Source: Pyropia yezoensis
Lineage: Eukaryota > Rhodophyta > Bangiophyceae > Bangiales > Bangiaceae
Reading direction: 5' to 3'
Assembly: GCA_009829735.1 (NCBI GenBank)
Contig: CM020620.1
Span: 8,944,545 to 9,008,544, forward strand
DNA length: 64,000 bases
Position 1 is the first letter of the stretch. Each line of letters begins with the position of its first letter. The translations under genes and the position numbers were made by a program. Shown piece by piece: positions 1 through 64,000 of this stretch. The notes beneath the pieces are model-generated. The model made no database searches. It was not told the DNA's origin and worked only from the letters and a program-made list of their open reading frames with translations.

Positions 1-756
1 GTCGCCCCCCCCAAACATACCTGACCCATCCCGCCCCAGCGGGCGCAGCCCCCCCCGGGCGTCACCAAAGCCGACCCCACCGCCGCCGCGACAGCACCGC
101 CGTTCCCCCCCCCTGCCGCTTCCCCCCCCTCCTCCACACGCAACACCGCCAAACCGGCCAACAGCAGGCAGCGTGGGGTGGGGGGGACGCTGGCTGGGCC
201 ACCGTGACGGTGCGCCCCGCTGGCGCGACCCGGCTCACCGCTCCCCGCCGCCAGGCGCGGCGGCTCGGTGGCCAGCCCAGCCGCAAACGCCGGCCCACCA
301 CCCCTCCACCCCTCCCGTTCCCTCCCCGACCCTCTTTCCCAGATGCCGTTCCCCCCCTCGCTCCCCCTCCACGCCCCCAACCCCCCCCCCTCCCCGCCTC
401 CCCCCGCCCACCCCACGCGCACTCCCGCGGCAGCACCGACGCTGCTGCCGGTGGCGGCCGCCGACAGAGGGCGCCGCCCGACCGACCCGGCGGCGGCGCT
501 GCGGCACGGGGGGGAGGCGGGGGGGGGCGGGGGAGGCGCGGCGGCAGGCGCACCCTCTCTCGCCGCGGCTTGCGGGAGCGCCACACGCACACTACACACA
601 CGCGCGATGGGGAGGCGGGGCTCAGCGGGGCGGGCGGAGGGGGGGTCCGTGGGAGGGAGGGGGCCCCTGCCACCGAGGCGACATAGAGTGATGCGTGAAA
701 ATAGTGGGTGACGCATCGTCGCGTGGCGGCCACCACACGCCAATCCTTCTGGACTT

Positions 757-762
757 TTTATT
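757..762 (-). terminator. Candidate poly(A) signal AATAAA
   Basis: The plus strand reads TTTATT, which is AATAAA on the minus strand, in one of the few AT-rich spots of the first 10 kb. It could end the kinase transcript, which would then have a 3' UTR of about 1 kb. A long 3' UTR makes this only a plausible assignment. Confidence 0.35.
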
Positions 763-886
763 GAAAACAGAAAAAAGAGAATATGTTTACTCGCGTACTC
801 TATTCCCTCCGTGCACCGTGGTTGCCGACCACTCCATCGCGGCGGCGTCCCTCCCGCGGGGCACCTCGCGAGTGCCGCTGCCCACC

Positions 887-893
887 TATAAAG
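887..893 (+). promoter_or_regulatory. TATA-box-like TATAAAG
   Basis: CCCACCTATAAAGG is seen on the plus strand in strongly GC-rich surroundings. An almost identical CCCACCTATAAAG occurs at 23945-23956. The shared flank suggests a real core-promoter motif, but no plus-strand gene could be recognised downstream. Confidence 0.3.
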
Positions 894-1744
894 GTACCTA
901 CAGTGCAGTACATAACCTGTGGCCGCCTTTCAAGAGTGCGGCGCGTTGGTCTCGGTGGGATCGACCGCCGCTGCGGTCCTCTGGTGCCGAGCGGCGCCGC
1001 GCCAGACGCTGTACACCGCACACGGCGGGTGACGATGGCGGCGGTGACCCTATCATTTACTGTCTACACACCTGCTGGCGGGGAGGGGGAGGGGCGAGTG
1101 GGGGGGGGGGAAACATGAGAATGGTCGCGCAAACAACGAGAGCAGAGCCGACGGGAGAAGGGGGTACAAAGGAAGGGTGAGGCGGACGGAGGAGGGAGCC
1201 GTGGCTGCCCCTGCGTGGGCCCCAGAGGGCCGCGGCCGTGTGGCGAGGGGTTGACGCACGGCCGCCGCGTCGGCTGGTGGAGGAGGGCCTAAAGCGGCCC
1301 GGTCGTGACCCTCTCCGCGGTGGGTGGGCGGGCGGGGGGCCGGCGTACCAACACTTGCCCCATTCCCCCCTCCCACCCACCCCCTCGGTAGCAAAGTACA
1401 CCAGCTGGAGGTTTTGCTACCGGGTGCGGGAGGACCTGCAGGTCCTCTCCGCGTACCGGTGGCGCGGGCACGACGAAAGAAAAAAAAAAACAAAGAAAAC
1501 ACGAAGAATAGCCAGCGCTCCCGCGCCGTCACCCCTGCATCCCCACCGCCAGGCGGCCACTGCGGTCACCCCCCCCCCCCCCCGCAGGGCGCGGCAAGCG
1601 GCATCTGCCCACCCAGCTGGGTGCAGCGGGCGCGGGCACCAGGCGCGGCACGCGCCCTCCTCATCCACGCGCACCTTCCCGCCCCCCCCCCCCCACCACT
1701 CCCCCCCCTCCCTCCCCCCTCACGCACTCCCCGTACCCCCCCCC

Positions 1745-1915
1745 TCACCCGCCTCCCCGCACGCGCTGCCCCCACTCGACAAGGTGGCGGCGGAGGCCGC
1801 CCCCCCGGCGGCCGCCGCCGCTGCCGCCCGCCTCCCAGCGGCCGCCCCCGCCGCCCGACCAGCCGCCGCCCGCGCCGGCGCTGCGTCTCCGCGCGTCCCA
1901 GCGGACACCCCCCCA

Positions 1916-1969
<54 letters not shown>

Positions 1970-2574
1970 CACACCCCCACCACCGCCATTGCCACCGCCG
2001 CCGCCCCCACCCCCTCCCGCTCCCCCTCCGCCGCCGCCACTCCCATCCCGCCCCCCCCGCGCGTGGTGTGCCACGTCAGCAGGCGATGCAGACGACGGCA
2101 GCCGCGGGGACTTGCGGCTCGACCCGCCGCCCCCCCCCCCCGCCCCCCCCCCTCCCCCCCCGCCACCTCCGCCGCCGCCGCCACTGCTGCTCATCCCCCC
2201 AGGCGCCGACGCCTCCCGCTCCGCGCGGTTCCGCCCCCAGCCGCCACCTCCCCCACCACCGCCACTCGCCGCCGGACCCGCAGGGCTCCCCGCCCCCGCC
2301 GCCGCCGCCCACCCCCCCGGCGCCGACCGGCGGGCGCCCGCCGCCGACGGGCGGGTCAGCGCGTTGATGCGCCGCCGCGACGGCGACGGCTGCACTGTGA
2401 CCGCCGCCGCCGCCGCCGCCGCCGCTGCGGCGGTGCCGCCGCCGCCACCGTCGGCCGGGTCAGAGGCGGAGGGGGACGGCGGCAGCAGCGGCGGCGGGGG
2501 GCGGCCCCGGGGGCGGTCGGGCACAGGCGGCGCAGAGTGCTCCCGCCGGCTGCGGGGGCCAACGCCGCCGCCCC

Positions 2575-2619
<45 letters not shown>

Positions 2620-3739
2620 GGGCAGGGACGACGAAGCTCCTGCCGACCGCGCCCGCCGGCCGCGCCGCCGCCGCCGCCGCCACCGCTGCCGCCGCTGCCG
2701 CCGCTGCCGGGGCGGGCGTGCCCCGGCCGTCCCCCGGTTGTGGCGGCGGCGTCGTGGGGCTTGACGGCACCGACGTGCGGCGGCGGCGGCGGCGGCCGGT
2801 CATGGTCGACGATGACATGCGCGCCGCGACGGCGGCACTGCCGCCACCACCACCGCCGCCGCCGTCGCCTGCCGACGGGGCGGCGGCGGCGCCTCGGCCC
2901 GCCGCCGCCGCCGCCGCCCCCCCGGCGCCCGTGGGCTCGCCCGTCACCCACGGGTGGACGGCAGCGTCGCGCAGCGACACGCGGCGGGCCGGCTCCTTTG
3001 TGAGGAGCCCCCCCAGGAGCGCCCGCGCCGGCGGCGACAGGGACGGCGGCAGCGCCGGCGCGGCGGTCGTGATGAGGTGTCGCAGCGCCGCCGGGTCTGG
3101 GTGGAGGAACGGGAGCCCCCCCGTGAGGAGGACGTAGAGCATGACGCCCGCCGCCCAGGCGTCGCTCAGCCGGCCGTCGTACCCCCCCGGCGTGTAGGAC
3201 ACAATCTCCGGCGCCGAGTAGTGGAGGCTCCCGCAGCCCGTGTGGAGGAGGCCGCCCTCCCCCTCGGTGACGCCCGTCCCAAACCCCCAGTCAATCAGCT
3301 TGACCCCGTCCCCCGGGGTGATGAGCACGTTCTCCAGCTTGGCGTCCCGGTGCACCACCCCCCGGCCGTGCGCATAGTTGAGCGCCCCCACAATCTGCGC
3401 CCAGATGCGGCGGGCGCGGCCTTCTGGCAGCGCCCCCGCCGCGAGCATCACGTCAAACAGCTCCGTCCCCGCCACGTACTCCATCACCAGGTAGATGCGG
3501 GTGGGGGAGGAGAGCGTCTCGACCAGCCGCGCAATGTTGGGGTGCGCCAGCGACCGCATGATGCGGACCTCCCGGCGCACCCGGCAGAGGGCGGTGGGGG
3601 TGGACAGGGCGGCGGCCTTTTGGAGGATCTTGATCGCCACGGGCTCGCCGGTCGCCTCGGTGATGGCCAGCCGCACCACCCCATAGTTGCCCCGCCCGAG
3701 CACCCGGGATAGGCGGTAGCCGCCAATGACAGTGGGCAT
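1745..3739 (-). CDS. Ser/Thr protein kinase, CAMK/AMPK-like, with long low-complexity tail
   Basis: 664 residues. The kinase domain spans residues 8-265. Seen in order: glycine loop G15-R-G-N-Y-G20, VAIK with K37, alpha-C Glu57, HRDAKLEN (catalytic D132, K134, N137), DWG at 150-152 in place of DFG, APE at 176-178, the SDAWAAGV helix near 192-199 and a closing HPWV. All catalytic residues are present, so it should be active on Ser/Thr substrates. The order and the HPWV end are those of SNF1/AMPK/CaMK kinases. Residues 266-664 are Gly/Ala/Ser/Arg low complexity with poly-Gly runs from GCC/GGC repeats and no domain; their true extent is uncertain because a homopolymer error or intron would go unnoticed. 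The start is the first Met, seven residues before the domain, which fits the family. Substrate and pathway cannot be inferred. Confidence 0.85.
1918..1966. repeat. (GCC)n microsatellite in the kinase tail
   Basis: Uninterrupted CCG/GCC trinucleotides encode a poly-Gly run near the C-terminus of the kinase. Similar tracts occur at about 2570-2616, 10740-10781 and 49385-49432, so triplet expansion is a general feature of this genome's coding tails. Confidence 0.85.
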
Positions 3740-4374
3740 GGTTGGGGGAAGAAGGGGGGGGGGGGGTGGGGGTTGGGGGGTGGGGGTGTTGGGGGGTGTT
3801 ACGGGGGGGGGGGGGGGTGTTGGGGCAGTAAGGGGGGGAAGGGGGGGGCGGGGGGGGGGGGGAAGGGTGGTGATGCGGCGGCAGCCGCTGCGGCCGGGAG
3901 GGGGGGAAGTGACGCGTGGCCTAGAGCTACAGGGTCCAGATGGGGGGTGGGGGGAAGAGGAGGCGGCGGGGCCGTCACCACACCGCTCCGGTCAGAGCGG
4001 CGTGTGCCGTAGGGTGCGCGGGGGGAGGGCCCAAGCGTCTGCGACCGCCGCCACCACCGCCACCGCCGCCGATACCCGCCGCCGCTGCTACCAGCGACCC
4101 ACACGGGCCGCCGCCGCCACCACCGGCAACGGCGGTGGGCGCCGCCCTTGGGCGCTCCGCCCCCCGCTGGGCGCCCCGCCGCCGCCGCCGCCGACAGCGC
4201 GCGCGCCCTGCCGGCGGCCCCGCCGCGCCGCGCCGCCGCCGGCGGGGGCCGCAAAAACCACCGGGGACCAGACCAACACCGCCCTGGCCGGCCGGCGGCT
4301 GTCGCTCGCCAGCCCGCCCCCTGCTGTCGGCGACCGCCGCCGCCGCCCCCCCCCGCCCGCCGACCGCCGACCGC

Positions 4375-4376
4375 CA

Positions 4377-4408
<32 letters not shown>

Positions 4409-4411
4409 CGA
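4375..4411. repeat. (ACGC)n microsatellite
   Basis: About nine tandem units of the tetranucleotide ACGC, with the last units degenerate. Confidence 0.85.
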
Positions 4412-4762
4412 ACGCACAAACGCACGTCCACCGCGCGGGGGGGGGGGGGGGGGGGGGCGGGGGGGGGAAGAGGTGCCCGCCGCCCGTACCGCGTCGTTGC
4501 CGCTGCCGCAGCTGCGGCTGCTGCTGGCTGCCGCTGGCAGCAGGCTGCTGCTGCTGCGGCGGCGGCTGCTGCTGCTGCTGCTGCTGCTGCTGCCGCCTCT
4601 GCTGCTGGTGGAAACACAATGCCCGCAACCAAACCCACCGCGGGCAGCGTCGTCACAGCGCACTGCCCACCAACCTGCGGCGCCGATGGGGGGGCGGCTG
4701 CGCTGGGGCGTGATGGCGGCGGTCGCGACAGCGGGCGGCGGCGGCCGCGGCGGCGGCGGCTA

Positions 4763-4891
4763 GGGGGGGGGGGGGGGGGGGGGGGACCCCCACCCGGGGG
4801 GGGGGGGGGGGGGGGGGCCCTCAAAACGGCGTCTGGCGGCCCTCCCCCGTCGCCGCCCCAGCCCTTCCCCCCCCCCCCCCCCCCCCCCCCC
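4763..4891. repeat. Clustered G23, G22 and C25 homopolymers
   Basis: Three homopolymers longer than 20 bases lie within 130 bp: G at about 4763-4785, G at about 4796-4817 and C at about 4867-4891. The G tracts can pair with the C tract or form quadruplexes. Exact lengths are likely to be unreliable in any sequencing read. Confidence 0.8.
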
Positions 4892-6862
4892 GTCGAGGGT
4901 GTGGATGGCGAGGGATGGCGCGGCAGCGACTGCCACAACCCCCCTGCGCACCCCCTCCCTACCCACCACCCCCTTCACCGTCGGTGCACGTGTGCCGTAC
5001 ACCACCCCCCCCCTCCCTCCCCCCCCACCTCTCTGCAGCACCACCGGCGGGTGGACAGAGACGCGGCCTTCCTCCACACCCCCCCACCCCACCCCCTCCA
5101 CACCCTTCCAACGACTCCGCTCCCCACTCCCCCACCCCCCCCCCCCACCCCCCACCCCACCGCCACTACGACCCCGCCCCCAAGTGGCCCGCCCGCCTGC
5201 CCGCCCCCTCCTCCACCCACACAGACACCCGCGGCCACGCGCCGCGCCGCGCCGTGCCACGCCACGCCGCGACGCCACCGCCGCCGCCACCACCACCGCC
5301 ACGGCCGCTGCCGCTGCCGCTGCCGCTGCCGCCCGGCAGCCGCAACGACCACCGGCAGCGGCGGCGGCGGCGGCGCGCATACCCCCCAGCGCCCCGCCCC
5401 CCCCCCTCCACCGACTGACGAACGACAATGACCCGCCGGAGAGCCGCGGCGGCCGCCAGGCACCCGCCGCGAGAGGCGGCCGGCCACCCGCCCCCCGCCG
5501 CGGTGGCGGCCCGTCGGGGCGCCGGGCTGTCGACCGGGGGGGCGTGGGGTGCGCGCGCGGGGGGGGGGGGGGGTGTCGGCCACCCCGGCCCTGCCAGCCG
5601 CCCTGGGCTGCGTTGGTTATTGGGGGGCCGGCCGGCCGGGCGAGCGCCCGGGCGGGCAGGCGGGTCTCGGCGGGGGCGGGGTGGGACGGGCCGGGACGGG
5701 GCAGGGGCAGGGCGGGGCGGGGCGGGGCGGGGCGGGGCGGGGTGCGGGGGGGGGGAGGGGGGGTTGTCGTCGCAGACCTTTCCCCGCCGCGCGGGGCGCT
5801 CCCGCTCTCCCCCGCCTGCCGGCCGGCCGGCGGCCCGCCCCGCCGGCCGGCGTGGCCGTGGCCGGTGGCAGGGAGGCGCGGCGGCGGCGGCGGCGCCTTC
5901 CCCTCGCCCCCTGTCCCACCCACGCGACGCGACGCGACGCCGCCCCCCCCCCCCCCCCTGTTCCCACTCCCTGCGCCCCTTTGGGCCAGCCACGGTGTCA
6001 AGCATACGGTCACGTAGGTGGGGAGGGGAAAGCAGGGGGGGGGGGTGGGAGGCGGGGGGGGGGGGGGGGGAGGGGGGGGGGGCGCGGGCGGGGGGGATGG
6101 TGGCCAACCACCTATGGCAGCGGTGGTATTTAGGCCTCGCACGTGTGTGCCCGCTGGGGTGGAGAGGGGTGATGGTGGGCGGGGTGGAGAGGGGGGAGGC
6201 TGCCATACCTGCCGCCCCCGCGGCCGCCCGGCCGCCCGGCCGCCCGGCCACCGCGTCACGGTGCCGCGTCACGCACCCGCCCCCCGGCGTGGTCAGTGGG
6301 GTGCCACGGACGACGGCGGGCGGGCGCCTGTCCCACCCCCACCCCCCACGCCCCACCCAGTCGCGTGGGGGGCGGTCACCGCGGTGATGGGGGGGGGGGG
6401 GGGGGGGGGTGGCGGGGGGCAGCCGCCGCCGCAACCCCGCAAGGCTGGGGTAGCTAGACCGGCGGGGGGGGGGGGGGGGGGGGGGAGGGGCGGCGGCGGT
6501 GGGGCGGCGGCCGGCCACCCACGCAGCGGCGGTTGCGGTGGACGAGCTGCCGCTGGGGGGGGGTGTGTGCGCCGACAGCGCGGCAGCGGCAGCGGCCGGC
6601 AGGGCCGCCGCCGCCGCCGCCGACCGCGGGTGGCTGCGTCGGTCGTGGGCCGCAAGCCGCCCCGCGGCGCCCCCCTCTGGCCACCAAAAACCCCCCGCCG
6701 CCGCACGCCCCCCGCGCCCCAAACACACCCACCCTCCCCTCTGAGCGTGCGCCGGCAGTTGGGGTCTCTTCCCAGCCGCGGCCGCTGCAACGGGCGTGTG
6801 GCCAACCGGTGCGGCGCCCGCATCGGCGAGCGCCGGCCGGCCGGCCGGCGGCAGCCCGGCCC

Positions 6863-6894
<32 letters not shown>

Positions 6895-6896
<2 letters not shown>

Positions 6897-6924
6897 GGCA
6901 TCTGCTGCGCGCAGCAGATGCCGC
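6895..6924. repeat. Perfect 30-bp palindrome
   Basis: The half-site GCGGCATCTGCTGCG is followed immediately by its exact reverse complement with no spacer; pairing stops at the next base on each side. It lies next to a (GGC)n run. It could be a site for a dimeric protein or a cruciform; no function can be assigned. Confidence 0.8.
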
Positions 6925-8990
6925 ATGCGGGTGGCACCGCCGGCGGTGGGAGCCCGCGGCGGCGGCCACAGCGCCACCACCGCGGCCACAGGGACCCGTT
7001 GGTTGGGACGGGCGGGGGGGGGGGGGGGGGGGGGGGGCGGAGAAGAGGACGGACCCCACTGTGGTGCGCTCTCCCCCCCCCCCCCCCCCCCACGTAGCTA
7101 GCCAGCTACGGCTCCACCACCGGGGAGTGCCTCCCCCCGCCCGTCGACGCGCCCCCCGCGGCCCGCCGCACACGTTTGGACAGCCACGGTGGCCGAGGCG
7201 GTGGGAGGGGAAGTGGCGGGGCTGGCCAGGTCCCGGTCGGTCTGGGAGGCGGCCGGGAGGGCGGCCGGGGCTCTGGCCAGGTCGGCTGCGGGGGCGGTTG
7301 GGCAGGGGGACGGCCCCCCCCCCGCTCCAACGCCCCCCCCCCCCCTCCATCACTCTTGCACGGCCACATCCCCGCCCGCCGCGGTGGGACACACCAGACG
7401 CACCCCACCGGGCGGCCAACGGAGCACATACGCACTCACCCCCCCACGCACCGGGGGACGGCAGCCGCCGGCCAGGCAGACGCCGGCCGCCCGGCCCAGC
7501 CAGCCTCGTCCCGTTGCCAGACGCGGCGTAGGTAGATAGGTAGCGATGTAGCTAGGGTGGGGGGGGGGGCGGGCGGGGGAGCACCGAGCCGTCGGCGGGC
7601 GGCACCGTGCCAGGAGCTCTGGCAAGAGAGCAGATAGCTAGGGACCGGCACCGTGCCGCGCCACGGCCGGGGGCCGCGCCGGCCTGGCGGCGAGGCACAC
7701 CCCACCCGCCTTTGCCCCTCGCGACCGGCCCTCCACCGACCCCCTGCCGCCCTCCCCTCCCCCCCCCCCCCCCCCCCCACGCGCGCGCAACCGCTTCCCC
7801 CCTCGGCCGCACCCCCCGGGGCCGCCAATGGGGGGTGTCACGACTGGCCGGCCGGCCGGCCGGCCGGGCCGGCACGTCGTGGTCGCTGTGGCGACGCGGC
7901 GCCACCGTGGGAACGGCAGCGCGGGGTGGGGTGCAACAAGATGTGCCGGCGGGACGGCGTTCAAAAGAGGACGGGAGGCGCAAGGCGGGGGGGGGGGGGG
8001 GGGGGGTGTCCCGCTACCCTGCATGCAGTGGGAGAGCTGCTTGGAGGGGGTTTGCGGGGGGGGGGGGGGGGGTGGGGGTGGGGGGAGGGGGGCGGTTGCA
8101 TGGCCACGTGGACTGCTGCGGCCGTGCGTGGCTGGCGGCGCGGCAGCTGCTGCACCGCCCCCTCTCTTTGGGGCCAGTTTGCGCCAAGGGGGGGAGAAAA
8201 CGTGCCGTGGCGGTTGGGGGGGAAGAGGAGGGGGGAGGGCGGAGGGGGGAGGGGGGGGGGGGGGGGGTGGGAAGGTGCGCCGGGCCGACGGCGGCGAGCG
8301 TTGGTCGGTGCACTCTCGTGACGGCCGCGGTGGCCGTGGCACCCGCCGGCCGGCGACGCCGCTTTCTTCCCGGTGCCGGCGCTGACACACACACGCCGCG
8401 CGGTTTGAACGCTGGGTGGTGGAAGGGGGCTGCTGGCCCGGTGTTTTTTCCCGACGCCCCCCCGTCGCCCCTGTCCACCGCGTCTTATTGCCTTGACGGC
8501 GTCTGCGGCGCTGCCGCTGTTTTTTTGTTCTTTTTCGTATTTCCTAGCCGCCACCACAGCCGTCCCCCCCCCGCGTGGGGTGGCACCACCGCCAGCGTGC
8601 CCGGGGAGTGTGTGTTGGGGGGGGTGCCACCAACGAGGGTGCGGATGCGCGCCTGCGTCCCAAACCGCAGCCACCACCACCACCCCCTCTGGCTACCGTC
8701 CTCCTCCCACGTGTCGGTACCTTCCGCTTCCGCCCTCTCCTCCCCCCGCGTCCCAGCACTGCGCCATCCGCAACACGGGCGGCGGCGGCGTGCCCAGATG
8801 ACGCAGGTGACACGGCCGTCGGCCGGGGCACGGCAGGAGGGGACGGCGCGGTCGGCAAGGCGACGGCGACGCCGGCAGGGGACGGAAATGACAGGGCAGG
8901 GGACGAGGAAGGGGGGCGACACACGGGGGTGACGGGGAGAAAGAACGGAGGGGCATGAAGGAGATATCCATCCCATCGATGGGTGGGGGA

Positions 8991-9066
8991 CGACGAGGAT
9001 GGGGGGGGGGAACGACGAGGATGGGGGGGGGGCCGACGAGGATGGGGGAGGACGATGCGGATGGGG
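8991..9066. repeat. ~22-bp tandem repeat
   Basis: Three to four units of a motif built on ACGACGAGGATGGGGG, spaced about 22 bp; the last unit is degenerate. No coding frame is supported across it. Confidence 0.7.
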
Positions 9067-9291
9067 TGCGTCACGCAGCAATGATAGGCTAGAGAGGATG
9101 AGCCACGCAAGCACCAGGGACGGCACCCTGCCTTGACACCCGCCCGTCGGTGAACCCGCTCGCAGCCCCCCCCCCCAAAAAACCAACACACGCACAAGAG
9201 TAGGCAGGTGTGGGCCCGGCGGCTCACACCGCTTCGGGCACGGACGCACACTGGCCCCGTCGTCACCCCCCCCCCCCCTCCTCCGCCTGCG

Positions 9292-10741
9292 CTACGCCTC
9301 GCGGAGGCAGCGCAAGAAGCGCTTGACCCGCTGCGCCACCCCAAACGGCGCCTTGCCCCCCCGGTCCCGGCGGTAGCCGCTGAGCAGCTCGGCGGCGAGG
9401 CCGTCGACGTCCTCCTCGAGCGCCACCAGCCCCGTCACGTCAGCGTCGTCGGCGGCGGCGGCGACCGCGGCGGCCAGCGCCGCCACCCGCGGGGGGGGCA
9501 GGCTGGCGCCCGCGTAGGCGGTCACCGCCACCGCCACCTGCGCGGGGGTGTAGGCGGCAACGGCCGCCCGTAGGGGCGCCCGGTCCAGGGGGGGGGCCCC
9601 GCCGGGGGGGCTCGCCGTCGCGGTGGCGAGCAGGCACGCGACGGCGGCGGGGTCCAGGCCAGGCGGTGGGGGGGGGGGGGGGGGGAAGGGGGGGAGGGGG
9701 GGAGGGGGGGGGGGGACAAGGGCGCCGTTGCTGGCGTTCGGGGGGGGGGGACGCTCCCCGCGCTCACGAGCAGCTCAGCCTTGACGGGCGGCGCGCCGCC
9801 CGTCAAGGGGCCTGGGGGGGGGGGAGGGGGGGACGCACCGCTCGGCGGCGGGGGCACGACCCCACCACCGCCGCCGCCCGTCGGGTGGGTGTCCCCCGCG
9901 GCAGCCGCCAGCGAGGAGGGCGCGCCGGCCGACGGCGGGGGGGCAGCCGCCGGTTGGGAGGGGGGACCACCCGCCGCGGCCGCCAGGGTGGCCGCACCGT
10001 GGGCGGGCGGGAAGGGCGTGGCCGCGGTGGTGGCGGCGGCAGCGGCGGCGGGGGCAGCGGCGGCGGCGGCGGCGGCGGCCGCCGCCGCTGCCGTCGCTGC
10101 TGTGTCCGCTGCCGTCGACACACTCCCCACAGCACCAGCGACGGTGGGCGCCGTGGCGGCCGTCGACGCCGCGGCGGGCGGCGCCGCCGACCCCGCCGCG
10201 CGGCCGGCCGTGACGGCGGTGGTGGCGGCGGCGACGGCGGCTGCCGCCGGTGACGAGTCGGCGGCGGTCAGGGCGGCAACGGCGGCGGCGAGCATCTCCG
10301 CCACGGACGGGTCCGTCGCCGTCGCAGGGGGGGCGGACCGTCGCGGCAGCGGCGGCGGTGGCGGCGATGCCGGTGGCGGGGGTGGCGACCCCGCCACCAA
10401 TGGCGGTGGCGGTGGAGGGGGCGGCAGTGTCTGTGACAGCGGCGGGGCCGCGCCGTTCCCCCGCGGGCCGGCTGGCAGCCCGTCTTCCGCCTCCCCCTCC
10501 TCCTCCAACCCACTGCCAGCGGGCACCCCCCCTGCACCCGACCGCGCCCACCGGGGCAGCGCCACCGCCGCCGGTGGGCGGTAGCCGTCCGACACGGCCG
10601 CTGCCCGCGGGGCCACCCGCGGGCCCCCGCCCGCGCTGGCAACCGGCGGTGACGGGCCAGAGGGGGTTTGGGCGACAGGGCCACCGCCGCCGCCCGCAGG
10701 GACGGCCGCTCCCGCCGTTGGCCCAGCCCGCGGGGGGCCAC

Positions 10742-10781
<40 letters not shown>

Positions 10782-12923
10782 TGCCGCCACGCCACGCTGC
10801 CCAGCGGGGGTGGCCGCCGCTATCAAGGGCAGCACCAGCGGCTGCGCCGGCGCACCCGCCGACGGTGTGGGCGACGGCGACACGATGGGCGTGTCGGGGA
10901 GTGGCGCCGGCGGGGTGGCCGCGCGCCGGCGCTTGGGAGGGGGGGAGGGCGCCCCCGCCGCCGCCGCCATTGTCCCCCGCGCAGACGGCGAGGCGGCGCC
11001 ACCCGACGTTGCCGCCCCGGTGCCCGAGCAACGATGATGGGCAAGGGGGGCGCCCCCGTCGGCGGGCCACGTCAAGGCCGATAGCGGGGGGGGTAGGCCG
11101 GCAGTGGGTGGCGGCGGGTTGGTGCCACGGGGGCGCTTGGGGGGGAAAGGGGGCGCACCGTCCCCCTCAGCCGGGCCGGTATCGGGGCGGGCCCAGGGTG
11201 AGGCGACCGCGGTGGAGGCGGTGGCGGCATGGACGGCCGCCCGCGAGGACGGCGACGGCAACGGCGTCGGCGCGTCGGCCGAGGAGGCAGCTGTTCCCGC
11301 AGAGGCAGACGCATCCCCGCCGCGCCCTGCCCCGGTCTCGGTCCGGGCACCCGCCTCCCCGGCCGACCGCCCCGCCAAAGCCGCCGACGGCGCGTGACGG
11401 CGGAGCAGCGCCACAACACCGGGGTGCCCCGTCGCGGCGGCCAACGCCGCCGCCGTTTGTCCAGCAGGCGTCAGCACGCAGGCGTCAGCGCCGTCGGCCA
11501 GCAGCTCCCGGACCACCGGCGCGTCGCCAGCTGCGGCAGCAATGTGCAGGGCGGTGCGGCCGTCGGGGGTGGTGGCGGCCAACGCCGACGGGCCAACGTG
11601 CTGAAGGACATGGCGCACCAGGGGGGTGCCCCCACCAGAGGCGACAGCAAGCAACAGCAGCCGTGGCCGCGGCGTCGAGGGGGGCGGCACCTCTGACCGG
11701 GCGTCATCCCAACGGCCGTTGCCGTCGCCACCGCCGCCCGCCTCACCGTCCCTGCCGCCCTCGGCGGTGGCGCTCCGCTTGTCCCCCTTGCCCTTCAACA
11801 GCGAGCGCGCCACCAGCAGGTGCCCGGCCGCCACCCCGACCTCCAGCGCCGTCTGGCCGTCAGACGCCACCACCGACCGGTCGGCGCCCCACCGCAGCAG
11901 CGCGCCCACCGTTCGCGCCTTGCCCGCCGCCGCCGCCGCGTGCAGGGGCGTTTGACCGGCAGCACAAACGGCGTTACGGTCAGCTCCAGCCTTTATCAGC
12001 GCATCAACGCACTTTAGGTGGCCACCGGCGGCGGCGAGCGCCAGTGCACCGGCGCCCGTCGCGGCAACAACGCCCGTTGTGGGGGCACCCGCTTTCAGGA
12101 GCACCTCCAGCACAGAGACATAGCCGGCAGCTGCCGCCAAGCGCAGCGGCGACCAGCCGTTGGGGGCAGATTCGGACGGCGACGCGCCCGCGGCCAGCAA
12201 CGACCAGACAGAGTGTAGCAGACCCTCGCTGGTGTGGTACATGAGCATCGTCCAACCGGCGCGCTCCCCAACCTCCTCTCCCCTGCAGACGCTACCACGG
12301 CTGCGGCTGCCGCTGCTACGGGTGCCGCCGCCGCCCCTCCCGCCGCCGCCTCTGCCGCCCCCACCCCTGTCCTCGCCGCCGCTCCAGTCCCGAGGCGCAC
12401 CCGCAGCGAGCAGCAGGTCCACCACCGGCCCCGCGTTGCTCTTGTTGAGCGCCGCCACCACCAGCGCGGTGCGACCATCCCCCAGTACAACGCCCACATC
12501 GGCGCCACCCTGTATCAGCCGCTCTACCACCGAGGCCCTGGCCGTCTCGGCCGCGATGAGCAGCGGCGTCGCCCCGTGGTTGCACCGCGCATCAACCGCC
12601 GCACCCGCATTGAGGAGGTCCCCTACCAGGCCCGTCTTGGACGCCCGCGCTGCTAGCGCGAGGGGCGTAAAGCCGTCTGCGTCGGTGGCGTCGACGGCCG
12701 CGCCAGCGGCGAGCAGCGCCGCCGTCACCGCCCGGCCACTGATGCCGGGGGTGACGGCCACCAAGTGGAGAGCCTGCCGACGCTGGTCGTCAAGGGGTGT
12801 GGTCGCCAGCCGCGGGTCCTTGAGGAGCGGTTTCACCAGGGACACCTTGTCGGCCTCACACGCGGCGACCATCCGAGAGATGTCCGCGGTGCTGAGGGGG
12901 AGAGGACGGGGGGAAGGGGTCAT
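9292..12923 (-). CDS. Ankyrin-repeat protein with Ala/Pro-rich linker; C-terminus in a second frame
   Basis: Translation from the Met at 12923 gives a short lead and then about twelve ankyrin repeats in two blocks. Typical units read DGFTPLALAARA, GQTPLHAAAAAG and DGRTALHIAAAAG. The second half is Ala/Pro/Ser low complexity. In this frame the gene would stop at 9522 with an Arg/Pro-rich end, but from about 9660 another minus-strand frame carries ordinary protein, from GLDPAAVACLLATA to RVKRFLRCLREA and a stop at 9292. The switch falls in the poly-G/C tract at 9667-9715, so either the assembly has a homopolymer indel or an intron lies there. The new C-terminus is helical and resembles a SAM domain only weakly. 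An in-frame Met at 13394 was not used, because the extension is unlike the rest and a TATA-like box lies at 13031. Ankyrin repeats bind proteins; the partner is unknown. Confidence 0.75.
9779..9808. repeat. Perfect 30-bp palindrome inside the ankyrin gene
   Basis: The half-site CCTTGACGGGCGGCG is followed by its exact reverse complement with no spacer, within the low-complexity coding tail (it encodes PLTGGAPPVKA). It has the same length and organisation as the palindrome at 6895-6924, but a different sequence. Confidence 0.85.
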
Positions 12924-13030
12924 CGTGACAACGAAGGATGGTAATCGGGGTTGAGAAAAAGAAAGCAGAAGGCGGTCGAACAGGTCCCGCGGGGATGCCC
13001 CCACCAATGCTACGATGCGGACGTGAGAGG

Positions 13031-13037
13031 GTATATG
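13031..13037 (-). promoter_or_regulatory. TATA-like CATATAC upstream of the ankyrin gene
   Basis: The minus strand reads GCATATACCC about 110 bases before the chosen ATG at 12923, which would leave a 5' UTR of roughly 75 bases. It supports the shorter start. The motif is degenerate. Confidence 0.35.
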
Positions 13038-14292
13038 CAGCAGATACAACGGGTGTGGCGGCCACGAAAGCGGGCAAGGCACCGTCCTTTCGGAGCCCTG
13101 CGCAGCGTGGCGGGACACGAGGGGCAGGAGCGCGCGAGGTTTGGGCCCGGCAGTCGTTGTGGGCGCACTTCCGTTTTGGTCACTCGCTGAGCAGGAAACA
13201 AGTATTTGGAGTCGCATTCTCTCAGGAGAACAAATTACAAATTCACAAATCAAGTTTGACTGAAATGAACACCCTGGCGCGGACTCACGGCAAAACGAGG
13301 GCCGTGCCATTGCGGTCGTCCATCTCAGCCGCGGCCTCTCCGGGCGCGCTGCGAGAGGTGCGCGGACGCCAGGTATCCTCCTGCCTGTCGCCACTGACCT
13401 TTACGTATCCGCACCAACCACCACAGCAGCCACCGCCATGCTTCCTCAGGAGGCCGCCACGCCCCTGGGCCACCGTGGCGCTCGCAGACGCGTCCGTTGC
13501 GCTGGGCCCCGAGCCTCGCACCACGAGCCGTGACTCTGAAAGCTGCCTTCAGTCCAAACGTCACGGTCAGACCATCGGAGGTCGGACCTGGCTTTGTGGC
13601 GCAACCCGCCGTACAGTACAGTATGCACTGGGTCTCCGTCCGCGCGCGGATGGCGTATACGTAGACGCGCACGAGTGCGCGGCAGTCGTGTTTTGTCCGT
13701 CCAACGATGACCAGTCGCCTCTCGCCCCCCCGTCGCCCTGCCCCTCCACCACCCCTCCTCTCACCGAGCCACGGCAGGCACCGCCCCACCGACCTTCGGG
13801 CGAGGGCTCGCCGCCTCGCCGCTCGGACAGCCGGGGGTGCCGCAAGTGAGCGTGCCGGCCGCTCTCCCCGGGGAACCCCGCAGGACCACCCCGAGCTCTG
13901 ACTCGGTGGCCGCCTCCACGCGGATGGCACCTGCAGTGGATGGGCTGCCACCGCCAGGACTGGCGCTGTTGTCGGGTACGGGCTGCTGGGGACGAGGCGT
14001 GGGAGCTCGTCCCCCGTTCCCCGTTGGTCCAGACCTACCCGTCAGCAAAAGCATGTCAGGCGCCCTCCGTCCGAGTCCCTTCGCACTGCCCTGGCCCGCG
14101 GCACCCTTCCAACACTCGGGAATAGTGTCTGGCATCGGCAGCGGAAGACCGCGCGTCACGTACCAGTCAGCACGATTCCTCGGGCGTACGGAGTGGAGGG
14201 CGTCGCTTTGACAACGTACGTACGTACGACGTTGGGCCTGTGTTGGAGCTTGCAGGGGTGCGTAGGCACTCTCATTGGGCTCAGCTGAAAGT

Positions 14293-14298
14293 TTTATT
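14293..14298 (-). terminator. Poly(A) signal AATAAA of the zinc-finger gene
   Basis: GAAATAAAAC on the minus strand, about 400 bases after the stop codon of the zinc-finger gene, in a locally AT-rich spot. Confidence 0.55.
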
Positions 14299-14697
14299 TC
14301 TCACTCTCTTCATTATGCAGATGGGTTCTTTGGGGGAGGGCACCAGGGCGTGAGGAGGACGATCACTACAGAGGAGGGACCTCCCCGGGCTCGTCGCATT
14401 GGTGCAAATGAACACCCAGCTGTGAGGGAGTAGTCGCACGGCATCGGCCTATAGGCTGGAAGGAGCGCTGAGAAGAAAGGTAGGTATGTGGTCCAGCGCA
14501 GTTTGAAAGCCTTCCCTGATCATGACGAAGTAAAACACTTCCCGACAGCCACGTCCATTGTGTGTCCCTTCAGCTGTTCACGCCTGAGATCAGCAGGTAA
14601 TTGTATTTCCGGCAAAAAGAAGCGTCGAGCAGTGCGTCCCGTAGCCCCCCCCCTCGAGCCCCCTCCCATGGCCCAGCTTCGCCACCCACACAAGGCC

Positions 14698-16539
14698 TCA
14701 CCACATACCCTCAAACTCCATCTCAAACGGCAAAGGCGAGTACCCGCCCGCCGCGTGGGAGCCGTCCGACTCGGACGACCAGCTGCTGCCCGACAGGGTG
14801 CTGTGGAGGGACGGAAAGGGCGAGTCGCCCATCCCTTCCCCGCCCGCACTGCCGCCCACAACAGGGTGGACCGCGTCCTCCAGCTTGAACGGGCTCGGCG
14901 GGGACTCGGGTAGCACCACCCCGTCGTCGCGGACGCCCAGCACCAGCAGTTCCATCGTATGCGAGGAGGGGGTGGACGGCGGCCCACCGGCCACGCCGTC
15001 ACTCCCAAACGCCGACGAAGATCCGCCAGACGTGTCCGACGCGTCGTCCATGACGGTAGCCATGGCGCCCCCTAGTGGCAGCGGCGGCGGTCCACACACG
15101 TATTGAGCCATGTCGACGACGCCGGCCGCCACGGCGGCGGCAGGGCGGACGGAAAAGGCAGTGTGGGCGAGCGCCCCCCACGGCGACGCGGCCACGTCCG
15201 GCGCCGCGGCCACCGCCACCGGTGGCATTTCTGGCTTGACCACCAGCGGGGGAGTCCGCGTCGGCGGTCGCCGCCGCGCGGGGGAGCCCCCCGCCCGCGA
15301 CGCACGCCGCGCCTTGGCGGACCGCACCGATGGCGACGCGGGCGACGTGGCCGCCGTCGTTGCAACCGACGCCTCCCCTGCCGCAGCCCGCTGCCGTGGC
15401 GGAGGCGGCGGCGGCGGCGGCGGCGGCGGCGGGCGCGCCGCCCCCACGGGCGGCGGTGGCGGTGGCGGCGGCGGTGCGCCGAGGGATGCCCCCCCAGACG
15501 GCGGCGGGGGATCCCCCCCGCCGCCCCCTCGGCCCCCGGCAGGGGGCGACTTGCGCGGGCCCCCACTCCCACCGCCGCCAGCGGCGCCGCCCCTGCGGCC
15601 AGCCGGCAGGGCAGTGCGCTTGCCCGACTTGTGCGCCCGCACGTGGGTGATGAGGCTGAGCTGAAAGGGGAACTCGCGGCTACACCCCTCATACGGGCAG
15701 TGGAAATTTTGGCCGTCAGCACGGGTGCGGTTGCCGCCGCCGCGCTTCCTTGGCGTGGTGTCCTTGTCCTTGCCGCTTGGCTTGACCACCCCCCCCGTAT
15801 GGACTGACAGAGCCGGCGACGAGGCCGTCGAGGAGGTGGGCGACGACAGGGGCACCGGCCCCGCCGTGGGCGCTGGCGTGAGCAGGCCAGCTGCCGCGGC
15901 GTCTGCCGCGGTCACCGGCAGCCCTTGTCCAACGTCATCGGATGCACCGACAGGAAGGGCACGTCCGGCAGCCCGGGCGGCCGCCTCGGTGTGCGACATG
16001 GACCGCACGTGGGCGAGGAGGCTGCTCTTCCACAAAAAGTTCCGATTGCACAGGTCGCACGAGAAGGGGGCCTCCTGGGTGTGCAGCCGCGTGTGGGCGT
16101 CCAGGTTCGATGAGCGCTGGAAGGTGCGCCCGCACCCATTAATGACGCACCGGTACTCGGCGGCGCTCACCGAAGAGCCGCCGCCGCCACCGTCGTCGCC
16201 GGGGCCACTGCCAGAAGGCGGAGGTGCCACCGACGAGGTGGATGACGCCGCCGCCGCCATGTCCTTAATGGGCGCGGGCGCCAGGGCAGGGGCCACCCGG
16301 GGGGCAGCCACCGCCGCTGCCGGCGCGGTGGCCGGCGGGGTGGGCGGGGACGGCGCAGCAGGCGCCATCATCCGAGACGCCACCGTGAGGGTGGCCGCCG
16401 CGCCAGCTGGTGGCCGCCTCGGATCCGGTGCTGCTGCTGCCGCCGCCACCGACCTTGCGGCCGCGTCGAGAACGGAGCCTGTGAGGGAGGCGATCGGTGC
16501 GACGGACCCGTGCGGCAGGTTGTGGGGCGCACCTTGCAT
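14698..16539 (-). CDS. C2H2 zinc-finger protein, three fingers, probable transcription regulator
   Basis: 613 residues from the Met at 16539. Three C2H2 fingers are visible. Finger 1, residues 131-153, is C-x4-C-x12-H-x3-H with the QRSSNLDAHTRLHT helix. Finger 2, 161-183, is C-x2-C-x12-H-x5-H. Finger 3, 281-303, is C-x4-C-x12-H-x3-H and is separated by about 97 residues of Ser/Ala/Pro linker. Fingers 1 and 2 are joined by a TFIIIA-like linker. Basic stretches (TPRKRGG, SGKRTALPAGRRG) flank finger 3 and may help nuclear import. The C-terminal ~120 residues are acidic and Ser-rich with hydrophobic spacing (MELLVLGVRDDGVVLPE, FKLED, ending MEFEGMW), as in activation domains. An in-frame Met at 16977 was rejected because the added 146 residues look like translated UTR. 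The DNA target is unknown. Confidence 0.8.
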   Translation of the reverse strand: MQGAPHNLPHGSVAPIASLTGSVLDAAARSVAAAAAAPDPRRPPAGAAATLTVASRMMAPAAPSPPTPPATAPAAAVAAPRVAPALAPAPIKDMAAAASSTSSVAPPPSGSGPGDDGGGGGSSVSAAEYRCVINGCGRTFQRSSNLDAHTRLHTQEAPFSCDLCNRNFLWKSSLLAHVRSMSHTEAAARAAGRALPVGASDDVGQGLPVTAADAAAAGLLTPAPTAGPVPLSSPTSSTASSPALSVHTGGVVKPSGKDKDTTPRKRGGGNRTRADGQNFHCPYEGCSREFPFQLSLITHVRAHKSGKRTALPAGRRGGAAGGGGSGGPRKSPPAGGRGGGGGDPPPPSGGASLGAPPPPPPPPPVGAARPPPPPPPPPPPPRQRAAAGEASVATTAATSPASPSVRSAKARRASRAGGSPARRRPPTRTPPLVVKPEMPPVAVAAAPDVAASPWGALAHTAFSVRPAAAVAAGVVDMAQYVCGPPPLPLGGAMATVMDDASDTSGGSSSAFGSDGVAGGPPSTPSSHTMELLVLGVRDDGVVLPESPPSPFKLEDAVHPVVGGSAGGEGMGDSPFPSLHSTLSGSSWSSESDGSHAAGGYSPLPFEMEFEGMW

Positions 16540-19500
16540 GCCGAGCAGGGACAGATGAATGAGTGCCGACAGGAGGGGGGGGGGGCGGGGGGCGAAAGGG
16601 GGTCGGGGGGGGAGGAAAGCTCCACTGAGGATGAGCAGACCAAGAGGGAGGACAGGCTTTGAGCGTCGGTGGGATGGGGTGGGGGCGGTCAGGCACAGTG
16701 CCAAACCATGTAACGACCGTCGGCCAGGGGGGACGAATGCCGCGCCGGTGGAGAAGGGCGGGGGGGTGGCGGCACAGCAGACCAGACAGTGCGCGTTGGT
16801 GTTGCCGCAGTCTCCGTCTGCCCGATCTGACTGCCGGCCGGAGCTTAAAAAGGTGCGACCGTGGGGCGACGGGTGGGGGCTGGATTTTCTTCTGTGCGGC
16901 ACGCGCGCCTGCCGGCCTCTCCACACAGAGCCCACCGTCATGTGCCACGCAGTCGTTCGTGGGACCTCCCCCACCAAGGCGGGTGGTCAAACAAATGGAC
17001 GGAAGGAAAAGAAACAAAAAAACACACGGCTGGTGCTGCGCGAACATATAAGAAAAAAAAGCTATCAAAGGAGCCGCCAGCGCATGCCCAACGCCGACTA
17101 GGACACGCCCCACCACCTTCGCCCTCCCCCTGACGCTCCCGCCGTCGACGCGTCACGTCGCTGGCCGGCCACGCAGGGGCAGCGCGAGGAAGGGACCCCT
17201 CCCGTGCCTGCGAGCACCAGCGGCCAATTGCGAAAGGCCGCTGTCACAAGCCGCCACCCACCACCGTCCCCCCCACCGCCCCCTCCATTTCCGCAGCCCG
17301 CATCGGGGCGGGGGAACCGCCCGCGCTTCGCAGCATCATAGGGCGCCACCACTCCACCCACCACCACCCCCGCTCCTGACGAGCGCCGCTCAATTCTGTC
17401 AAGGGCAGCGAACGGTCCTTTCAGGAGGAGCCCGGTGGCCCCCCCCCCGTATCAACCCCCCCCCCCGGGGCCAGGACAGCGGGCATGGCCACGCGCTGGG
17501 GTCTCGTAAGGCGCTGGCTCGCCACCACCCACTGGGTGACGAGTACGTGACGGGCGTGGACGGCGGCGGTCCAGTTGCCACGCGCCACAGGCAGGTTTGG
17601 CGTCGCTGGACCCGCCGCCGCTCACCGGCGACGGATTTTTTTTTTTCCGCCGCCGCGGGCAGCGTCAAATCTGACCGCCCCCCTGCGGCGCAACCGAGAC
17701 TGCCCCTTCCTGACACCCCATTGGTGCGCACCTCCAAAGGCCGGCAGTGGCAGCCGCGAACGGGCTTCCTTACGAGCCGGTCCAGCGGTGCCCCCTCCCC
17801 CCTTTCCCTTCATGCGGGATCAGAATCACCGGCGGCCAAAAACGTGCCGCACCGGCAGCGAGACACGTTGAAGCGAAGCCAGGTGGTACCAGCGCCACTT
17901 TCCTTCAGGGGGAGTCCCCAGCTTGTCTTGGTCTCAACCTCGAGGCACAATGAGCGGCGGGCAGCGCCCCGTGGGTCTCACGACTGCGGGCAGGAGGCCT
18001 CGCCCCGGAACAACCGCGGCCGCCGCCGCTCCCGGCGACCGTGGGGCGCAAGGGTCTTGATTTTCGTACATACCCCCTGAACCAACAGCTGCCGCGAGGC
18101 CCGCCGCCTCGTGCGGGGGTCAATGAACGAGGCGGGGAAAGTGACAACGACCACGACCGGCCCCGCGTCACGGAGAGGGTAGGGATGTCCATGCCAGATG
18201 CTGACGCGTGCATGCGTGGCGATGCGTACCGCCGCTGGGTGGGCAGGGTCCTCCCAGCTGGCGAGCGGACCGGAAGGACCAGTGGCGGACTGTCGGGTCA
18301 CCTGTTCATGCCTTGTCCGCGGCATGCGCTGACGGCGCTGGAAGGCACTCCCAGTGGGCACATTTCATTGGCCACACCATCGGGCGAAAAGCCCCCGTGG
18401 CGCCTGCTGCCGGGCCTACGTCTTGGGGACGCCTGTGGTGGGGGCGCCCTCGGTGGCGTTCGTTGGCGGACGCGCCCCGGCATGTGGGTTTTCGCGCAGC
18501 TGGCTGCCGGCATGAGCGGAAAGGGTCACGTCGTCAAGCACACCCACGAGGACAGTTGAGCCTTGTTGGCTCAGAATTGGTCAAGCGGCCGTTGGCGAGA
18601 CAAGCCGGGGCAGCTTCGTGCATCAGCACGGCGGGGCGGGGGTGCTTGAAACAGCAAGGGGGCTCGTGGGTTGGGTGGACCTTTCGAAGGGTGGGCAGTT
18701 TGCGCATCTTTCCAGGGCTTTGCATGTTGGCGCTTGCGCGTGGCTGGCGACTTCTGATCCCTACCTCAAACCACGCGAGCGTGCCAGCTACCATGCATCT
18801 CGAATTCGGGGCCGTTCATTTGACGTGCGACCGATGCTTGACGGTACGGAACAGTCCTCTTTGACACGACAGGGGGTGTTGACGGGCCTCAGCGCAGTGC
18901 GCACCGAAGGGCACGCGCCTTCTCCTCGCGACAGAACTCGAACGGACCGCCGGCCAGCAGACTCGCGTCGGCCGAGCACTGGTCGCGCACCATTGGGTTG
19001 GGGACCAGAGAGGGGTCGTGAGCCACCCGCCCGAGCGTGCACCTGCCGCCATCCATGCCGCTTGCGGCGGACGCCAGCGCAGGGTTGTCCCTTGTGCCGA
19101 GTCGTGGGCCGACGCCGGCCGCCGCCGCTTGCCACGACCACCTCCCATTGCTTTGTTTTGCGCGAGGGGGGGCCCAGCGCGAGGGAGCGGTTTGGACGGC
19201 GGGGGGTTGGCCACCTCCCCCCCGCTGCCGTTGCTGCTACCAGATCCCGTCGCCGTGCACAGCCCGGGTGGCGGATGCGGGGTGGGGTGTGCCCCGATAA
19301 TCCAGGCGGCGGCCCGCCGGAGCAAGTGGTGCTTGCGCGGAGCGGTGGGCCCCACGTGGCGTCGGCGTGGCACTTCCCAAGGTCCACACGCTCTGCTTGC
19401 GAGGCCAGGGTTTGGCGATGCGTGACACAAGCGCATTGAGCGAGGGTAAGTGCTGACCACGGGGCTTGCTCGTGACTTTGCCATCGGGGGAAGTTGTATG

Positions 19501-20102
19501 TACTTTGTTTGTAATTGTATCAAATGCAAGAGCCTTATGTATTCGTTGACATGGGCAACATGTTGGAACGGCGCCGAGAACGGCGCCAGGAACAACTCGC
19601 GTCGCCGGGAACACAGCTTCACGCCGACGCAGTGCGTTCAACCCGAGAAGGACTCGTCGGCAAAGGCCGACGCCACCCTCTGGCCGCGGCCGCGGCGGCG
19701 GCTGCGGGGGAGGTACATGGCGCCGCCACGTCGCCCCGCTGTGGGGGAGGTGGAGGGGGCCGCCGCGTTGCCCCCCGGCGGCTGCTGGGCCGCTCACCGA
19801 CGGTGGCCGCGCCCGGGGCGACCGCTGCGGCGAGCACCCACCGCTCTCGCCGGCGCCCCCCCCTCCGCGGCCCCGTGCATGGGGGGGAATGGCGGCGGCG
19901 GCGGCGGTAACGGGGGCGGGGGCGGGGGTGGCAACGGCGGCGCCGGCGGGGGCACCCCCTGGTGCACCTCGCGCCGTCGACCGCCGGTGAGGGCGCTGTC
20001 GGCATCCGGCCGGCCGCTCGACGGGGCAGCACCCACGGTGGCCTCGGCCGCGGCGACCGCCGCGGCAGCCACCCTCCGCTCTCGCCGGCGCCCCCCCCCC
20101 CG
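16540..20102. other. 3.5-kb region without a supportable gene
   Basis: The first ~550 bases are probably the 5' region of the zinc-finger gene; a TATA-like CTTATATG stands on the minus strand near 17043. The rest has only Arg/Pro-rich frames on both strands. It may contain upstream exons of the transporter gene that ends at 20822, but I could not recognise any membrane-segment-encoding frame here. Confidence 0.45.
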
Positions 20103-20110
20103 CGGCTCGA
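19800..20110. repeat. Degenerate ~70-bp direct repeat
   Basis: About 19800-19874 and about 20036-20108 share a pattern of GGTGGCC, GGCGACCGC, CACCC/CACCG and CGCTCTCGCCGGCGCCCCCC, with scattered differences, spaced about 235 bp. The second copy ends exactly where the transporter-like sequence begins. Confidence 0.55.
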
Positions 20111-20822
20111 CTGGCTGCCCGCTATAGTCCTGACGTCGAAGCTGTGTCCTATCGGCGTCGAATCGACCGTCTACGCACTTCTAGCGGGCTTCCAGAACTT
20201 TGGGCAGTCGTTGTCTTCGTCATTGGGCGTCCTCGCGCTGGACGAGGGGGGCATCCAGACACCAGATGACGCGCTCTGTGACTTGAGCAACCTCACCCTG
20301 CTCATCATCATTGGGCACATTGTTCTCCCGCTCCTGACCATCCCACTGACATTTTGGCTCATCCCCAATGCTAAGATGACGGACGACCTCGTCGGCGGGC
20401 TGCCCATGATGGGAGAAGCGGAGAAGGACGACTCGGACGGGAGCGACGCGGGCAGCAACTCCAGCAATTGCAACGGGGAGGCGGGTGGGGGGACGGACGC
20501 CACGGGCGTGGAGGGGAGAGGTGGGCCTTTGGCACCTGCCGAAGATGTGCCCCCGCTGGTTGCACCGGTTTCCGTCAGCGCACCGGTGGCGGCCGACGGC
20601 GCAGCCCAGGAGAGGGACCAGGAGCCAGCGCAGGGGTCGTCAGGCCCCTTCCGGCGCGGCAGAGGTATCCGTGCAAACCGGTTTGAGCGACCACTGGCGT
20701 TAATTGCGTCCAGCCGAGTTCCGCAGTGTTTTCCAATGAACCGGGGTTTTTTGACCCGCGCCGACGACCTGGGAACCGTCGTCTCCGTTGCTATCCGTCT
20801 GACACCAGTTTTTCACAAGTGA
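20103..20822 (+). CDS. BT1-type folate/biopterin transporter, C-terminal part only
   Basis: The frame encodes LPAIVLTSKLCPIGVESTVYALLAGFQN, the hallmark segment of the last helices of folate-biopterin (BT1/FBT) transporters. It is followed by a final membrane span around LLIIIGHIVLPLLTIPLTFWLIP and then a long acidic, Ser/Ala-rich cytosolic-type tail to the stop at 20822. These are 12-helix major-facilitator proteins that move folates or pterins across membranes; only the last two or three helices are here. Upstream sequence in the same frame is Pro/Arg/Gly filler with no helix. Either this is the last exon, with an acceptor possible at GCTATAG|TC near 20130 after a C-rich tract, or a 5'-truncated gene copy. 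The start given is where similarity begins, not a start codon. Confidence 0.6.
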   Translation, partial: RLDWLPAIVLTSKLCPIGVESTVYALLAGFQNFGQSLSSSLGVLALDEGGIQTPDDALCDLSNLTLLIIIGHIVLPLLTIPLTFWLIPNAKMTDDLVGGLPMMGEAEKDDSDGSDAGSNSSNCNGEAGGGTDATGVEGRGGPLAPAEDVPPLVAPVSVSAPVAADGAAQERDQEPAQGSSGPFRRGRGIRANRFERPLALIASSRVPQCFPMNRGFLTRADDLGTVVSVAIRLTPVFHK

Positions 20823-20840
20823 CACCAGTTTTTCACAACT
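20801..20840. repeat. 20-bp tandem duplication over a stop codon
   Basis: GACACCAGTTTTTCACAA is repeated twice in direct succession with a 20-bp period. The transporter frame reads through the first copy and stops at the junction. Confidence 0.85.
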
Positions 20841-21389
20841 TCCGCTTACATAGAAAACCCACAGTGTCTACATATGAGTTGGACCCTTTCTTTTCCTGTT
20901 GACGAGCGCGAGGGCCTATCCAATACCGATATGTACGACGGTGCCGGTGACTGCCGCCTCCTCGCCACTGCCACTGCGCCAGCACCAGCTGTGCCACCGT
21001 TGTAGATGCAGCGTTCATGGACAGTATGCGCATTCAACAAAATGTGCCGGACAAGGTGACCATAGAGGTGGGTAAAGCTGGTAGCAACCAGCAAAGGACG
21101 TCTTCACATCCCACGTCTCTTTGGACAGCTCGAGTGCATCTTCTGCATGGAACACTGAGGCAGACCTGGAGGGCTTCTCCCAAGGCACTTTGTCGTCGCT
21201 GCAGTTTGGAAGAAGGAAGAGCTCATGCTCTCCCCAAGCGTGTGCTTGGAGAGAGCGCGGGACCAGTCAGAAGTAGAAGAGCAGAGTGTTGCGCGGTCCT
21301 GCCTCAGGGCGCCGCCCACACCCTCCATTCCCACTACTCACTCCTACAAAGTTGGTCAAAACGGTCCCACTCTCTCACCAGCACCCCCC
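20823..21389. other. Intergenic, 3' flank of two convergent genes
   Basis: The region between the transporter end (+) and the Hint-protein end (-) is relatively balanced in base composition. No AATAAA on either strand and no recognisable frame were found. Confidence 0.5.
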
Positions 21390-23792
21390 TCAAACAAGGC
21401 AGCTCGCGGCACCCACAGTCCGTACCCCCCCCAACGCCCGCAGCGCCTTGCCTGCCGCGTCCACCACGGCCGGCACGCCGCCCGCAAACAGGCCGTCGAG
21501 CGCCGCTCGCCTCCTGCGGGTGCCAAGCACCCCATACGCGAGCCGCCACGGCGCTAGCAGCAGCTCCGCCGCCACGACCCCGCCCGGCACCGCGGCGGTG
21601 ACTGTCGAGCAGCGGATGCCGTCCACCACGATATCCCCGTGGAGAGTCTGCGGGTTGTACAGCCCGGCGCCAGCCTGACGGGCCACCGCCACCACCACCC
21701 CGCCCGTCGACGCGTTGACGGCGGCGGGCCCGTCCAGCACCAGCGCGTCGCCAATGGCCACGTCCGCCGCGGCTACCAGCCGCGGCAACGGCGGCGGCGC
21801 GCCGCTGCTCGCCGTGGCGGCCACGTACACCAGGTGGCCCGGCGTCAGGCGGAGCGACGCCCCCCCTGCCGTGGCCAGCCGCACCAACGGCGGCGACGCG
21901 GCCGCGTCCCGGTGGGTCCACAGGTAGACATCTGAAAAGGCACCGCCGCCCACCGCCACGCGGTCGCCCACGTGGAGGGCGTCCATGCGCACGACGCGGC
22001 CCGTCTCGAGCGTTACCGTCGCGTCGGCGGGGAAGCAGCTACTGCCGTCATCGTCCTGGTCATCACCCCGCGCGCCAATGACCCCCAGCGGCGTGGGCGT
22101 CGGCGTGCCAATAGTGGCCACCGTCTCGCCCGACACGCCCCCCGACGGAGACGGAGACGGGCCCGTCACGGGCGTCAGCACCTGGTCAAAGGCGCTGGGG
22201 GAGGGCGACGGCGATGACAATGGGCGCGTCGGCGTCGGGGACGCCGTCGGCTGCCGCACCGGGGTTGCCGACGGGCTCGCCGTCAGCGTCGGGGACCGTG
22301 TCGGCGGCGGCGACCGGGTGGACGTCGGCGTCGGCGTTGGCACTGGGCGCCTCGTCGGGGTCGGGGTGGGGGTGGGTGTTGGCGGCCGCGTGGGCGTCGG
22401 CGTCGGCGGCCGCGTGGGCGTCGGCGTCGGCGGCCGCGTGGGCGTCGGCGTCGGCGGCTGAGTGGGGGTGGGCGTCGGGGACGGCGGCCGAGTAGGGGGG
22501 GGGGTTGGTGGCGGCGTCGGCGGCCGCGTTGGCGTTGGCGTCGGCGACGGCGTCGGCGTCGGCGTTGGCCGCCGAGTGGGGGTAGGGGTAGGCGATGGCC
22601 GCCGAGTCGGGGTGGGCGTCGGTGTTGGCGGCGGGGTGCGTGTAGGGGTGGGGGTTGGGGTCGGAGTCGGGGGGCGTGTAGGGGTGGGGGTCGGGGAAGG
22701 AGTCGGGGTCGGGGTCGGGGTCGGGGTCGGTGGCCGCGTCGGCGCCGGCGTCGGCGTCACCCGCGGCTGCTCCGTGTCGAGGAGGCACGGCGCTCCACCG
22801 CTGGGGTTGAAGACGCGGGCGACGCGGGCGCCGGGACGTTCCCCCGGGACACGGCCACTCTTCTGCTCGTCTGCGTGGTAAATGGCCACCATGGTGCCCG
22901 CCACGAGGGTCACCTCGTCCCCACATTCCATATCCGAGCCCACGTACAAGAGATTGAGCGGCATCCTGTCCGCGACGCGCGGCCCAACGATGGTGGAATT
23001 GAAGAAAAAGGAGGCGCCGGCAAGCGAGTCGGCCGCCCCCACCAACGGCCACCAGTCTGTCCCGAGAGCAGAGGTGCCGGAAAAGTAGAGGGGTGGGAGG
23101 ACCACCACCGCCTGCACCTCCTTGACACCGTTGCGGGCGGGCGACCGCGCCCGCATCACGCACACCTCCGCATTGACAGAGACGCCGCTCGCGTTGAGGC
23201 GCTGAGCAAACACCTGCTGCGAGTTGTCCTCCTTCAACACCGCCACGTGCGACGCCGAGTCGAGCGCAAACGAGCTGATGCACGTGGCCGCCGACACCAC
23301 CTGGTTGCGGTGGTAGATGCCGTCCAGGTCGCCCGCGAGCAGGTCCAGCGACTCTGCCCGCACCGATGGAGGTGCAACCTCCCCGGCACGGTCGTCGCCC
23401 GCAAAGGCGAGAGCGGCAGCCGGAGCGGCGGCCGGGGCTTCGTCGCCCGCCGGAACCGTGTCAAGGTCGTCGGCGGGGGCCACAGCGGGCGCCACGGCGG
23501 GGATGCCCCCGTACGTGGGCCTCGACACGGCAGGGCTCGAGAAAAAGTCGTCAAACGCCATGTACGGCAGCGACTCGGACATGCCATCATCCCACCCGCC
23601 GTCGCCGTCTAGCGCGGCGGCGGCGGGCACTACCAGAGGGGCTGCCGCCGCCGGGGCGGCCGCCGTCACCGACACGAGCGTGGCGGCCACCGCCAGAGAA
23701 CACCGCAGCAGCACCAGCCCGCGGGGGCGGCGGCGGCGCGGTTGCCGCGGCAACGCTCCCTCGGTGGGAGGGGGAGGGCCAGATGGCGCCAT
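21390..23792 (-). CDS. Secreted protein with Thr/Pro stalk and C-terminal Hint (hedgehog/intein) domain
   Basis: 800 residues from the Met at 23792. A basic n-region and a hydrophobic Leu/Ala/Val stretch near residues 25-50 look like a signal peptide. Residues ~150-370 form a folded-looking ectodomain with several Cys and N-glycosylation motifs (NAS, NST); I do not recognise it. Residues ~375-560 are a stalk of (P)[11 protein letters not shown] repeats. The Hint domain starts at Cys586 in [15 protein letters not shown], continues with [19 protein letters not shown] (His653, the TxxH block) and ends near [16 protein letters not shown]; about 65 hydrophobic-basic residues follow. Hint domains autoprocess through the N-terminal Cys, and the catalytic Cys and His are present, so self-cleavage or lipid transfer is plausible. 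An in-frame Met at 23948 precedes the signal and was not used. The layout resembles hedgehog-like Hint proteins of protists and algae with a novel N-terminal half. Confidence 0.8.
22381..22476. repeat. 24-bp tandem repeat encoding the Thr/Pro stalk
   Basis: Three exact 24-bp units beginning GGCGGCCGCGTGGGCG, with a degenerate fourth, each encode eight stalk residues on the minus strand (RPPTPTPT). Looser repetition continues over about 22300-22760. Such repeats change stalk length by slippage. Confidence 0.85.
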
Positions 23793-23949
23793 GATGGCGG
23801 CGGGGCAGCGGCGGCAGCGGCGGCGGGGAGGCCACGCACTCGCGTCGCCGCGCCGCGACTGCGGCACGAGGGGCGGCGCCCCACACACCAACTGGGCTCG
23901 AGAGGCGTCGACGCTGCCACCGCTCGGCGTGTCGCCCACTGCCCCCACC

Positions 23950-23956
23950 TATAAAG
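23950..23956. promoter_or_regulatory. TATA-like element upstream of the Hint gene
   Basis: The plus strand reads CCACCTATAAAG; the minus strand reads CTTTATAGGTGG. It lies 158 bases before the ATG of the minus-strand Hint gene and could serve it, but the better match is on the plus strand, where no gene is seen. The same flanking sequence occurs at 881-893. Confidence 0.3.
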
Positions 23957-24710
23957 ACAGCGGCGCGGCGGCACGCACGGCGTGGGTGCGGAGTGGGGGG
24001 GGGGGGGGGACACGACGAGGCGGGCGCTCGTCCAGCAGCAACCCACAAGCCGGCGGCAGTCGCCCCGCCGCACGGGGTCGCTCCCAAGCGGCCGCCCCCG
24101 CCGCTCCCGCCGCCGGCCGTCTGTATCGTCCCCGTGTTGTCGCCGCCGCATCCGCCAGGACCAGTAGGGTCCTCTTATGGGTGCCTGGAATTACACGGGC
24201 GTCACGCGGCGCGTGGTCCGCCACCCCCCACCACCGCTACAGACCGCACTGCCCAGCGCCCGCCCCGACCTTTCCCCCCCCCCAGAGGTTGGCCCGCCCA
24301 CGCCTGCCGCAACAGCCCACAGTGGCGTCGGCGTCGTCCTCGGAGCCGCCCCACCCCCGCCCCCCCCGCCAACCACCGCCCCGCACCTCTCGCCACGCCA
24401 CGCTACCGCCACGCGGCCACATGACAGAGGCCATCATGATGAGGCGGCAAAGCACAGACCGCTTCCCCAACCCTCCCGCCCCCCCCCTCCCGCTTCACCA
24501 ACCTCCCAGTAGCAGGGGCGGACTCCCCCCGCACCTTGCCCACACACCCAGGAGGCACCACCGCTGTCTGCTCCTCCCCAACCCAACAACCAAACCCCCC
24601 CCCCAATGACCCTCAAACGGCAGGTGACCGCGGCAAGCAGAGCGCCCTGCAGGCGTGGCGGGCACGCGACACCCGCAGGCGTGGCGGCGCACGTGGCGCG
24701 TCGCCGCGCC

Positions 24711-24756
24711 GGCACGGCACGACACAGCACGACACGGCACGGCACGGCAAGGCACA
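24711..24756. repeat. (GGCAC)n-like pentanucleotide tract
   Basis: About nine imperfect units of GGCAC, GACAC and GGCAA. Confidence 0.75.
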
Positions 24757-26358
24757 GACCGGCGGCGCACCCTCATGAGCGGCGGCCCGCCCGCCCGTGC
24801 AAGGCGCACGGGCGCAACGCACTCGCGGGGGGGGGGGGGGGGGGGGGGGGGGGACGCAACGTCACCGCAAAGAGTGCAACAGGCGGGGGGGTCGGTCGCC
24901 AATACGGCGCCGGCGCGCCCCAGCGCGGAGAGGAGAATGCACCAACGGCGGGCCACGTACACGGCGGCGGCGGCAGGGTACATACATCATGATGGTCGGC
25001 CCCCCGCCCCCCCCCTGGGACGGGGGCGGCATCCCCACCGGCGGCCGGCCCCACACACCGCCCGCGCGCAGGGGGGAAAGCCATCCATCAACCCCCTCTG
25101 ACGGGGACTGGCAGCCATGAGATCCGCCGGCAAAGCCACTGCCGCCGCTGCCGCTGCTGCCGCCGCTGCCGCCGCCGGCGCCGCCGCTCCCGCCGGCGCC
25201 GCCGCTCCCGCCGCCGACGCCGCCGCTCTTGCCGCCGCCCCCGCAGCTGCCGCCCCTGCCTCCGTCACCCGGCCGCTCCACTTGCCCAACGTGGGGGGGG
25301 GGGGGGGACGGTCGTGGCGTCTCCCGCGTCGCGACAGGAAACGGGGGGAGGAGGGGGGCGGGGAGGCAGAGGCAGCAGCGCGCGGAAATAAAAACGGGCG
25401 CCCACCCCCCCGCCTCCCCACCCCCCCGTCGCCGGCCGCTGCCGCCGCTGCCGCCGCTGCTGCCGCCGCCGCCGCCGCCGTCACTAGCGCGCTGCCGTCG
25501 AGGGGGGAGGGGGGGGGGGACGTCAGCGCTATCTGCGTATGAAGCGGGGCGCAGACCGGGAACCAAATTCCGGGGCGGCGCCCAAAGAAGGGGGGATCAA
25601 CCGCCCCCCCGTCCATCACACCCCGCAATGGACGGTCGCTTGCACTGGCCGCTGCAGCTGTCTACCGCCAGCGGTGCCTGCATGAGCGCGCGGACGAGAG
25701 ACCCCAACGTCAACGGCGACCGCGTCCGCGACGACGGCGGCAACCGCACCACGGGGGTGGGGGGGGCGGAGGGGGGGCGGGGCGGAGACGGCCACGTCCC
25801 GCCACGTGGCCACGTCTGCGAACGCTACCCGCGTTGGCGCCGCCGTCCGCCGAGCTGTGGCTCGTTTTTGCTCGCCGCCCGCCGAGCACGGGCTCGTTAT
25901 TGCTCGCCGCGTCGCCACCCCACGCCGCCGCTGGCTCGCTTTTTCTCTTCTTTGTTTCAGTCTTGCCGACGACGCCGCGCCCCTGCTCGGCTTGGCGTCC
26001 CTGCCGCCCATGTGCCTGCCTCCGCCCATGTGCCTGCCTCTTGTATGTGGCCGCCCATGTGCCTGCCTCTTTTGTGTGGCCGCCCCCCCCCACGCACGCG
26101 CGTGGGTGGGTGCGGCGGGCCTCCTCTCTGTGCGACGCTGCCCCGCGGTGCAGCGGTATCTACCGTTCTTGCGGGCTTCCCTTGCGGGGTCTCCCGCCCC
26201 CTCCGACCGTTCCCTGCCTCGCCCCGCTCTCGACGGCGCTTGTCGTCCCCGCGCTTTGACGCGGCCCCCCTTGTCAGCAGGCCGCAGTCCTGAGGGACCC
26301 TCACCGCGGCTGTGGTGCCAACAGCCGTGCCCTTCTCTCTGCCTTGTGCCCAGCTTCT

Positions 26359-26362
<4 letters not shown>

Positions 26363-26398
<36 letters not shown>
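26363..26398. repeat. (TG)18 microsatellite
   Basis: Uninterrupted TG dinucleotides, then TGCG-type decay. Confidence 0.9.
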
Positions 26399-26402
<4 letters not shown>

Positions 26403-27326
26403 CGTGTGCGTGCTGCCTCCCTCCACCGTTGCTCGCTCCTCTTGATTGCAAGGAACCCCCCCCGACGCCCCTCCACATGTCTCCCGCCCCCGTCGTGGTT
26501 TGAACTCCTCCCCTCCTGCTCTGCCTTCTGTTTCCTTTTCGTACCCCCCCTCCTCACCCCGTAGGATCCCCTGTCGGTGCATCGCTGTGGGTGGAACTGC
26601 GCGCCGGTACGGCCGAGCAGGGTGGGGCTGGTGCGACGCGTTGGGCGGGCGGGCGGGTCGAGCTGCTGACCATGCCGCCCGCGGCGGGCCACGTCACCGG
26701 CCAGTTGCGGGGGTAACCCTCCTCTCTGTCCCCTCCCCCCCCCACCTACCCCCCCCGCCACTATGGACGCAGACCCCGTCGTCTCCAAGAGGTGGGAATT
26801 GCACGCCCGCCTTCGCCACCTATCCACCCCCGGTGTCGCGACGGGCAGGTGCAGCTGGGGTGGCAACTATAGCGGCGGCAACCATGTGGACGGCAGCTGC
26901 AGCAGCGGCAGCAGCGACGTGCTCCCCCCCCACCCCGACTGCCGCCTCGCTGTCATCGCGTGGCGCGTCGTCCCCCGCGCCGGGGGTCCCCCCGAGGGGC
27001 AGGGCGCGTGCGGGGTGGCCCAACCAGTCTCGGCCACGCCCTTATCGATGGTGTCACTGCTGCCGTCACTGGCAACGTCGGCGTCGACGCCGCCAGGCGC
27101 GTGCCCTGCCCTGCCCGGCAAGCCCGGCGCGGCTATGGCAAGCGACAGCGCGACAAATACTGCTGGACTGTGAGGGGGGTTAAGGTGGGGGGGGGGGGCC
27201 GGGGGGGGGGAGGAGGCGACAAGCGCTCTCGACGTCCTGTGCCGTGGCTGACGGCGGCTGGGCGAGTGCCGACGGCCACGCCTGTTTCTCCCTGTGCACC
27301 GCCGCCTGCTGCTGGTGGCGCACTTT

Positions 27327-27895
27327 CAGGGTTGATATATTTTGCGAAAGCATCCATCGTTAGTAAAAACATGCGATAGTTATTGAAAACGTTTCTGATA
27401 GTTATCGCCCAGGAGCCACGTGTTAGGATGACAGCAATGAATTAACCACGTCGTGCCCAACACGAGCCGCCTGACGAGCTGCGGACACGGCTTTCGGAAA
27501 GGGCGTAGAGCCTAAATTGGGCCGCGTAGTACGCAGGCGGCGGAGAACGTGCCGCGTGGGGCGGCCGCACCCGCCGTGTACAGTACGCCGCGGAGGATGT
27601 GAAGTCTTAGTCGGCGTACGTAGCTCCTATCGTCCTCGTGGTGTGGGTCTGGATCTTGGCTGGGCACGCTGCCGTACTGTATGGCGGCTACGTACACAGT
27701 TCCGAAGACGACGACAGCGTGCGGCACTGCCGCGTGATCAGGCGGTCCGGTCTGGTCTGATGGGCATCCAAGCCGACACGTGGTGGAACACGTGGACGTC
27801 TGATAATCATTATCGTTCCGGTTCTCCTGAACGTTATTCTTTTCTGATAATTTACTCGATAATTTTGACTCAATAATTATCGCCTCTCAACCCTG
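27327..27895 (+). mobile_element. Non-autonomous hAT-like element (MITE), copy 1
   Basis: 569 bp with terminal inverted repeats CAGGGTTGA and TCAACCCTG. It is flanked by a perfect 8-bp target duplication CGCACTTT (27319-27326 and 27896-27903). The CAGGG end and the 8-bp duplication are the hAT superfamily signature. Subterminal ATAATTATCG and GATAGTTATCG motifs recur near both ends. It has no transposase frame. A second copy of identical length lies inverted at 56814-57382. It sits 437 bp beyond the stop of the first metalloprotease gene. Confidence 0.88.
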
Positions 27896-28331
27896 CGCAC
27901 TTTGATGGTGCGTGGCGCCGCGCCCCCCGACATACATCCATGCATACCCGTGTGGCGTCCCGTCTTCCCTGCCAGTGGCCTTTCCGCCCCCTCCTTCCCC
28001 CCCGCGCCAAGCGACCTGCGCAGTCGGCAGTAGTAGTGAGGGAATCACGCGCGGTACCGCATGCGGGTCCTCTTTTCATACACTCGTGAATCCTACCTAC
28101 TAAAGGGCGTGCGCGTTTTCAGCCTGGCGCGGCCACGCTTGACGGCCTGGACCAGGCGGACCAATGGGGCGACACTCCCCTGCCGTCGAGAAATACGGCA
28201 CCGCCACCCGCCGCGCGCACGCACGCGGCCGGGTTGGCCGCGCGGCGGGTGTGCAAACAGAAAGCGAAAAAAACCCAGAAAGACGACGAACCCACGCGAG
28301 GTGAGACGCGCGCGCAGGGAGCACCCCGCTC
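27896..28331. other. Intergenic, 3' flank of metalloprotease gene 1
   Basis: Contains a ~130-bp dispersed repeat (28155-28285) and no frame of interest. Confidence 0.5.
28155..28285. repeat. Dispersed ~130-bp repeat with GC-rich hairpin, copy 1
   Basis: It begins at GGCGGACCAATGGGGCGACA and contains CCCGCCGC and GCGGCGGG arms that can fold over GCACGCACGCGGCCGGGTTGGC. A diverged copy in the same orientation is at 54108-54230. The family is unknown. Confidence 0.6.
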
Positions 28332-31163
28332 TTAAAAGTGGAATGGGGCTGTCAGGATCGCGAGGCCCTGCAGGTGCGCGTCCTCGCCGGCGGCGCTGGC
28401 GGCCATGGCGTGGATGCGGCTCAGCTCTCCCGCCACCGCCGCCACCGCCAGCGGGTGGTGCTGCTCACTGGCGTTCACGGCGTTGAGCAGCAGGCCCACC
28501 CACTGCGCCTGCGCGTCGCGCTGGAGGTCATCGACCTCCGCGGCGGGGGCGGGGGCGGCGCCGAAAAAGGTGGCCGTCGTTGCCCGCAGCAGAGCGGCGA
28601 CGGTCAAACCGCGGCGGCTGCCGCCAAGGACGGTGGCTTCGGTGATCCGCGCCAGCCGGGACGGCACCAGCAACGCGCCAAGCACCCGCCCCCGAAACGT
28701 GCGCAGCTCGGACACGAGTGGCTTGGCCGCCACGCCCAGGCACTGCTCCGTTGGCAAGCCCGCCCCGCCGGCGCCAAAGCACTTGCGCGCCACCATGTGC
28801 GCCCCATACTCCCGCACCGTTGCCGAGCCGAGCAGCCCGTTTCGGGGGTGGAGCTCGCGCAGGATCAACGACAGGGCGCGCTTCTCCGTCGCCACATCCA
28901 CCAGTGTGACGGGCGACGACGACGACGACGCCGACGACGGGGAGCCTGTGCTGGCCGCCCGCGAGGGCACCACGCCGCCAATAAACTTGGTCGCGTACGC
29001 CAACGATAAGACGCTCGACCAGAGGGCATCCTGGGCAACGACCCCAAAGTCCAGCCACGGAGAGCCCGCGGTCTTGGCGGTGGATGCCTTGGAGATGCGC
29101 AGCACCTTGCGAGCCACCGCCATCGACTCGGCGTGGTACTCTAGTGGGGAGCCGCTCAAGTCCCAGTAGGACGTCAGGGGGTCAGCCCCAGTAACGCCAG
29201 CACCGTCATTGTCCGTGGCAAAGGGGGTCGTCATCGCCACCGACTGTGCAAGCGCAAGGCGTGCGTCGTCCGACTTGAAGTCGCCGTAGCCGTAGCGAAT
29301 CGCCGAGTAGTCGTACGCCCCGATCGTCGGAGAGGCGTATACGACCTGGTCCGCAGGGTTCTTCCGCACAATCATTGGGAGGTAGTCCATCACTGACGAA
29401 GACGTGCCGTTGGCCTCAACCCAGGCCTTGTCAGACAGCTTGGCGAAAGGCATGCTCGCGGAGGCTTTGAAGTTGTGCCGGAGCCCCAGAACGTGACCGA
29501 CCTCGTGCATGACTAGGTACCTCAGTACCTGCTCAATCACAGCAGCCATCACGCCGGCGGCTGATGCGCCCACCATGGGCATCATGTGCCCGTTGGCCTT
29601 GTCCGTCGAAGGCCCGACCGCCGGGCGGGAGACAGCGTCCACGTCATCGGCCTCGTCGGCCGCCAGGGCTGCCAGCATCCGCAGCGACCGCGCACGCATC
29701 TGCAACTCGTCCGACTCCATCGACCAGAGGGACTCGTCGCCAGCCGGGGCGTCCTTGGCAATCGGAGAGACCGCCACGTTGACGTCCGACGCGGCAGACT
29801 GCACGAAGTTCGCAGTCAGCACGACCACGCCCTTGAAGATCTCTCCCGTGCGGGGGTCCGCGTCTGTGGGCCCCATGGCGTACGCAGGACCCAAATTTGG
29901 GGCCCAGTTGATGCTACTGTACCGCGCGTCGCCCATGGAGTAGTCGGCCGGCCAGTCCTTGTCACCTGGTAGGACAGCGCGGATGGCACCGGGGTGGCCG
30001 GCCCGCGCAAACGCCTTCTCCCACTCCTCCACCCCGCGCTTGACCGTCCGCCGGTACTCAGCCGGCACCGTCGGGTCGACGTAAAAGACAATGGGGCCGT
30101 TGGCCAGGTTCCACCGGTTTGCAAACGTGCGCTTGAGCCGCCCGCCGTCGATGGCGTCTGCCGAGACAAAGCTGGTGCCAAAGTACCCGACGCGGCTGTC
30201 TGCCGCGCGCGTCTCCATCGGCTTGTCTGGGAGAGCAACAATGCTGTAGCGCACCTGGGTGGAAAAGGTGTTCTCGGGAGACACCACACTCTCGCCCAGG
30301 CCGTCCAAGCTCCGCCGCTTCATCTGTACGTCCAACTCGACGTTGCGCGGGTACGCCGTCGCGCCGACAAGGCGGTGCCCCCGCTCCCAGGAAAGTGGCG
30401 CCGGCCGCCCGTCATTGTCAGTGACAACGTCCATACCACCACCCACCCACGGGGTCGCATCCAGCAGGTACGAGTCGCCGATGGAGCGCACGGGGAATGT
30501 GCGCACCCAGCCGGGGAAGTACCCTTCACGGAGGGAGGCGGCCATTGGCGAGTCCGCCTTCTCAGCCCGCAGGTCCATCAGCGGGCGGTACAGGTCCAGG
30601 GTGTCGGGGTGGCCTTTGGTCTTGCGGAGCGCAAAAACCGTCCGTCCGACAGTGTTGGCAGGGACGCCCGACAAGAAGGCCTCGGCATCGCCCGCCGTGA
30701 CCTGCGCCAACACCATGAACGGCGTGTCCATCACCGCCTTGGGCACCTCCAATAGCAGCCGCCCAGACGCAAGCCCCTTGCCCGTGTGTACCGTAAAATA
30801 GCCGGGGTGGCGGTCAAACAGGTGACCCACCGGCAGGGGGGGCATCGACTGGAGGTGCGCCTGCTTGAGCTCCTTCATCATCTTGGCGGTAGCTGGATCC
30901 GCCGCCGCTGTGGCCGCGTCGGAGGCGGCCTTGTGGTCCGCTGCATGCAGCAGGCCATCGGCACCAACGACCGCGCTCCGAGCAGCGGGCTGCAGCCAGC
31001 CGACGTCTCCGCCGCTACCGCCCTCACCAGTAGAGAGGGCCGAAGACAGCAGGCCTAGCCCGGCGACGCCGGCCAGCGCTGCCGCAACTGCGGCCACCAC
31101 TGTGGAGCGGAAGGGGTGCACCGACGACGAGCCCGGGACACCTGCAGACGGAAGGCCCTCCAT
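28332..31163 (-). CDS. Membrane-anchored zinc metalloprotease of the DUF5117/DUF4953 (HExxH) type, paralogue 1
   Basis: 943 residues from the Met at 31163. One hydrophobic segment near residues 20-42 (STVVAAVAAALAGVAGLGLLS) with a short N-terminus suggests a type II anchor or uncleaved signal, leaving the body outside the cell or in the lumen. The active site is MHEVGHVLGLRHNFKAS: H553-E554-x2-H557 and H563 as third zinc ligand. GLRHNF is characteristic of the bacterial zinc-dependent metalloprotease family with DUF5117/DUF4953, and SSVMDYLP follows about 30 residues later as in that family. No intron is needed. An in-frame Met at 31226 is not conserved in the paralogue (Ala there), while Met31163 is. 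The substrate is unknown. The second gene at 59105-61945 matches along its whole length, and the HExxH falls at the same residue number. Confidence 0.85.
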   Translation of the reverse strand: MEGLPSAGVPGSSSVHPFRSTVVAAVAAALAGVAGLGLLSSALSTGEGGSGGDVGWLQPAARSAVVGADGLLHAADHKAASDAATAAADPATAKMMKELKQAHLQSMPPLPVGHLFDRHPGYFTVHTGKGLASGRLLLEVPKAVMDTPFMVLAQVTAGDAEAFLSGVPANTVGRTVFALRKTKGHPDTLDLYRPLMDLRAEKADSPMAASLREGYFPGWVRTFPVRSIGDSYLLDATPWVGGGMDVVTDNDGRPAPLSWERGHRLVGATAYPRNVELDVQMKRRSLDGLGESVVSPENTFSTQVRYSIVALPDKPMETRAADSRVGYFGTSFVSADAIDGGRLKRTFANRWNLANGPIVFYVDPTVPAEYRRTVKRGVEEWEKAFARAGHPGAIRAVLPGDKDWPADYSMGDARYSSINWAPNLGPAYAMGPTDADPRTGEIFKGVVVLTANFVQSAASDVNVAVSPIAKDAPAGDESLWSMESDELQMRARSLRMLAALAADEADDVDAVSRPAVGPSTDKANGHMMPMVGASAAGVMAAVIEQVLRYLVMHEVGHVLGLRHNFKASASMPFAKLSDKAWVEANGTSSSVMDYLPMIVRKNPADQVVYASPTIGAYDYSAIRYGYGDFKSDDARLALAQSVAMTTPFATDNDGAGVTGADPLTSYWDLSGSPLEYHAESMAVARKVLRISKASTAKTAGSPWLDFGVVAQDALWSSVLSLAYATKFIGGVVPSRAASTGSPSSASSSSSPVTLVDVATEKRALSLILRELHPRNGLLGSATVREYGAHMVARKCFGAGGAGLPTEQCLGVAAKPLVSELRTFRGRVLGALLVPSRLARITEATVLGGSRRGLTVAALLRATTATFFGAAPAPAAEVDDLQRDAQAQWVGLLLNAVNASEQHHPLAVAAVAGELSRIHAMAASAAGEDAHLQGLAILTAPFHF

Positions 31164-31320
31164 GGTCACCAACCCCGCCGCTAGCGCGGGGCGGCAAATG
31201 GGGGGTGGTGGGCAGGCCGTGGTCACTGTGGAGAGAAGGGTGGACGGTCGCTACCGGGGGGGCTGCTTGGGAGGGGGTACAAAGATTGTCCTGGATGACC
31301 GAGGTGCGCGGGAATGCTCC

Positions 31321-31361
31321 AGTCTTATGCAGGAGAGGGGCCCCCCGAAAGTATCCACCAG
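31321..31361 (-). promoter_or_regulatory. Conserved core-promoter block of metalloprotease gene 1
   Basis: On the minus strand: TGGTGGATAC, then a G/C run, then CTCCTGCATAAGA. The same order recurs before the paralogue (62112-62154), where the last part reads CTCCTGCATAAAT. CATAAG/CATAAAT is a TATA-like box about 160 bases before the chosen ATG. Another conserved block (CGACGGTACGTC, GAGCCTGGA, GGCAGCTCGGAATA) lies at 31437-31480 versus 62223-62266. Confidence 0.5.
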
Positions 31362-32932
31362 ACTATGGGTGCCCACCAGTTGGCACGCAGCTGAGGGTGC
31401 AGACAGTATCCGCAGCCAAGCTCACTGCGCATGCGCGACGGTACGTCGACGAGCCTGGACGCGGCAGCTCGGAATAGCACGGCGTATTACTGGACGCCTC
31501 GGTAGCGCTCCTGCGGTGGGGCTCACAGAACCCAGACATGATACCGGTCGGGGCCGAATAGTGTCTGTACGCACCGACAGCCTCTCCCCTAAGGCACCAC
31601 CCCAGTGCTCTAACGTACGTAATATCGCTGCCCGGCTCCACCCCATTGCCGTCTGATGATGCACTCAGGCGACAGGTGACCCGAGCCGGCAGCGATTGAC
31701 ACCTCGCCACCTTGGCCGGTTGCGCAGTCGCCGACCCAGAAGCCAGGCGCCACTGCCCTTCCGTGCTGTGTGCCCGTCTTCCCATTTAAGCTGCTCTGCC
31801 ATTCTTCCACTCGGATGGCGACGTCGGCGGTCAGCGGGGTCTCGCGCGCTCGTCCTTCTCATCGTCCTCCAGGGCCTCGCCTTGGCGTCCCACCCCACCC
31901 CCCCAAGGGCCTCGGGCTCCCCCCTGTCGCGCGGGGGGCGCGGGCGCCACGGTGGGGGGGGGGTTGCTGGGTGGTTGTGGCGGGTCCCCAGCAGACTCCT
32001 CGCCTGGGGGCGAGCTCGCAGGGACGGGCGCTACGCAAGGGCCGTCGATGGCTCTGCAGCTCGCCCGTCCATATGGACATTTATGCATCCATGCATCCGG
32101 AAGTATATCGTCGCTGGCGGCAAACGCCAGGCAAGGTGGGAGCAGCGCCGGCCACAATCCGCAGTGACAGACGACAGAGGGCGTACAGCACGTACATACT
32201 GTAGGCCCCAGGTACAGTACATATGTGCAGTACGTACCGTACTGATGATGAACAAGCCACACCAACCACAGAGTCTGTGTGGCACAGACCCTCTGCGTGG
32301 CGGTGGTGATCGGAGATCCTTAACCATGCTTGTATCCATCCATTTCTGAAGTGGAGGTACGCCGCTGTATCGTACTAGTCACTGATTGGGCCAGAGAAGC
32401 AATCGTCGGCATTTCTACGGCAGCGAATCGGAACGGGCAATGCCTTTCCTCATGGCGTATGTATGTACTGTACTGTATTGCAGAGTCATCGTCGTGACCA
32501 CGACGACTGACCTGCCGTGCACATGCAGTGTACCGTTGCTACATACCCAAATTTATTTGCACAGCACGAACTCCGTTGTTGTGTACTTTGTCCGCGTTGC
32601 CAGAGAGCTCTTGCTAGGTATCTATGTTTGTAGATAAGAGCATTCCTGCCTTCGTATTGATTGTTTTTCTCTTCTATCTACGTATCCTCTTGCTTCTAGA
32701 TATGCATTACCATTGTTTGCCTCTTCAGAGACAGAAGCAATGGGCAATCGAGCTGGAAACGCACATCCCCCTGGCCGCATAAAGCGCGCCGCACAAAGCA
32801 GCCTTGCCGGTACCCCCCTCATCACTGCATGGCGCAGCAGAGGGCAGGCCGCCGGTGAAGGGAGAGATGGCCAGGTCCAGCAGCGAGCTGGGCAACTCGC
32901 ACAACTCCCCATTGATCGCGACCGTCCTGCCC

Positions 32933-33090
32933 ACCGTCGTCGTCGCCCCCTCCCCCGTCGTCGTCCCCCCCCCTCCGTCATCGTCCCCCCCCCCCGTCGT
33001 CGCGGACGCCGTCGTCGTCGTCACCCCCGCCCACCGTCGTTGCCTCCCCCCGTCGTCGCCGCCGTCCCTTGTCGTCGTTGCCGCCCCCCC
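32933..33090. repeat. Degenerate (CCGTCGTCGT) minisatellite
   Basis: CGTCGTCGT blocks separated by C-runs of varying length, about ten units. Confidence 0.7.
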
Positions 33091-33531
33091 AACGGGTCGT
33101 CTTCCGCCGCCCGTCGTGGCGGCCCTCCGTCGCGTCGCGGCCACCGCCGCCGCCATCGTGGTCGCCCTCTCCGTCGCGGCCGGGATGGTGGGAGTCGCGA
33201 GGACAACGGCGGGGGGGTCTTCCAGGCCGGAGCGGGCGGCCCGCCGCAGGAAGGAGGGTGGCGGACAGGACGGCGGAGGTAGCGCCAACCACCTGGGGGA
33301 AGGCGTCCCTAGCGGCGGGAAGGGGGCGACAGGACGGCTGGGGTGGCGTCCCGGAGGGTTCGGTGGGCGGCCAGGTCGACAGGGCTGATACACAGTACAG
33401 CGGGGGGGGGCGCCGGCGGCGGCCGCGGGCGTGGCACCCGGAGGCGGACATAGGGGGGCGCCAGCCGGCGGTGGCCGGCGGCGGCGGCAGCTGCAGCTGG
33501 TCGCCACAGCAGCAGCCTGCGGCGGCCAGCG

Positions 33532-34311
33532 GTGGCGATGGTGGCAGCCGGCGACAGCAGCGGCGGAAGTCGTCGGCAGCGTCGGCAGCCCGCAGCCGGA
33601 AGCCGGCGGGGGTGGGGGCGGGGGGGTCGGCGGCAGCGCCGGCAGTCGCGGTTGCCGTTGATGCTGGGGGGCGAGGGGGGGCAGCGTCGCCCAGGGGGGG
33701 GGGGGCCGCGCCGCCTCTTCTCCGACCTGACGCTCCTCGGGGTGGTGGCGGGGGTGCCGCCCGCCGCGGCGCTGCTGCCGCTGCCGCCGCCCCGCTGGGC
33801 CGCCGCCGCGGCCGCTACCGCTGCCGCGCAGCCGCGTCTGACCGCCATCGTGGCGGTGCAGTGGGCGAATATGGCGGCCAAGTGGGGTGGCGTACCCGAC
33901 GGGGGGGGCGACGGCAGTGACGGCAGCGGCGGCGTCGGGGACGGCGGCAGTGCCGAGCCGGTGCCACCGCCAACCCCGCGGGCGGCCGCCGTGGTGCTGC
34001 GCGTGTGTGCGAGCCACTCGTACGTGCGGATGACGGCGGCGGCGCTGTTTGACTGCCCCCTCGGCAGCTGGGTCCTGGAGCTGGTAGTCACCCTCGAGGC
34101 GGCGGCGCCCGCAGACGAGCTCGCCCTCCAAGTCGCGCGGGCGGTCCTCGACGCGTGCGCCGGCGCGGCACGGGGCGGAGGCCGGACACCCGCGGCGCCG
34201 ACCGACAGCGGCGAGTCGGGCCGCGGCGCGCCGGCGGGCGCTAGGAGAGGGCTCAGAGGACGTTTATTTGTCCCGCACATGTACCATCAAAATACGAAAC
34301 AAGTTGCGTAA
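33532..34311 (+). CDS. Hypothetical protein, uncertain
   Basis: 259 codons. The first half is Gly/Arg-rich. The second half (from about LFSDLTLLGVVAGVPP, and ASHSYVRMTAAALFDCPLGSWVLELVVTLEA through ALQVARAVLDACA) has amphipathic, balanced composition unlike random GC-rich translation. No domain is recognised. It ends just inside the AT-rich region. The opposite strand also has a long frame but of poorer composition. An upstream exon may exist at 32804-33388, where a hydrophobic segment is encoded. The start is unsure. Confidence 0.3.
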   Translation: MAMVAAGDSSGGSRRQRRQPAAGSRRGWGRGGRRQRRQSRLPLMLGGEGGQRRPGGGGPRRLFSDLTLLGVVAGVPPAAALLPLPPPRWAAAAAATAAAQPRLTAIVAVQWANMAAKWGGVPDGGGDGSDGSGGVGDGGSAEPVPPPTPRAAAVVLRVCASHSYVRMTAAALFDCPLGSWVLELVVTLEAAAPADELALQVARAVLDACAGAARGGGRTPAAPTDSGESGRGAPAGARRGLRGRLFVPHMYHQNTKQVA

Positions 34312-37300
34312 AATGATAAAGTTCACAAATGAATGAGTTTACGAATGGGTTAATTACAGCCGGAACAAAAAGTGTATAACGTTTTGCCGACAACCACATT
34401 GAAGAACCCGGCTTCAATCATAGACGCATCTCTTATTCTAAGTACAACAGCTGCACACTAACAGCTGCGGGGAAACCTGCTTTGAAGAACATCATGGCTT
34501 TCTATTGGCCAGACATCCTTCGATGTTCATCCCCTGCCTTCGATGTACTACCTGTCGAACGTCGAAGCCTCCAGTCGTACATTGAAGCATGTGGCTTCCG
34601 CGATCTTGCTTGTGGCGTTCGTAACGCGAAAGGCCGCGATGCGGATTTTACTCGACCTACCAAAAGACACGAATCATAGCTGAGGTTGTCCTTTGGAGCA
34701 CATCTGACAGCATCACGCTCTCCTTTATCTTGTTCCGTCGTCGTGGGGTCTGGTGCGCATGTTGTTTGCGTTTCCCGACAAGAAGGCCGTAGAGAGAAAG
34801 GTGGTCGCAAACATCGCGCGTTGGAAGAATCACTCATCCCAACTCGTCACGACCTTGAGAACCCCAACATTTTCCCCTCTGAGACGCACAGCGCCCCATG
34901 CAGTCAGTAATGACCGCGAAGCCCATAGCTTTCCTATCTCGATCCGAAACGGTGTCAGAGCTCTTGAGAGAAATTTCCTCTTGTCCGAGGGTGGCGCTGA
35001 GGACAAGAGCACCCGCGCAGAGAGGATGACTCCCGCTCTCCGCCATGATGCTAGTCTTTTTGAGACAATGTCCGGCGAATGAGCAGAGGGGCTGTTGAAG
35101 AGGGGCTCGTCCATAGCACTTGAGGAATTGTCGGAGCCAGCCGCGCAATTCTGACGCCTGAGGCGGCATTGAATTTGTACCTCTCCGATCCGTCGCACAT
35201 CTGATCCTGAGTGGGCCAAAATTTTGGGTTGCAACGGTACATATGTATGTGTTGAACAAGTTTGCACCACATACGTACAATCGTCATACATGTCTGGCGC
35301 CTGACGATGAATAGAACCCACTTCTTCTTTGTCTCCGAACGAGTTAGGCCCATCGTTGAAAAGAGATGCAGATTGTTCCAGTGCTGCTCGTTTCGTGTCT
35401 GATATGCGAGGCCGCCGAGAGATTTATGAGGCATCATAAATGAGAGACTCTTGGTCCGCTGTCGGACTCGCGTTCTGGTGCCACATGGAGGCCGACTTCT
35501 CGGGGTGACCTTTAAACACCAAGACTTACTTGGGCGTTTATCTCAGCTTGACCCAGCTCAAAAACTGTGAGGGGTCTATGTAACGCGCCACATATATGTT
35601 ATATTCAGCGGGCAGCATTCATACCCTCAAGAGAGTCTGTAGATAACGAGATACAGCATCTACTTGCCTAAGCCCCTGGCGGATATTGTAGCCCGCTCTC
35701 CATTAAATGGCGTTTTGATACTTAACACAATGTCATCACTGTGAACACTTCCGCGAATGAGGTGCCTTCGTAAGATGCCACGGGCTCCTTCCGCAGGGTC
35801 GTAATATTATCGTGAATATATTCTCTGGCCGGAACTTAACGAAAAAAAAGGCCATAGTCTTGAACGTTAGAATAATATCAAATTCAATGGTCTTACCCGC
35901 GTGGACGCCACTTGGGCCATAATGTCACATCAAGTCCAAGAGGTTCCTGCCGATGCTGCGCCCGCGGCACTCAAATCCTGGCCACCAGCCGGCCGACAGC
36001 ATAGTAGACCGTGAGCGCGAAGCGGTTGCCATTGAATGAGACGGCGACGCCATTCCCACCCCGCCCACCTCCACCCCCGTGTCATTGTCGCCGTCAGTAC
36101 CGTACCGCTGGACGGCGTCGTGCGCGTAGTGCTGAGATCTTCTTACTTGGGGGTAGCCTGCTCAGATGGAAGGCAAAGTCGCAGCCAGCGACTTAGGGCA
36201 TGACACGAGCGGCTAATTGCTTCGCCACGACCGACGAGGAGACGACGCCGGCGGCGCGGCGGTTGCGGCGGCAGCGGCTGCAGCGGCGATGTGAGGAGAC
36301 GGTGCACCGCGGACAAGAGTCCATGTGTGCCTGCCAGGCCTGTCCCGCCAAGAAAGCTCCATGCGACTTGTCCTTATCAATCCTTTTGGAGAATAAAAGT
36401 TACATCGTGTGTCTCTCACCCGTATGCCCAAACAGAACAGCTTTCTATCGTCGCCTCCACGACATTGTCAAAATTCACTCCTTTAGTACAAACCCTATAT
36501 GATGTCCTTTCAACCCTATTGATTAGAGTGTAGAGCAACTCTCGTGCGAGGAAAGTGTCCTATTCGTATGACAGGGGTTCATGCATCTAAGACGTACATT
36601 TCAGAAGGACAGTATACCTGTCTCTAATTTTCGAACGCTCACTTTTGTTATCAGGAAAACAGCGTATTGTCCGCAACAGTGCAAACAAGCATACTAAAAA
36701 GTCGGTGAGCTGCTCCATAGAACCACTGCGGGACCGAGCGACTTATTTTTAGCAATGCACGCAACCTGTTTGCTTCGAAGTCATCCATCCGCTGATCGTC
36801 ATGCAACAGGATCACGCTTGAACTCATGGACATTCAATTACATAAATATCTCCGCTACTGCATCACGATATCAGTATGAGAGTGGGGTGCGCAAGGCAAG
36901 GATGGACAAAACCTGTTCATTTTACAACCCCATTAGAATATTGGATAGAGAGATTTACTTTTTACGGCAGTGGTACGAAACCTAAACTCGCCAGCAGGCG
37001 TTCGCACTAAATTGCGAGTACATGGCTGAGTCGTGCACAGTCTTCTAACTTGGGCCCACAGTCAGTTCCTGACGTTTCCCGGTCAGTCATACGCGCCCCC
37101 GTTGTGATATCGGATGTGCTTGGCATCGCCTGGCCGAGAGCGCGGCGCGGCGAGAAGTGGCGCCGTCGTCAGAAAGTTTGGCCCAGCAGTAGCATGAGCT
37201 TTTTGAGGTCAGCTCCACTCCATATCTTTCGTGGCTTGTAGCCTGGGATGTGTGGAGAAAGCCACAATGACAGAGGCGAGGGGCATAGATTCGCGTATGC

Positions 37301-39361
37301 CGGCGGAGCAGTGGCCACCTGAGGCTGTGAACCGCATCGCAGGGCTACACCTCGAAGCATACTCTGATTTCAACGGCGATAAGAGTGAGAGGAAGATGGC
37401 GCCCCCGGGGGAAGGAGAGAGGACGGCTGTCCCGGCACTGAGTAAATTCATTCATTGATAGAACGCGGAAACGTTATTGCACTAATGTTTTACTTCTTAG
37501 CAATTCGGTTTAAAACGTTAATGAATCGGACGTATGGGTCCCATCCATCGCGCCGGCCCTCTGCTGACAACCAAGCAACCCTGGCCGACTTCAGTCGCCA
37601 CCCGGTCGTTTTTCATGGCTGGCACTCCAACTCCCTAGAAATTTAGGACTTATCAATTATTGCGGCGGTATCAATTTTGGCGGATCCCGACGGGAACGTA
37701 AGCGAAAGAACAACAGGCCCAATGGCGGGCTGGTGCCCCGGAACACCCAATCATGCATTCTTATGATCCTCAGACAGAAGAACCCAGTTTGGCCGCCCCA
37801 AAATCTGTTGGATTTCTGACTCTTGTCTGTCATATTTCTCGAGTAGATTCTTTGACGGTCCCGACGACAGGGCCACGCGCAGCTGCACGGAGGAGCCCCC
37901 CGCCGGCACCACCTCCACGCCCGGTCGCGATGCCTGCCCCCTAGCTGAGTGCCACCGCAGATGCACCGCTCAAAGTCACGCACGCGGTGCGAGCGGTGAG
38001 ATGGTGCCATCGCAGCGTAACTCTAGCTCGGGGGCGTGGCTTTGTGCGACCGCCGCGGCCAATGCATCCATCGGCCTTATTTTAGGGGTGGCGGCCACGC
38101 CGATCCTTACTCGCCCTGACTCCCGCTGCGCTATCGTAGCATGCAGCCTACTGCTGCATTCGTGAACGCGGAGGTGCATAGCACAAGCAGCTATTACGAA
38201 CTCGTTCCGGTTCGATGAAGTCGTTCTCGGATTAACCCTAGGTTTACTGCTAACTGGCCAGCGGATTACGGACCAGGCGTCTTACAACGGACCTTTCTCA
38301 GAACGGGCTATCTCTGCGCGAGTGACCTCAAAAAAGGAGAAATTCTATTGTCGTGCACCACATAATGTCTGTGCGGCGCTTTACGATAGAAGCCTAATCC
38401 TTTTGTTGAGCCCCGTCGCGTCGAGATAGCGAGCTTCTAAAATTGTGCAGTGTAAAGTCCCGAGAAGCACACAGCGGTAATGGTACGCGGTCTTGCATCT
38501 CCGTCTTCAGCGACACAGTGCCTTCAGTCCAGCCGGTCCGCTGCAGAGGAAGTCCGTCTTAAAGGGCCGCGGGCGTGCCGTCAACTGGGAAGACAGCGAA
38601 AGTACAACAATCTGCTTACACTGGAGAATGTGTTCTGGATGTCGCGCACTGAAAAAAAAAAACGTGCACACGACGCGTCTCGTTGCCGCGAAGCTGTTAA
38701 TGTCGGAAGATGGCAGTGCAAAAAACCAGATAGAATGAGGTTTCTATTGTCAGGGGCTACTCATGATCATAAGGACTCGTTTTGCTCTCTTTTATCGACT
38801 TTGAGAGACTAAAGGATCACTGCGATTTCGCTATTGTGCTGCGGCTGCCTCTTTCCTCCGAGCGAGTTCAGCACCTGTGCAATCCCGTCTGAAGCACTTT
38901 GTGGGTGCGTATGCGTTAGATACATGGACTTTCATTGTATGCTCCAACAATCTATGCATAATGGGAAAGAAGAAAAAAACAGTCTACGCGACTATTGCTG
39001 CTTGATGAATTCTGTCCTGGTGGCCCGAGACGAAGGGAATACGCACCCAGGCACACCGAGTAAGGTTGCAAATCTTGGACCCTTGCAGGAGACCGTGATG
39101 GAAGCCCAGAGGGGAGGGGTTTGTTGGGAGGTGACGGTGTCAGTCACTGCAGCTTGCCGTCGATATCTGTATATACCCTATCTACCCGCCCTAACTCCCG
39201 TAAAAATATCCTCGTACTAACCGGCCTGCCGGATTGCCAGACAGGTGTTCAGGTCCATGTTTTATCTGGGAAGTGGCCCTCGGTAGCGTCAAATCTATAC
39301 TTGGCGGTGCTAAGTACCTGTTGGGGTCTGGTCACCGGTGCGGTAGGAATTTCCTACGGTG
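34312..39361. other. 5-kb AT-richer gene desert
   Basis: Base composition drops abruptly near 34260 from extreme GC to roughly balanced and rises again near 39400. No frame exceeds about 165 codons and none has a recognisable domain. I find no tRNA B-box, no long repeat shared with the rest of the window and no transposon termini. It may be a decayed mobile or foreign segment, or a low-GC isochore-like island. Confidence 0.5.
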
Positions 39362-39951
39362 CTACGCCTCTCCGAGGCATGCTGGCGACTCCGTTTGGTC
39401 TACAATGACGGGGACCACCACCCGCTGAACCACCACTGTCGGGTCCCGTTGGGCCGCCCAGGCCGCTGCGGTGCCACCCCAATCCTCTGACACAGCCGCC
39501 GCGCTGCGGCCGCCACCCACGCTTGTGCAGGTGGTGTTGCGTTGCGGCCAGTGGCTGACGGCGAGGGTTGGGGGGGGGGGGAGGGGGACCGCAACCCTGG
39601 CACCACCCGTGGCGGCGACGGCGATGGCGTCGCTGGGAGCGGCGGCGACCCCGTGGCCTCCGTCATGGACGGCCATAAGGATTCCGCCGCCGCCGCCACT
39701 AGCGCTACGGTGAGCGTGCGTGTCACTCGCCCCGGCCACACGCGTTGCAAGCGCGGCGGCCGGTAGCCCGCCCGGTCTGAGATGCCCCGCCACGACGCCG
39801 CGGAGCTCCTCCTCCACAGCCGCCACGCGGGAAGCTGGCAGCCGCAACGGCGGGCCGTACTTGCGGGAGAAGAAGGCGGCAGCGTTGGCACCCTCACCGG
39901 CCCGGCGACGGCAAGCGCCGCCACGCCGGGAAGGGAAGCGTCGCGAGCGGC
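39362..39951 (-). pseudogene. Coding-like fragment interrupted by the TRIM element
   Basis: A minus-strand frame with balanced composition ends at 39362. It includes AFFSRKYGPPLRLPASRVAAVEEELRGVVAG and later NTTCTSVGGGRSAAAVSEDWGG. It is cut at its 5' side by the LTR element inserted at 39952. I do not recognise the protein. It is probably a remnant of a host or transposon gene rather than an intact one. Confidence 0.3.
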
Positions 39952-40165
39952 TGTAGCAGAAGTCACCTTGAAATCGCCGGAAAAATCGATGTTGGATGCC
40001 CGGATTCGAACCCACGCCATGGAACATATGTTAACCAGGCGTTGTGGACCACTGCGCCACGGGTTGAATCCTTGACATCTTGGGCCAGATATGGGCTTTT
40101 CAGCCCAAGTCCTTACAGCACCGATCGCTGGGTCCGTTATACGTGGCAGTCGCGATACTGCCACA
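39952..40165 (-). repeat. LTR, plus-strand-left copy (3' LTR of the element)
   Basis: 214 bp. On the minus strand it begins TGTGGCAGTATCGCGACTGCCAC, whose arms GTGGCAGT and ACTGCCAC form a hairpin, and ends TTCTGCTACA. It contains a tRNA-like segment. Confidence 0.8.
40002..40059 (-). promoter_or_regulatory. tRNA-like A and B boxes in the LTR
   Basis: On the minus strand, TGGCGCAGTGG (40049-40059) matches the Pol III A-box consensus and GGTTCGAATCC (40002-40012) is a perfect B box, 36 bases downstream, close to tRNA spacing. The T-stem and acceptor do not pair properly, so this is tRNA-derived rather than a working tRNA gene. Confidence 0.7.
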
Positions 40166-40395
40166 TATCCCCCTTCCGAAGGCTTGACCGCCCCGGTCAA
40201 GTAACGTTCCCGGCTACTTCCGCGACTACTCCGAGACGACTTCCACCGTGCAGCTGGAAATTCCGGTACTTAGGTAGACGGACGACTTACGGCATACTGA
40301 CTTCCACACGCTTCCTGGAACGTGCCTCCGGGGCCCCAACCGGAGGGTACCCGTCCGCCTCGCTGGTCACCGTACTCCCCTGCTGCTCCACCAAA

Positions 40396-40609
40396 TGTAG
40401 CAGAAGTCACCTTGAAATCGCCGGAAAAATCGATGTTGGATGCCCGGATTCGAACCCACGCCATGGAACATATGTTAACCAGGCGTTGTGGACCACTGCG
40501 CCACGGGTTGAATCCTTGACATCCTGGGCCAGATATGGGGTTTTCAGCCCAAGTCCTTACAGCACCGATCGCTGGGTCCGTTATACGTGGCAGTCGCGAT
40601 ACTGCCACA
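40396..40609 (-). repeat. LTR, plus-strand-right copy (5' LTR of the element)
   Basis: 214 bp, nearly identical to the other LTR and followed by the GCGGC target duplication. Confidence 0.8.
40446..40503 (-). promoter_or_regulatory. tRNA-like A and B boxes in the second LTR
   Basis: The same TGGCGCAGTGG (40493-40503) and GGTTCGAATCC (40446-40456) as in the other LTR. Confidence 0.7.
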
Positions 40610-40614
40610 GCGGC

Positions 40615-42127
40615 GACCGCCCCCCTTGGTCGCGCGTCGCAGTTGGCGGAAGACTCGACAGCGGCGCGCGGGGGGGCGGCCGAGGGGGGATGGCGGGGAT
40701 GTAGTGAGAGTAAGAAGAGCAACGACCGCACCTTTATCGGGCGGTGGTGATGCTAGAGAAGGAAGACGGAGGCAAAAAGAGTGGGCGTGGACGCATCCGC
40801 GTCTGCTGCGCCAACCTGCGGTGCTCCTCACATGGCGCAGCTACGCGAAGGCCACATGACATTCGGCCGGCGAGGCGCGAGTGGTGTGCAGTCGGGTAAA
40901 GACGGGGAGCGCAGGGGCTATCGGACGGCCTTGGCGGGAAGAAGTCTTGAATACGAACCGTCGGATGACGGCGGGTACGCAACGGTGGGCGCAAAGATTT
41001 CCCGCAGGAGTTGAACTGGCCGCAGATGTCAACTATCGGAAGCCGTTTACTTGGTCCGCTGATCAGACACAACCCCCCCATCTCGATTTGCCAAGAAAGC
41101 CCTCGTCAGCCCGCCTGCGCCCACCGCTGGTCAGCGGATCCCGGCCACCTACCGTTCTTCACCCCGTTTTGGCGCGCGCGGCTTCCTCCCCCGCGGCCGC
41201 CCCCATGAACCCGCCTCGGCCCTCCCCTGCGCCGCCAACGCTGGCGCTCCCGTGGTAGCCGCGGCCGTTTGGTCGCGGGTCGCGCGCGCACCTCAAGGGC
41301 CAGAGCCACTGGACTCCCATCCGCTCTCGTCCCGGTGAATGTCGCATGAGCTCTGTGAGCTGATTGGTGCACAACGTTCGGCGGGGGGGGGAGGAGGCAA
41401 GCCCGCGCGCGCGCCCTCAGCCGCGGCGCGTCACGGATGGGTCGGCCGCGAGGCGGCGACGGCACCCCCAGCGTGGGGAGAAGCGCACATAAAGCGCTTT
41501 CCCTTCTTGCACTGGCACTTTGGCTTGCCCTATCTGTGGCCTGTCTGCGTTGGACAGGGCCTGATGAGTCCCACATGGGACCCATAAGGCCCCCGCCGAC
41601 ATGCACGCGTGCGGCCGAGTGGCCTGGCCCGCCCGCCTCATCCCCGTCGCTCACTCACCGCGCACGAGCATGCACCAATCGCTGCACCGGTACCGCAGCT
41701 CACTCTCTCCTTCCCTCGCTTTCTGCTTTCTCGTTGTTCTGCTCACCTTCCCTCCCCGTGTTCATCCTCCGCTCCTTTCAATCTCGTGTCGGCCTCTTTT
41801 TCGCCCCCCTTGTGTGCTGCTCTTCTTGCCTCTCTGTTGGAGCAAGGATGACGACTGTCGCGCACCCTCCTCCCTGTCGCACGGCTTGTGGCCACGTGGC
41901 GGCCTTGCTGAAAGTGGCGAGGGATGTCGTCATGTCGAGGTTGTTCACACTCGCTTGCGCTGCTGGCGATGGCTGGGCCCCTTGTAGATTTCGTGACGGA
42001 GACTGCTGTTTGGGCGTGCAAGCTGGCGGTTGCCTCCACCAACATGTCCGTGTCATCGTCGATACTCGCGGTGGGCAAGCTGCTGGCCGCGTCCACCTGG
42101 CCGACAGCCGCCGCTTGACTTACCCAC
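40615..42127. other. Intergenic, no supported gene
   Basis: Mixed composition with only short frames. A plus-strand frame from about 41849 (MTTVAHPPPCRTACGHVAALLKVARD) and another from 41924 (VDFVTETAVWACKLAVAS) have protein-like composition but are short and in different frames; they may belong to the decayed gene noted at 42128. Confidence 0.4.
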
Positions 42128-42685
42128 GTGGCCGTGTCACTGGCACGCTACGCTAGCAAGACTACCACCCTTGCAGCGGGCGTGGTCGCGCCCGTCGCCG
42201 CCGCCGGTACCATAGCTGCCGTGACCTTGAGTGCGACGTTAGTCTTGGTGCTGCTTTCCATCGCCGCCACCGTTGCCGCTGTGCTGTTGCCCTTTGCGAT
42301 TATGGCGGCATTGGTCCCTACCGCTGGCAGCGCCGGGATGTCGCTTGCTTCATCTGTTGCCGCCACAGCCCGCGCGGCGGTCACGTCGGTGTGGCGCCCA
42401 TCATTCACGTGTTTTGCACCCCCTGCCGGCTCGCTGGCCGCTCCTACTGATTGCCGTCATCTGCGTGTGCGGGCGGACACAACCGCCGTGCGCCGCCACC
42501 ATCGGTCTTCGAGGGTCGGAAACCAGGCGGCTGGGACGGCGTCACCTCCATCCTCCTGCCCCCTCCCCTTTATTATCCCTGATGCTTGCTCACTTCCTTT
42601 CCCCCCCGTCATGTCCGTGGGGAGCACGGCGGATGCTTCTGCTGCGACGATGGTGCCGACAGCGGGGACTGGCAAGGCGCTTTAG
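42128..42685 (+). pseudogene. Ala/Val-rich hydrophobic frame, possible decayed membrane protein
   Basis: 185 codons with two hydrophobic stretches (TTLAAGVVAPVAAAGTIAAV and LSATLVLVLLSIAATVAAVLL), then an Arg/Ser/Pro-rich end. The same frame is open upstream from 41924 and is separated only by a stop at 42116-42118, suggesting a broken longer gene. The Tc1 element lies 32 bp downstream. There is no known domain, and composition alone could explain the frame. Confidence 0.25.
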
Positions 42686-42717
42686 TCCTGGTCAACCCGC
42701 TCCCTGGCCAAGGGGTA

Positions 42718-44050
42718 CAGTCGGTACCCATTTAACCGCACGCTTCTGGTAACAATTGTTCATGCCCGAATCGGCATGCCCGATGCGTCTCGTGCCACTA
42801 TCTGCCCCATTCGGCGTCGGGTTGCGGCCAAGTGCTACGGCATGGCCCCTCTTTAACCGCCCACAGCTCAGCCCGTAGTGCCCCGGTCAGGTCCCCAAGC
42901 ACCATGACGGGATCAGCACGTCGCCCCCTGTCCATCACCGAGCGCACAACCATCACCGCCCTCCTCGAACAGGGGAAGTCTCTGCAGGCCGTCGGTACGA
43001 TATTGGGGCCCCGCAAGAGCACCATCGCCTACGCCGCCAAGGCCATGCGCTCAACGGCTGCGGGCCCCCGGGTGGACAAGCGTGGTCGTCCAAAGGCTCT
43101 GACGGACCGCGAGCAGCGCACCCTCAAGCGGACGATGGACATCAGCGGGTTTCGCTCAGTGGCCTCCCTGACGGAGATGGTTAATACGACGCGCTCCCAG
43201 GCTACGGGGGGGGCTAAAAAAAGCCCTGTATCACCCTCGACGGTCCGTAGGGCCGTCCGGGCCGTGGGGCTCGCCTCCCGGGTGGCGGCCAAGAAACCCT
43301 ACCTGTCGGCCAAGAATGAGGCCAAGCGTCTCGCGTGGTCCACCGAGCGGCGGGGCTGGTCGGCCGAGTGGGCGTCGGTGCTTTACACGGACGAGAGCTC
43401 CTTCGTGGTCCGGGACGGCCGCGCTTCCCGCGTTTGGCGTCGCCCCGGGGAGCGTCACGCCCCCCATCGGCTTCGGCCAACCTTCAAAAGCGGCCGCCAG
43501 TCGGTCATGGTGTTCGGCGCCTTCTCTGCGCGTGGCCGCACGCCCCTGGTACGCGTGGACGGCACGATGAACGCCGACAAGAATGCTGGCATCGTGGAGG
43601 ACTACATTGTGCACCAGATTTGCGCGGACTTCGGGGCGCCGGACGCTGCGTGGCTACAGGAGGACCTAGCGCCCTGCCACGCCGCAAAGGCGTCCAAGGC
43701 TGTAAAGGATGCGCTCGGCCTGCGAGTGCTTTCGTGGGTTGGGCAGAGTCCTGGCCTGAACCCCATCGAGAATGCGTGGGCGGAGCTCGAACGCCGTCTA
43801 CGCCGACGCCCGACGGCGCTCAAGAGCAAGGACGAGCGGTTTGCAGCGCTCTGCGAGGAGTGGGACGCTATCCCGGCCTCCTTTTTTAAGCCGAGTCGAT
43901 GCCCCGTAGGTTGCGTGATGTGATTGCCGTGAAGGGAGCGAGCACCAAGTACTAATAGGCCCAGTGCCTGGAATCGATGGTTGGCATGTGGTCATATTGA
44001 TCCGTGCGATTCTCGTTTTTCCTCGTGCGGATAAAATTGGGTACCGACTG
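42718..44050 (+). mobile_element. Complete Tc1/mariner-family DNA transposon
   Basis: 1333 bp bounded by inverted repeats of about 26 bp that both start CAGTCGGTACCCA and contain CCGCACG. It is flanked by TA on each side (42716-42717 and 44051-44052), the target duplication of this superfamily. One uninterrupted transposase gene fills most of the interior. All parts needed for movement appear present. Confidence 0.92.
42904..43923 (+). CDS. Tc1-like DD34E transposase
   Basis: 339 residues. N-terminal helix-turn-helix pair: first about residues 9-48 (ITERTTITALLEQGKSLQAV), then the GRPK minor-groove motif at 61-64, then a second helical domain to about 127. The catalytic triad is D163 (VLYTDESS), D254 (LQEDLAPCH) and E289 (PGLNPIENAWAEL), with exactly 34 residues between the last two, which defines the Tc1 DD34E class. 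Length is typical (about 340). There is no stop or frameshift, so it may be active. The Met at 42904 was chosen because it directly precedes the first helix; an upstream in-frame Met at 42832 adds a poorly composed lead. It cuts and pastes the element at TA sites in the nucleus. GC-rich codon use matches host genes. Confidence 0.93.
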   Translation: MTGSARRPLSITERTTITALLEQGKSLQAVGTILGPRKSTIAYAAKAMRSTAAGPRVDKRGRPKALTDREQRTLKRTMDISGFRSVASLTEMVNTTRSQATGGAKKSPVSPSTVRRAVRAVGLASRVAAKKPYLSAKNEAKRLAWSTERRGWSAEWASVLYTDESSFVVRDGRASRVWRRPGERHAPHRLRPTFKSGRQSVMVFGAFSARGRTPLVRVDGTMNADKNAGIVEDYIVHQICADFGAPDAAWLQEDLAPCHAAKASKAVKDALGLRVLSWVGQSPGLNPIENAWAELERRLRRRPTALKSKDERFAALCEEWDAIPASFFKPSRCPVGCVM

Positions 44051-44806
44051 TACGTGCGTCTATGTTAAGCTCACATAATACCGGTAGATAAATAAGTTTA
44101 ATAGAATGTCAATGACAATGACAATGTTGGAGTCTGGTCTGCGTGTGCGTGTCTTGCTTCTTATCCCTCTTAGCGATGTATGTATATGCTCATTGCCGCT
44201 GCCTGCTCGCGCACGACGCCCTCCCCATCCGCCATTCCTGCCACCCACTTCAACGTACCCCCTTCCATCGCAAGCTCTCTCGACCCTCCCACTCATTCGC
44301 CACCCCATGACCCTCCCGTTCACCGCTGGTATACCAGGAGGGCAGCAGCACCCGCGCTACACTCGCAAAAAGCAACCATTCGGCTCGACGTGCTTCCTCT
44401 TCCCCCGCCTGCTCCCCCCCACTGGCCGCTTTCGCCAGTCACTTGCCACACCAGCCGCGGCGCGGGCGGGTCTGGCATAGCCTGCCGCCCCCACGGCAGC
44501 GCAGTAGGCGGCGTCCACGCGGGTGTCCATGCAACGGGGTTGTGTGGCAGCCGCGTCCGCACCACCGACCACCTTCGCCGCTGCGAGAGCCGCGACCAAC
44601 ACAGCCATTGATGCAGTCGCCCGTCCCCCGCGCCCCCACCCACCCCCTCGGCTCTTTTCCAGCGCCGCGACGACCGCTGCCGCCGGCGCGGCGGTTAAGC
44701 CATTCGTGGTAGTCGCGAGGCAGTGTGCCCACAGACACAGGAAGGGACACGTGGCCAGCGCTGCAGCTGGCTTATCTGTCGCCGCGGACTTTGTCGTTGC
44801 CTCTGC
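44051..44806. other. Spacer between Tc1 element and inverted-repeat element
   Basis: No recognised gene. A plus-strand frame from 44523 has Ala/Val-rich protein-like composition up to the element at 44807 (AAVKPFVVVARQCAH), which interrupts it. Confidence 0.4.
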
Positions 44807-45444
44807 CGCAGCACTGCTTATCGCCTGTCAAAATGTTCTTGCTTTTTCGGGAAACTCTCGAGCAAGAACCTGCATAAAACCTGCCCCTCAAGGCATCATT
44901 GACACCGCTTTTACCCCCGTTTCTTGCTTTCTGCCCATAACAGCTCGGGCGATTGGTGGTCGCCACCTCCCTTGGTATGACCGGAAGCGCTCGGGGCAGG
45001 AGAGCACTCTCGTCAAGCGCAAAGAAGCGACCGACGATCGCTACGCTTGGGAGCAATGTTTAAACAAACGCGTTTAAAAATCGCGCAATCTCTTGCACTG
45101 GTGAAGCAAAAACCTGCGCGACGACAGCTTTCGAGGGTCTGCACGGAAAAATCTCTCCGCCTTGCTCGACATCTACAACGAGAATTCTGACCAATGAAAC
45201 GCTCCGTCCAGCAAACAGCAGCGCCACCGCTGTTGTCATTGGTTGACAGAACACCGACAGCGGCGGTCGTGTCGGTCATTCTGGGGGAGATTCTTGGGCC
45301 TCAGCCCATCCCCTCGATCAGAAAAGCGAAGTTCTGCTCGAGCCGTTCATTTTCGTGCTCGAGCAGACCAAGAATTTGCACAACGAAACAAGAAATCTGG
45401 CCAAAATCGGGCTTGTATCTTGACAGGGGATAAGCACTGCTGCG
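44807..45444 (+). mobile_element. 0.64-kb terminal-inverted-repeat element, unknown family, copy 1
   Basis: About 638 bp. The ends are CGCAGCACTGCTTATCGCC and the inverse of CGCAGCAGTGCTTATCCCC; the inverted repeats run about 24 bp (on to CTGTCAA) with two mismatches. There is no coding frame. An inverted copy with about 80-90 % similarity by eye lies at 57978-58624. A clear target duplication was not found, so the superfamily is open. The interior is AT-richer and contains TTTAAAC/GTTTAAA palindromic motifs. Confidence 0.75.
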
Positions 45445-46951
45445 CAGCCGTCGGCGCGAGCGACACCCTTGTGATGCCGGCCCCCCCCTTCCTCATCCAC
45501 CCTAAACCCGGTTCCTTTTGTCGCCGCGGATGGATGTGTGAAAGGACTGACGGGGGGGGGGGGGGATGGGAGGGTGTGGAGAATGGAGAGAGGTCAGGGG
45601 GGGGGCGTGTGGAAAGAGACGCGCGGGGTCCTCCCGCTGGTACCGCCACCGCCGCCGCCGCTCTCGTAACCGCCACCGCCGCCACCACCGTCGCTCCTGC
45701 CGTGTGTGGCGCGACGCCTCAAACAGGCAGGCCACCCGCCCCCCCAGAAGAGGTGGAGCGCTGCTGACGTTGCCAGCGCCCAGCAGTGCAGGACGGTGCG
45801 GAGCGTGCAAGGGGGCCGTTGAAACCAGAGGTGGCCATCACGCACACAAGGCCACGTCACGCCCCCCGCGGCGCGGAGAAGCGCAGGTCTGGCGGTGGCG
45901 GCGGTGGGACGGCCGCCGCCATACCATTGACGTCACCGCGGCGGCCTCCAAAGCCGCCGCTGCTGTCGAGACCTCCACTGGCAGCTGCCCCCCCCCCTCC
46001 CTCCGCCCCTACCCCGACCCCGCGCCATAACAAAAACATGTGCTCGACCGCGGCGGCTGTCTGGCGGCATCGCGTCCCCCTCGCCGGCAAACGGCGCCTC
46101 CCCCTGCGGCAGCCGCCTCGGCATGCGGTGGTCTGCGCCCCTGGGCGGCCAGCTGCCATCGTTTGATGTTGTGCGCGGCTGGGGCTGGCCGCAGAGCACG
46201 GCCGTTGGAGGGGGAGGTCCTGTTGGGCCATCCACCCCTCATCTCCTCCCCCTTCACCTCGTCCCCTCCCGGTTCTTCGCCCCCCGCTTCCCCGCACGCG
46301 GCCGCGGCACGCGCGCCCTTCTTCCATGATGGGTACTTACATATCAACGCACAGTGCGCAGACTTACCATCCTTGAAGGGAAGCGCCAGCCAGAGGGACA
46401 GGGACACCCCCGGGCCGCCAACCCGGCTGCACCCCCGCTTGCCCGCCGTTGCCAGAACACCGGCCACACTCTGCGAAGACCGCCCACCCAGCGCCCCCCC
46501 GCCCACGCCACGTATCGGAAGCGCTCCTCCCCCACCCCACCCGTTTGCCACGTGCCGCTTGCCCAGATCAGAGCCACACCCTTGGGATTCACCCTGTTTG
46601 GTGGCGCGCCCGCCATGCATCCTGCTGGCTGCAAGGCCGCGGTTCAAGCAGTGCCGCTCCCTCGCCTGCCGCCCGCCTGCGGATGTGCCCGGTGCTAGCA
46701 GACCCCGCGCACCACGGCCGACGCCTAGCGTGATACTAAAACGCTCCCGCAGTCAACCGCCTGTGGCTGCCGCTCCACCCCCCCCCCCCCTCCCCACACG
46801 CCTGCCCCCCCCCCACTCCCCTCCCCCCCCCACTCCCTTCCCCCCCCTCCACTCCCTCAACTCCTCACCCGTGGTACTCACCTCACGCGGCCCGGTGGTG
46901 CCCATCCCTCCCCTTCCCCCCACCCGCCTCCCACTGACGCTCGTCGCGACC
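45445..46951. other. 5' region of the oxygenase gene, no other gene
   Basis: An open frame continues upstream of the oxygenase start to 46040, but it encodes Pro/Arg/Ser filler up to the Met at 46952 and is treated as UTR or intergenic. C-runs are frequent at 46775-46860. Confidence 0.5.
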
Positions 46952-48637
46952 ATGTCGTACTGCTACATCAACTATGACAGCGGCGATAACAACTGCATTG
47001 ACCGGTCATATGTGGCGGAACGGCTGTGCGACATTGCCAACAACCTCACCCCGGCCGTGGCCGGCCACTTTGCGGCCGGCGGCCCCGCGGCGGGCTTGCC
47101 CAACCCGCTGCTGCGCGTCGTCGGCGGCGGCGGCGACTACCTCGGCTGGCCGGTGGGGGGCGCCCAGGTGGACGCCGCCATCGCTGCGGGCGCCGCAACG
47201 CGGGCGCCGTATGGCCTCGGCGAGGCCACCGTCACCAACGCGGTGGTGCGGGACTCGTGGAAGGTGCTGCCGGGGCAGCTCACGTGGGACAACCCCGCCT
47301 GGGACGGTGCGCTGCAGGCGCTGGTGCGGGAGGCGGCCGCTGCGTTGGGCGTGCCGGGCCCCGTGACAGCGGCGCTGCACAACCTGCTACTGTACCGGCT
47401 GGGCGGCCACTTTGCCGCCCATACGGATACGGAAAAAGGCGCGGGCATGTTTGCCACGCTCGTCGTGACGCTGCCGAGTGTGTTTACGGGCGGACGCCTT
47501 CTTGTCCGCCACAACGGGGAGGAGGAGACCTTTGCGGGCTACGCCGACCGCTCCGAGGTGCCAACCGCACCGTACTGGGCGGCCTACTACTCGGACTGTG
47601 AGCACGAGGTGACGCCCGTCACCGGCGGTCACCGGGTGGTGCTTGTGTACAACCTCACCCGCCCACCCGCCGATCGGGATTCGGACGGTGACCCTGCCAA
47701 CGACGCGGAAGGGGTGCTTTCCACACCGCCCGTGCGAAAGTACGGCGCGCTGGGGTCGGCCGCTCATGCGATGGCGGCCTTTGCGTCGCATTGGCGGTCG
47801 TTGTTGCAAAGACCAGTGCGCAGTCACCGCACACCCGCGGCGTTGCTCTACCTGCTGGACCACAAGTACACGGCCGATGGGGTCGGCTGGGGGCGCCTCA
47901 AGGGCAAGGACGCGCTCCTTGCCGCGGCGCTCCGCGCCACCCCTGCCACGCGCGGCGGCGACGGTGACGCGTCGACGGCTGGTGGCAGCGGCGGCGGCGC
48001 CGCCTTTCGGATGTACCTCGTGGCCGCCCACGTGTACGAGGAGCTGGGCCCCGGTCACAAACCCAGCGTGTGGGGCTACGAGGCGCCCCCTGACGGGGGC
48101 CGCTGGGAGGACGCGGGCGTGCGGCTCGAGGCGGGACCCGCCGACCTTCAGTGGCGCCACAACGGGGCGCCCAACTCTGACGGCGTCGCCGCAGACGCCG
48201 CCGCCACCGCAGCCACTGCCGCCGTCGACGACGACGACGACGACGACGACGGGGCTTTGACCAGGGAGCTGACCACCATTCTAACCCTCCGCGGCTGGCT
48301 GGGTGCCCCCGGCCAGGCCAACAGCGACAGCGACGACGACGCGTCGCGGCCCGCCGCAGCAGATCTGGGCCCCCCCTCGTGGGTGCGCGGCACCGCCGCC
48401 GTGCGGGCGCTGACGCCAGAGGGGATGGAGATGGTGCCGTCGGGCAATGATGGGGACCTGCCCACCCGCTGGTACCGCACGTACGGGCTGGTGGTGGCGC
48501 TGGCGGGGGCGCCCAACCGGGCTGACCCAACGTACGGCTGGTACTTCGTGCGAGGGCGGGAGGAACGGGAGTATGGTGACACGGCACAATGGAGCGGGCC
48601 AGGCCACACCGCCTGGACGACGGTCGTACGCAAGTAG
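46952..48637 (+). CDS. 2OG-Fe(II) dioxygenase, prolyl-4-hydroxylase-like
   Basis: 561 residues. The core resembles 2OG-FeII_Oxy_3 domains: LLYRLGGHFAAHTDTEK with iron ligands H157 and D159, a strand with TLVVTLPSVFTGGRLLVRHNG, then SDCEHEVTPV with the third ligand H218, and GGHRVVLVYNL with R228 as the 2-oxoglutarate anchor. This HxD...H...R set is complete, so it should hydroxylate or demethylate a substrate using Fe2+, O2 and 2-oxoglutarate; the substrate is unknown. The C-terminal ~300 residues have a helical part (AHAMAAFASHWRSLL), an Asp-rich stretch near 425-435 (poly-Asp) and a Trp/Tyr-rich end (YGWYFVRGREEREYG). No signal peptide is seen, so it is probably cytosolic or nuclear. The start MSYCYINYD was chosen because composition changes sharply there. 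Confidence 0.82.
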   Translation: MSYCYINYDSGDNNCIDRSYVAERLCDIANNLTPAVAGHFAAGGPAAGLPNPLLRVVGGGGDYLGWPVGGAQVDAAIAAGAATRAPYGLGEATVTNAVVRDSWKVLPGQLTWDNPAWDGALQALVREAAAALGVPGPVTAALHNLLLYRLGGHFAAHTDTEKGAGMFATLVVTLPSVFTGGRLLVRHNGEEETFAGYADRSEVPTAPYWAAYYSDCEHEVTPVTGGHRVVLVYNLTRPPADRDSDGDPANDAEGVLSTPPVRKYGALGSAAHAMAAFASHWRSLLQRPVRSHRTPAALLYLLDHKYTADGVGWGRLKGKDALLAAALRATPATRGGDGDASTAGGSGGGAAFRMYLVAAHVYEELGPGHKPSVWGYEAPPDGGRWEDAGVRLEAGPADLQWRHNGAPNSDGVAADAAATAATAAVDDDDDDDDGALTRELTTILTLRGWLGAPGQANSDSDDDASRPAAADLGPPSWVRGTAAVRALTPEGMEMVPSGNDGDLPTRWYRTYGLVVALAGAPNRADPTYGWYFVRGREEREYGDTAQWSGPGHTAWTTVVRK

Positions 48638-48667
48638 AACCGACTGCTGCTAGAAAGCTTGTCGGCA

Positions 48668-48734
48668 GTCTTTGGCGCTGGGGGGGGGGGGGGGGGGAGG
48701 AAGGACGCCCCCCCGCCCCCCCGGCGCCAAAGAC
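48668..48734. terminator. Strong hairpin just after the oxygenase stop
   Basis: GTCTTTGGCGC and GCGCCAAAGAC are an exact 11-bp inverted pair around a G-run/C-run loop whose G and C tracts can extend the stem. It starts 31 bases after the stop codon and would form a very stable 3' UTR structure. It could influence 3'-end formation or stability, or be a tiny foldback element. Confidence 0.45.
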
Positions 48735-49387
48735 ACATGGGCACCGCCGTAGGTATTGGAATTGGAATTGTCATTGTCAATTCACCGTTTTATCGCCATT
48801 GACGCGAGGGCGTGGGGGGTTACTTACGGCGGGGGGCCAACCCGCCCGGCAAAAGAGCGGCGGCGGCGGCTGTGGAGCACCCTCGTGGCAGGGCGGCCGC
48901 GGCGCCGGCGGGGCGCCTTCGAAGTCCGCGTGCCACTCCGGCAGCATGCCATGATGGGGGGAGTGGCAGCGGCCGCTTGGCTGCTGCGCGCTGTGCAGAC
49001 GCCCGCTGCGGGGCTGCACAAACAAATTCGCTCGGCTCCGGGCCGATCCACCCATGGGAAAGAATGGGGGGCAGGGAGGGTGGAGGGGCGGAACGGCTGG
49101 TATCGACAGCCGAAACGTTCCGTCGCTGCGTACCAGGTGTTAGCCTGTGGGTGCGCTTGGGCGCCGCGGCGGCCCAGGCTGCAGCGCCCTCGCAGCGGCA
49201 CCCTCGCAGGGCGACAGCCGCACGTCCTCACCCCCGCGCCGCCAGATGCTGGCTGACACGCGGGGCGGGGGAAGGCGGGCACGTGCTGCCACACCCACCA
49301 CGCCAACGCCGCTGCCGTTCCGCGGCCGCTCCGCCCGACCCGCTCGCTCGCCCTCATGGCTTTGGCACCGCCACGGTCCATCACGCT

Positions 49388-49433
<46 letters not shown>

Positions 49434-50640
49434 ACGCCGACGCCGCCGACGCCGCTGCCGCCGTTGTTGTTGTTGTCGTCGTCACGGCGAGCGCGGCGGC
49501 CGCCCCGTCATCCACCACAACGGCTTGCGCCGTAGGGCGGGGGGGACAGCGGGGGCCTGCCGGGCCGCGACGGCGGGGGCCCAGCCACGCGTTCCTGCGG
49601 CCGTCTCTCAAACAGCGGCGGGGGCGCAGGCCGCCGCGTCTGCCGCCGCTCGCCGATCGGGCGAGGTGGCCCAGGCCGCCATGTCTGCCACCGCCGCCGC
49701 AGTCACGAGCCGCGGATGCGGCGGTGCCGCCGCTGCCGCAGCCGCCGCCGAGGAGGAGGAAGCGTCTCCTCTCCCTTATTACTCCTGGACCCCTTCCCCG
49801 TCCGGCACCACGCCAACGCCAAGTCAAGCAATTCTTAACCCCCCTCCTCTTGCTTTGTAAGAGGGGTCCCTGCGCTTGGCGACTTGGGCGTACTAGCCTC
49901 GGTGCCCCGAAAGTGGGGGGGTGTTAGTCCAGGATGGGTATGCCGCTCACGCAAACAGTGGTTGTCAGACGGGAAAAGTCAAAGAAAGTAGTTCGGAGGA
50001 GGGTTGGTCGATCACCTCCATCAAGTGTAAAGGGGTGATGCTTGAGCTGTGTTTCCTAGGCATGCGGACTGCAGATGAAGCAAAAGTGCCGGGACCGCCC
50101 CCTCCCTCACCTGCCTCGACCTTACCAAGGTATACATAAGAAAGAAACAGAGACCCGAGGAGGGGGGAGGTGCGTCACGGGCGCCTCTGTGCCACTTGCT
50201 CTTCCATGTATTTTCCAGCTTGAGCCCCGAAGCGGCGGCAACTAACCGAACGACGGCCCTTCACTGAAGAAGCCGCACACGCAGTAGCCGCCTCAGCAAC
50301 CTGTATGCAAAAGTCCCTCTCCTCCGCCGCCACCGTCCCACCCAACTCCTCACCGCAAGAGACATCACCGCCGCCACAGTCCCGCCTACAGTTCCACGCC
50401 CAGACCGCCCCCAAAAAACACCGCCACCGCACCGTCCCGCCCCGATCGGCCAACAAAACGTGCCGTCGCCGCCACTCCCGTATCCACACCAAAGAAATTC
50501 ACTGCCACAGCCCACGTCCTTCCATCGTTGGGCGACGAGACAGCATCTGCCGACTTCATTCCCCCGATGCCCCAAGAAAGAACGAGCACCCCTGCAGCCA
50601 GAGTTGTCAGCTCGTAGCAACACACGAGTGGCGGTTGAGT
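48735..50640. other. Region without a supported gene
   Basis: Contains a (GCC)n run at 49385-49432 followed by GTT/GTC repeats. A plus-strand frame to 49860 has an Ala-rich but protein-like end (SGEVAQAAMSATAAAVTSRGC and EEEEASPLPYYSW). It could be a small or partial gene, but no domain or start supports it. Confidence 0.4.
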
Positions 50641-50773
50641 GCAAAAGATCATTGTTTTGACGCGACAAAGCTTCTCAATTATTTCTTTGATCAGTCAATG
50701 CACTCAGCTCGAAGAGCTATTTCTGCACATGCTCTTTCGTTCTTCACCTCCCCGGCTTAGCTGTCCCTCAGGG
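50641..50773. repeat. Diverged partial copy of the 760-bp repeat, left side
   Basis: Matches the last ~130 bp of each 760-bp unit (GACGCGAC.AAG, TCTTTGATCAGTC, CACCTCCCCGGCTTAGCTGTCCCTCA) with several differences. It then diverges. It is separated from the tandem array by about 320 bp of unrelated sequence. Confidence 0.75.
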
Positions 50774-51091
50774 CGTACCCACCAACGTGGCTATCCGACA
50801 ATGGACTATAATGTAAAGTTACGGAGCAAAATCGCATATTACTGTGACAAAGCGACAGCCAATCAGATGAAGCACAGAGAGACCTGCGTTGGTCCGTGGA
50901 CTACCGGAATGACGAAAGCAGCGAGTTTTACTCACACCAATAGTCAAAAAACTATCGGGGGAGTGGTGATACGCGCGTCTGATTGGCTGAATAGAGTTTC
51001 AAGCCGTGACGAAAGGTACGTAGAACTTGAATACCTAAACCAAAACATGGCCTCATTTTAGTCTCGCCATTAGTCCACGTGGGTCGGTATG

Positions 51092-53371
51092 CCCTCACAG
51101 CCGTGTCAGTGGGTAAATAAAATGTCACGCACGCTCCAACGGACACGAGGAAGGTGTCGAGTACGATAGGGTTCAGGAGGGCTAAATCTCAGGCCAATGG
51201 TTTCAGGAGGGCTAAATCTCAGGCCAATGGTTTCAGGAGGGCTAAATCTCAGGCCAATGGTTTCAGGAGGGCTAATTCTCAGGCCAATGGTTTCAGGAGG
51301 GCTAATTCTCAGGCCAATGGTTTGATTCAAGGTACTGGAGTGCGCGCCATCAACATCAGTCTACACGTTTCTACGACAGCTGGGGCCACGGGGCTCTGGA
51401 TTGGACGTCTCGGATTGTGCTCTTCCCCATACTGGACCTCTCTGTCGTGCAAGTGCGTCTAACCTCCCCAGGAAGACCAGATCGCGTCGCGAACGGTTTT
51501 CGTTTTGCTGCTCATGGAGACTACTCTGGTGCCGAGTACGTGAGAGGTGACATTTTTCTAGGGCCGGGATCTCTAGTCGGGCTTTTGGAAGCGAATGAGT
51601 CTTGTGGGTATAGTAAGCCGCCACAAATGCTCTTTATGAATTGCACAAAACAGAGCGCACGATATCTACCGTCGGTTCACCTCATCGCCCTATCGGGCGA
51701 GCAAGTACCAAAACATGTGTGGCGGTTTAGTGCAAAAGACTCACTGGTTTGACGCGACCAAGTTTCTCAATTGTTTCTTTGATCAGTCGATGCAGCTCGA
51801 CGAGCTGTTTCTGCTCATTCTCTTTGTTCTTCACCTCCCCGGCTTAGCTGTCCCTCACAGCCGTGTCAGTGGGTAAATAAAATGTCACGCACGCTTCAAC
51901 GGACACGAGGAAGGTGTCGAGTACGATAGGGTTCAGGAGGGCTAAATCTCAGGCCAATGGTTTCAGGAGGGCTAAATCTCAGGCCAATGGTTTCAGGAGG
52001 GCTAAATCTCAGGCCAATGGTTTCAGGAGGGCTAATTCTCAGGCCAATGGTTTCAGGAGGGCTAATTCTCAGGCCAATGGTTTGATTCAAGGTACTGGAG
52101 TGCGCGCCATCAACATCAGTCTACACGTTTCTACGACAGCTGGGGCCACGGGGCTCTGGATTGGACGTCTCGGATTGTGCTCTTCCCCATACTGGACCTC
52201 TCTGTCGTGCAAGTGCGTCTAACCTCCCCAGGAAGACCAGATCGCGTCGCGAACGGTTTTCGTTTTGCTGCTCATGGAGACTACTCTGGTGCCGAGTACG
52301 TGAGAGGTGACATTTTTCTAGGGCCGGGATCTCTAGTCGGGCTTTTGGAAGCGAATGAGTCTTGTGGGTATAGTAAGCCGCCACAAATGCTCTTTATGAA
52401 TTGCACAAAACAGAGCGCACGATATCTACCGTCGGTTCACCTCATCGCCCTATCGGGCGAGCAAGTACCAAAACATGTGTGGCGGTTTAGTGCAAAAGAC
52501 TCACTGGTTTGACGCGACCAAGTTTCTCAATTGTTTCTTTGATCAGTCGATGCAGCTCGACGAGCTGTTTCTGCTCATTCTCTTTGTTCTTCACCTCCCC
52601 GGCTTAGCTGTCCCTCACAGCCGTGTCAGTGGGTAAATAAAATGTCACGCACGCTCCAACGGACACGAGGAAGGTGTCGAGTACGATAGGGTTCAGGAGG
52701 GCTAAATCTCAGGCCAATGGTTTCAGGAGGGCTAAATCTCAGGCCAATGGTTTCAGGAGGGCTAAATCTCAGGCCAATGGTTTCAGGAGGGCTAATTCTC
52801 AGGCCAATGGTTTCAGGAGGGCTAATTCTCAGGCCAATGGTTTGATTCAAGGTACTGGAGTGCGCGCCATCAACATCAGTCTACACGTTTCTACGACAGC
52901 TGGGGCCACGGGGCTCTGGATTGGACGTCTCGGATTGTGCTCTTCCCCATACTGGACCTCTCTGTCGTGCAAGTGCGTCTAACCTCCCCAGGAAGACCAG
53001 ATCGCGTCGCGAACGGTTTTCGTTTTGCTGCTCATGGAGACTACTCTGGTGCCGAGTACGTGAGAGGTGACATTTTTCTAGGGCCGGGATCTCTAGTCGG
53101 GCTTTTGGAAGCGAATGAGTCTTGTGGGTATAGTAAGCCGCCACAAATGCTCTTTATGAATTGCACAAAACAGAGCGCACGATATCTACCGTCGGTTCAC
53201 CTCATCGCCCTATCGGGCGAGCAAGTACCAAAACATGTGTGGCGGTTTAGTGCAAAAGACTCACTGGTTTGACGCGACCAAGTTTCTCAATTGTTTCTTT
53301 GATCAGTCGATGCAGCTCGACGAGCTGTTTCTGCTCATTCTCTTTGTTCTTCACCTCCCCGGCTTAGCTGT
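51092..53371. repeat. Three near-identical 760-bp tandem units
   Basis: Units start at 51092, 51852 and 52612 (each with CCCTCACAGCCGTGTCAGTG) and repeat with an exact 760-bp period and almost no differences. Inside each is a five-fold 30-bp repeat (TTTCAGGAGGGCTAAATCTC plus AGGCCAATGG); the last two carry AATTC in place of AAATC. Plus-strand frames of 102 and 111 codons and a frame ending FVLHLPGLAVPHSRVSG occur in every unit. None is recognised. It could be a satellite seed, a multiplied fragment of a mobile element, or a recent local amplification. Confidence 0.9.
51180..51331. repeat. Five 30-bp repeats in unit 1 (same in units 2 and 3)
   Basis: Thirty-base units with no spacers. Since 30 is a multiple of three, the frame encodes a ten-residue repeat (FRRAKSQANG on plus). 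Identical arrays occur at 51940-52091 and 52700-52851. Confidence 0.9.
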
Positions 53372-53560
53372 CCCTCACAGCCGTGTCAGTGGGTAAATAA
53401 AATGTCACGCACGCTCCAACGGACACGAGGAAGGTGTCGAGTTCGATCGGGCTTAGGTAGGCTAATTAGTCATGCGAATAGTTTCATTTATGGTACTGGA
53501 TCGGTCGATCGAAAGTCATTTATTAGTGTCAGGCTGCTTTATGGTCTGGTGTGGCCACGT
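53372..53560. repeat. Diverged partial fourth 760-bp unit with only one 30-mer
   Basis: The first ~70 bp are identical to the other units, then similarity decays. Where the others have five 30-mers, this copy has a single degenerate one (GGGCTTAGGTAGGCTAATTA), followed by GGTACTGGA as in the units. It may show the pre-expansion state. Confidence 0.65.
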
Positions 53561-54566
53561 CTGCAGTGGGCCGTTTCGTTGGCGGGCCCCGCTGGAAAGC
53601 ACATCCGGGAACTGAGTGGCAGCCTTCTCACATCGACGCCAGTGTGCCTCAGCCCGTGTGATGTTGTCACTGATGCTGTACGACCAGGCGTCCGCCAAAA
53701 TTGACGAGACGTTCTTACCGTCGCTTTCAGTCACCCGGAGAAGCTCCATACGGCGCACTTCCCGCGCGGGGGGTGGGGGGGTCGGGGAGACACGGTAGTC
53801 TGCGGTGGAAGTGAAGAGGGGGGACGGACAGGACGTGGACCACCGCGATGAAGCACGATGGTGAGACAGGGGTGGTGATGGACGGCGACGAGGGACGGCG
53901 TGAGAAGTCGTCGGCGAGACGCCAGGACTTGCCAGCACCTGGGACGCTATTGTACCTCTGTGACTCCAGATCGCCACGTGTCCGTGATATACGGTAAGAA
54001 ATTTCCTGACTGGTAATCACGCAGGAAGACGCAAAGGGGTGGGGTCGTGACATGTCATAGAAAATTCCATACGTGGCGGTCATTTGCACTACGCTATTGC
54101 GGGGCGGATCAATGGGCGTCGACATACCCCCGCGAACGAGAAACCACGGCCTCGCGGCCCGCCGCCTGCACGCACCCGGTCGGGTGACCGCGCGGCGGGC
54201 GCGAAAAAGGAGTCTACAGAAAATGTGTCTAGTTGTGTTGTTGTAGGGGTTACGCCAGGGCAGCGTGGGGAGTTTTTTTGACGGGCCCGACCGTCAGTCG
54301 GCGGGCCCGAGTTGGCCGCAGTCGGGTATAAGATCCCGACCGGCGGGCGAGGGGTGCGCCGGCCGCCGAGGCTTGCACGTTCTTTCACCCTCACGCCAAA
54401 GTAGTCATTATTCGACTATGTCCGGCTCGGTTATCGCCTCAAGGGCGATTATCGAGCCGCACATCGCACGACAGCCCTCCTCAGCAAGACAAGAATGTTC
54501 CGACGAGAAAGAGAAGTGCAATTGATGATTGAATTTATATTGTAGAATGATCTGCACAATCCTTTT
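53561..54566. other. Region with dispersed repeat, no gene
   Basis: A plus-strand frame begun in the partial fourth unit (53402-53704) has no recognisable domain. 54108-54230 is the second copy of the hairpin repeat seen at 28155. Nothing else is supported. Confidence 0.45.
54108..54230. repeat. Dispersed ~130-bp repeat with GC-rich hairpin, copy 2
   Basis: GGCGGATCAATGGGCGTCGACA, then CCCGCCGC...GCACGCAC...CGCGCGGCGGG, aligns with 28155-28285 with moderate divergence; the hairpin arms are conserved. Confidence 0.6.
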
Positions 54567-55007
54567 GTGCCGAGCGTCACCCCCCGCCTCGTCGTCCCAG
54601 CATCCCCACCGGGTGAAGCTCAGCCCCGAGTGCCGCGTGGGGGCGGGTTGGACGTCGGGGGACAGGCCCATTTACGTGAAGCGGCCCTCATCATTGAGGA
54701 AGAGTGGCGGGCCATCACCGCCGAGCACCTCGCCAACTGCTGGCTTAAGGCGGACGTCCTGCCGGTTGAGGCTGCCGCAGAGGTCCGCCGCCAGGTCCAT
54801 GGTGTGGTGCCGGGTTTTGATAACGTACACACGGACGTATCTGATGTTGTGGCGTTGCTGGCCAACGCCTCGCTCGCCGAGGAGTTTGTAGGCGTCAGGG
54901 GGCCCGACAGAGTGCGAGCAGTCCCTCTTTGGCTTGCGGCAGAGGACGACGCCGAGGCGATTGACGAGACGGTGGATATGGTCTTGGATGGGGAGGACGA
55001 CGAGTGA
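54567..55007 (+). pseudogene. C-terminal remnant of a pogo/Tigger-like DDE transposase
   Basis: 146 codons. ALIIEEEWRAITAEHLANCWLKADVLP is typical of the segment after the DDE domain in pogo/Tigger (CENP-B-like) transposases, where W..I...TI.NCW.KA.I.P recurs. It is followed by an acidic end (EDDAEAIDETVDMVLDGEDDE). No catalytic DDE domain or DNA-binding domain is present upstream, so it is a 5'-truncated fragment, or possibly a small domesticated gene. No inverted termini were found. Confidence 0.5.
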
Positions 55008-55559
55008 GCCCGGCTTGCATTTTTATTTCTCGGTCGAGTGCCTCGTGTTGCAGCAGCTGCGCCCGTCATCACCCCCCCTCCCTTTATTGACTTTGCCGTC
55101 CAACTCGCTGATGTGGACGCGAGGGTTCAGTCCTCGCCCAAGCTCCAAATTGTACATAAACTACTGTATTTGAGTGTACATCGCGGTCGGAACAGTCCGG
55201 AACGTGCAACACTCAGTGTGGAACAGGAGAGGGCTACTTGTACACGAGACCCCCAGCCATAATCGCGTCCGCACTGTACATATAATGGCAGAGTCGGGGG
55301 CTGGAACGAGGGTAGAATCGGGAAGATACGAGGAGTAGGTACGAATCCTATTGGCCAGTGCCACACGTCCTCTAAGACCCCACGGCTAGCCACACCACGA
55401 GAAAAACACGACGTGTCAACTCACCGCCCCTATCGTGGCCATCGCCCCCCACCTGCCGTACCCGCCGACGTCATTCTCCACCTACTTCCGACCCGCCTGG
55501 CTACTGTCCATCTCCAGGTCCTGTCGGCCCCGCGCCCGCCTGGATACGGTGCTCCAGGA

Positions 55560-55825
55560 CCTTTAGGCACGCCTGGCTACGGCGGGACCGATGGTCAACT
55601 TACAGATAATTTATTAATAAACTGTTCCGGCGCCACAGCGCCCATCCTGGCCGCCTGGCTACGGTCTTCCTGGAGGTCCCTTTTGCACTCCTGGCTACGG
55701 TCTTCCAGGGCCTTTAGGCCCGCCTGGCTACGACGGGACCGAAGGTCAGCATACAGATCATTTATTATTGAATTGTTCCGGCGCGACAGCGCCCATTCTG
55801 GCCGCCTGGCTACGGTCTTCGAGCT
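55560..55825. repeat. 151-bp direct repeat, two diverged copies
   Basis: 55560-55710 and 55711-55825 share CCTTTAGGC..GCCTGGCTACG, GGGACCG.TGGTCA, TTTATTA, TGTTCCGGCGC and CTGGCCGCCTGGCTACGGTC. Within them CCTGGCTACGGTCTTCC recurs as a shorter motif. Confidence 0.75.
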
Positions 55826-55985
55826 GGACACGGTCTTCCAGATGGACAGGTCGTCCTCAATGAGACAATAAAAGTGTCAAAGTGAGACCCATATGTGCAG
55901 TGCGTCAGGCATGGTGTTGTGGAGGTACCGCGGCGGCGATACTGGGGTGGCAGTCGGGGGGCAGCGAAGCTGCTAGGCGGGAAGG

Positions 55986-56048
55986 GTGCAGTGCCCGTTG
56001 TTGCGGGATCCACCGCAAGCGCGTTTTGACCCCGGAACCGTTGTTGAG
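55986..56048 (+). repeat. 63-bp inverted repeat, left arm
   Basis: GTGCAGTGCCCGTTGTTGCG to CCGGAACCGTTGTTGAG matches the reverse complement of 57661-57722 almost exactly. The pair brackets the second hAT-like MITE. Confidence 0.8.
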
Positions 56049-56813
56049 ACCTTGTTTAGTAGCCCTCTACACCCCCCTTCACACCCCCGTACAGGCCGGT
56101 CGAACATGATTTTTGCCTTTGACCCTTGTTGGATGCATCTATACGTCACTGGAACATGGGTTTCGTCGTACGACTAGACGGCCCTCGGCGGTGCGTACCA
56201 GAAGATGTTTAAAAAAAATAGAGGACGTACCCACCTTAAAGAATTAACAAGGTTTTACATGCGTTCAACAAGCCCTTTGCCGTGACAGGAGTGTCTGCAT
56301 TAGGGCGTCTGGACCGCTACAAAGGGGAGGTAAAGCAAGCAAGGCCCGGAAGACGGGTCTCTCAATGCGCTTTCACGAGCTCACTGAGTATACTATCGCG
56401 CGCATCAGGAGTTGGCAGCCTCGCTCATCGTCAGCTTTCAGGCCGCGATAAGGAGAGGGCAAGGAATGTCGGAGGCAACTCCCATACAAGGCTCAACGAG
56501 AGGAAGAACACCAGCACCCTCGCATCCCACCCCGCGGCCTGCAAGGACCATTGTAATCGCCGCCAAGCCGTGAGGAACGCCGGCAGCCGCCCACTCGCGC
56601 TGCTGAGGTGTGCCGGTGGTTGAGCTGGCCGCGGCATCCCCCCCCCCAATATCCGTCTCACCGCGCCCACCGCGGTCGCCGGTACTCCACGCGCGACCCT
56701 TGCCGCCGCCGCGCCGACCGCGCCCAGCCCCCGCCGCCGCCGCCCACCAGCGTGAGCCAGATGGACCAAGTGATGCGCGCAGTGACGCAGTCATGATATG
56801 CACGCCGGGGGGT

Positions 56814-57382
56814 CAGGGTTGAGAGGCGATAATTATTGAGTCTAAAATATCGAGTAAATTATCAGAAAAGAATAACGTTCAGGAGAACCGGAACGATAAT
56901 GATTATCAGACGTCCACGTGTTCCACCACGTGTCGGCTCGGAGGCCCATCAGACCAGACCGGACCGCCTGATCACGCGGCAGTGCCGCACCCTGTCGTCG
57001 TCTTCGGAACTGTGTACGTAGCCGCGATACAGTACGGCAGCGTGCCCAGCCAAGATCCAGACCCACACCACGAGGACGATAGGAGCTACGTACGCCGACT
57101 AGGAATTCACATCCTCCGCGGCGTACTGTACACGGCGGGTGCGGCCGCCCCACGCGGCACGTTCTCCGCCGCCTGCGTACTACGCGGCCCAATTTAGGCT
57201 CTACGCCCTTTCCGAGAGCCGTGTCCGCAGCTCGTCAGGCGGCTCGTGCTGGGCACGACGTGGTTAATTCATTGCTGTCATCCTACCACGTGGCTCCTGG
57301 GCGATAACTATCAGAAACGTTTTCAATAATTATCGCATGGTTTTACTAACGATGAATGCTTTCACAAAATATATCAACCCTG
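56814..57382 (-). mobile_element. Non-autonomous hAT-like element (MITE), copy 2
   Basis: 569 bp, same length and ends (CAGGGTTGA...TCAACCCTG) as the copy at 27327, in opposite orientation and about 95 % similar by eye. The flanks CGGGGGGT and GGGGGGGT are an 8-bp target duplication with one difference. It has no coding frame. Confidence 0.88.
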
Positions 57383-57660
57383 GGGGGGGTTCGCCTCGAG
57401 TGCTGGCGCCTCTGCGATAAGCCAACGGCGGCGCGTTTTTCTTCCCGATGAGCAATTCCTCTGGGAATTCTGGACCCAGCAGTAGTACTTCTGCGTGCTT
57501 TAGTAACACTTCCGGCGCTCCTAATAGCGAGCCTACCCTTCCAATAGTATGCACTTTGTTGGAATTCTTTCTCATTAAGTGCGATATTGGGCTGAGATTT
57601 GGGGTCGTTTCACCCCGGCGAGACGGCGCGGCGGCGCCCCTCAACAAGCTTTTACAAGAG

Positions 57661-57722
57661 CTCAACAACGGTTCCGGGGTCAAAACGCGCTTGCGGTGGA
57701 TCCCGTAACAACGGGCACTGCG
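57661..57722 (-). repeat. 62-bp inverted repeat, right arm
   Basis: Partner of 55986-56048. Confidence 0.8.
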
Positions 57723-57724
57723 CA

Positions 57725-57977
57725 GGAAAGCACGCTACAGTCATTCCCCGATGATGTCCCACCCCTATGGCAAGCATTACAGCTGCCGGCACCGTGACGC
57801 CAGGTGCGTGCTCGCCAATTAATCGCTCCAGAAAAGCCGCCCGCGCCTCTCTCGCTGCTCTGAATGACTGTAGAAGACTGTCGGCCACTTCGTTATAGGC
57901 CCACCTGGGCTTATACGGGGGTGTTGCAAGGTCGGGGATTGACTGTATGGCCGCGACGGCCTTCTTCTGGGGCACGG
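57725..57977 (-). pseudogene. Unrecognised coding-like fragment
   Basis: A minus-strand frame with good protein composition (KPRWAYNEVADSLLQSFRAA and ARAAFLERLIGEHAPGV) begins inside the inverted-repeat element at 57978 and runs into the right inverted-repeat arm, to a stop at 57652. It is probably a fragment of a gene or transposon cut by the neighbouring insertion. There is no domain. Confidence 0.25.
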
Positions 57978-58624
57978 CGCAGCACTGCTTAACCCCTGTC
58001 AAGATACAAGCCCGATTTTGGCCAGATCTCTTGCTTCATTTTCGTGCTCGAGCGGGGCAAGAATTTGCACAACGAACGGCTGGAACAGAATTTCGCTTTT
58101 CTGATCGAGGGGATGGGCTGAGGCCAAAGAATCTCCCCCAGGATGACCGACACGACGGCCGCTGTCGGCGTTCTGTCAACCAATGACAAAAGCGGTGGCG
58201 CTGCTGTTTGCTGGACGGAGCGTTCCATTGGTCATAATTCACGTTGTATATGTCGAGCAAGGCGGAGAAATTTTTCCGTGCTGACCCTCGAAAGCTGTCG
58301 TCGCGCAGGTTTTTGCTTAACCAGTGCGAGAGATTGCGCGGTTTTTAAACGCGTTTGTATAAACATTGCTCCCAAGAATAGCGATGGTCGGTCGCTTCTT
58401 TGAGCTTCACGAGAGTGCTCTCCTGCCCCGAGCGCTTCCGGTCATACCAAGGGAGGTGGTGACCATCAATCGCCCGAGCTATTATAGGCACAAAGCAAGA
58501 AACGGGGGTAAAAGCGCTGTCTATGATGCCGTAAGGGGGGGTCGATGCAGGTTTTGTGCATGTTTTTGCTCAAGATTTTCGCAAAAAAGCAAGAAATTTT
58601 TGACAGGCGATAAGCAAAGCTGCG
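57978..58624 (-). mobile_element. 0.65-kb terminal-inverted-repeat element, unknown family, copy 2
   Basis: About 647 bp. The ends CGCAGCACTGCTTAACCCC and the inverse of CGCAGCTTTGCTTATCGCC match copy 1 (44807-45444) in inverted orientation. GGGGCACG occurs immediately left (57969-57976) and again 11 bp beyond the right end (58636-58643), which may be an imperfectly placed target duplication. Confidence 0.75.
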
Positions 58625-59104
58625 CGGCCCGCCTGGGGGCACGTCCCTGATGGCACACGCCTTACTTTGACGGGGTCTTTCTTTTGCGCCCGAGCTCGGT
58701 CGCGCCGGCCGTAATCTGCGCCCTCTGTGGCACCTGATTGGCCCTCCTTGCTTAGTACGGATCCGACTCCCTTAGCACGGATCCGACCCTGCCATTACCG
58801 ACACTCCTCGCGCCCTCCCACGGGCCCGGCTGGCAGCCCCGCATCCGGGCACACAAGCGCGATGCACATTTTTTCACCCGTCGGCGGCGGGGACACCCCT
58901 TCCCCGTCGCCCCCGATCAATAGGGGCTGTGACTTGCCGCGCCCACTATGGCCGGGAGGTCTAGCCTCTGACTCCTTGGTCAATAAATGGAGTGAACGGC
59001 AGACGCGACCCTTGTGTGCCCGGAGTAAACTGTATCACAAAGGAGACAGGAGCCAGCGAACCGGCGCGCGGTGCGCCCCACGTGTATGGAGCACCCCTCT
59101 CCGC
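58625..59104. other. Intergenic, 3' flank of metalloprotease gene 2
   Basis: A direct repeat of CTTAGYACGGATCCGACYC at 58750-58790. No gene. Confidence 0.5.
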
Positions 59105-61945
59105 CTATCCAGCATAAGCAGAAGTCAGAACGGACAGGCCGCGCAGGTGCGGGTCCTTGGCGGCGCCCGTAGCGACCATGCCGTGGATGCGGCTGAGTTC
59201 TCCCACCACCGCCGTCACCGCCAGTGGGTGGTGCTCCTTGGTGGTGTTGCCCCGCACGGCGTCGATCAGCATGCCAACCCACTGCGCCTGCGCGTCGCGG
59301 TGCAGGTCATCGACCTCGGCGGCGGCGGCGGGGGAGGCGCCGAAAAAGGTGGCCGTGGTTGCCCGCAGCAGGGCGGTGACGGTCAAGCGGCGGCGGTCGA
59401 CGCCCAGGACGGTGGCTTCGGTCAGCCGCGCCAGCCGGGTGGGCAGCAGTAGCGAGTCAAACACCAACCTGCGAAACAAGCGGAGCGCCGTCACCAGCGG
59501 TGCCGCCTGAACGCCCAGGCACTGTTCGGTCGGCAGTTCCAAGCCGACGTGACTCCAGCACTCGCGCGAGACCATGTGCGCCCCATACTCCCGCACCGTC
59601 GCCGACCCGAGCAGCCCGTTCAGGGGGTGGAGCTCCCGCAGGATCATGGACAAGGCGCGCTTCTCCGTCGCCACGTCCACCAGCGTGAAGGCCGACGACG
59701 ACGACGACGACAACGACGACGGGGAGCCTGTGCTGGCCGCTCGCGAGGGCACCACGCCGCCAATGAACTTGGCCACGTACTCCAACGAGAAGACGGCTGA
59801 CAACATGGCATCCCTGGCAACGTCAGAAAAGTCCAACCACTGGGATCCCGCAGTCTTGATGGTGAATGCCTTGGAGGTTCGCAGCACCTTGCGCGTCACC
59901 GCCACCGACTCGGCGTGGTAGTCCAGCGGAGAGTCGCTCAAGTCCCAGTAGGACGTCAGGGGGTCAGCCCCATGAAAGCCAGGACCGTCAGTGTCCGTGG
60001 CAAAGGGGGTGGTCATCGCAACTGACTGCGCAAACGCAAGGCGCGCATCGTCCGACTTAAAGTCGCCGTAGCCGTAGCGAATCGCGGAGTAGTCATAGGC
60101 CCCGATCGTCGGAGAGGCGTAGACGACCTGGTCCGCGGGGTTCTTCCGCACAATCACTGGGAGGTAGTCCATGACCGACGAAGACGTGCCGTTGGCCTCC
60201 ACCCAGGCCTTGTCGGACAGCTTGGCGAAAGGTATGCTCGCGGAGGCTTTGAAGTTGTGCCGGAGCCCGAGAACATGACCGACCTCGTGCATGACCAGCT
60301 GCTTCAGATCCTGCTCGATCACCGCAGCAATCACGCCGGCGGCTGGCGCGCCCACCTCGGGCATCTTGCGTGCGACTGCCGTGTCTTCCTTAACTCCTAC
60401 CGCCGGGCGGGAGACAGCGTCCACCTCATCCGCCTCGGCGGCCGCCAGGGTGGCCAGCATCCGCAGTGACAGCGCACGCATCTGCACCTCGTCCGACGCC
60501 ATCGACCATCGGGACACATCGCCGGCGAGGGCTTCCACGGCAAGGGGCAATAGGGACAAGTGGGCTCGCGACGCCGCCTGCTGCACATTGTTTGCGGCCA
60601 GCATGACAGAGCCCCGTAGGATCTCCCCCGTGCGGGGGTCCACGTCTCTCGGCCCCATGGCCCAGGCCCACCGCAGATTAGGAGCCCAAGCGATGGAACT
60701 GTACCGCACGTCGCCCAATGAATAGTCGGCCGGCCAGTCCTTGTCACCTGGTAGGACAGCGCGGATGGCACCGGGGTGGCCGGCCCGCGCAAACGCCTTT
60801 TTCCACTCCTCCACCCCGCGCTTGACCGTCGGCCGGTACTCGTCCGGCACCGTCGGGTGGACGTAAAAGACAATGGAGCTGTTGGCCAGGTTCCACCGGT
60901 TGACAATCGTGCGCTTGAGCCGCCCGCCGTCGACGGCGTCTGCAGAGATAAAGCTGGTGCCAAAGAATCCGACACGGCTGTCCGCGGCGCGCGTCGCCAT
61001 CGGCTTGTCGGGGAGAGCAACGATGCTGTAGCGCACCTGGGAGGAGAACGTGTTCTCGGGGGACAACACACTCCCGCCCAGTGTGTTCAAGCTCCGCTGC
61101 TTCATCTGCACGTCCAACTCAACGTTGCGCGGGTAGGCCGTGGCGTTGACGAGGCGGTGCGCCTGCTCCCAGGCACGTGGCGGCGGCCGCCCGTCATTGT
61201 CAGTGACAACGTCCATACCACCACCCACCCACGGGGTCGCATCCAGCAGGTACGAGTCGCCGATGGAGCGCACGGGGAATGTGCGCACCCAGCCGGGAAA
61301 GTACCCTTCACGGAGGGAGGCGGCCATTTGCGAGTCCGCCTTCTCAGCCCGCAGATCCATCAGCGGGCGGTACAGGTCCAGGGTGTCGGGGCGGCCTCTG
61401 GTCTTGCGGAACGCAAAAACCGTCCGCTCGACAGTGTTGGCAGGGACCCCCGACAGGCCGGCCTCGGCATTGCCCGCCGTGAACATTGCCAGCACCATAA
61501 ACGGCGTGTCCATCTTCGCCTTGGGCACCTCCAACAGCAGCCGCCCAGACGCAAGCCCCTTGCCCGCGTGCACCGTAAAGTAGCCGGGGTGGCGGTCAAA
61601 CAGGTGACCTACCGGCAGGGGGGGCATCAACTGAAGGTGCTCCTGCTTGAGCTCCTCCATCATCTTAGCGGTAGCGGGATCCGCCGCCGCAGCGGCCGCG
61701 TCATCGGCGGCCTTGTGCCCCGCCGCGTGCAGCAGGCCATCTCCGCTAACGACGCTGCTACGGGAAGAAGGCTGCAGCCAGCCGACGCCTCCGCCGCCAC
61801 CGCCCTCACCAGCAGAGAGCGCCGCCGACAGCAGGCCGAGCCCGGCGACGCCTATCAGCGCGCCCGCCACGGCGGCCACCACGGTGGAGCGGAAGGAGTG
61901 CGCCGACGACAATTCCGGGGCACCCGCAGATGGCACGCCCGCCAT
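59105..61945 (-). CDS. Membrane-anchored zinc metalloprotease of the DUF5117/DUF4953 (HExxH) type, paralogue 2
   Basis: 946 residues from the Met at 61945, colinear with the gene at 28332-31163 over its full length; roughly four residues in five agree by eye. A hydrophobic anchor lies near residues 20-42 (STVVAAVAGALIGVAGLGLLS). The active site MHEVGHVLGLRHNFKAS again starts at residue 552 (H553, E554, H557, H563), and SSVMDYLP follows. Divergence concentrates in a stretch about 70-130 residues before HEVGH and at the C-terminus (HLRGLSVLTSAYAG). No stop or frameshift, so both copies seem functional. An in-frame Met at 62140 lies inside the conserved promoter block and cannot be the start of the main transcript. 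Confidence 0.85.
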   Translation of the reverse strand: MAGVPSAGAPELSSAHSFRSTVVAAVAGALIGVAGLGLLSAALSAGEGGGGGGVGWLQPSSRSSVVSGDGLLHAAGHKAADDAAAAAADPATAKMMEELKQEHLQLMPPLPVGHLFDRHPGYFTVHAGKGLASGRLLLEVPKAKMDTPFMVLAMFTAGNAEAGLSGVPANTVERTVFAFRKTRGRPDTLDLYRPLMDLRAEKADSQMAASLREGYFPGWVRTFPVRSIGDSYLLDATPWVGGGMDVVTDNDGRPPPRAWEQAHRLVNATAYPRNVELDVQMKQRSLNTLGGSVLSPENTFSSQVRYSIVALPDKPMATRAADSRVGFFGTSFISADAVDGGRLKRTIVNRWNLANSSIVFYVHPTVPDEYRPTVKRGVEEWKKAFARAGHPGAIRAVLPGDKDWPADYSLGDVRYSSIAWAPNLRWAWAMGPRDVDPRTGEILRGSVMLAANNVQQAASRAHLSLLPLAVEALAGDVSRWSMASDEVQMRALSLRMLATLAAAEADEVDAVSRPAVGVKEDTAVARKMPEVGAPAAGVIAAVIEQDLKQLVMHEVGHVLGLRHNFKASASIPFAKLSDKAWVEANGTSSSVMDYLPVIVRKNPADQVVYASPTIGAYDYSAIRYGYGDFKSDDARLAFAQSVAMTTPFATDTDGPGFHGADPLTSYWDLSDSPLDYHAESVAVTRKVLRTSKAFTIKTAGSQWLDFSDVARDAMLSAVFSLEYVAKFIGGVVPSRAASTGSPSSLSSSSSSAFTLVDVATEKRALSMILRELHPLNGLLGSATVREYGAHMVSRECWSHVGLELPTEQCLGVQAAPLVTALRLFRRLVFDSLLLPTRLARLTEATVLGVDRRRLTVTALLRATTATFFGASPAAAAEVDDLHRDAQAQWVGMLIDAVRGNTTKEHHPLAVTAVVGELSRIHGMVATGAAKDPHLRGLSVLTSAYAG

Positions 61946-64000
61946 GACCACGAACCCCGCTGCCAGCGCGAGGCGGCAGAAGGCGTGTGGTGAGCAGGGC
62001 TTGGTCGCTGCGGAGGGGAGGGCGGGTGGTCGCTGTGAAGAGGTGGGGGGGGGGGGTCTTGGCTGGTACGGATGGAGGGAGAGGATCGGCTCTGGGCTCG
62101 GGGGACTCTGCCCATTTATGCAGGAGATTGGCCCCCCCAAACGTATCCACCAAGCTGTGGGCGACCTCCGTCGGGCATGCAGCTGAAGATTGCCTACCCC
62201 CAGCTAAGCCGGTTGTGTATGCACGACGGTACGTCCCCGAGCCTGGATGTGGCAGCTCGGAATACCCCGTCGTAACCTGGGTAGCGCTCCTGTCGAGGAG
62301 CCACCAGGATCAGGATATCCATCAGGGCAGTACGGGCTCTCCCGTATGGCACCTCTCCAGTGCTCTGACGGTGCGTACAGTGCAAAACGTACTGCACGGC
62401 CCTGTTCCACCCCATGGCCGTTTGGTTACGCTCCCCCCCGATAGGTGATCTGTACCGGCTGCGATTGGCACCTCTCGCTGGCCCGGGCGGTTGCGCGGTC
62501 GCCCCAGGGCCCAGGTGCCGCCACTGCCCTTTCGGCTCTCCAAGCGCCTTCACGCTCCCCTGCTGAGCGTCGTTCCAGTATATATTCAAGGTACTACTGA
62601 ACGCCGCCCTGTCGGGGCTCGAAGGGCCCAGTCGCCGGGCATGGCCTTGCCCGCTGGTTCGTCCTATGATCTCCGAGTTTCGCCTCTGCGTCATGCGCCA
62701 GCGCCCCCCCCCTGTCACAACGGCGTGGGGCGGACGCTGGGTGGTGGACGCGGGTGCTCAGTACTCCCCGCCCGGGGGCGCGGTGGAGGGGCGGCCGCTA
62801 CTGTACGCGTAGCTCTGCCGCTCGCGACTCGCCGGAATGGACGCTCATTGTCACCCGCGACAAACGGCAGGCGACAGAGGTCCGGGCAAGCGCCGGCTGA
62901 GACCCACAGTGTCAGGAGCGGCCAGCAGGTGACTTCACAGCCGAGATCCCCGACCACGCATTCATTACCTTCGCATCCGTCCATGGGGCCTGTGACCAGT
63001 ATCTATCCACTTATTTTTGTACATCCCAGATAGATTAATGTATGCATTAATACACTAAATCGATTTTTAATTTATCTACTTTTTTTGCTGGACTGGGCTT
63101 GAAGTCGCTGATGCGACAACGTGGAGCGCGCCCCTTGCTTTGTCGCCCAGGAACTATGCTCTACACCTGCTCGCTCCTTTCAATCTTGTTGCTGATCTTG
63201 TTGTCGCTGAGGACGGTGCTCAAGGCGGCTATGGAACGGCTGCGAATCTCGATGGGGCGGCAGAGGCGACAGAGCCAGTGGCCGTAACAGTCTCGACAAT
63301 AGCGTTCTTCAGCGCCGCACCGACCCCCGACCGTACATGGCCCGTGCTAGAATCAGAGTGGGAGGGCCTGCGGCCAGGGCGGCGGTGAGGAAGTCTGCAG
63401 TGTCTGCGGCCGCAGTGGTCGCACAAGTGGCAGCGTCCGCGTGGGCGACGGACCGTCGCGCAACGCCAGTCCTGCTGTGTTTTCTCCGTGGCGTGGCGGG
63501 GGTAAAGAATGGGAGAACAAACAGGACGAGGGGCAGTGGGGAGGAGGGGCGGGGGGGAAGGGGGGCTCACCATGCATGTAGTTAAATATTGCATTAAAAA
63601 CGGGAAAGCGCCAACTGATTAACCTGTCATTTATTCGTCTGTTTAGAATTCTATTAATTTAATGCATCGTTTCATTAGTGCCGACCATGGTGTACAGTAG
63701 TGTACGCCGCAGTATCGTACCAGATACTGATTGGGCGAGGGGCACGTGTCCCATTTCTACGGCAGCGCCACGGCTCGTCCGCTGCTTTTTTTAGGCGGAG
63801 AAGACCTTCGCCGGGATCACGACGACCACGATGGCTGACCTACGTACAGTACAGTACAGTATTCACACTGAGTCCCCTACATATTTGAAGAGGTCTCAAC
63901 GTTGAGCCCCTCCCCGGCCTGTCTGGCTCAGCCGCGCCCCACTCCACCCAAGCCTCCACGTGGAGCCGGCCGTGCCGCGGTCACTGGAATTGGGGACAGG
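61946..64000. other. Upstream region of metalloprotease 2 to window end
   Basis: 62155-62540 is homologous to 31360-31770, and 63690-63850 to 32360-32540. The segment between (62600-63680) has no counterpart and includes AT-rich patches at 63000-63085 and 63580-63680. No gene is recognised. Confidence 0.5.
62112..62154 (-). promoter_or_regulatory. Conserved core-promoter block of metalloprotease gene 2
   Basis: On the minus strand: TTGGTGGATACG, a G/C run, then CTCCTGCATAAATGG, matching 31321-31361. TATA-like CATAAAT is at 62114-62120, about 170 bases before the ATG. Confidence 0.5.

Follow-up and report, generated by a model that had tools for sequence, protein, structure and literature searches.

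What transcribes an element that has no room for genes of its own, and whose proteins move it? Both questions are raised by a miniature LTR element (TRIM) in a stretch of 64,000 nucleotides of the red alga Pyropia yezoensis, hereafter the window, for which the sequence-only reading had proposed a tRNA-like Pol III promoter inside each LTR. Here, the anatomy of the element is placed into the context of its family and of a Ty3/gypsy family with which it is found joined.

Anatomy of the element

Two direct repeats of 214 bp each, 99% identical, lie at 39952-40165 and 40396-40609 of the window and mismatch at LTR positions 70 and 86 only. Both start with TG and end with CA, and GCGGC on either flank of the element represents a 5-bp target duplication. 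With the 230 bp of interior between the LTRs the element totals 658 bases, and this arrangement of 214 + 230 + 214 bp leaves no room for gag-pol. In the minus-strand reading the interior starts with the primer site, TTTGGTGGAGCAGCAGGGG, and finishes with the purine tract, GGAAGGGGGATA, and from the positions of these two it follows that the sense strand of the element is minus. On the sense strand each LTR carries an A box, TGGCGCAGTGG (LTR positions 107-117), and, after a gap of 36 bases, a B box, GGTTCGAATCC (154-164), followed by TTTTT (181-185). The features are located as follows.

40610..40614, no strand: target duplication GCGGC, high-coordinate side
40396..40609, minus strand: 5' LTR, 214 bp, TG..CA
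40493..40503, minus strand: A box of the 5' LTR (LTR 107-117)
40446..40456, minus strand: B box of the 5' LTR (LTR 154-164)
40425..40429, minus strand: TTTTT of the 5' LTR, a possible Pol III terminator that would have to be read through (putative role)
40166..40395, minus strand: interior, 230 bp, too short for gag-pol
40377..40395, minus strand: primer-binding site region TTTGGTGGAGCAGCAGGGG, 16/17 to tRNA-Ala(TGC) plus CCA
40183..40200, minus strand: hairpin TTGACCGGGGCGGTCAAG before the purine tract, core 12/13 common to the gypsy family
40166..40177, minus strand: purine tract GGAAGGGGGATA
39952..40165, minus strand: 3' LTR, 214 bp, TG..CA
40049..40059, minus strand: A box of the 3' LTR
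40002..40012, minus strand: B box of the 3' LTR
39981..39985, minus strand: TTTTT of the 3' LTR, presumed transcript end (putative role)
39947..39951, no strand: target duplication GCGGC, low-coordinate side

The LTRs with their TG..CA ends, the interior, the duplication, the primer site and the purine tract had all been named by the sequence-only reading and are borne out, and the element is confirmed as a real, well-formed TRIM. Its description as young is fair for this copy, in which the LTR pair differs at 2 of 214 positions. The A and B boxes likewise stand on the sense strand of each LTR, but the spelling GGTTCGAATCC given for the B box proves to be private to the window copy (2 of 58 full LTRs). 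The 64-kb window, with a GC content of 66.8%, contains no further TRIM copy and no match to the gypsy query pieces. The published P. yezoensis genome is described as having 65% GC, with LTR retrotransposons predominant among its repeats. The suggestion of a red alga in the sequence-only reading agrees with this host.

The family in the genome

The family was gathered by searches of 107.48 Mb of the P. yezoensis genome, with three large contigs of 43.6, 34.3 and 29.4 Mb, in which the whole element, the LTR, the box region, the interior and the LTR start served as queries. It comprises at least 58 places, at least 66 LTRs (58 of them full-length) and 14 interiors; the counts are lower bounds, as the best candidates were scored in most searches, while for the interior 14 of 14 candidates were scored. 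The LTR stands alone at 45 of the 58 places, LTR-interior-LTR is found at 6 (one truncated), LTR-interior-LTR-interior-LTR at 1 and interior-LTR at 6. The column counts given below exclude the 8 truncated LTRs of the 66, and the duplication count excludes the 14 incomplete places of the 58.

The reading of GCGGC as a target duplication is upheld by other insertions: a perfect 5-bp duplication flanks 31 of 44 complete copies, and one that is off by a single base flanks 6 more, whereas flanks shifted outward as a control gave 0 of 264. By type, perfect duplications flank 26 of the 38 solo LTRs and 4 of the 5 full elements, as well as the one tandem copy (1/1). As the insertions at C1:15446746 and C1:15528833 look like a single insertion duplicated as a mirror image, it can be inferred that 30 duplications are independent. 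Seven complete places have neither a duplication nor a near-duplication, among them C1:27590538 and C1:37093095, which are parts of the composites described below. At C2:4231247, also lacking a duplication, the TRIM runs directly into gypsy interior. The 38 complete solo LTRs are of the form left behind by LTR-LTR recombination.

The LTRs of a pair differ at 2 positions per 214 in the window copy and at 5, 11, 18, 0, 1 and 0 in the others. Three of the 14 interiors belong to a second subtype that is ~73% identical. The copy at C2:22041652-22042316 has LTRs 98.6% identical to those of the window and identical to each other around an interior of the second subtype (73% identical), and the subfamilies seem here to have exchanged LTR and interior. 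Another copy, L006 (C1:40491328-40491980), has the LTR 3' end at both of its outer ends, CACGC on either side and an AT-rich inverted junction located at the LTR palindrome AACATATGTT; it looks like an integrated fold-back reverse transcript. At L090 (C3:21572095-21572290), a TRIM LTR is cut at position 196 and joined to the reversed end of another LTR family.

Putative promoter boxes in the LTR

Conservation across the family is informative for the putative promoter. Of the 58 full LTRs, 54 have the exact A box, 53 have a B box that agrees with GGTTCRANNCC, and 49 have the B-box spelling GGTTCGATTCC. A degenerate pattern of A box followed by B box is found twice in the 64-kb window, compared with 0 in 60 first-order Markov copies of it. 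Over the 22 box positions of the 58 LTRs, 16 substitutions were counted against 37.7 expected from the other positions (LTR columns 63 and 70 excluded from this background), a count equalled or undercut in 3 of 213 shifted placements, with a p value that is overstated because the copies are related and not independent. The depletion is seen both in the 11 oldest copies (8 substitutions against 19.1 expected; 16 of 213 shifts as low) and in the 47 younger ones (8 against 18.6; 7 of 213), and when T5 and both subfamily columns were counted as well (all columns), 9 of 213 shifts were as low. The LTR ends are conserved as well, at 1.57 and 1.25 per 100.

The T5 run itself is not conserved above background (3.79 versus ~3.4 per 100); it is intact in 48 of the 58 full LTRs, and at least T4 is present in 49. 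It also sits in the 5' LTR, and nowhere else does the sense strand of the element have four or more T in a row. Genome-wide, the pattern CAGTGG-B box-T4 gave 72 overlapping matches, compared with 0 for the reversed pattern, and it occurs at four places outside the TRIM family, one of which is a tRNA-Thr gene. The other three, arrangements of A box, B box and T4 at C1:1740326, C3:2859086 and C3:10470438, may be tRNA genes, SINEs or other such elements.

The description of the promoter as tRNA-like holds for the boxes and fails beyond them. ARAGORN in its bacterial setting calls no tRNA, the Rfam tRNA model gives no match at E≤10, and in comparison of the LTR with 18 host tRNA sequences, among which no isotype stands out as a source, 253 of 300 box-keeping shuffles score as high or higher. 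A functional tRNA was rejected on the ARAGORN and Rfam results. The best fold of the LTR is a long hairpin in which the B box is paired with a near-copy upstream, with no cloverleaf. Retrozymes carry a hammerhead ribozyme in the LTR; this identity was rejected, as was a 5S promoter of the Cassandra type, with no match at E≤10 to the Rfam hammerhead and 5S models, respectively.

Primer site and candidate Ty3/gypsy partner

When CCA is added to the 3' end of the tRNA-Ala(TGC) gene at L030, 16 of 17 bases of that end match the complement of the primer site, as read from the tRNA sequence directly; a scripted score of 14 used a tRNA call with extra end bases, and the comparison set consisted of 30 of 43 scored tRNA matches. 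A pattern search for further tRNA-Ala genes gave 4 matches, none called as a tRNA and all located in the primer sites of another LTR family. With up to 3 mismatches, the primer-site word occurs 1746 + 1763 times genome-wide (~3,500), for instance at L097 and L098, compared with 64 times for the reversed word, and it is found in at least two other LTR families. It follows from these numbers that one primer serves several LTR families here, and because several families have it, the primer site by itself would not point to the gypsy partner.

The candidate partner is represented by a Ty3/gypsy element of 9,381 bp at C1:37093325-37102705, with LTRs of 469 bp that are identical to each other at 465 of 469 positions. 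Reverse transcriptase (RVT_1), RNase H, integrase zinc-binding and integrase core domains are matched above their cut-offs, and a chromodomain is matched under its cut-off. The gypsy LTR has 1143 candidate places at first look, of which the best 40 were scored. TRIM and gypsy are alike over the 11 bp with which the LTR begins, the opening 20 bp of the interior (the primer site) and 12 of 13 bases in the core of a hairpin right before the purine tract. Taken alone, the hairpin match is weak (E 0.22), and it gains weight because of its position and its retention in the second TRIM interior subtype. At L040, a TRIM solo LTR is nested inside gypsy interior with a duplication of its own, GGGCA.

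Copia was also considered as a helper. Two Copia-type loci of 3.7 kb each were compared, out of 144 RVT_2 matches in the genome; the exact primer site is absent from both, and neither gypsy nor TRIM queries match them. With two loci covered, Copia may still have a role. Copia reverse transcriptase matches at C1:23419940, C1:23424950 and C1:23429960 are spaced by exactly 5,010 bp, each in an open frame of 1524 amino acids, and are apparently a Copia element in a tandem array.

Joint insertions of TRIM and gypsy

At seven places (L004, L060, L081, L049, L078, L066 and L058), parts of TRIM and gypsy are found joined in the same direction. Both outer ends were located for three of these composites, and each of the three has one perfect 5-bp duplication. 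The composite at C1:27581154-27591195 reads gypsy-TA-TRIM within the duplication CAGGA; its gypsy LTRs are 8,911 bp apart, compared with 8,912 bp in the complete copy, with ~6.6 kb between them not sequence-compared. In the composite at C1:37093095-37102705, a TRIM LTR is followed by 16 bp and then the gypsy element within the duplication CCTCG; the joining 16 bp resemble the gypsy purine tract, and ~0.6 kb near the end of the composite was outside the comparison. The composite at C2:28645332-28655158 is flanked by AAAAC and reads gypsy LTR-TRIM interior-TRIM LTR-gypsy interior-gypsy LTR. Its outer LTRs are identical at 458 of 470 aligned positions, and its gypsy interior measures 8,438 bp against 8,443 bp, its middle being outside the comparison. 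In this last composite, as in L049 and L078, the switch between TRIM and gypsy falls exactly at the common primer site. For the far ends of L058, L049, L078 and L066, no match was found in L103, L104, L122, L106 or L121. A GAGCG beside L066 was considered as the duplication of a short hybrid and dropped, the left-hand sequence being the end of gypsy interior.

The CAGGA and CCTCG composites look like end-joined cDNAs integrated together, with scraps of purine tract between them, and the switch in the AAAAC composite is as strand transfer between co-packaged cDNAs would leave it. The sequence itself establishes one joint insertion with TRIM and gypsy ends as its borders, and we infer that it arose inside a shared particle.

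Alternative explanations

tRNA-derived SINEs are single units without TG..CA pairs and have no fixed 5-bp duplication. It could be supposed that such a SINE, typically equipped with A and B boxes, lies here twice in tandem by chance with no LTR element involved, and the lone LTR copies as the commonest form of the family (45 of 58 places) would agree with this. The fixed 5-bp duplications and exact LTR ends nevertheless refute a SINE identity, the primer site and purine tract are correctly placed, and the 214-bp unit does not move alone, with five complete LTR-interior-LTR copies and one tandem copy. The box region as query gave 71 first-look candidates compared with 74 for the whole LTR, and the best 40 of the 71 match at 96% or more, with no separate SINE among the matches listed; a chance tandem is scarcely credible. 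An ordinary TRIM transcribed by Pol II, in which the boxes are leftovers or chance and have no role in its spread, is more plausible and still rather unlikely. It agrees with the lack of a tRNA signal beyond the boxes and with a T5 run no better conserved than its surroundings, but would have to accommodate boxes with under half the expected substitutions in old and young copies alike and a pattern absent from all 60 Markov copies of the window.

For the composites, it is conceivable that separate TRIM and gypsy insertions recombined or nested after integration, with no shared life cycle. Most complex LTR elements are ascribed to such recombination in the treatment by Sabot & Schulman 2007 (PMC1950507), and the 20 identical primer-site bases of the two families could provide for it; the nested solo LTR at L040 exists, and the AAAAC composite could be a gypsy insertion that later gained TRIM sequence. 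This explanation nevertheless appears improbable. The CAGGA and CCTCG composites each have one TRIM LTR and one gypsy LTR as outer ends within a single perfect duplication, and such mixed ends are not a simple outcome of later exchange or nesting.

Relation to known elements

The sequence-only reading had seen in this promoter a parallel to Cassandra, and its novelty is lower than was estimated there, as TRIMs with tRNA-derived LTR sequence were described in 2024 under the name Helenus, within a wider kind termed TRIMp3 (Kojima 2024, PMC10886601). Like Helenus, the present element is a miniature LTR element with a short TG..CA LTR pair, A and B boxes in the LTR, a primer site, a purine tract and solo LTRs; the 5-bp duplications are those of fungal and plant Helenus, and 658 bp lies within the Helenus range of 311-1263 bp. 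The 4- or 5-bp duplication that serves as a test for Helenus is represented here by the 31 of 44 perfect 5-bp duplications. The LTR of P. yezoensis differs in resembling a tRNA in its boxes alone, from which a derivation from tRNA is not demonstrable, and the main-text table of that article lists fungi, animals and Selaginella, with red algae absent from it. In the same article, primer and interior similarity are the basis for proposing Copia as the partner in fungi and Gypsy in animals, one fungal family having interior sequence in common with a Copia element, whereas the present case has joint insertions with a gypsy family. Passages of the article describe how TRIMs maintain dependence on an autonomous element as unexplained and state that nothing indicates which family mobilizes Cassandra.

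Cassandra (PMC7215508) is likewise a TRIM, its LTR has a promoter and a terminator of the Pol III type, and tandem copies of it occur; it differs in that its promoter is derived from 5S rRNA. TRIMs have been reported from another red alga, Chondrus crispus (Gao 2016, PMC4717578), with putative autonomous partners proposed for some families through LTR and interior sequence in common; the terms "pol III" and "tRNA-like" are absent from the main text. Template switching has been proposed for Triticeae composites (Sabot & Schulman 2007, PMC1950507), in which a single 5-bp duplication likewise encloses two elements with an LTR in common; those partners are close relatives within one family, whereas TRIM and gypsy are alike here in short signals only. 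In open-licence literature, we found neither a red-algal case of the Helenus/TRIMp3 type nor joint-insertion evidence for a Pol III-type TRIM. The kind is known, and as far as searched, red algae are a lineage new to it.

Proposed life cycle and significance

The element is probably a TRIM of the Helenus/TRIMp3 type in P. yezoensis, with a putative Pol III promoter, that is moved by the Ty3/gypsy family. In the 5' LTR, TFIIIC would bind the A and B boxes, and Pol III would start a little upstream of the A box, occasionally pass the T5 there without terminating and stop at the same T5 of the 3' LTR, which could yield an RNA of ~0.5 kb with a terminal repeat of ~90 nt. As the sequence evidence suggests, tRNA-Ala may then prime reverse transcription at the primer site common to the abundant 9.4-kb Ty3/gypsy family, and the proteins of that family may copy the TRIM and integrate it with 5-bp target duplications. 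The signals used could be the 11 bp at which the LTR begins, together with the 20-bp primer site and the hairpin beside the purine tract, and later recombination between LTRs would leave mostly solo LTRs. More tentatively, it is possible that this is a red-algal TRIM transcribed by Pol III, primed by tRNA-Ala, and packaged and integrated by a Ty3/gypsy element that has hardly more than these signals in common with it, with the joint insertions as a record of co-packaging.

The evidence for the partner is the most interesting part of this case, as it bears on how Pol III-type TRIMs find a helper, and the joint insertions point to one helper family. If the proposal is true, the helper of a Pol III-type TRIM would be identified from physical joint products, and red algae would be added to the hosts of such TRIMs. 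It would also narrow the signals that suffice for hijacking to a short list, and those that TRIM and gypsy have in common are of a length that permits individual testing.
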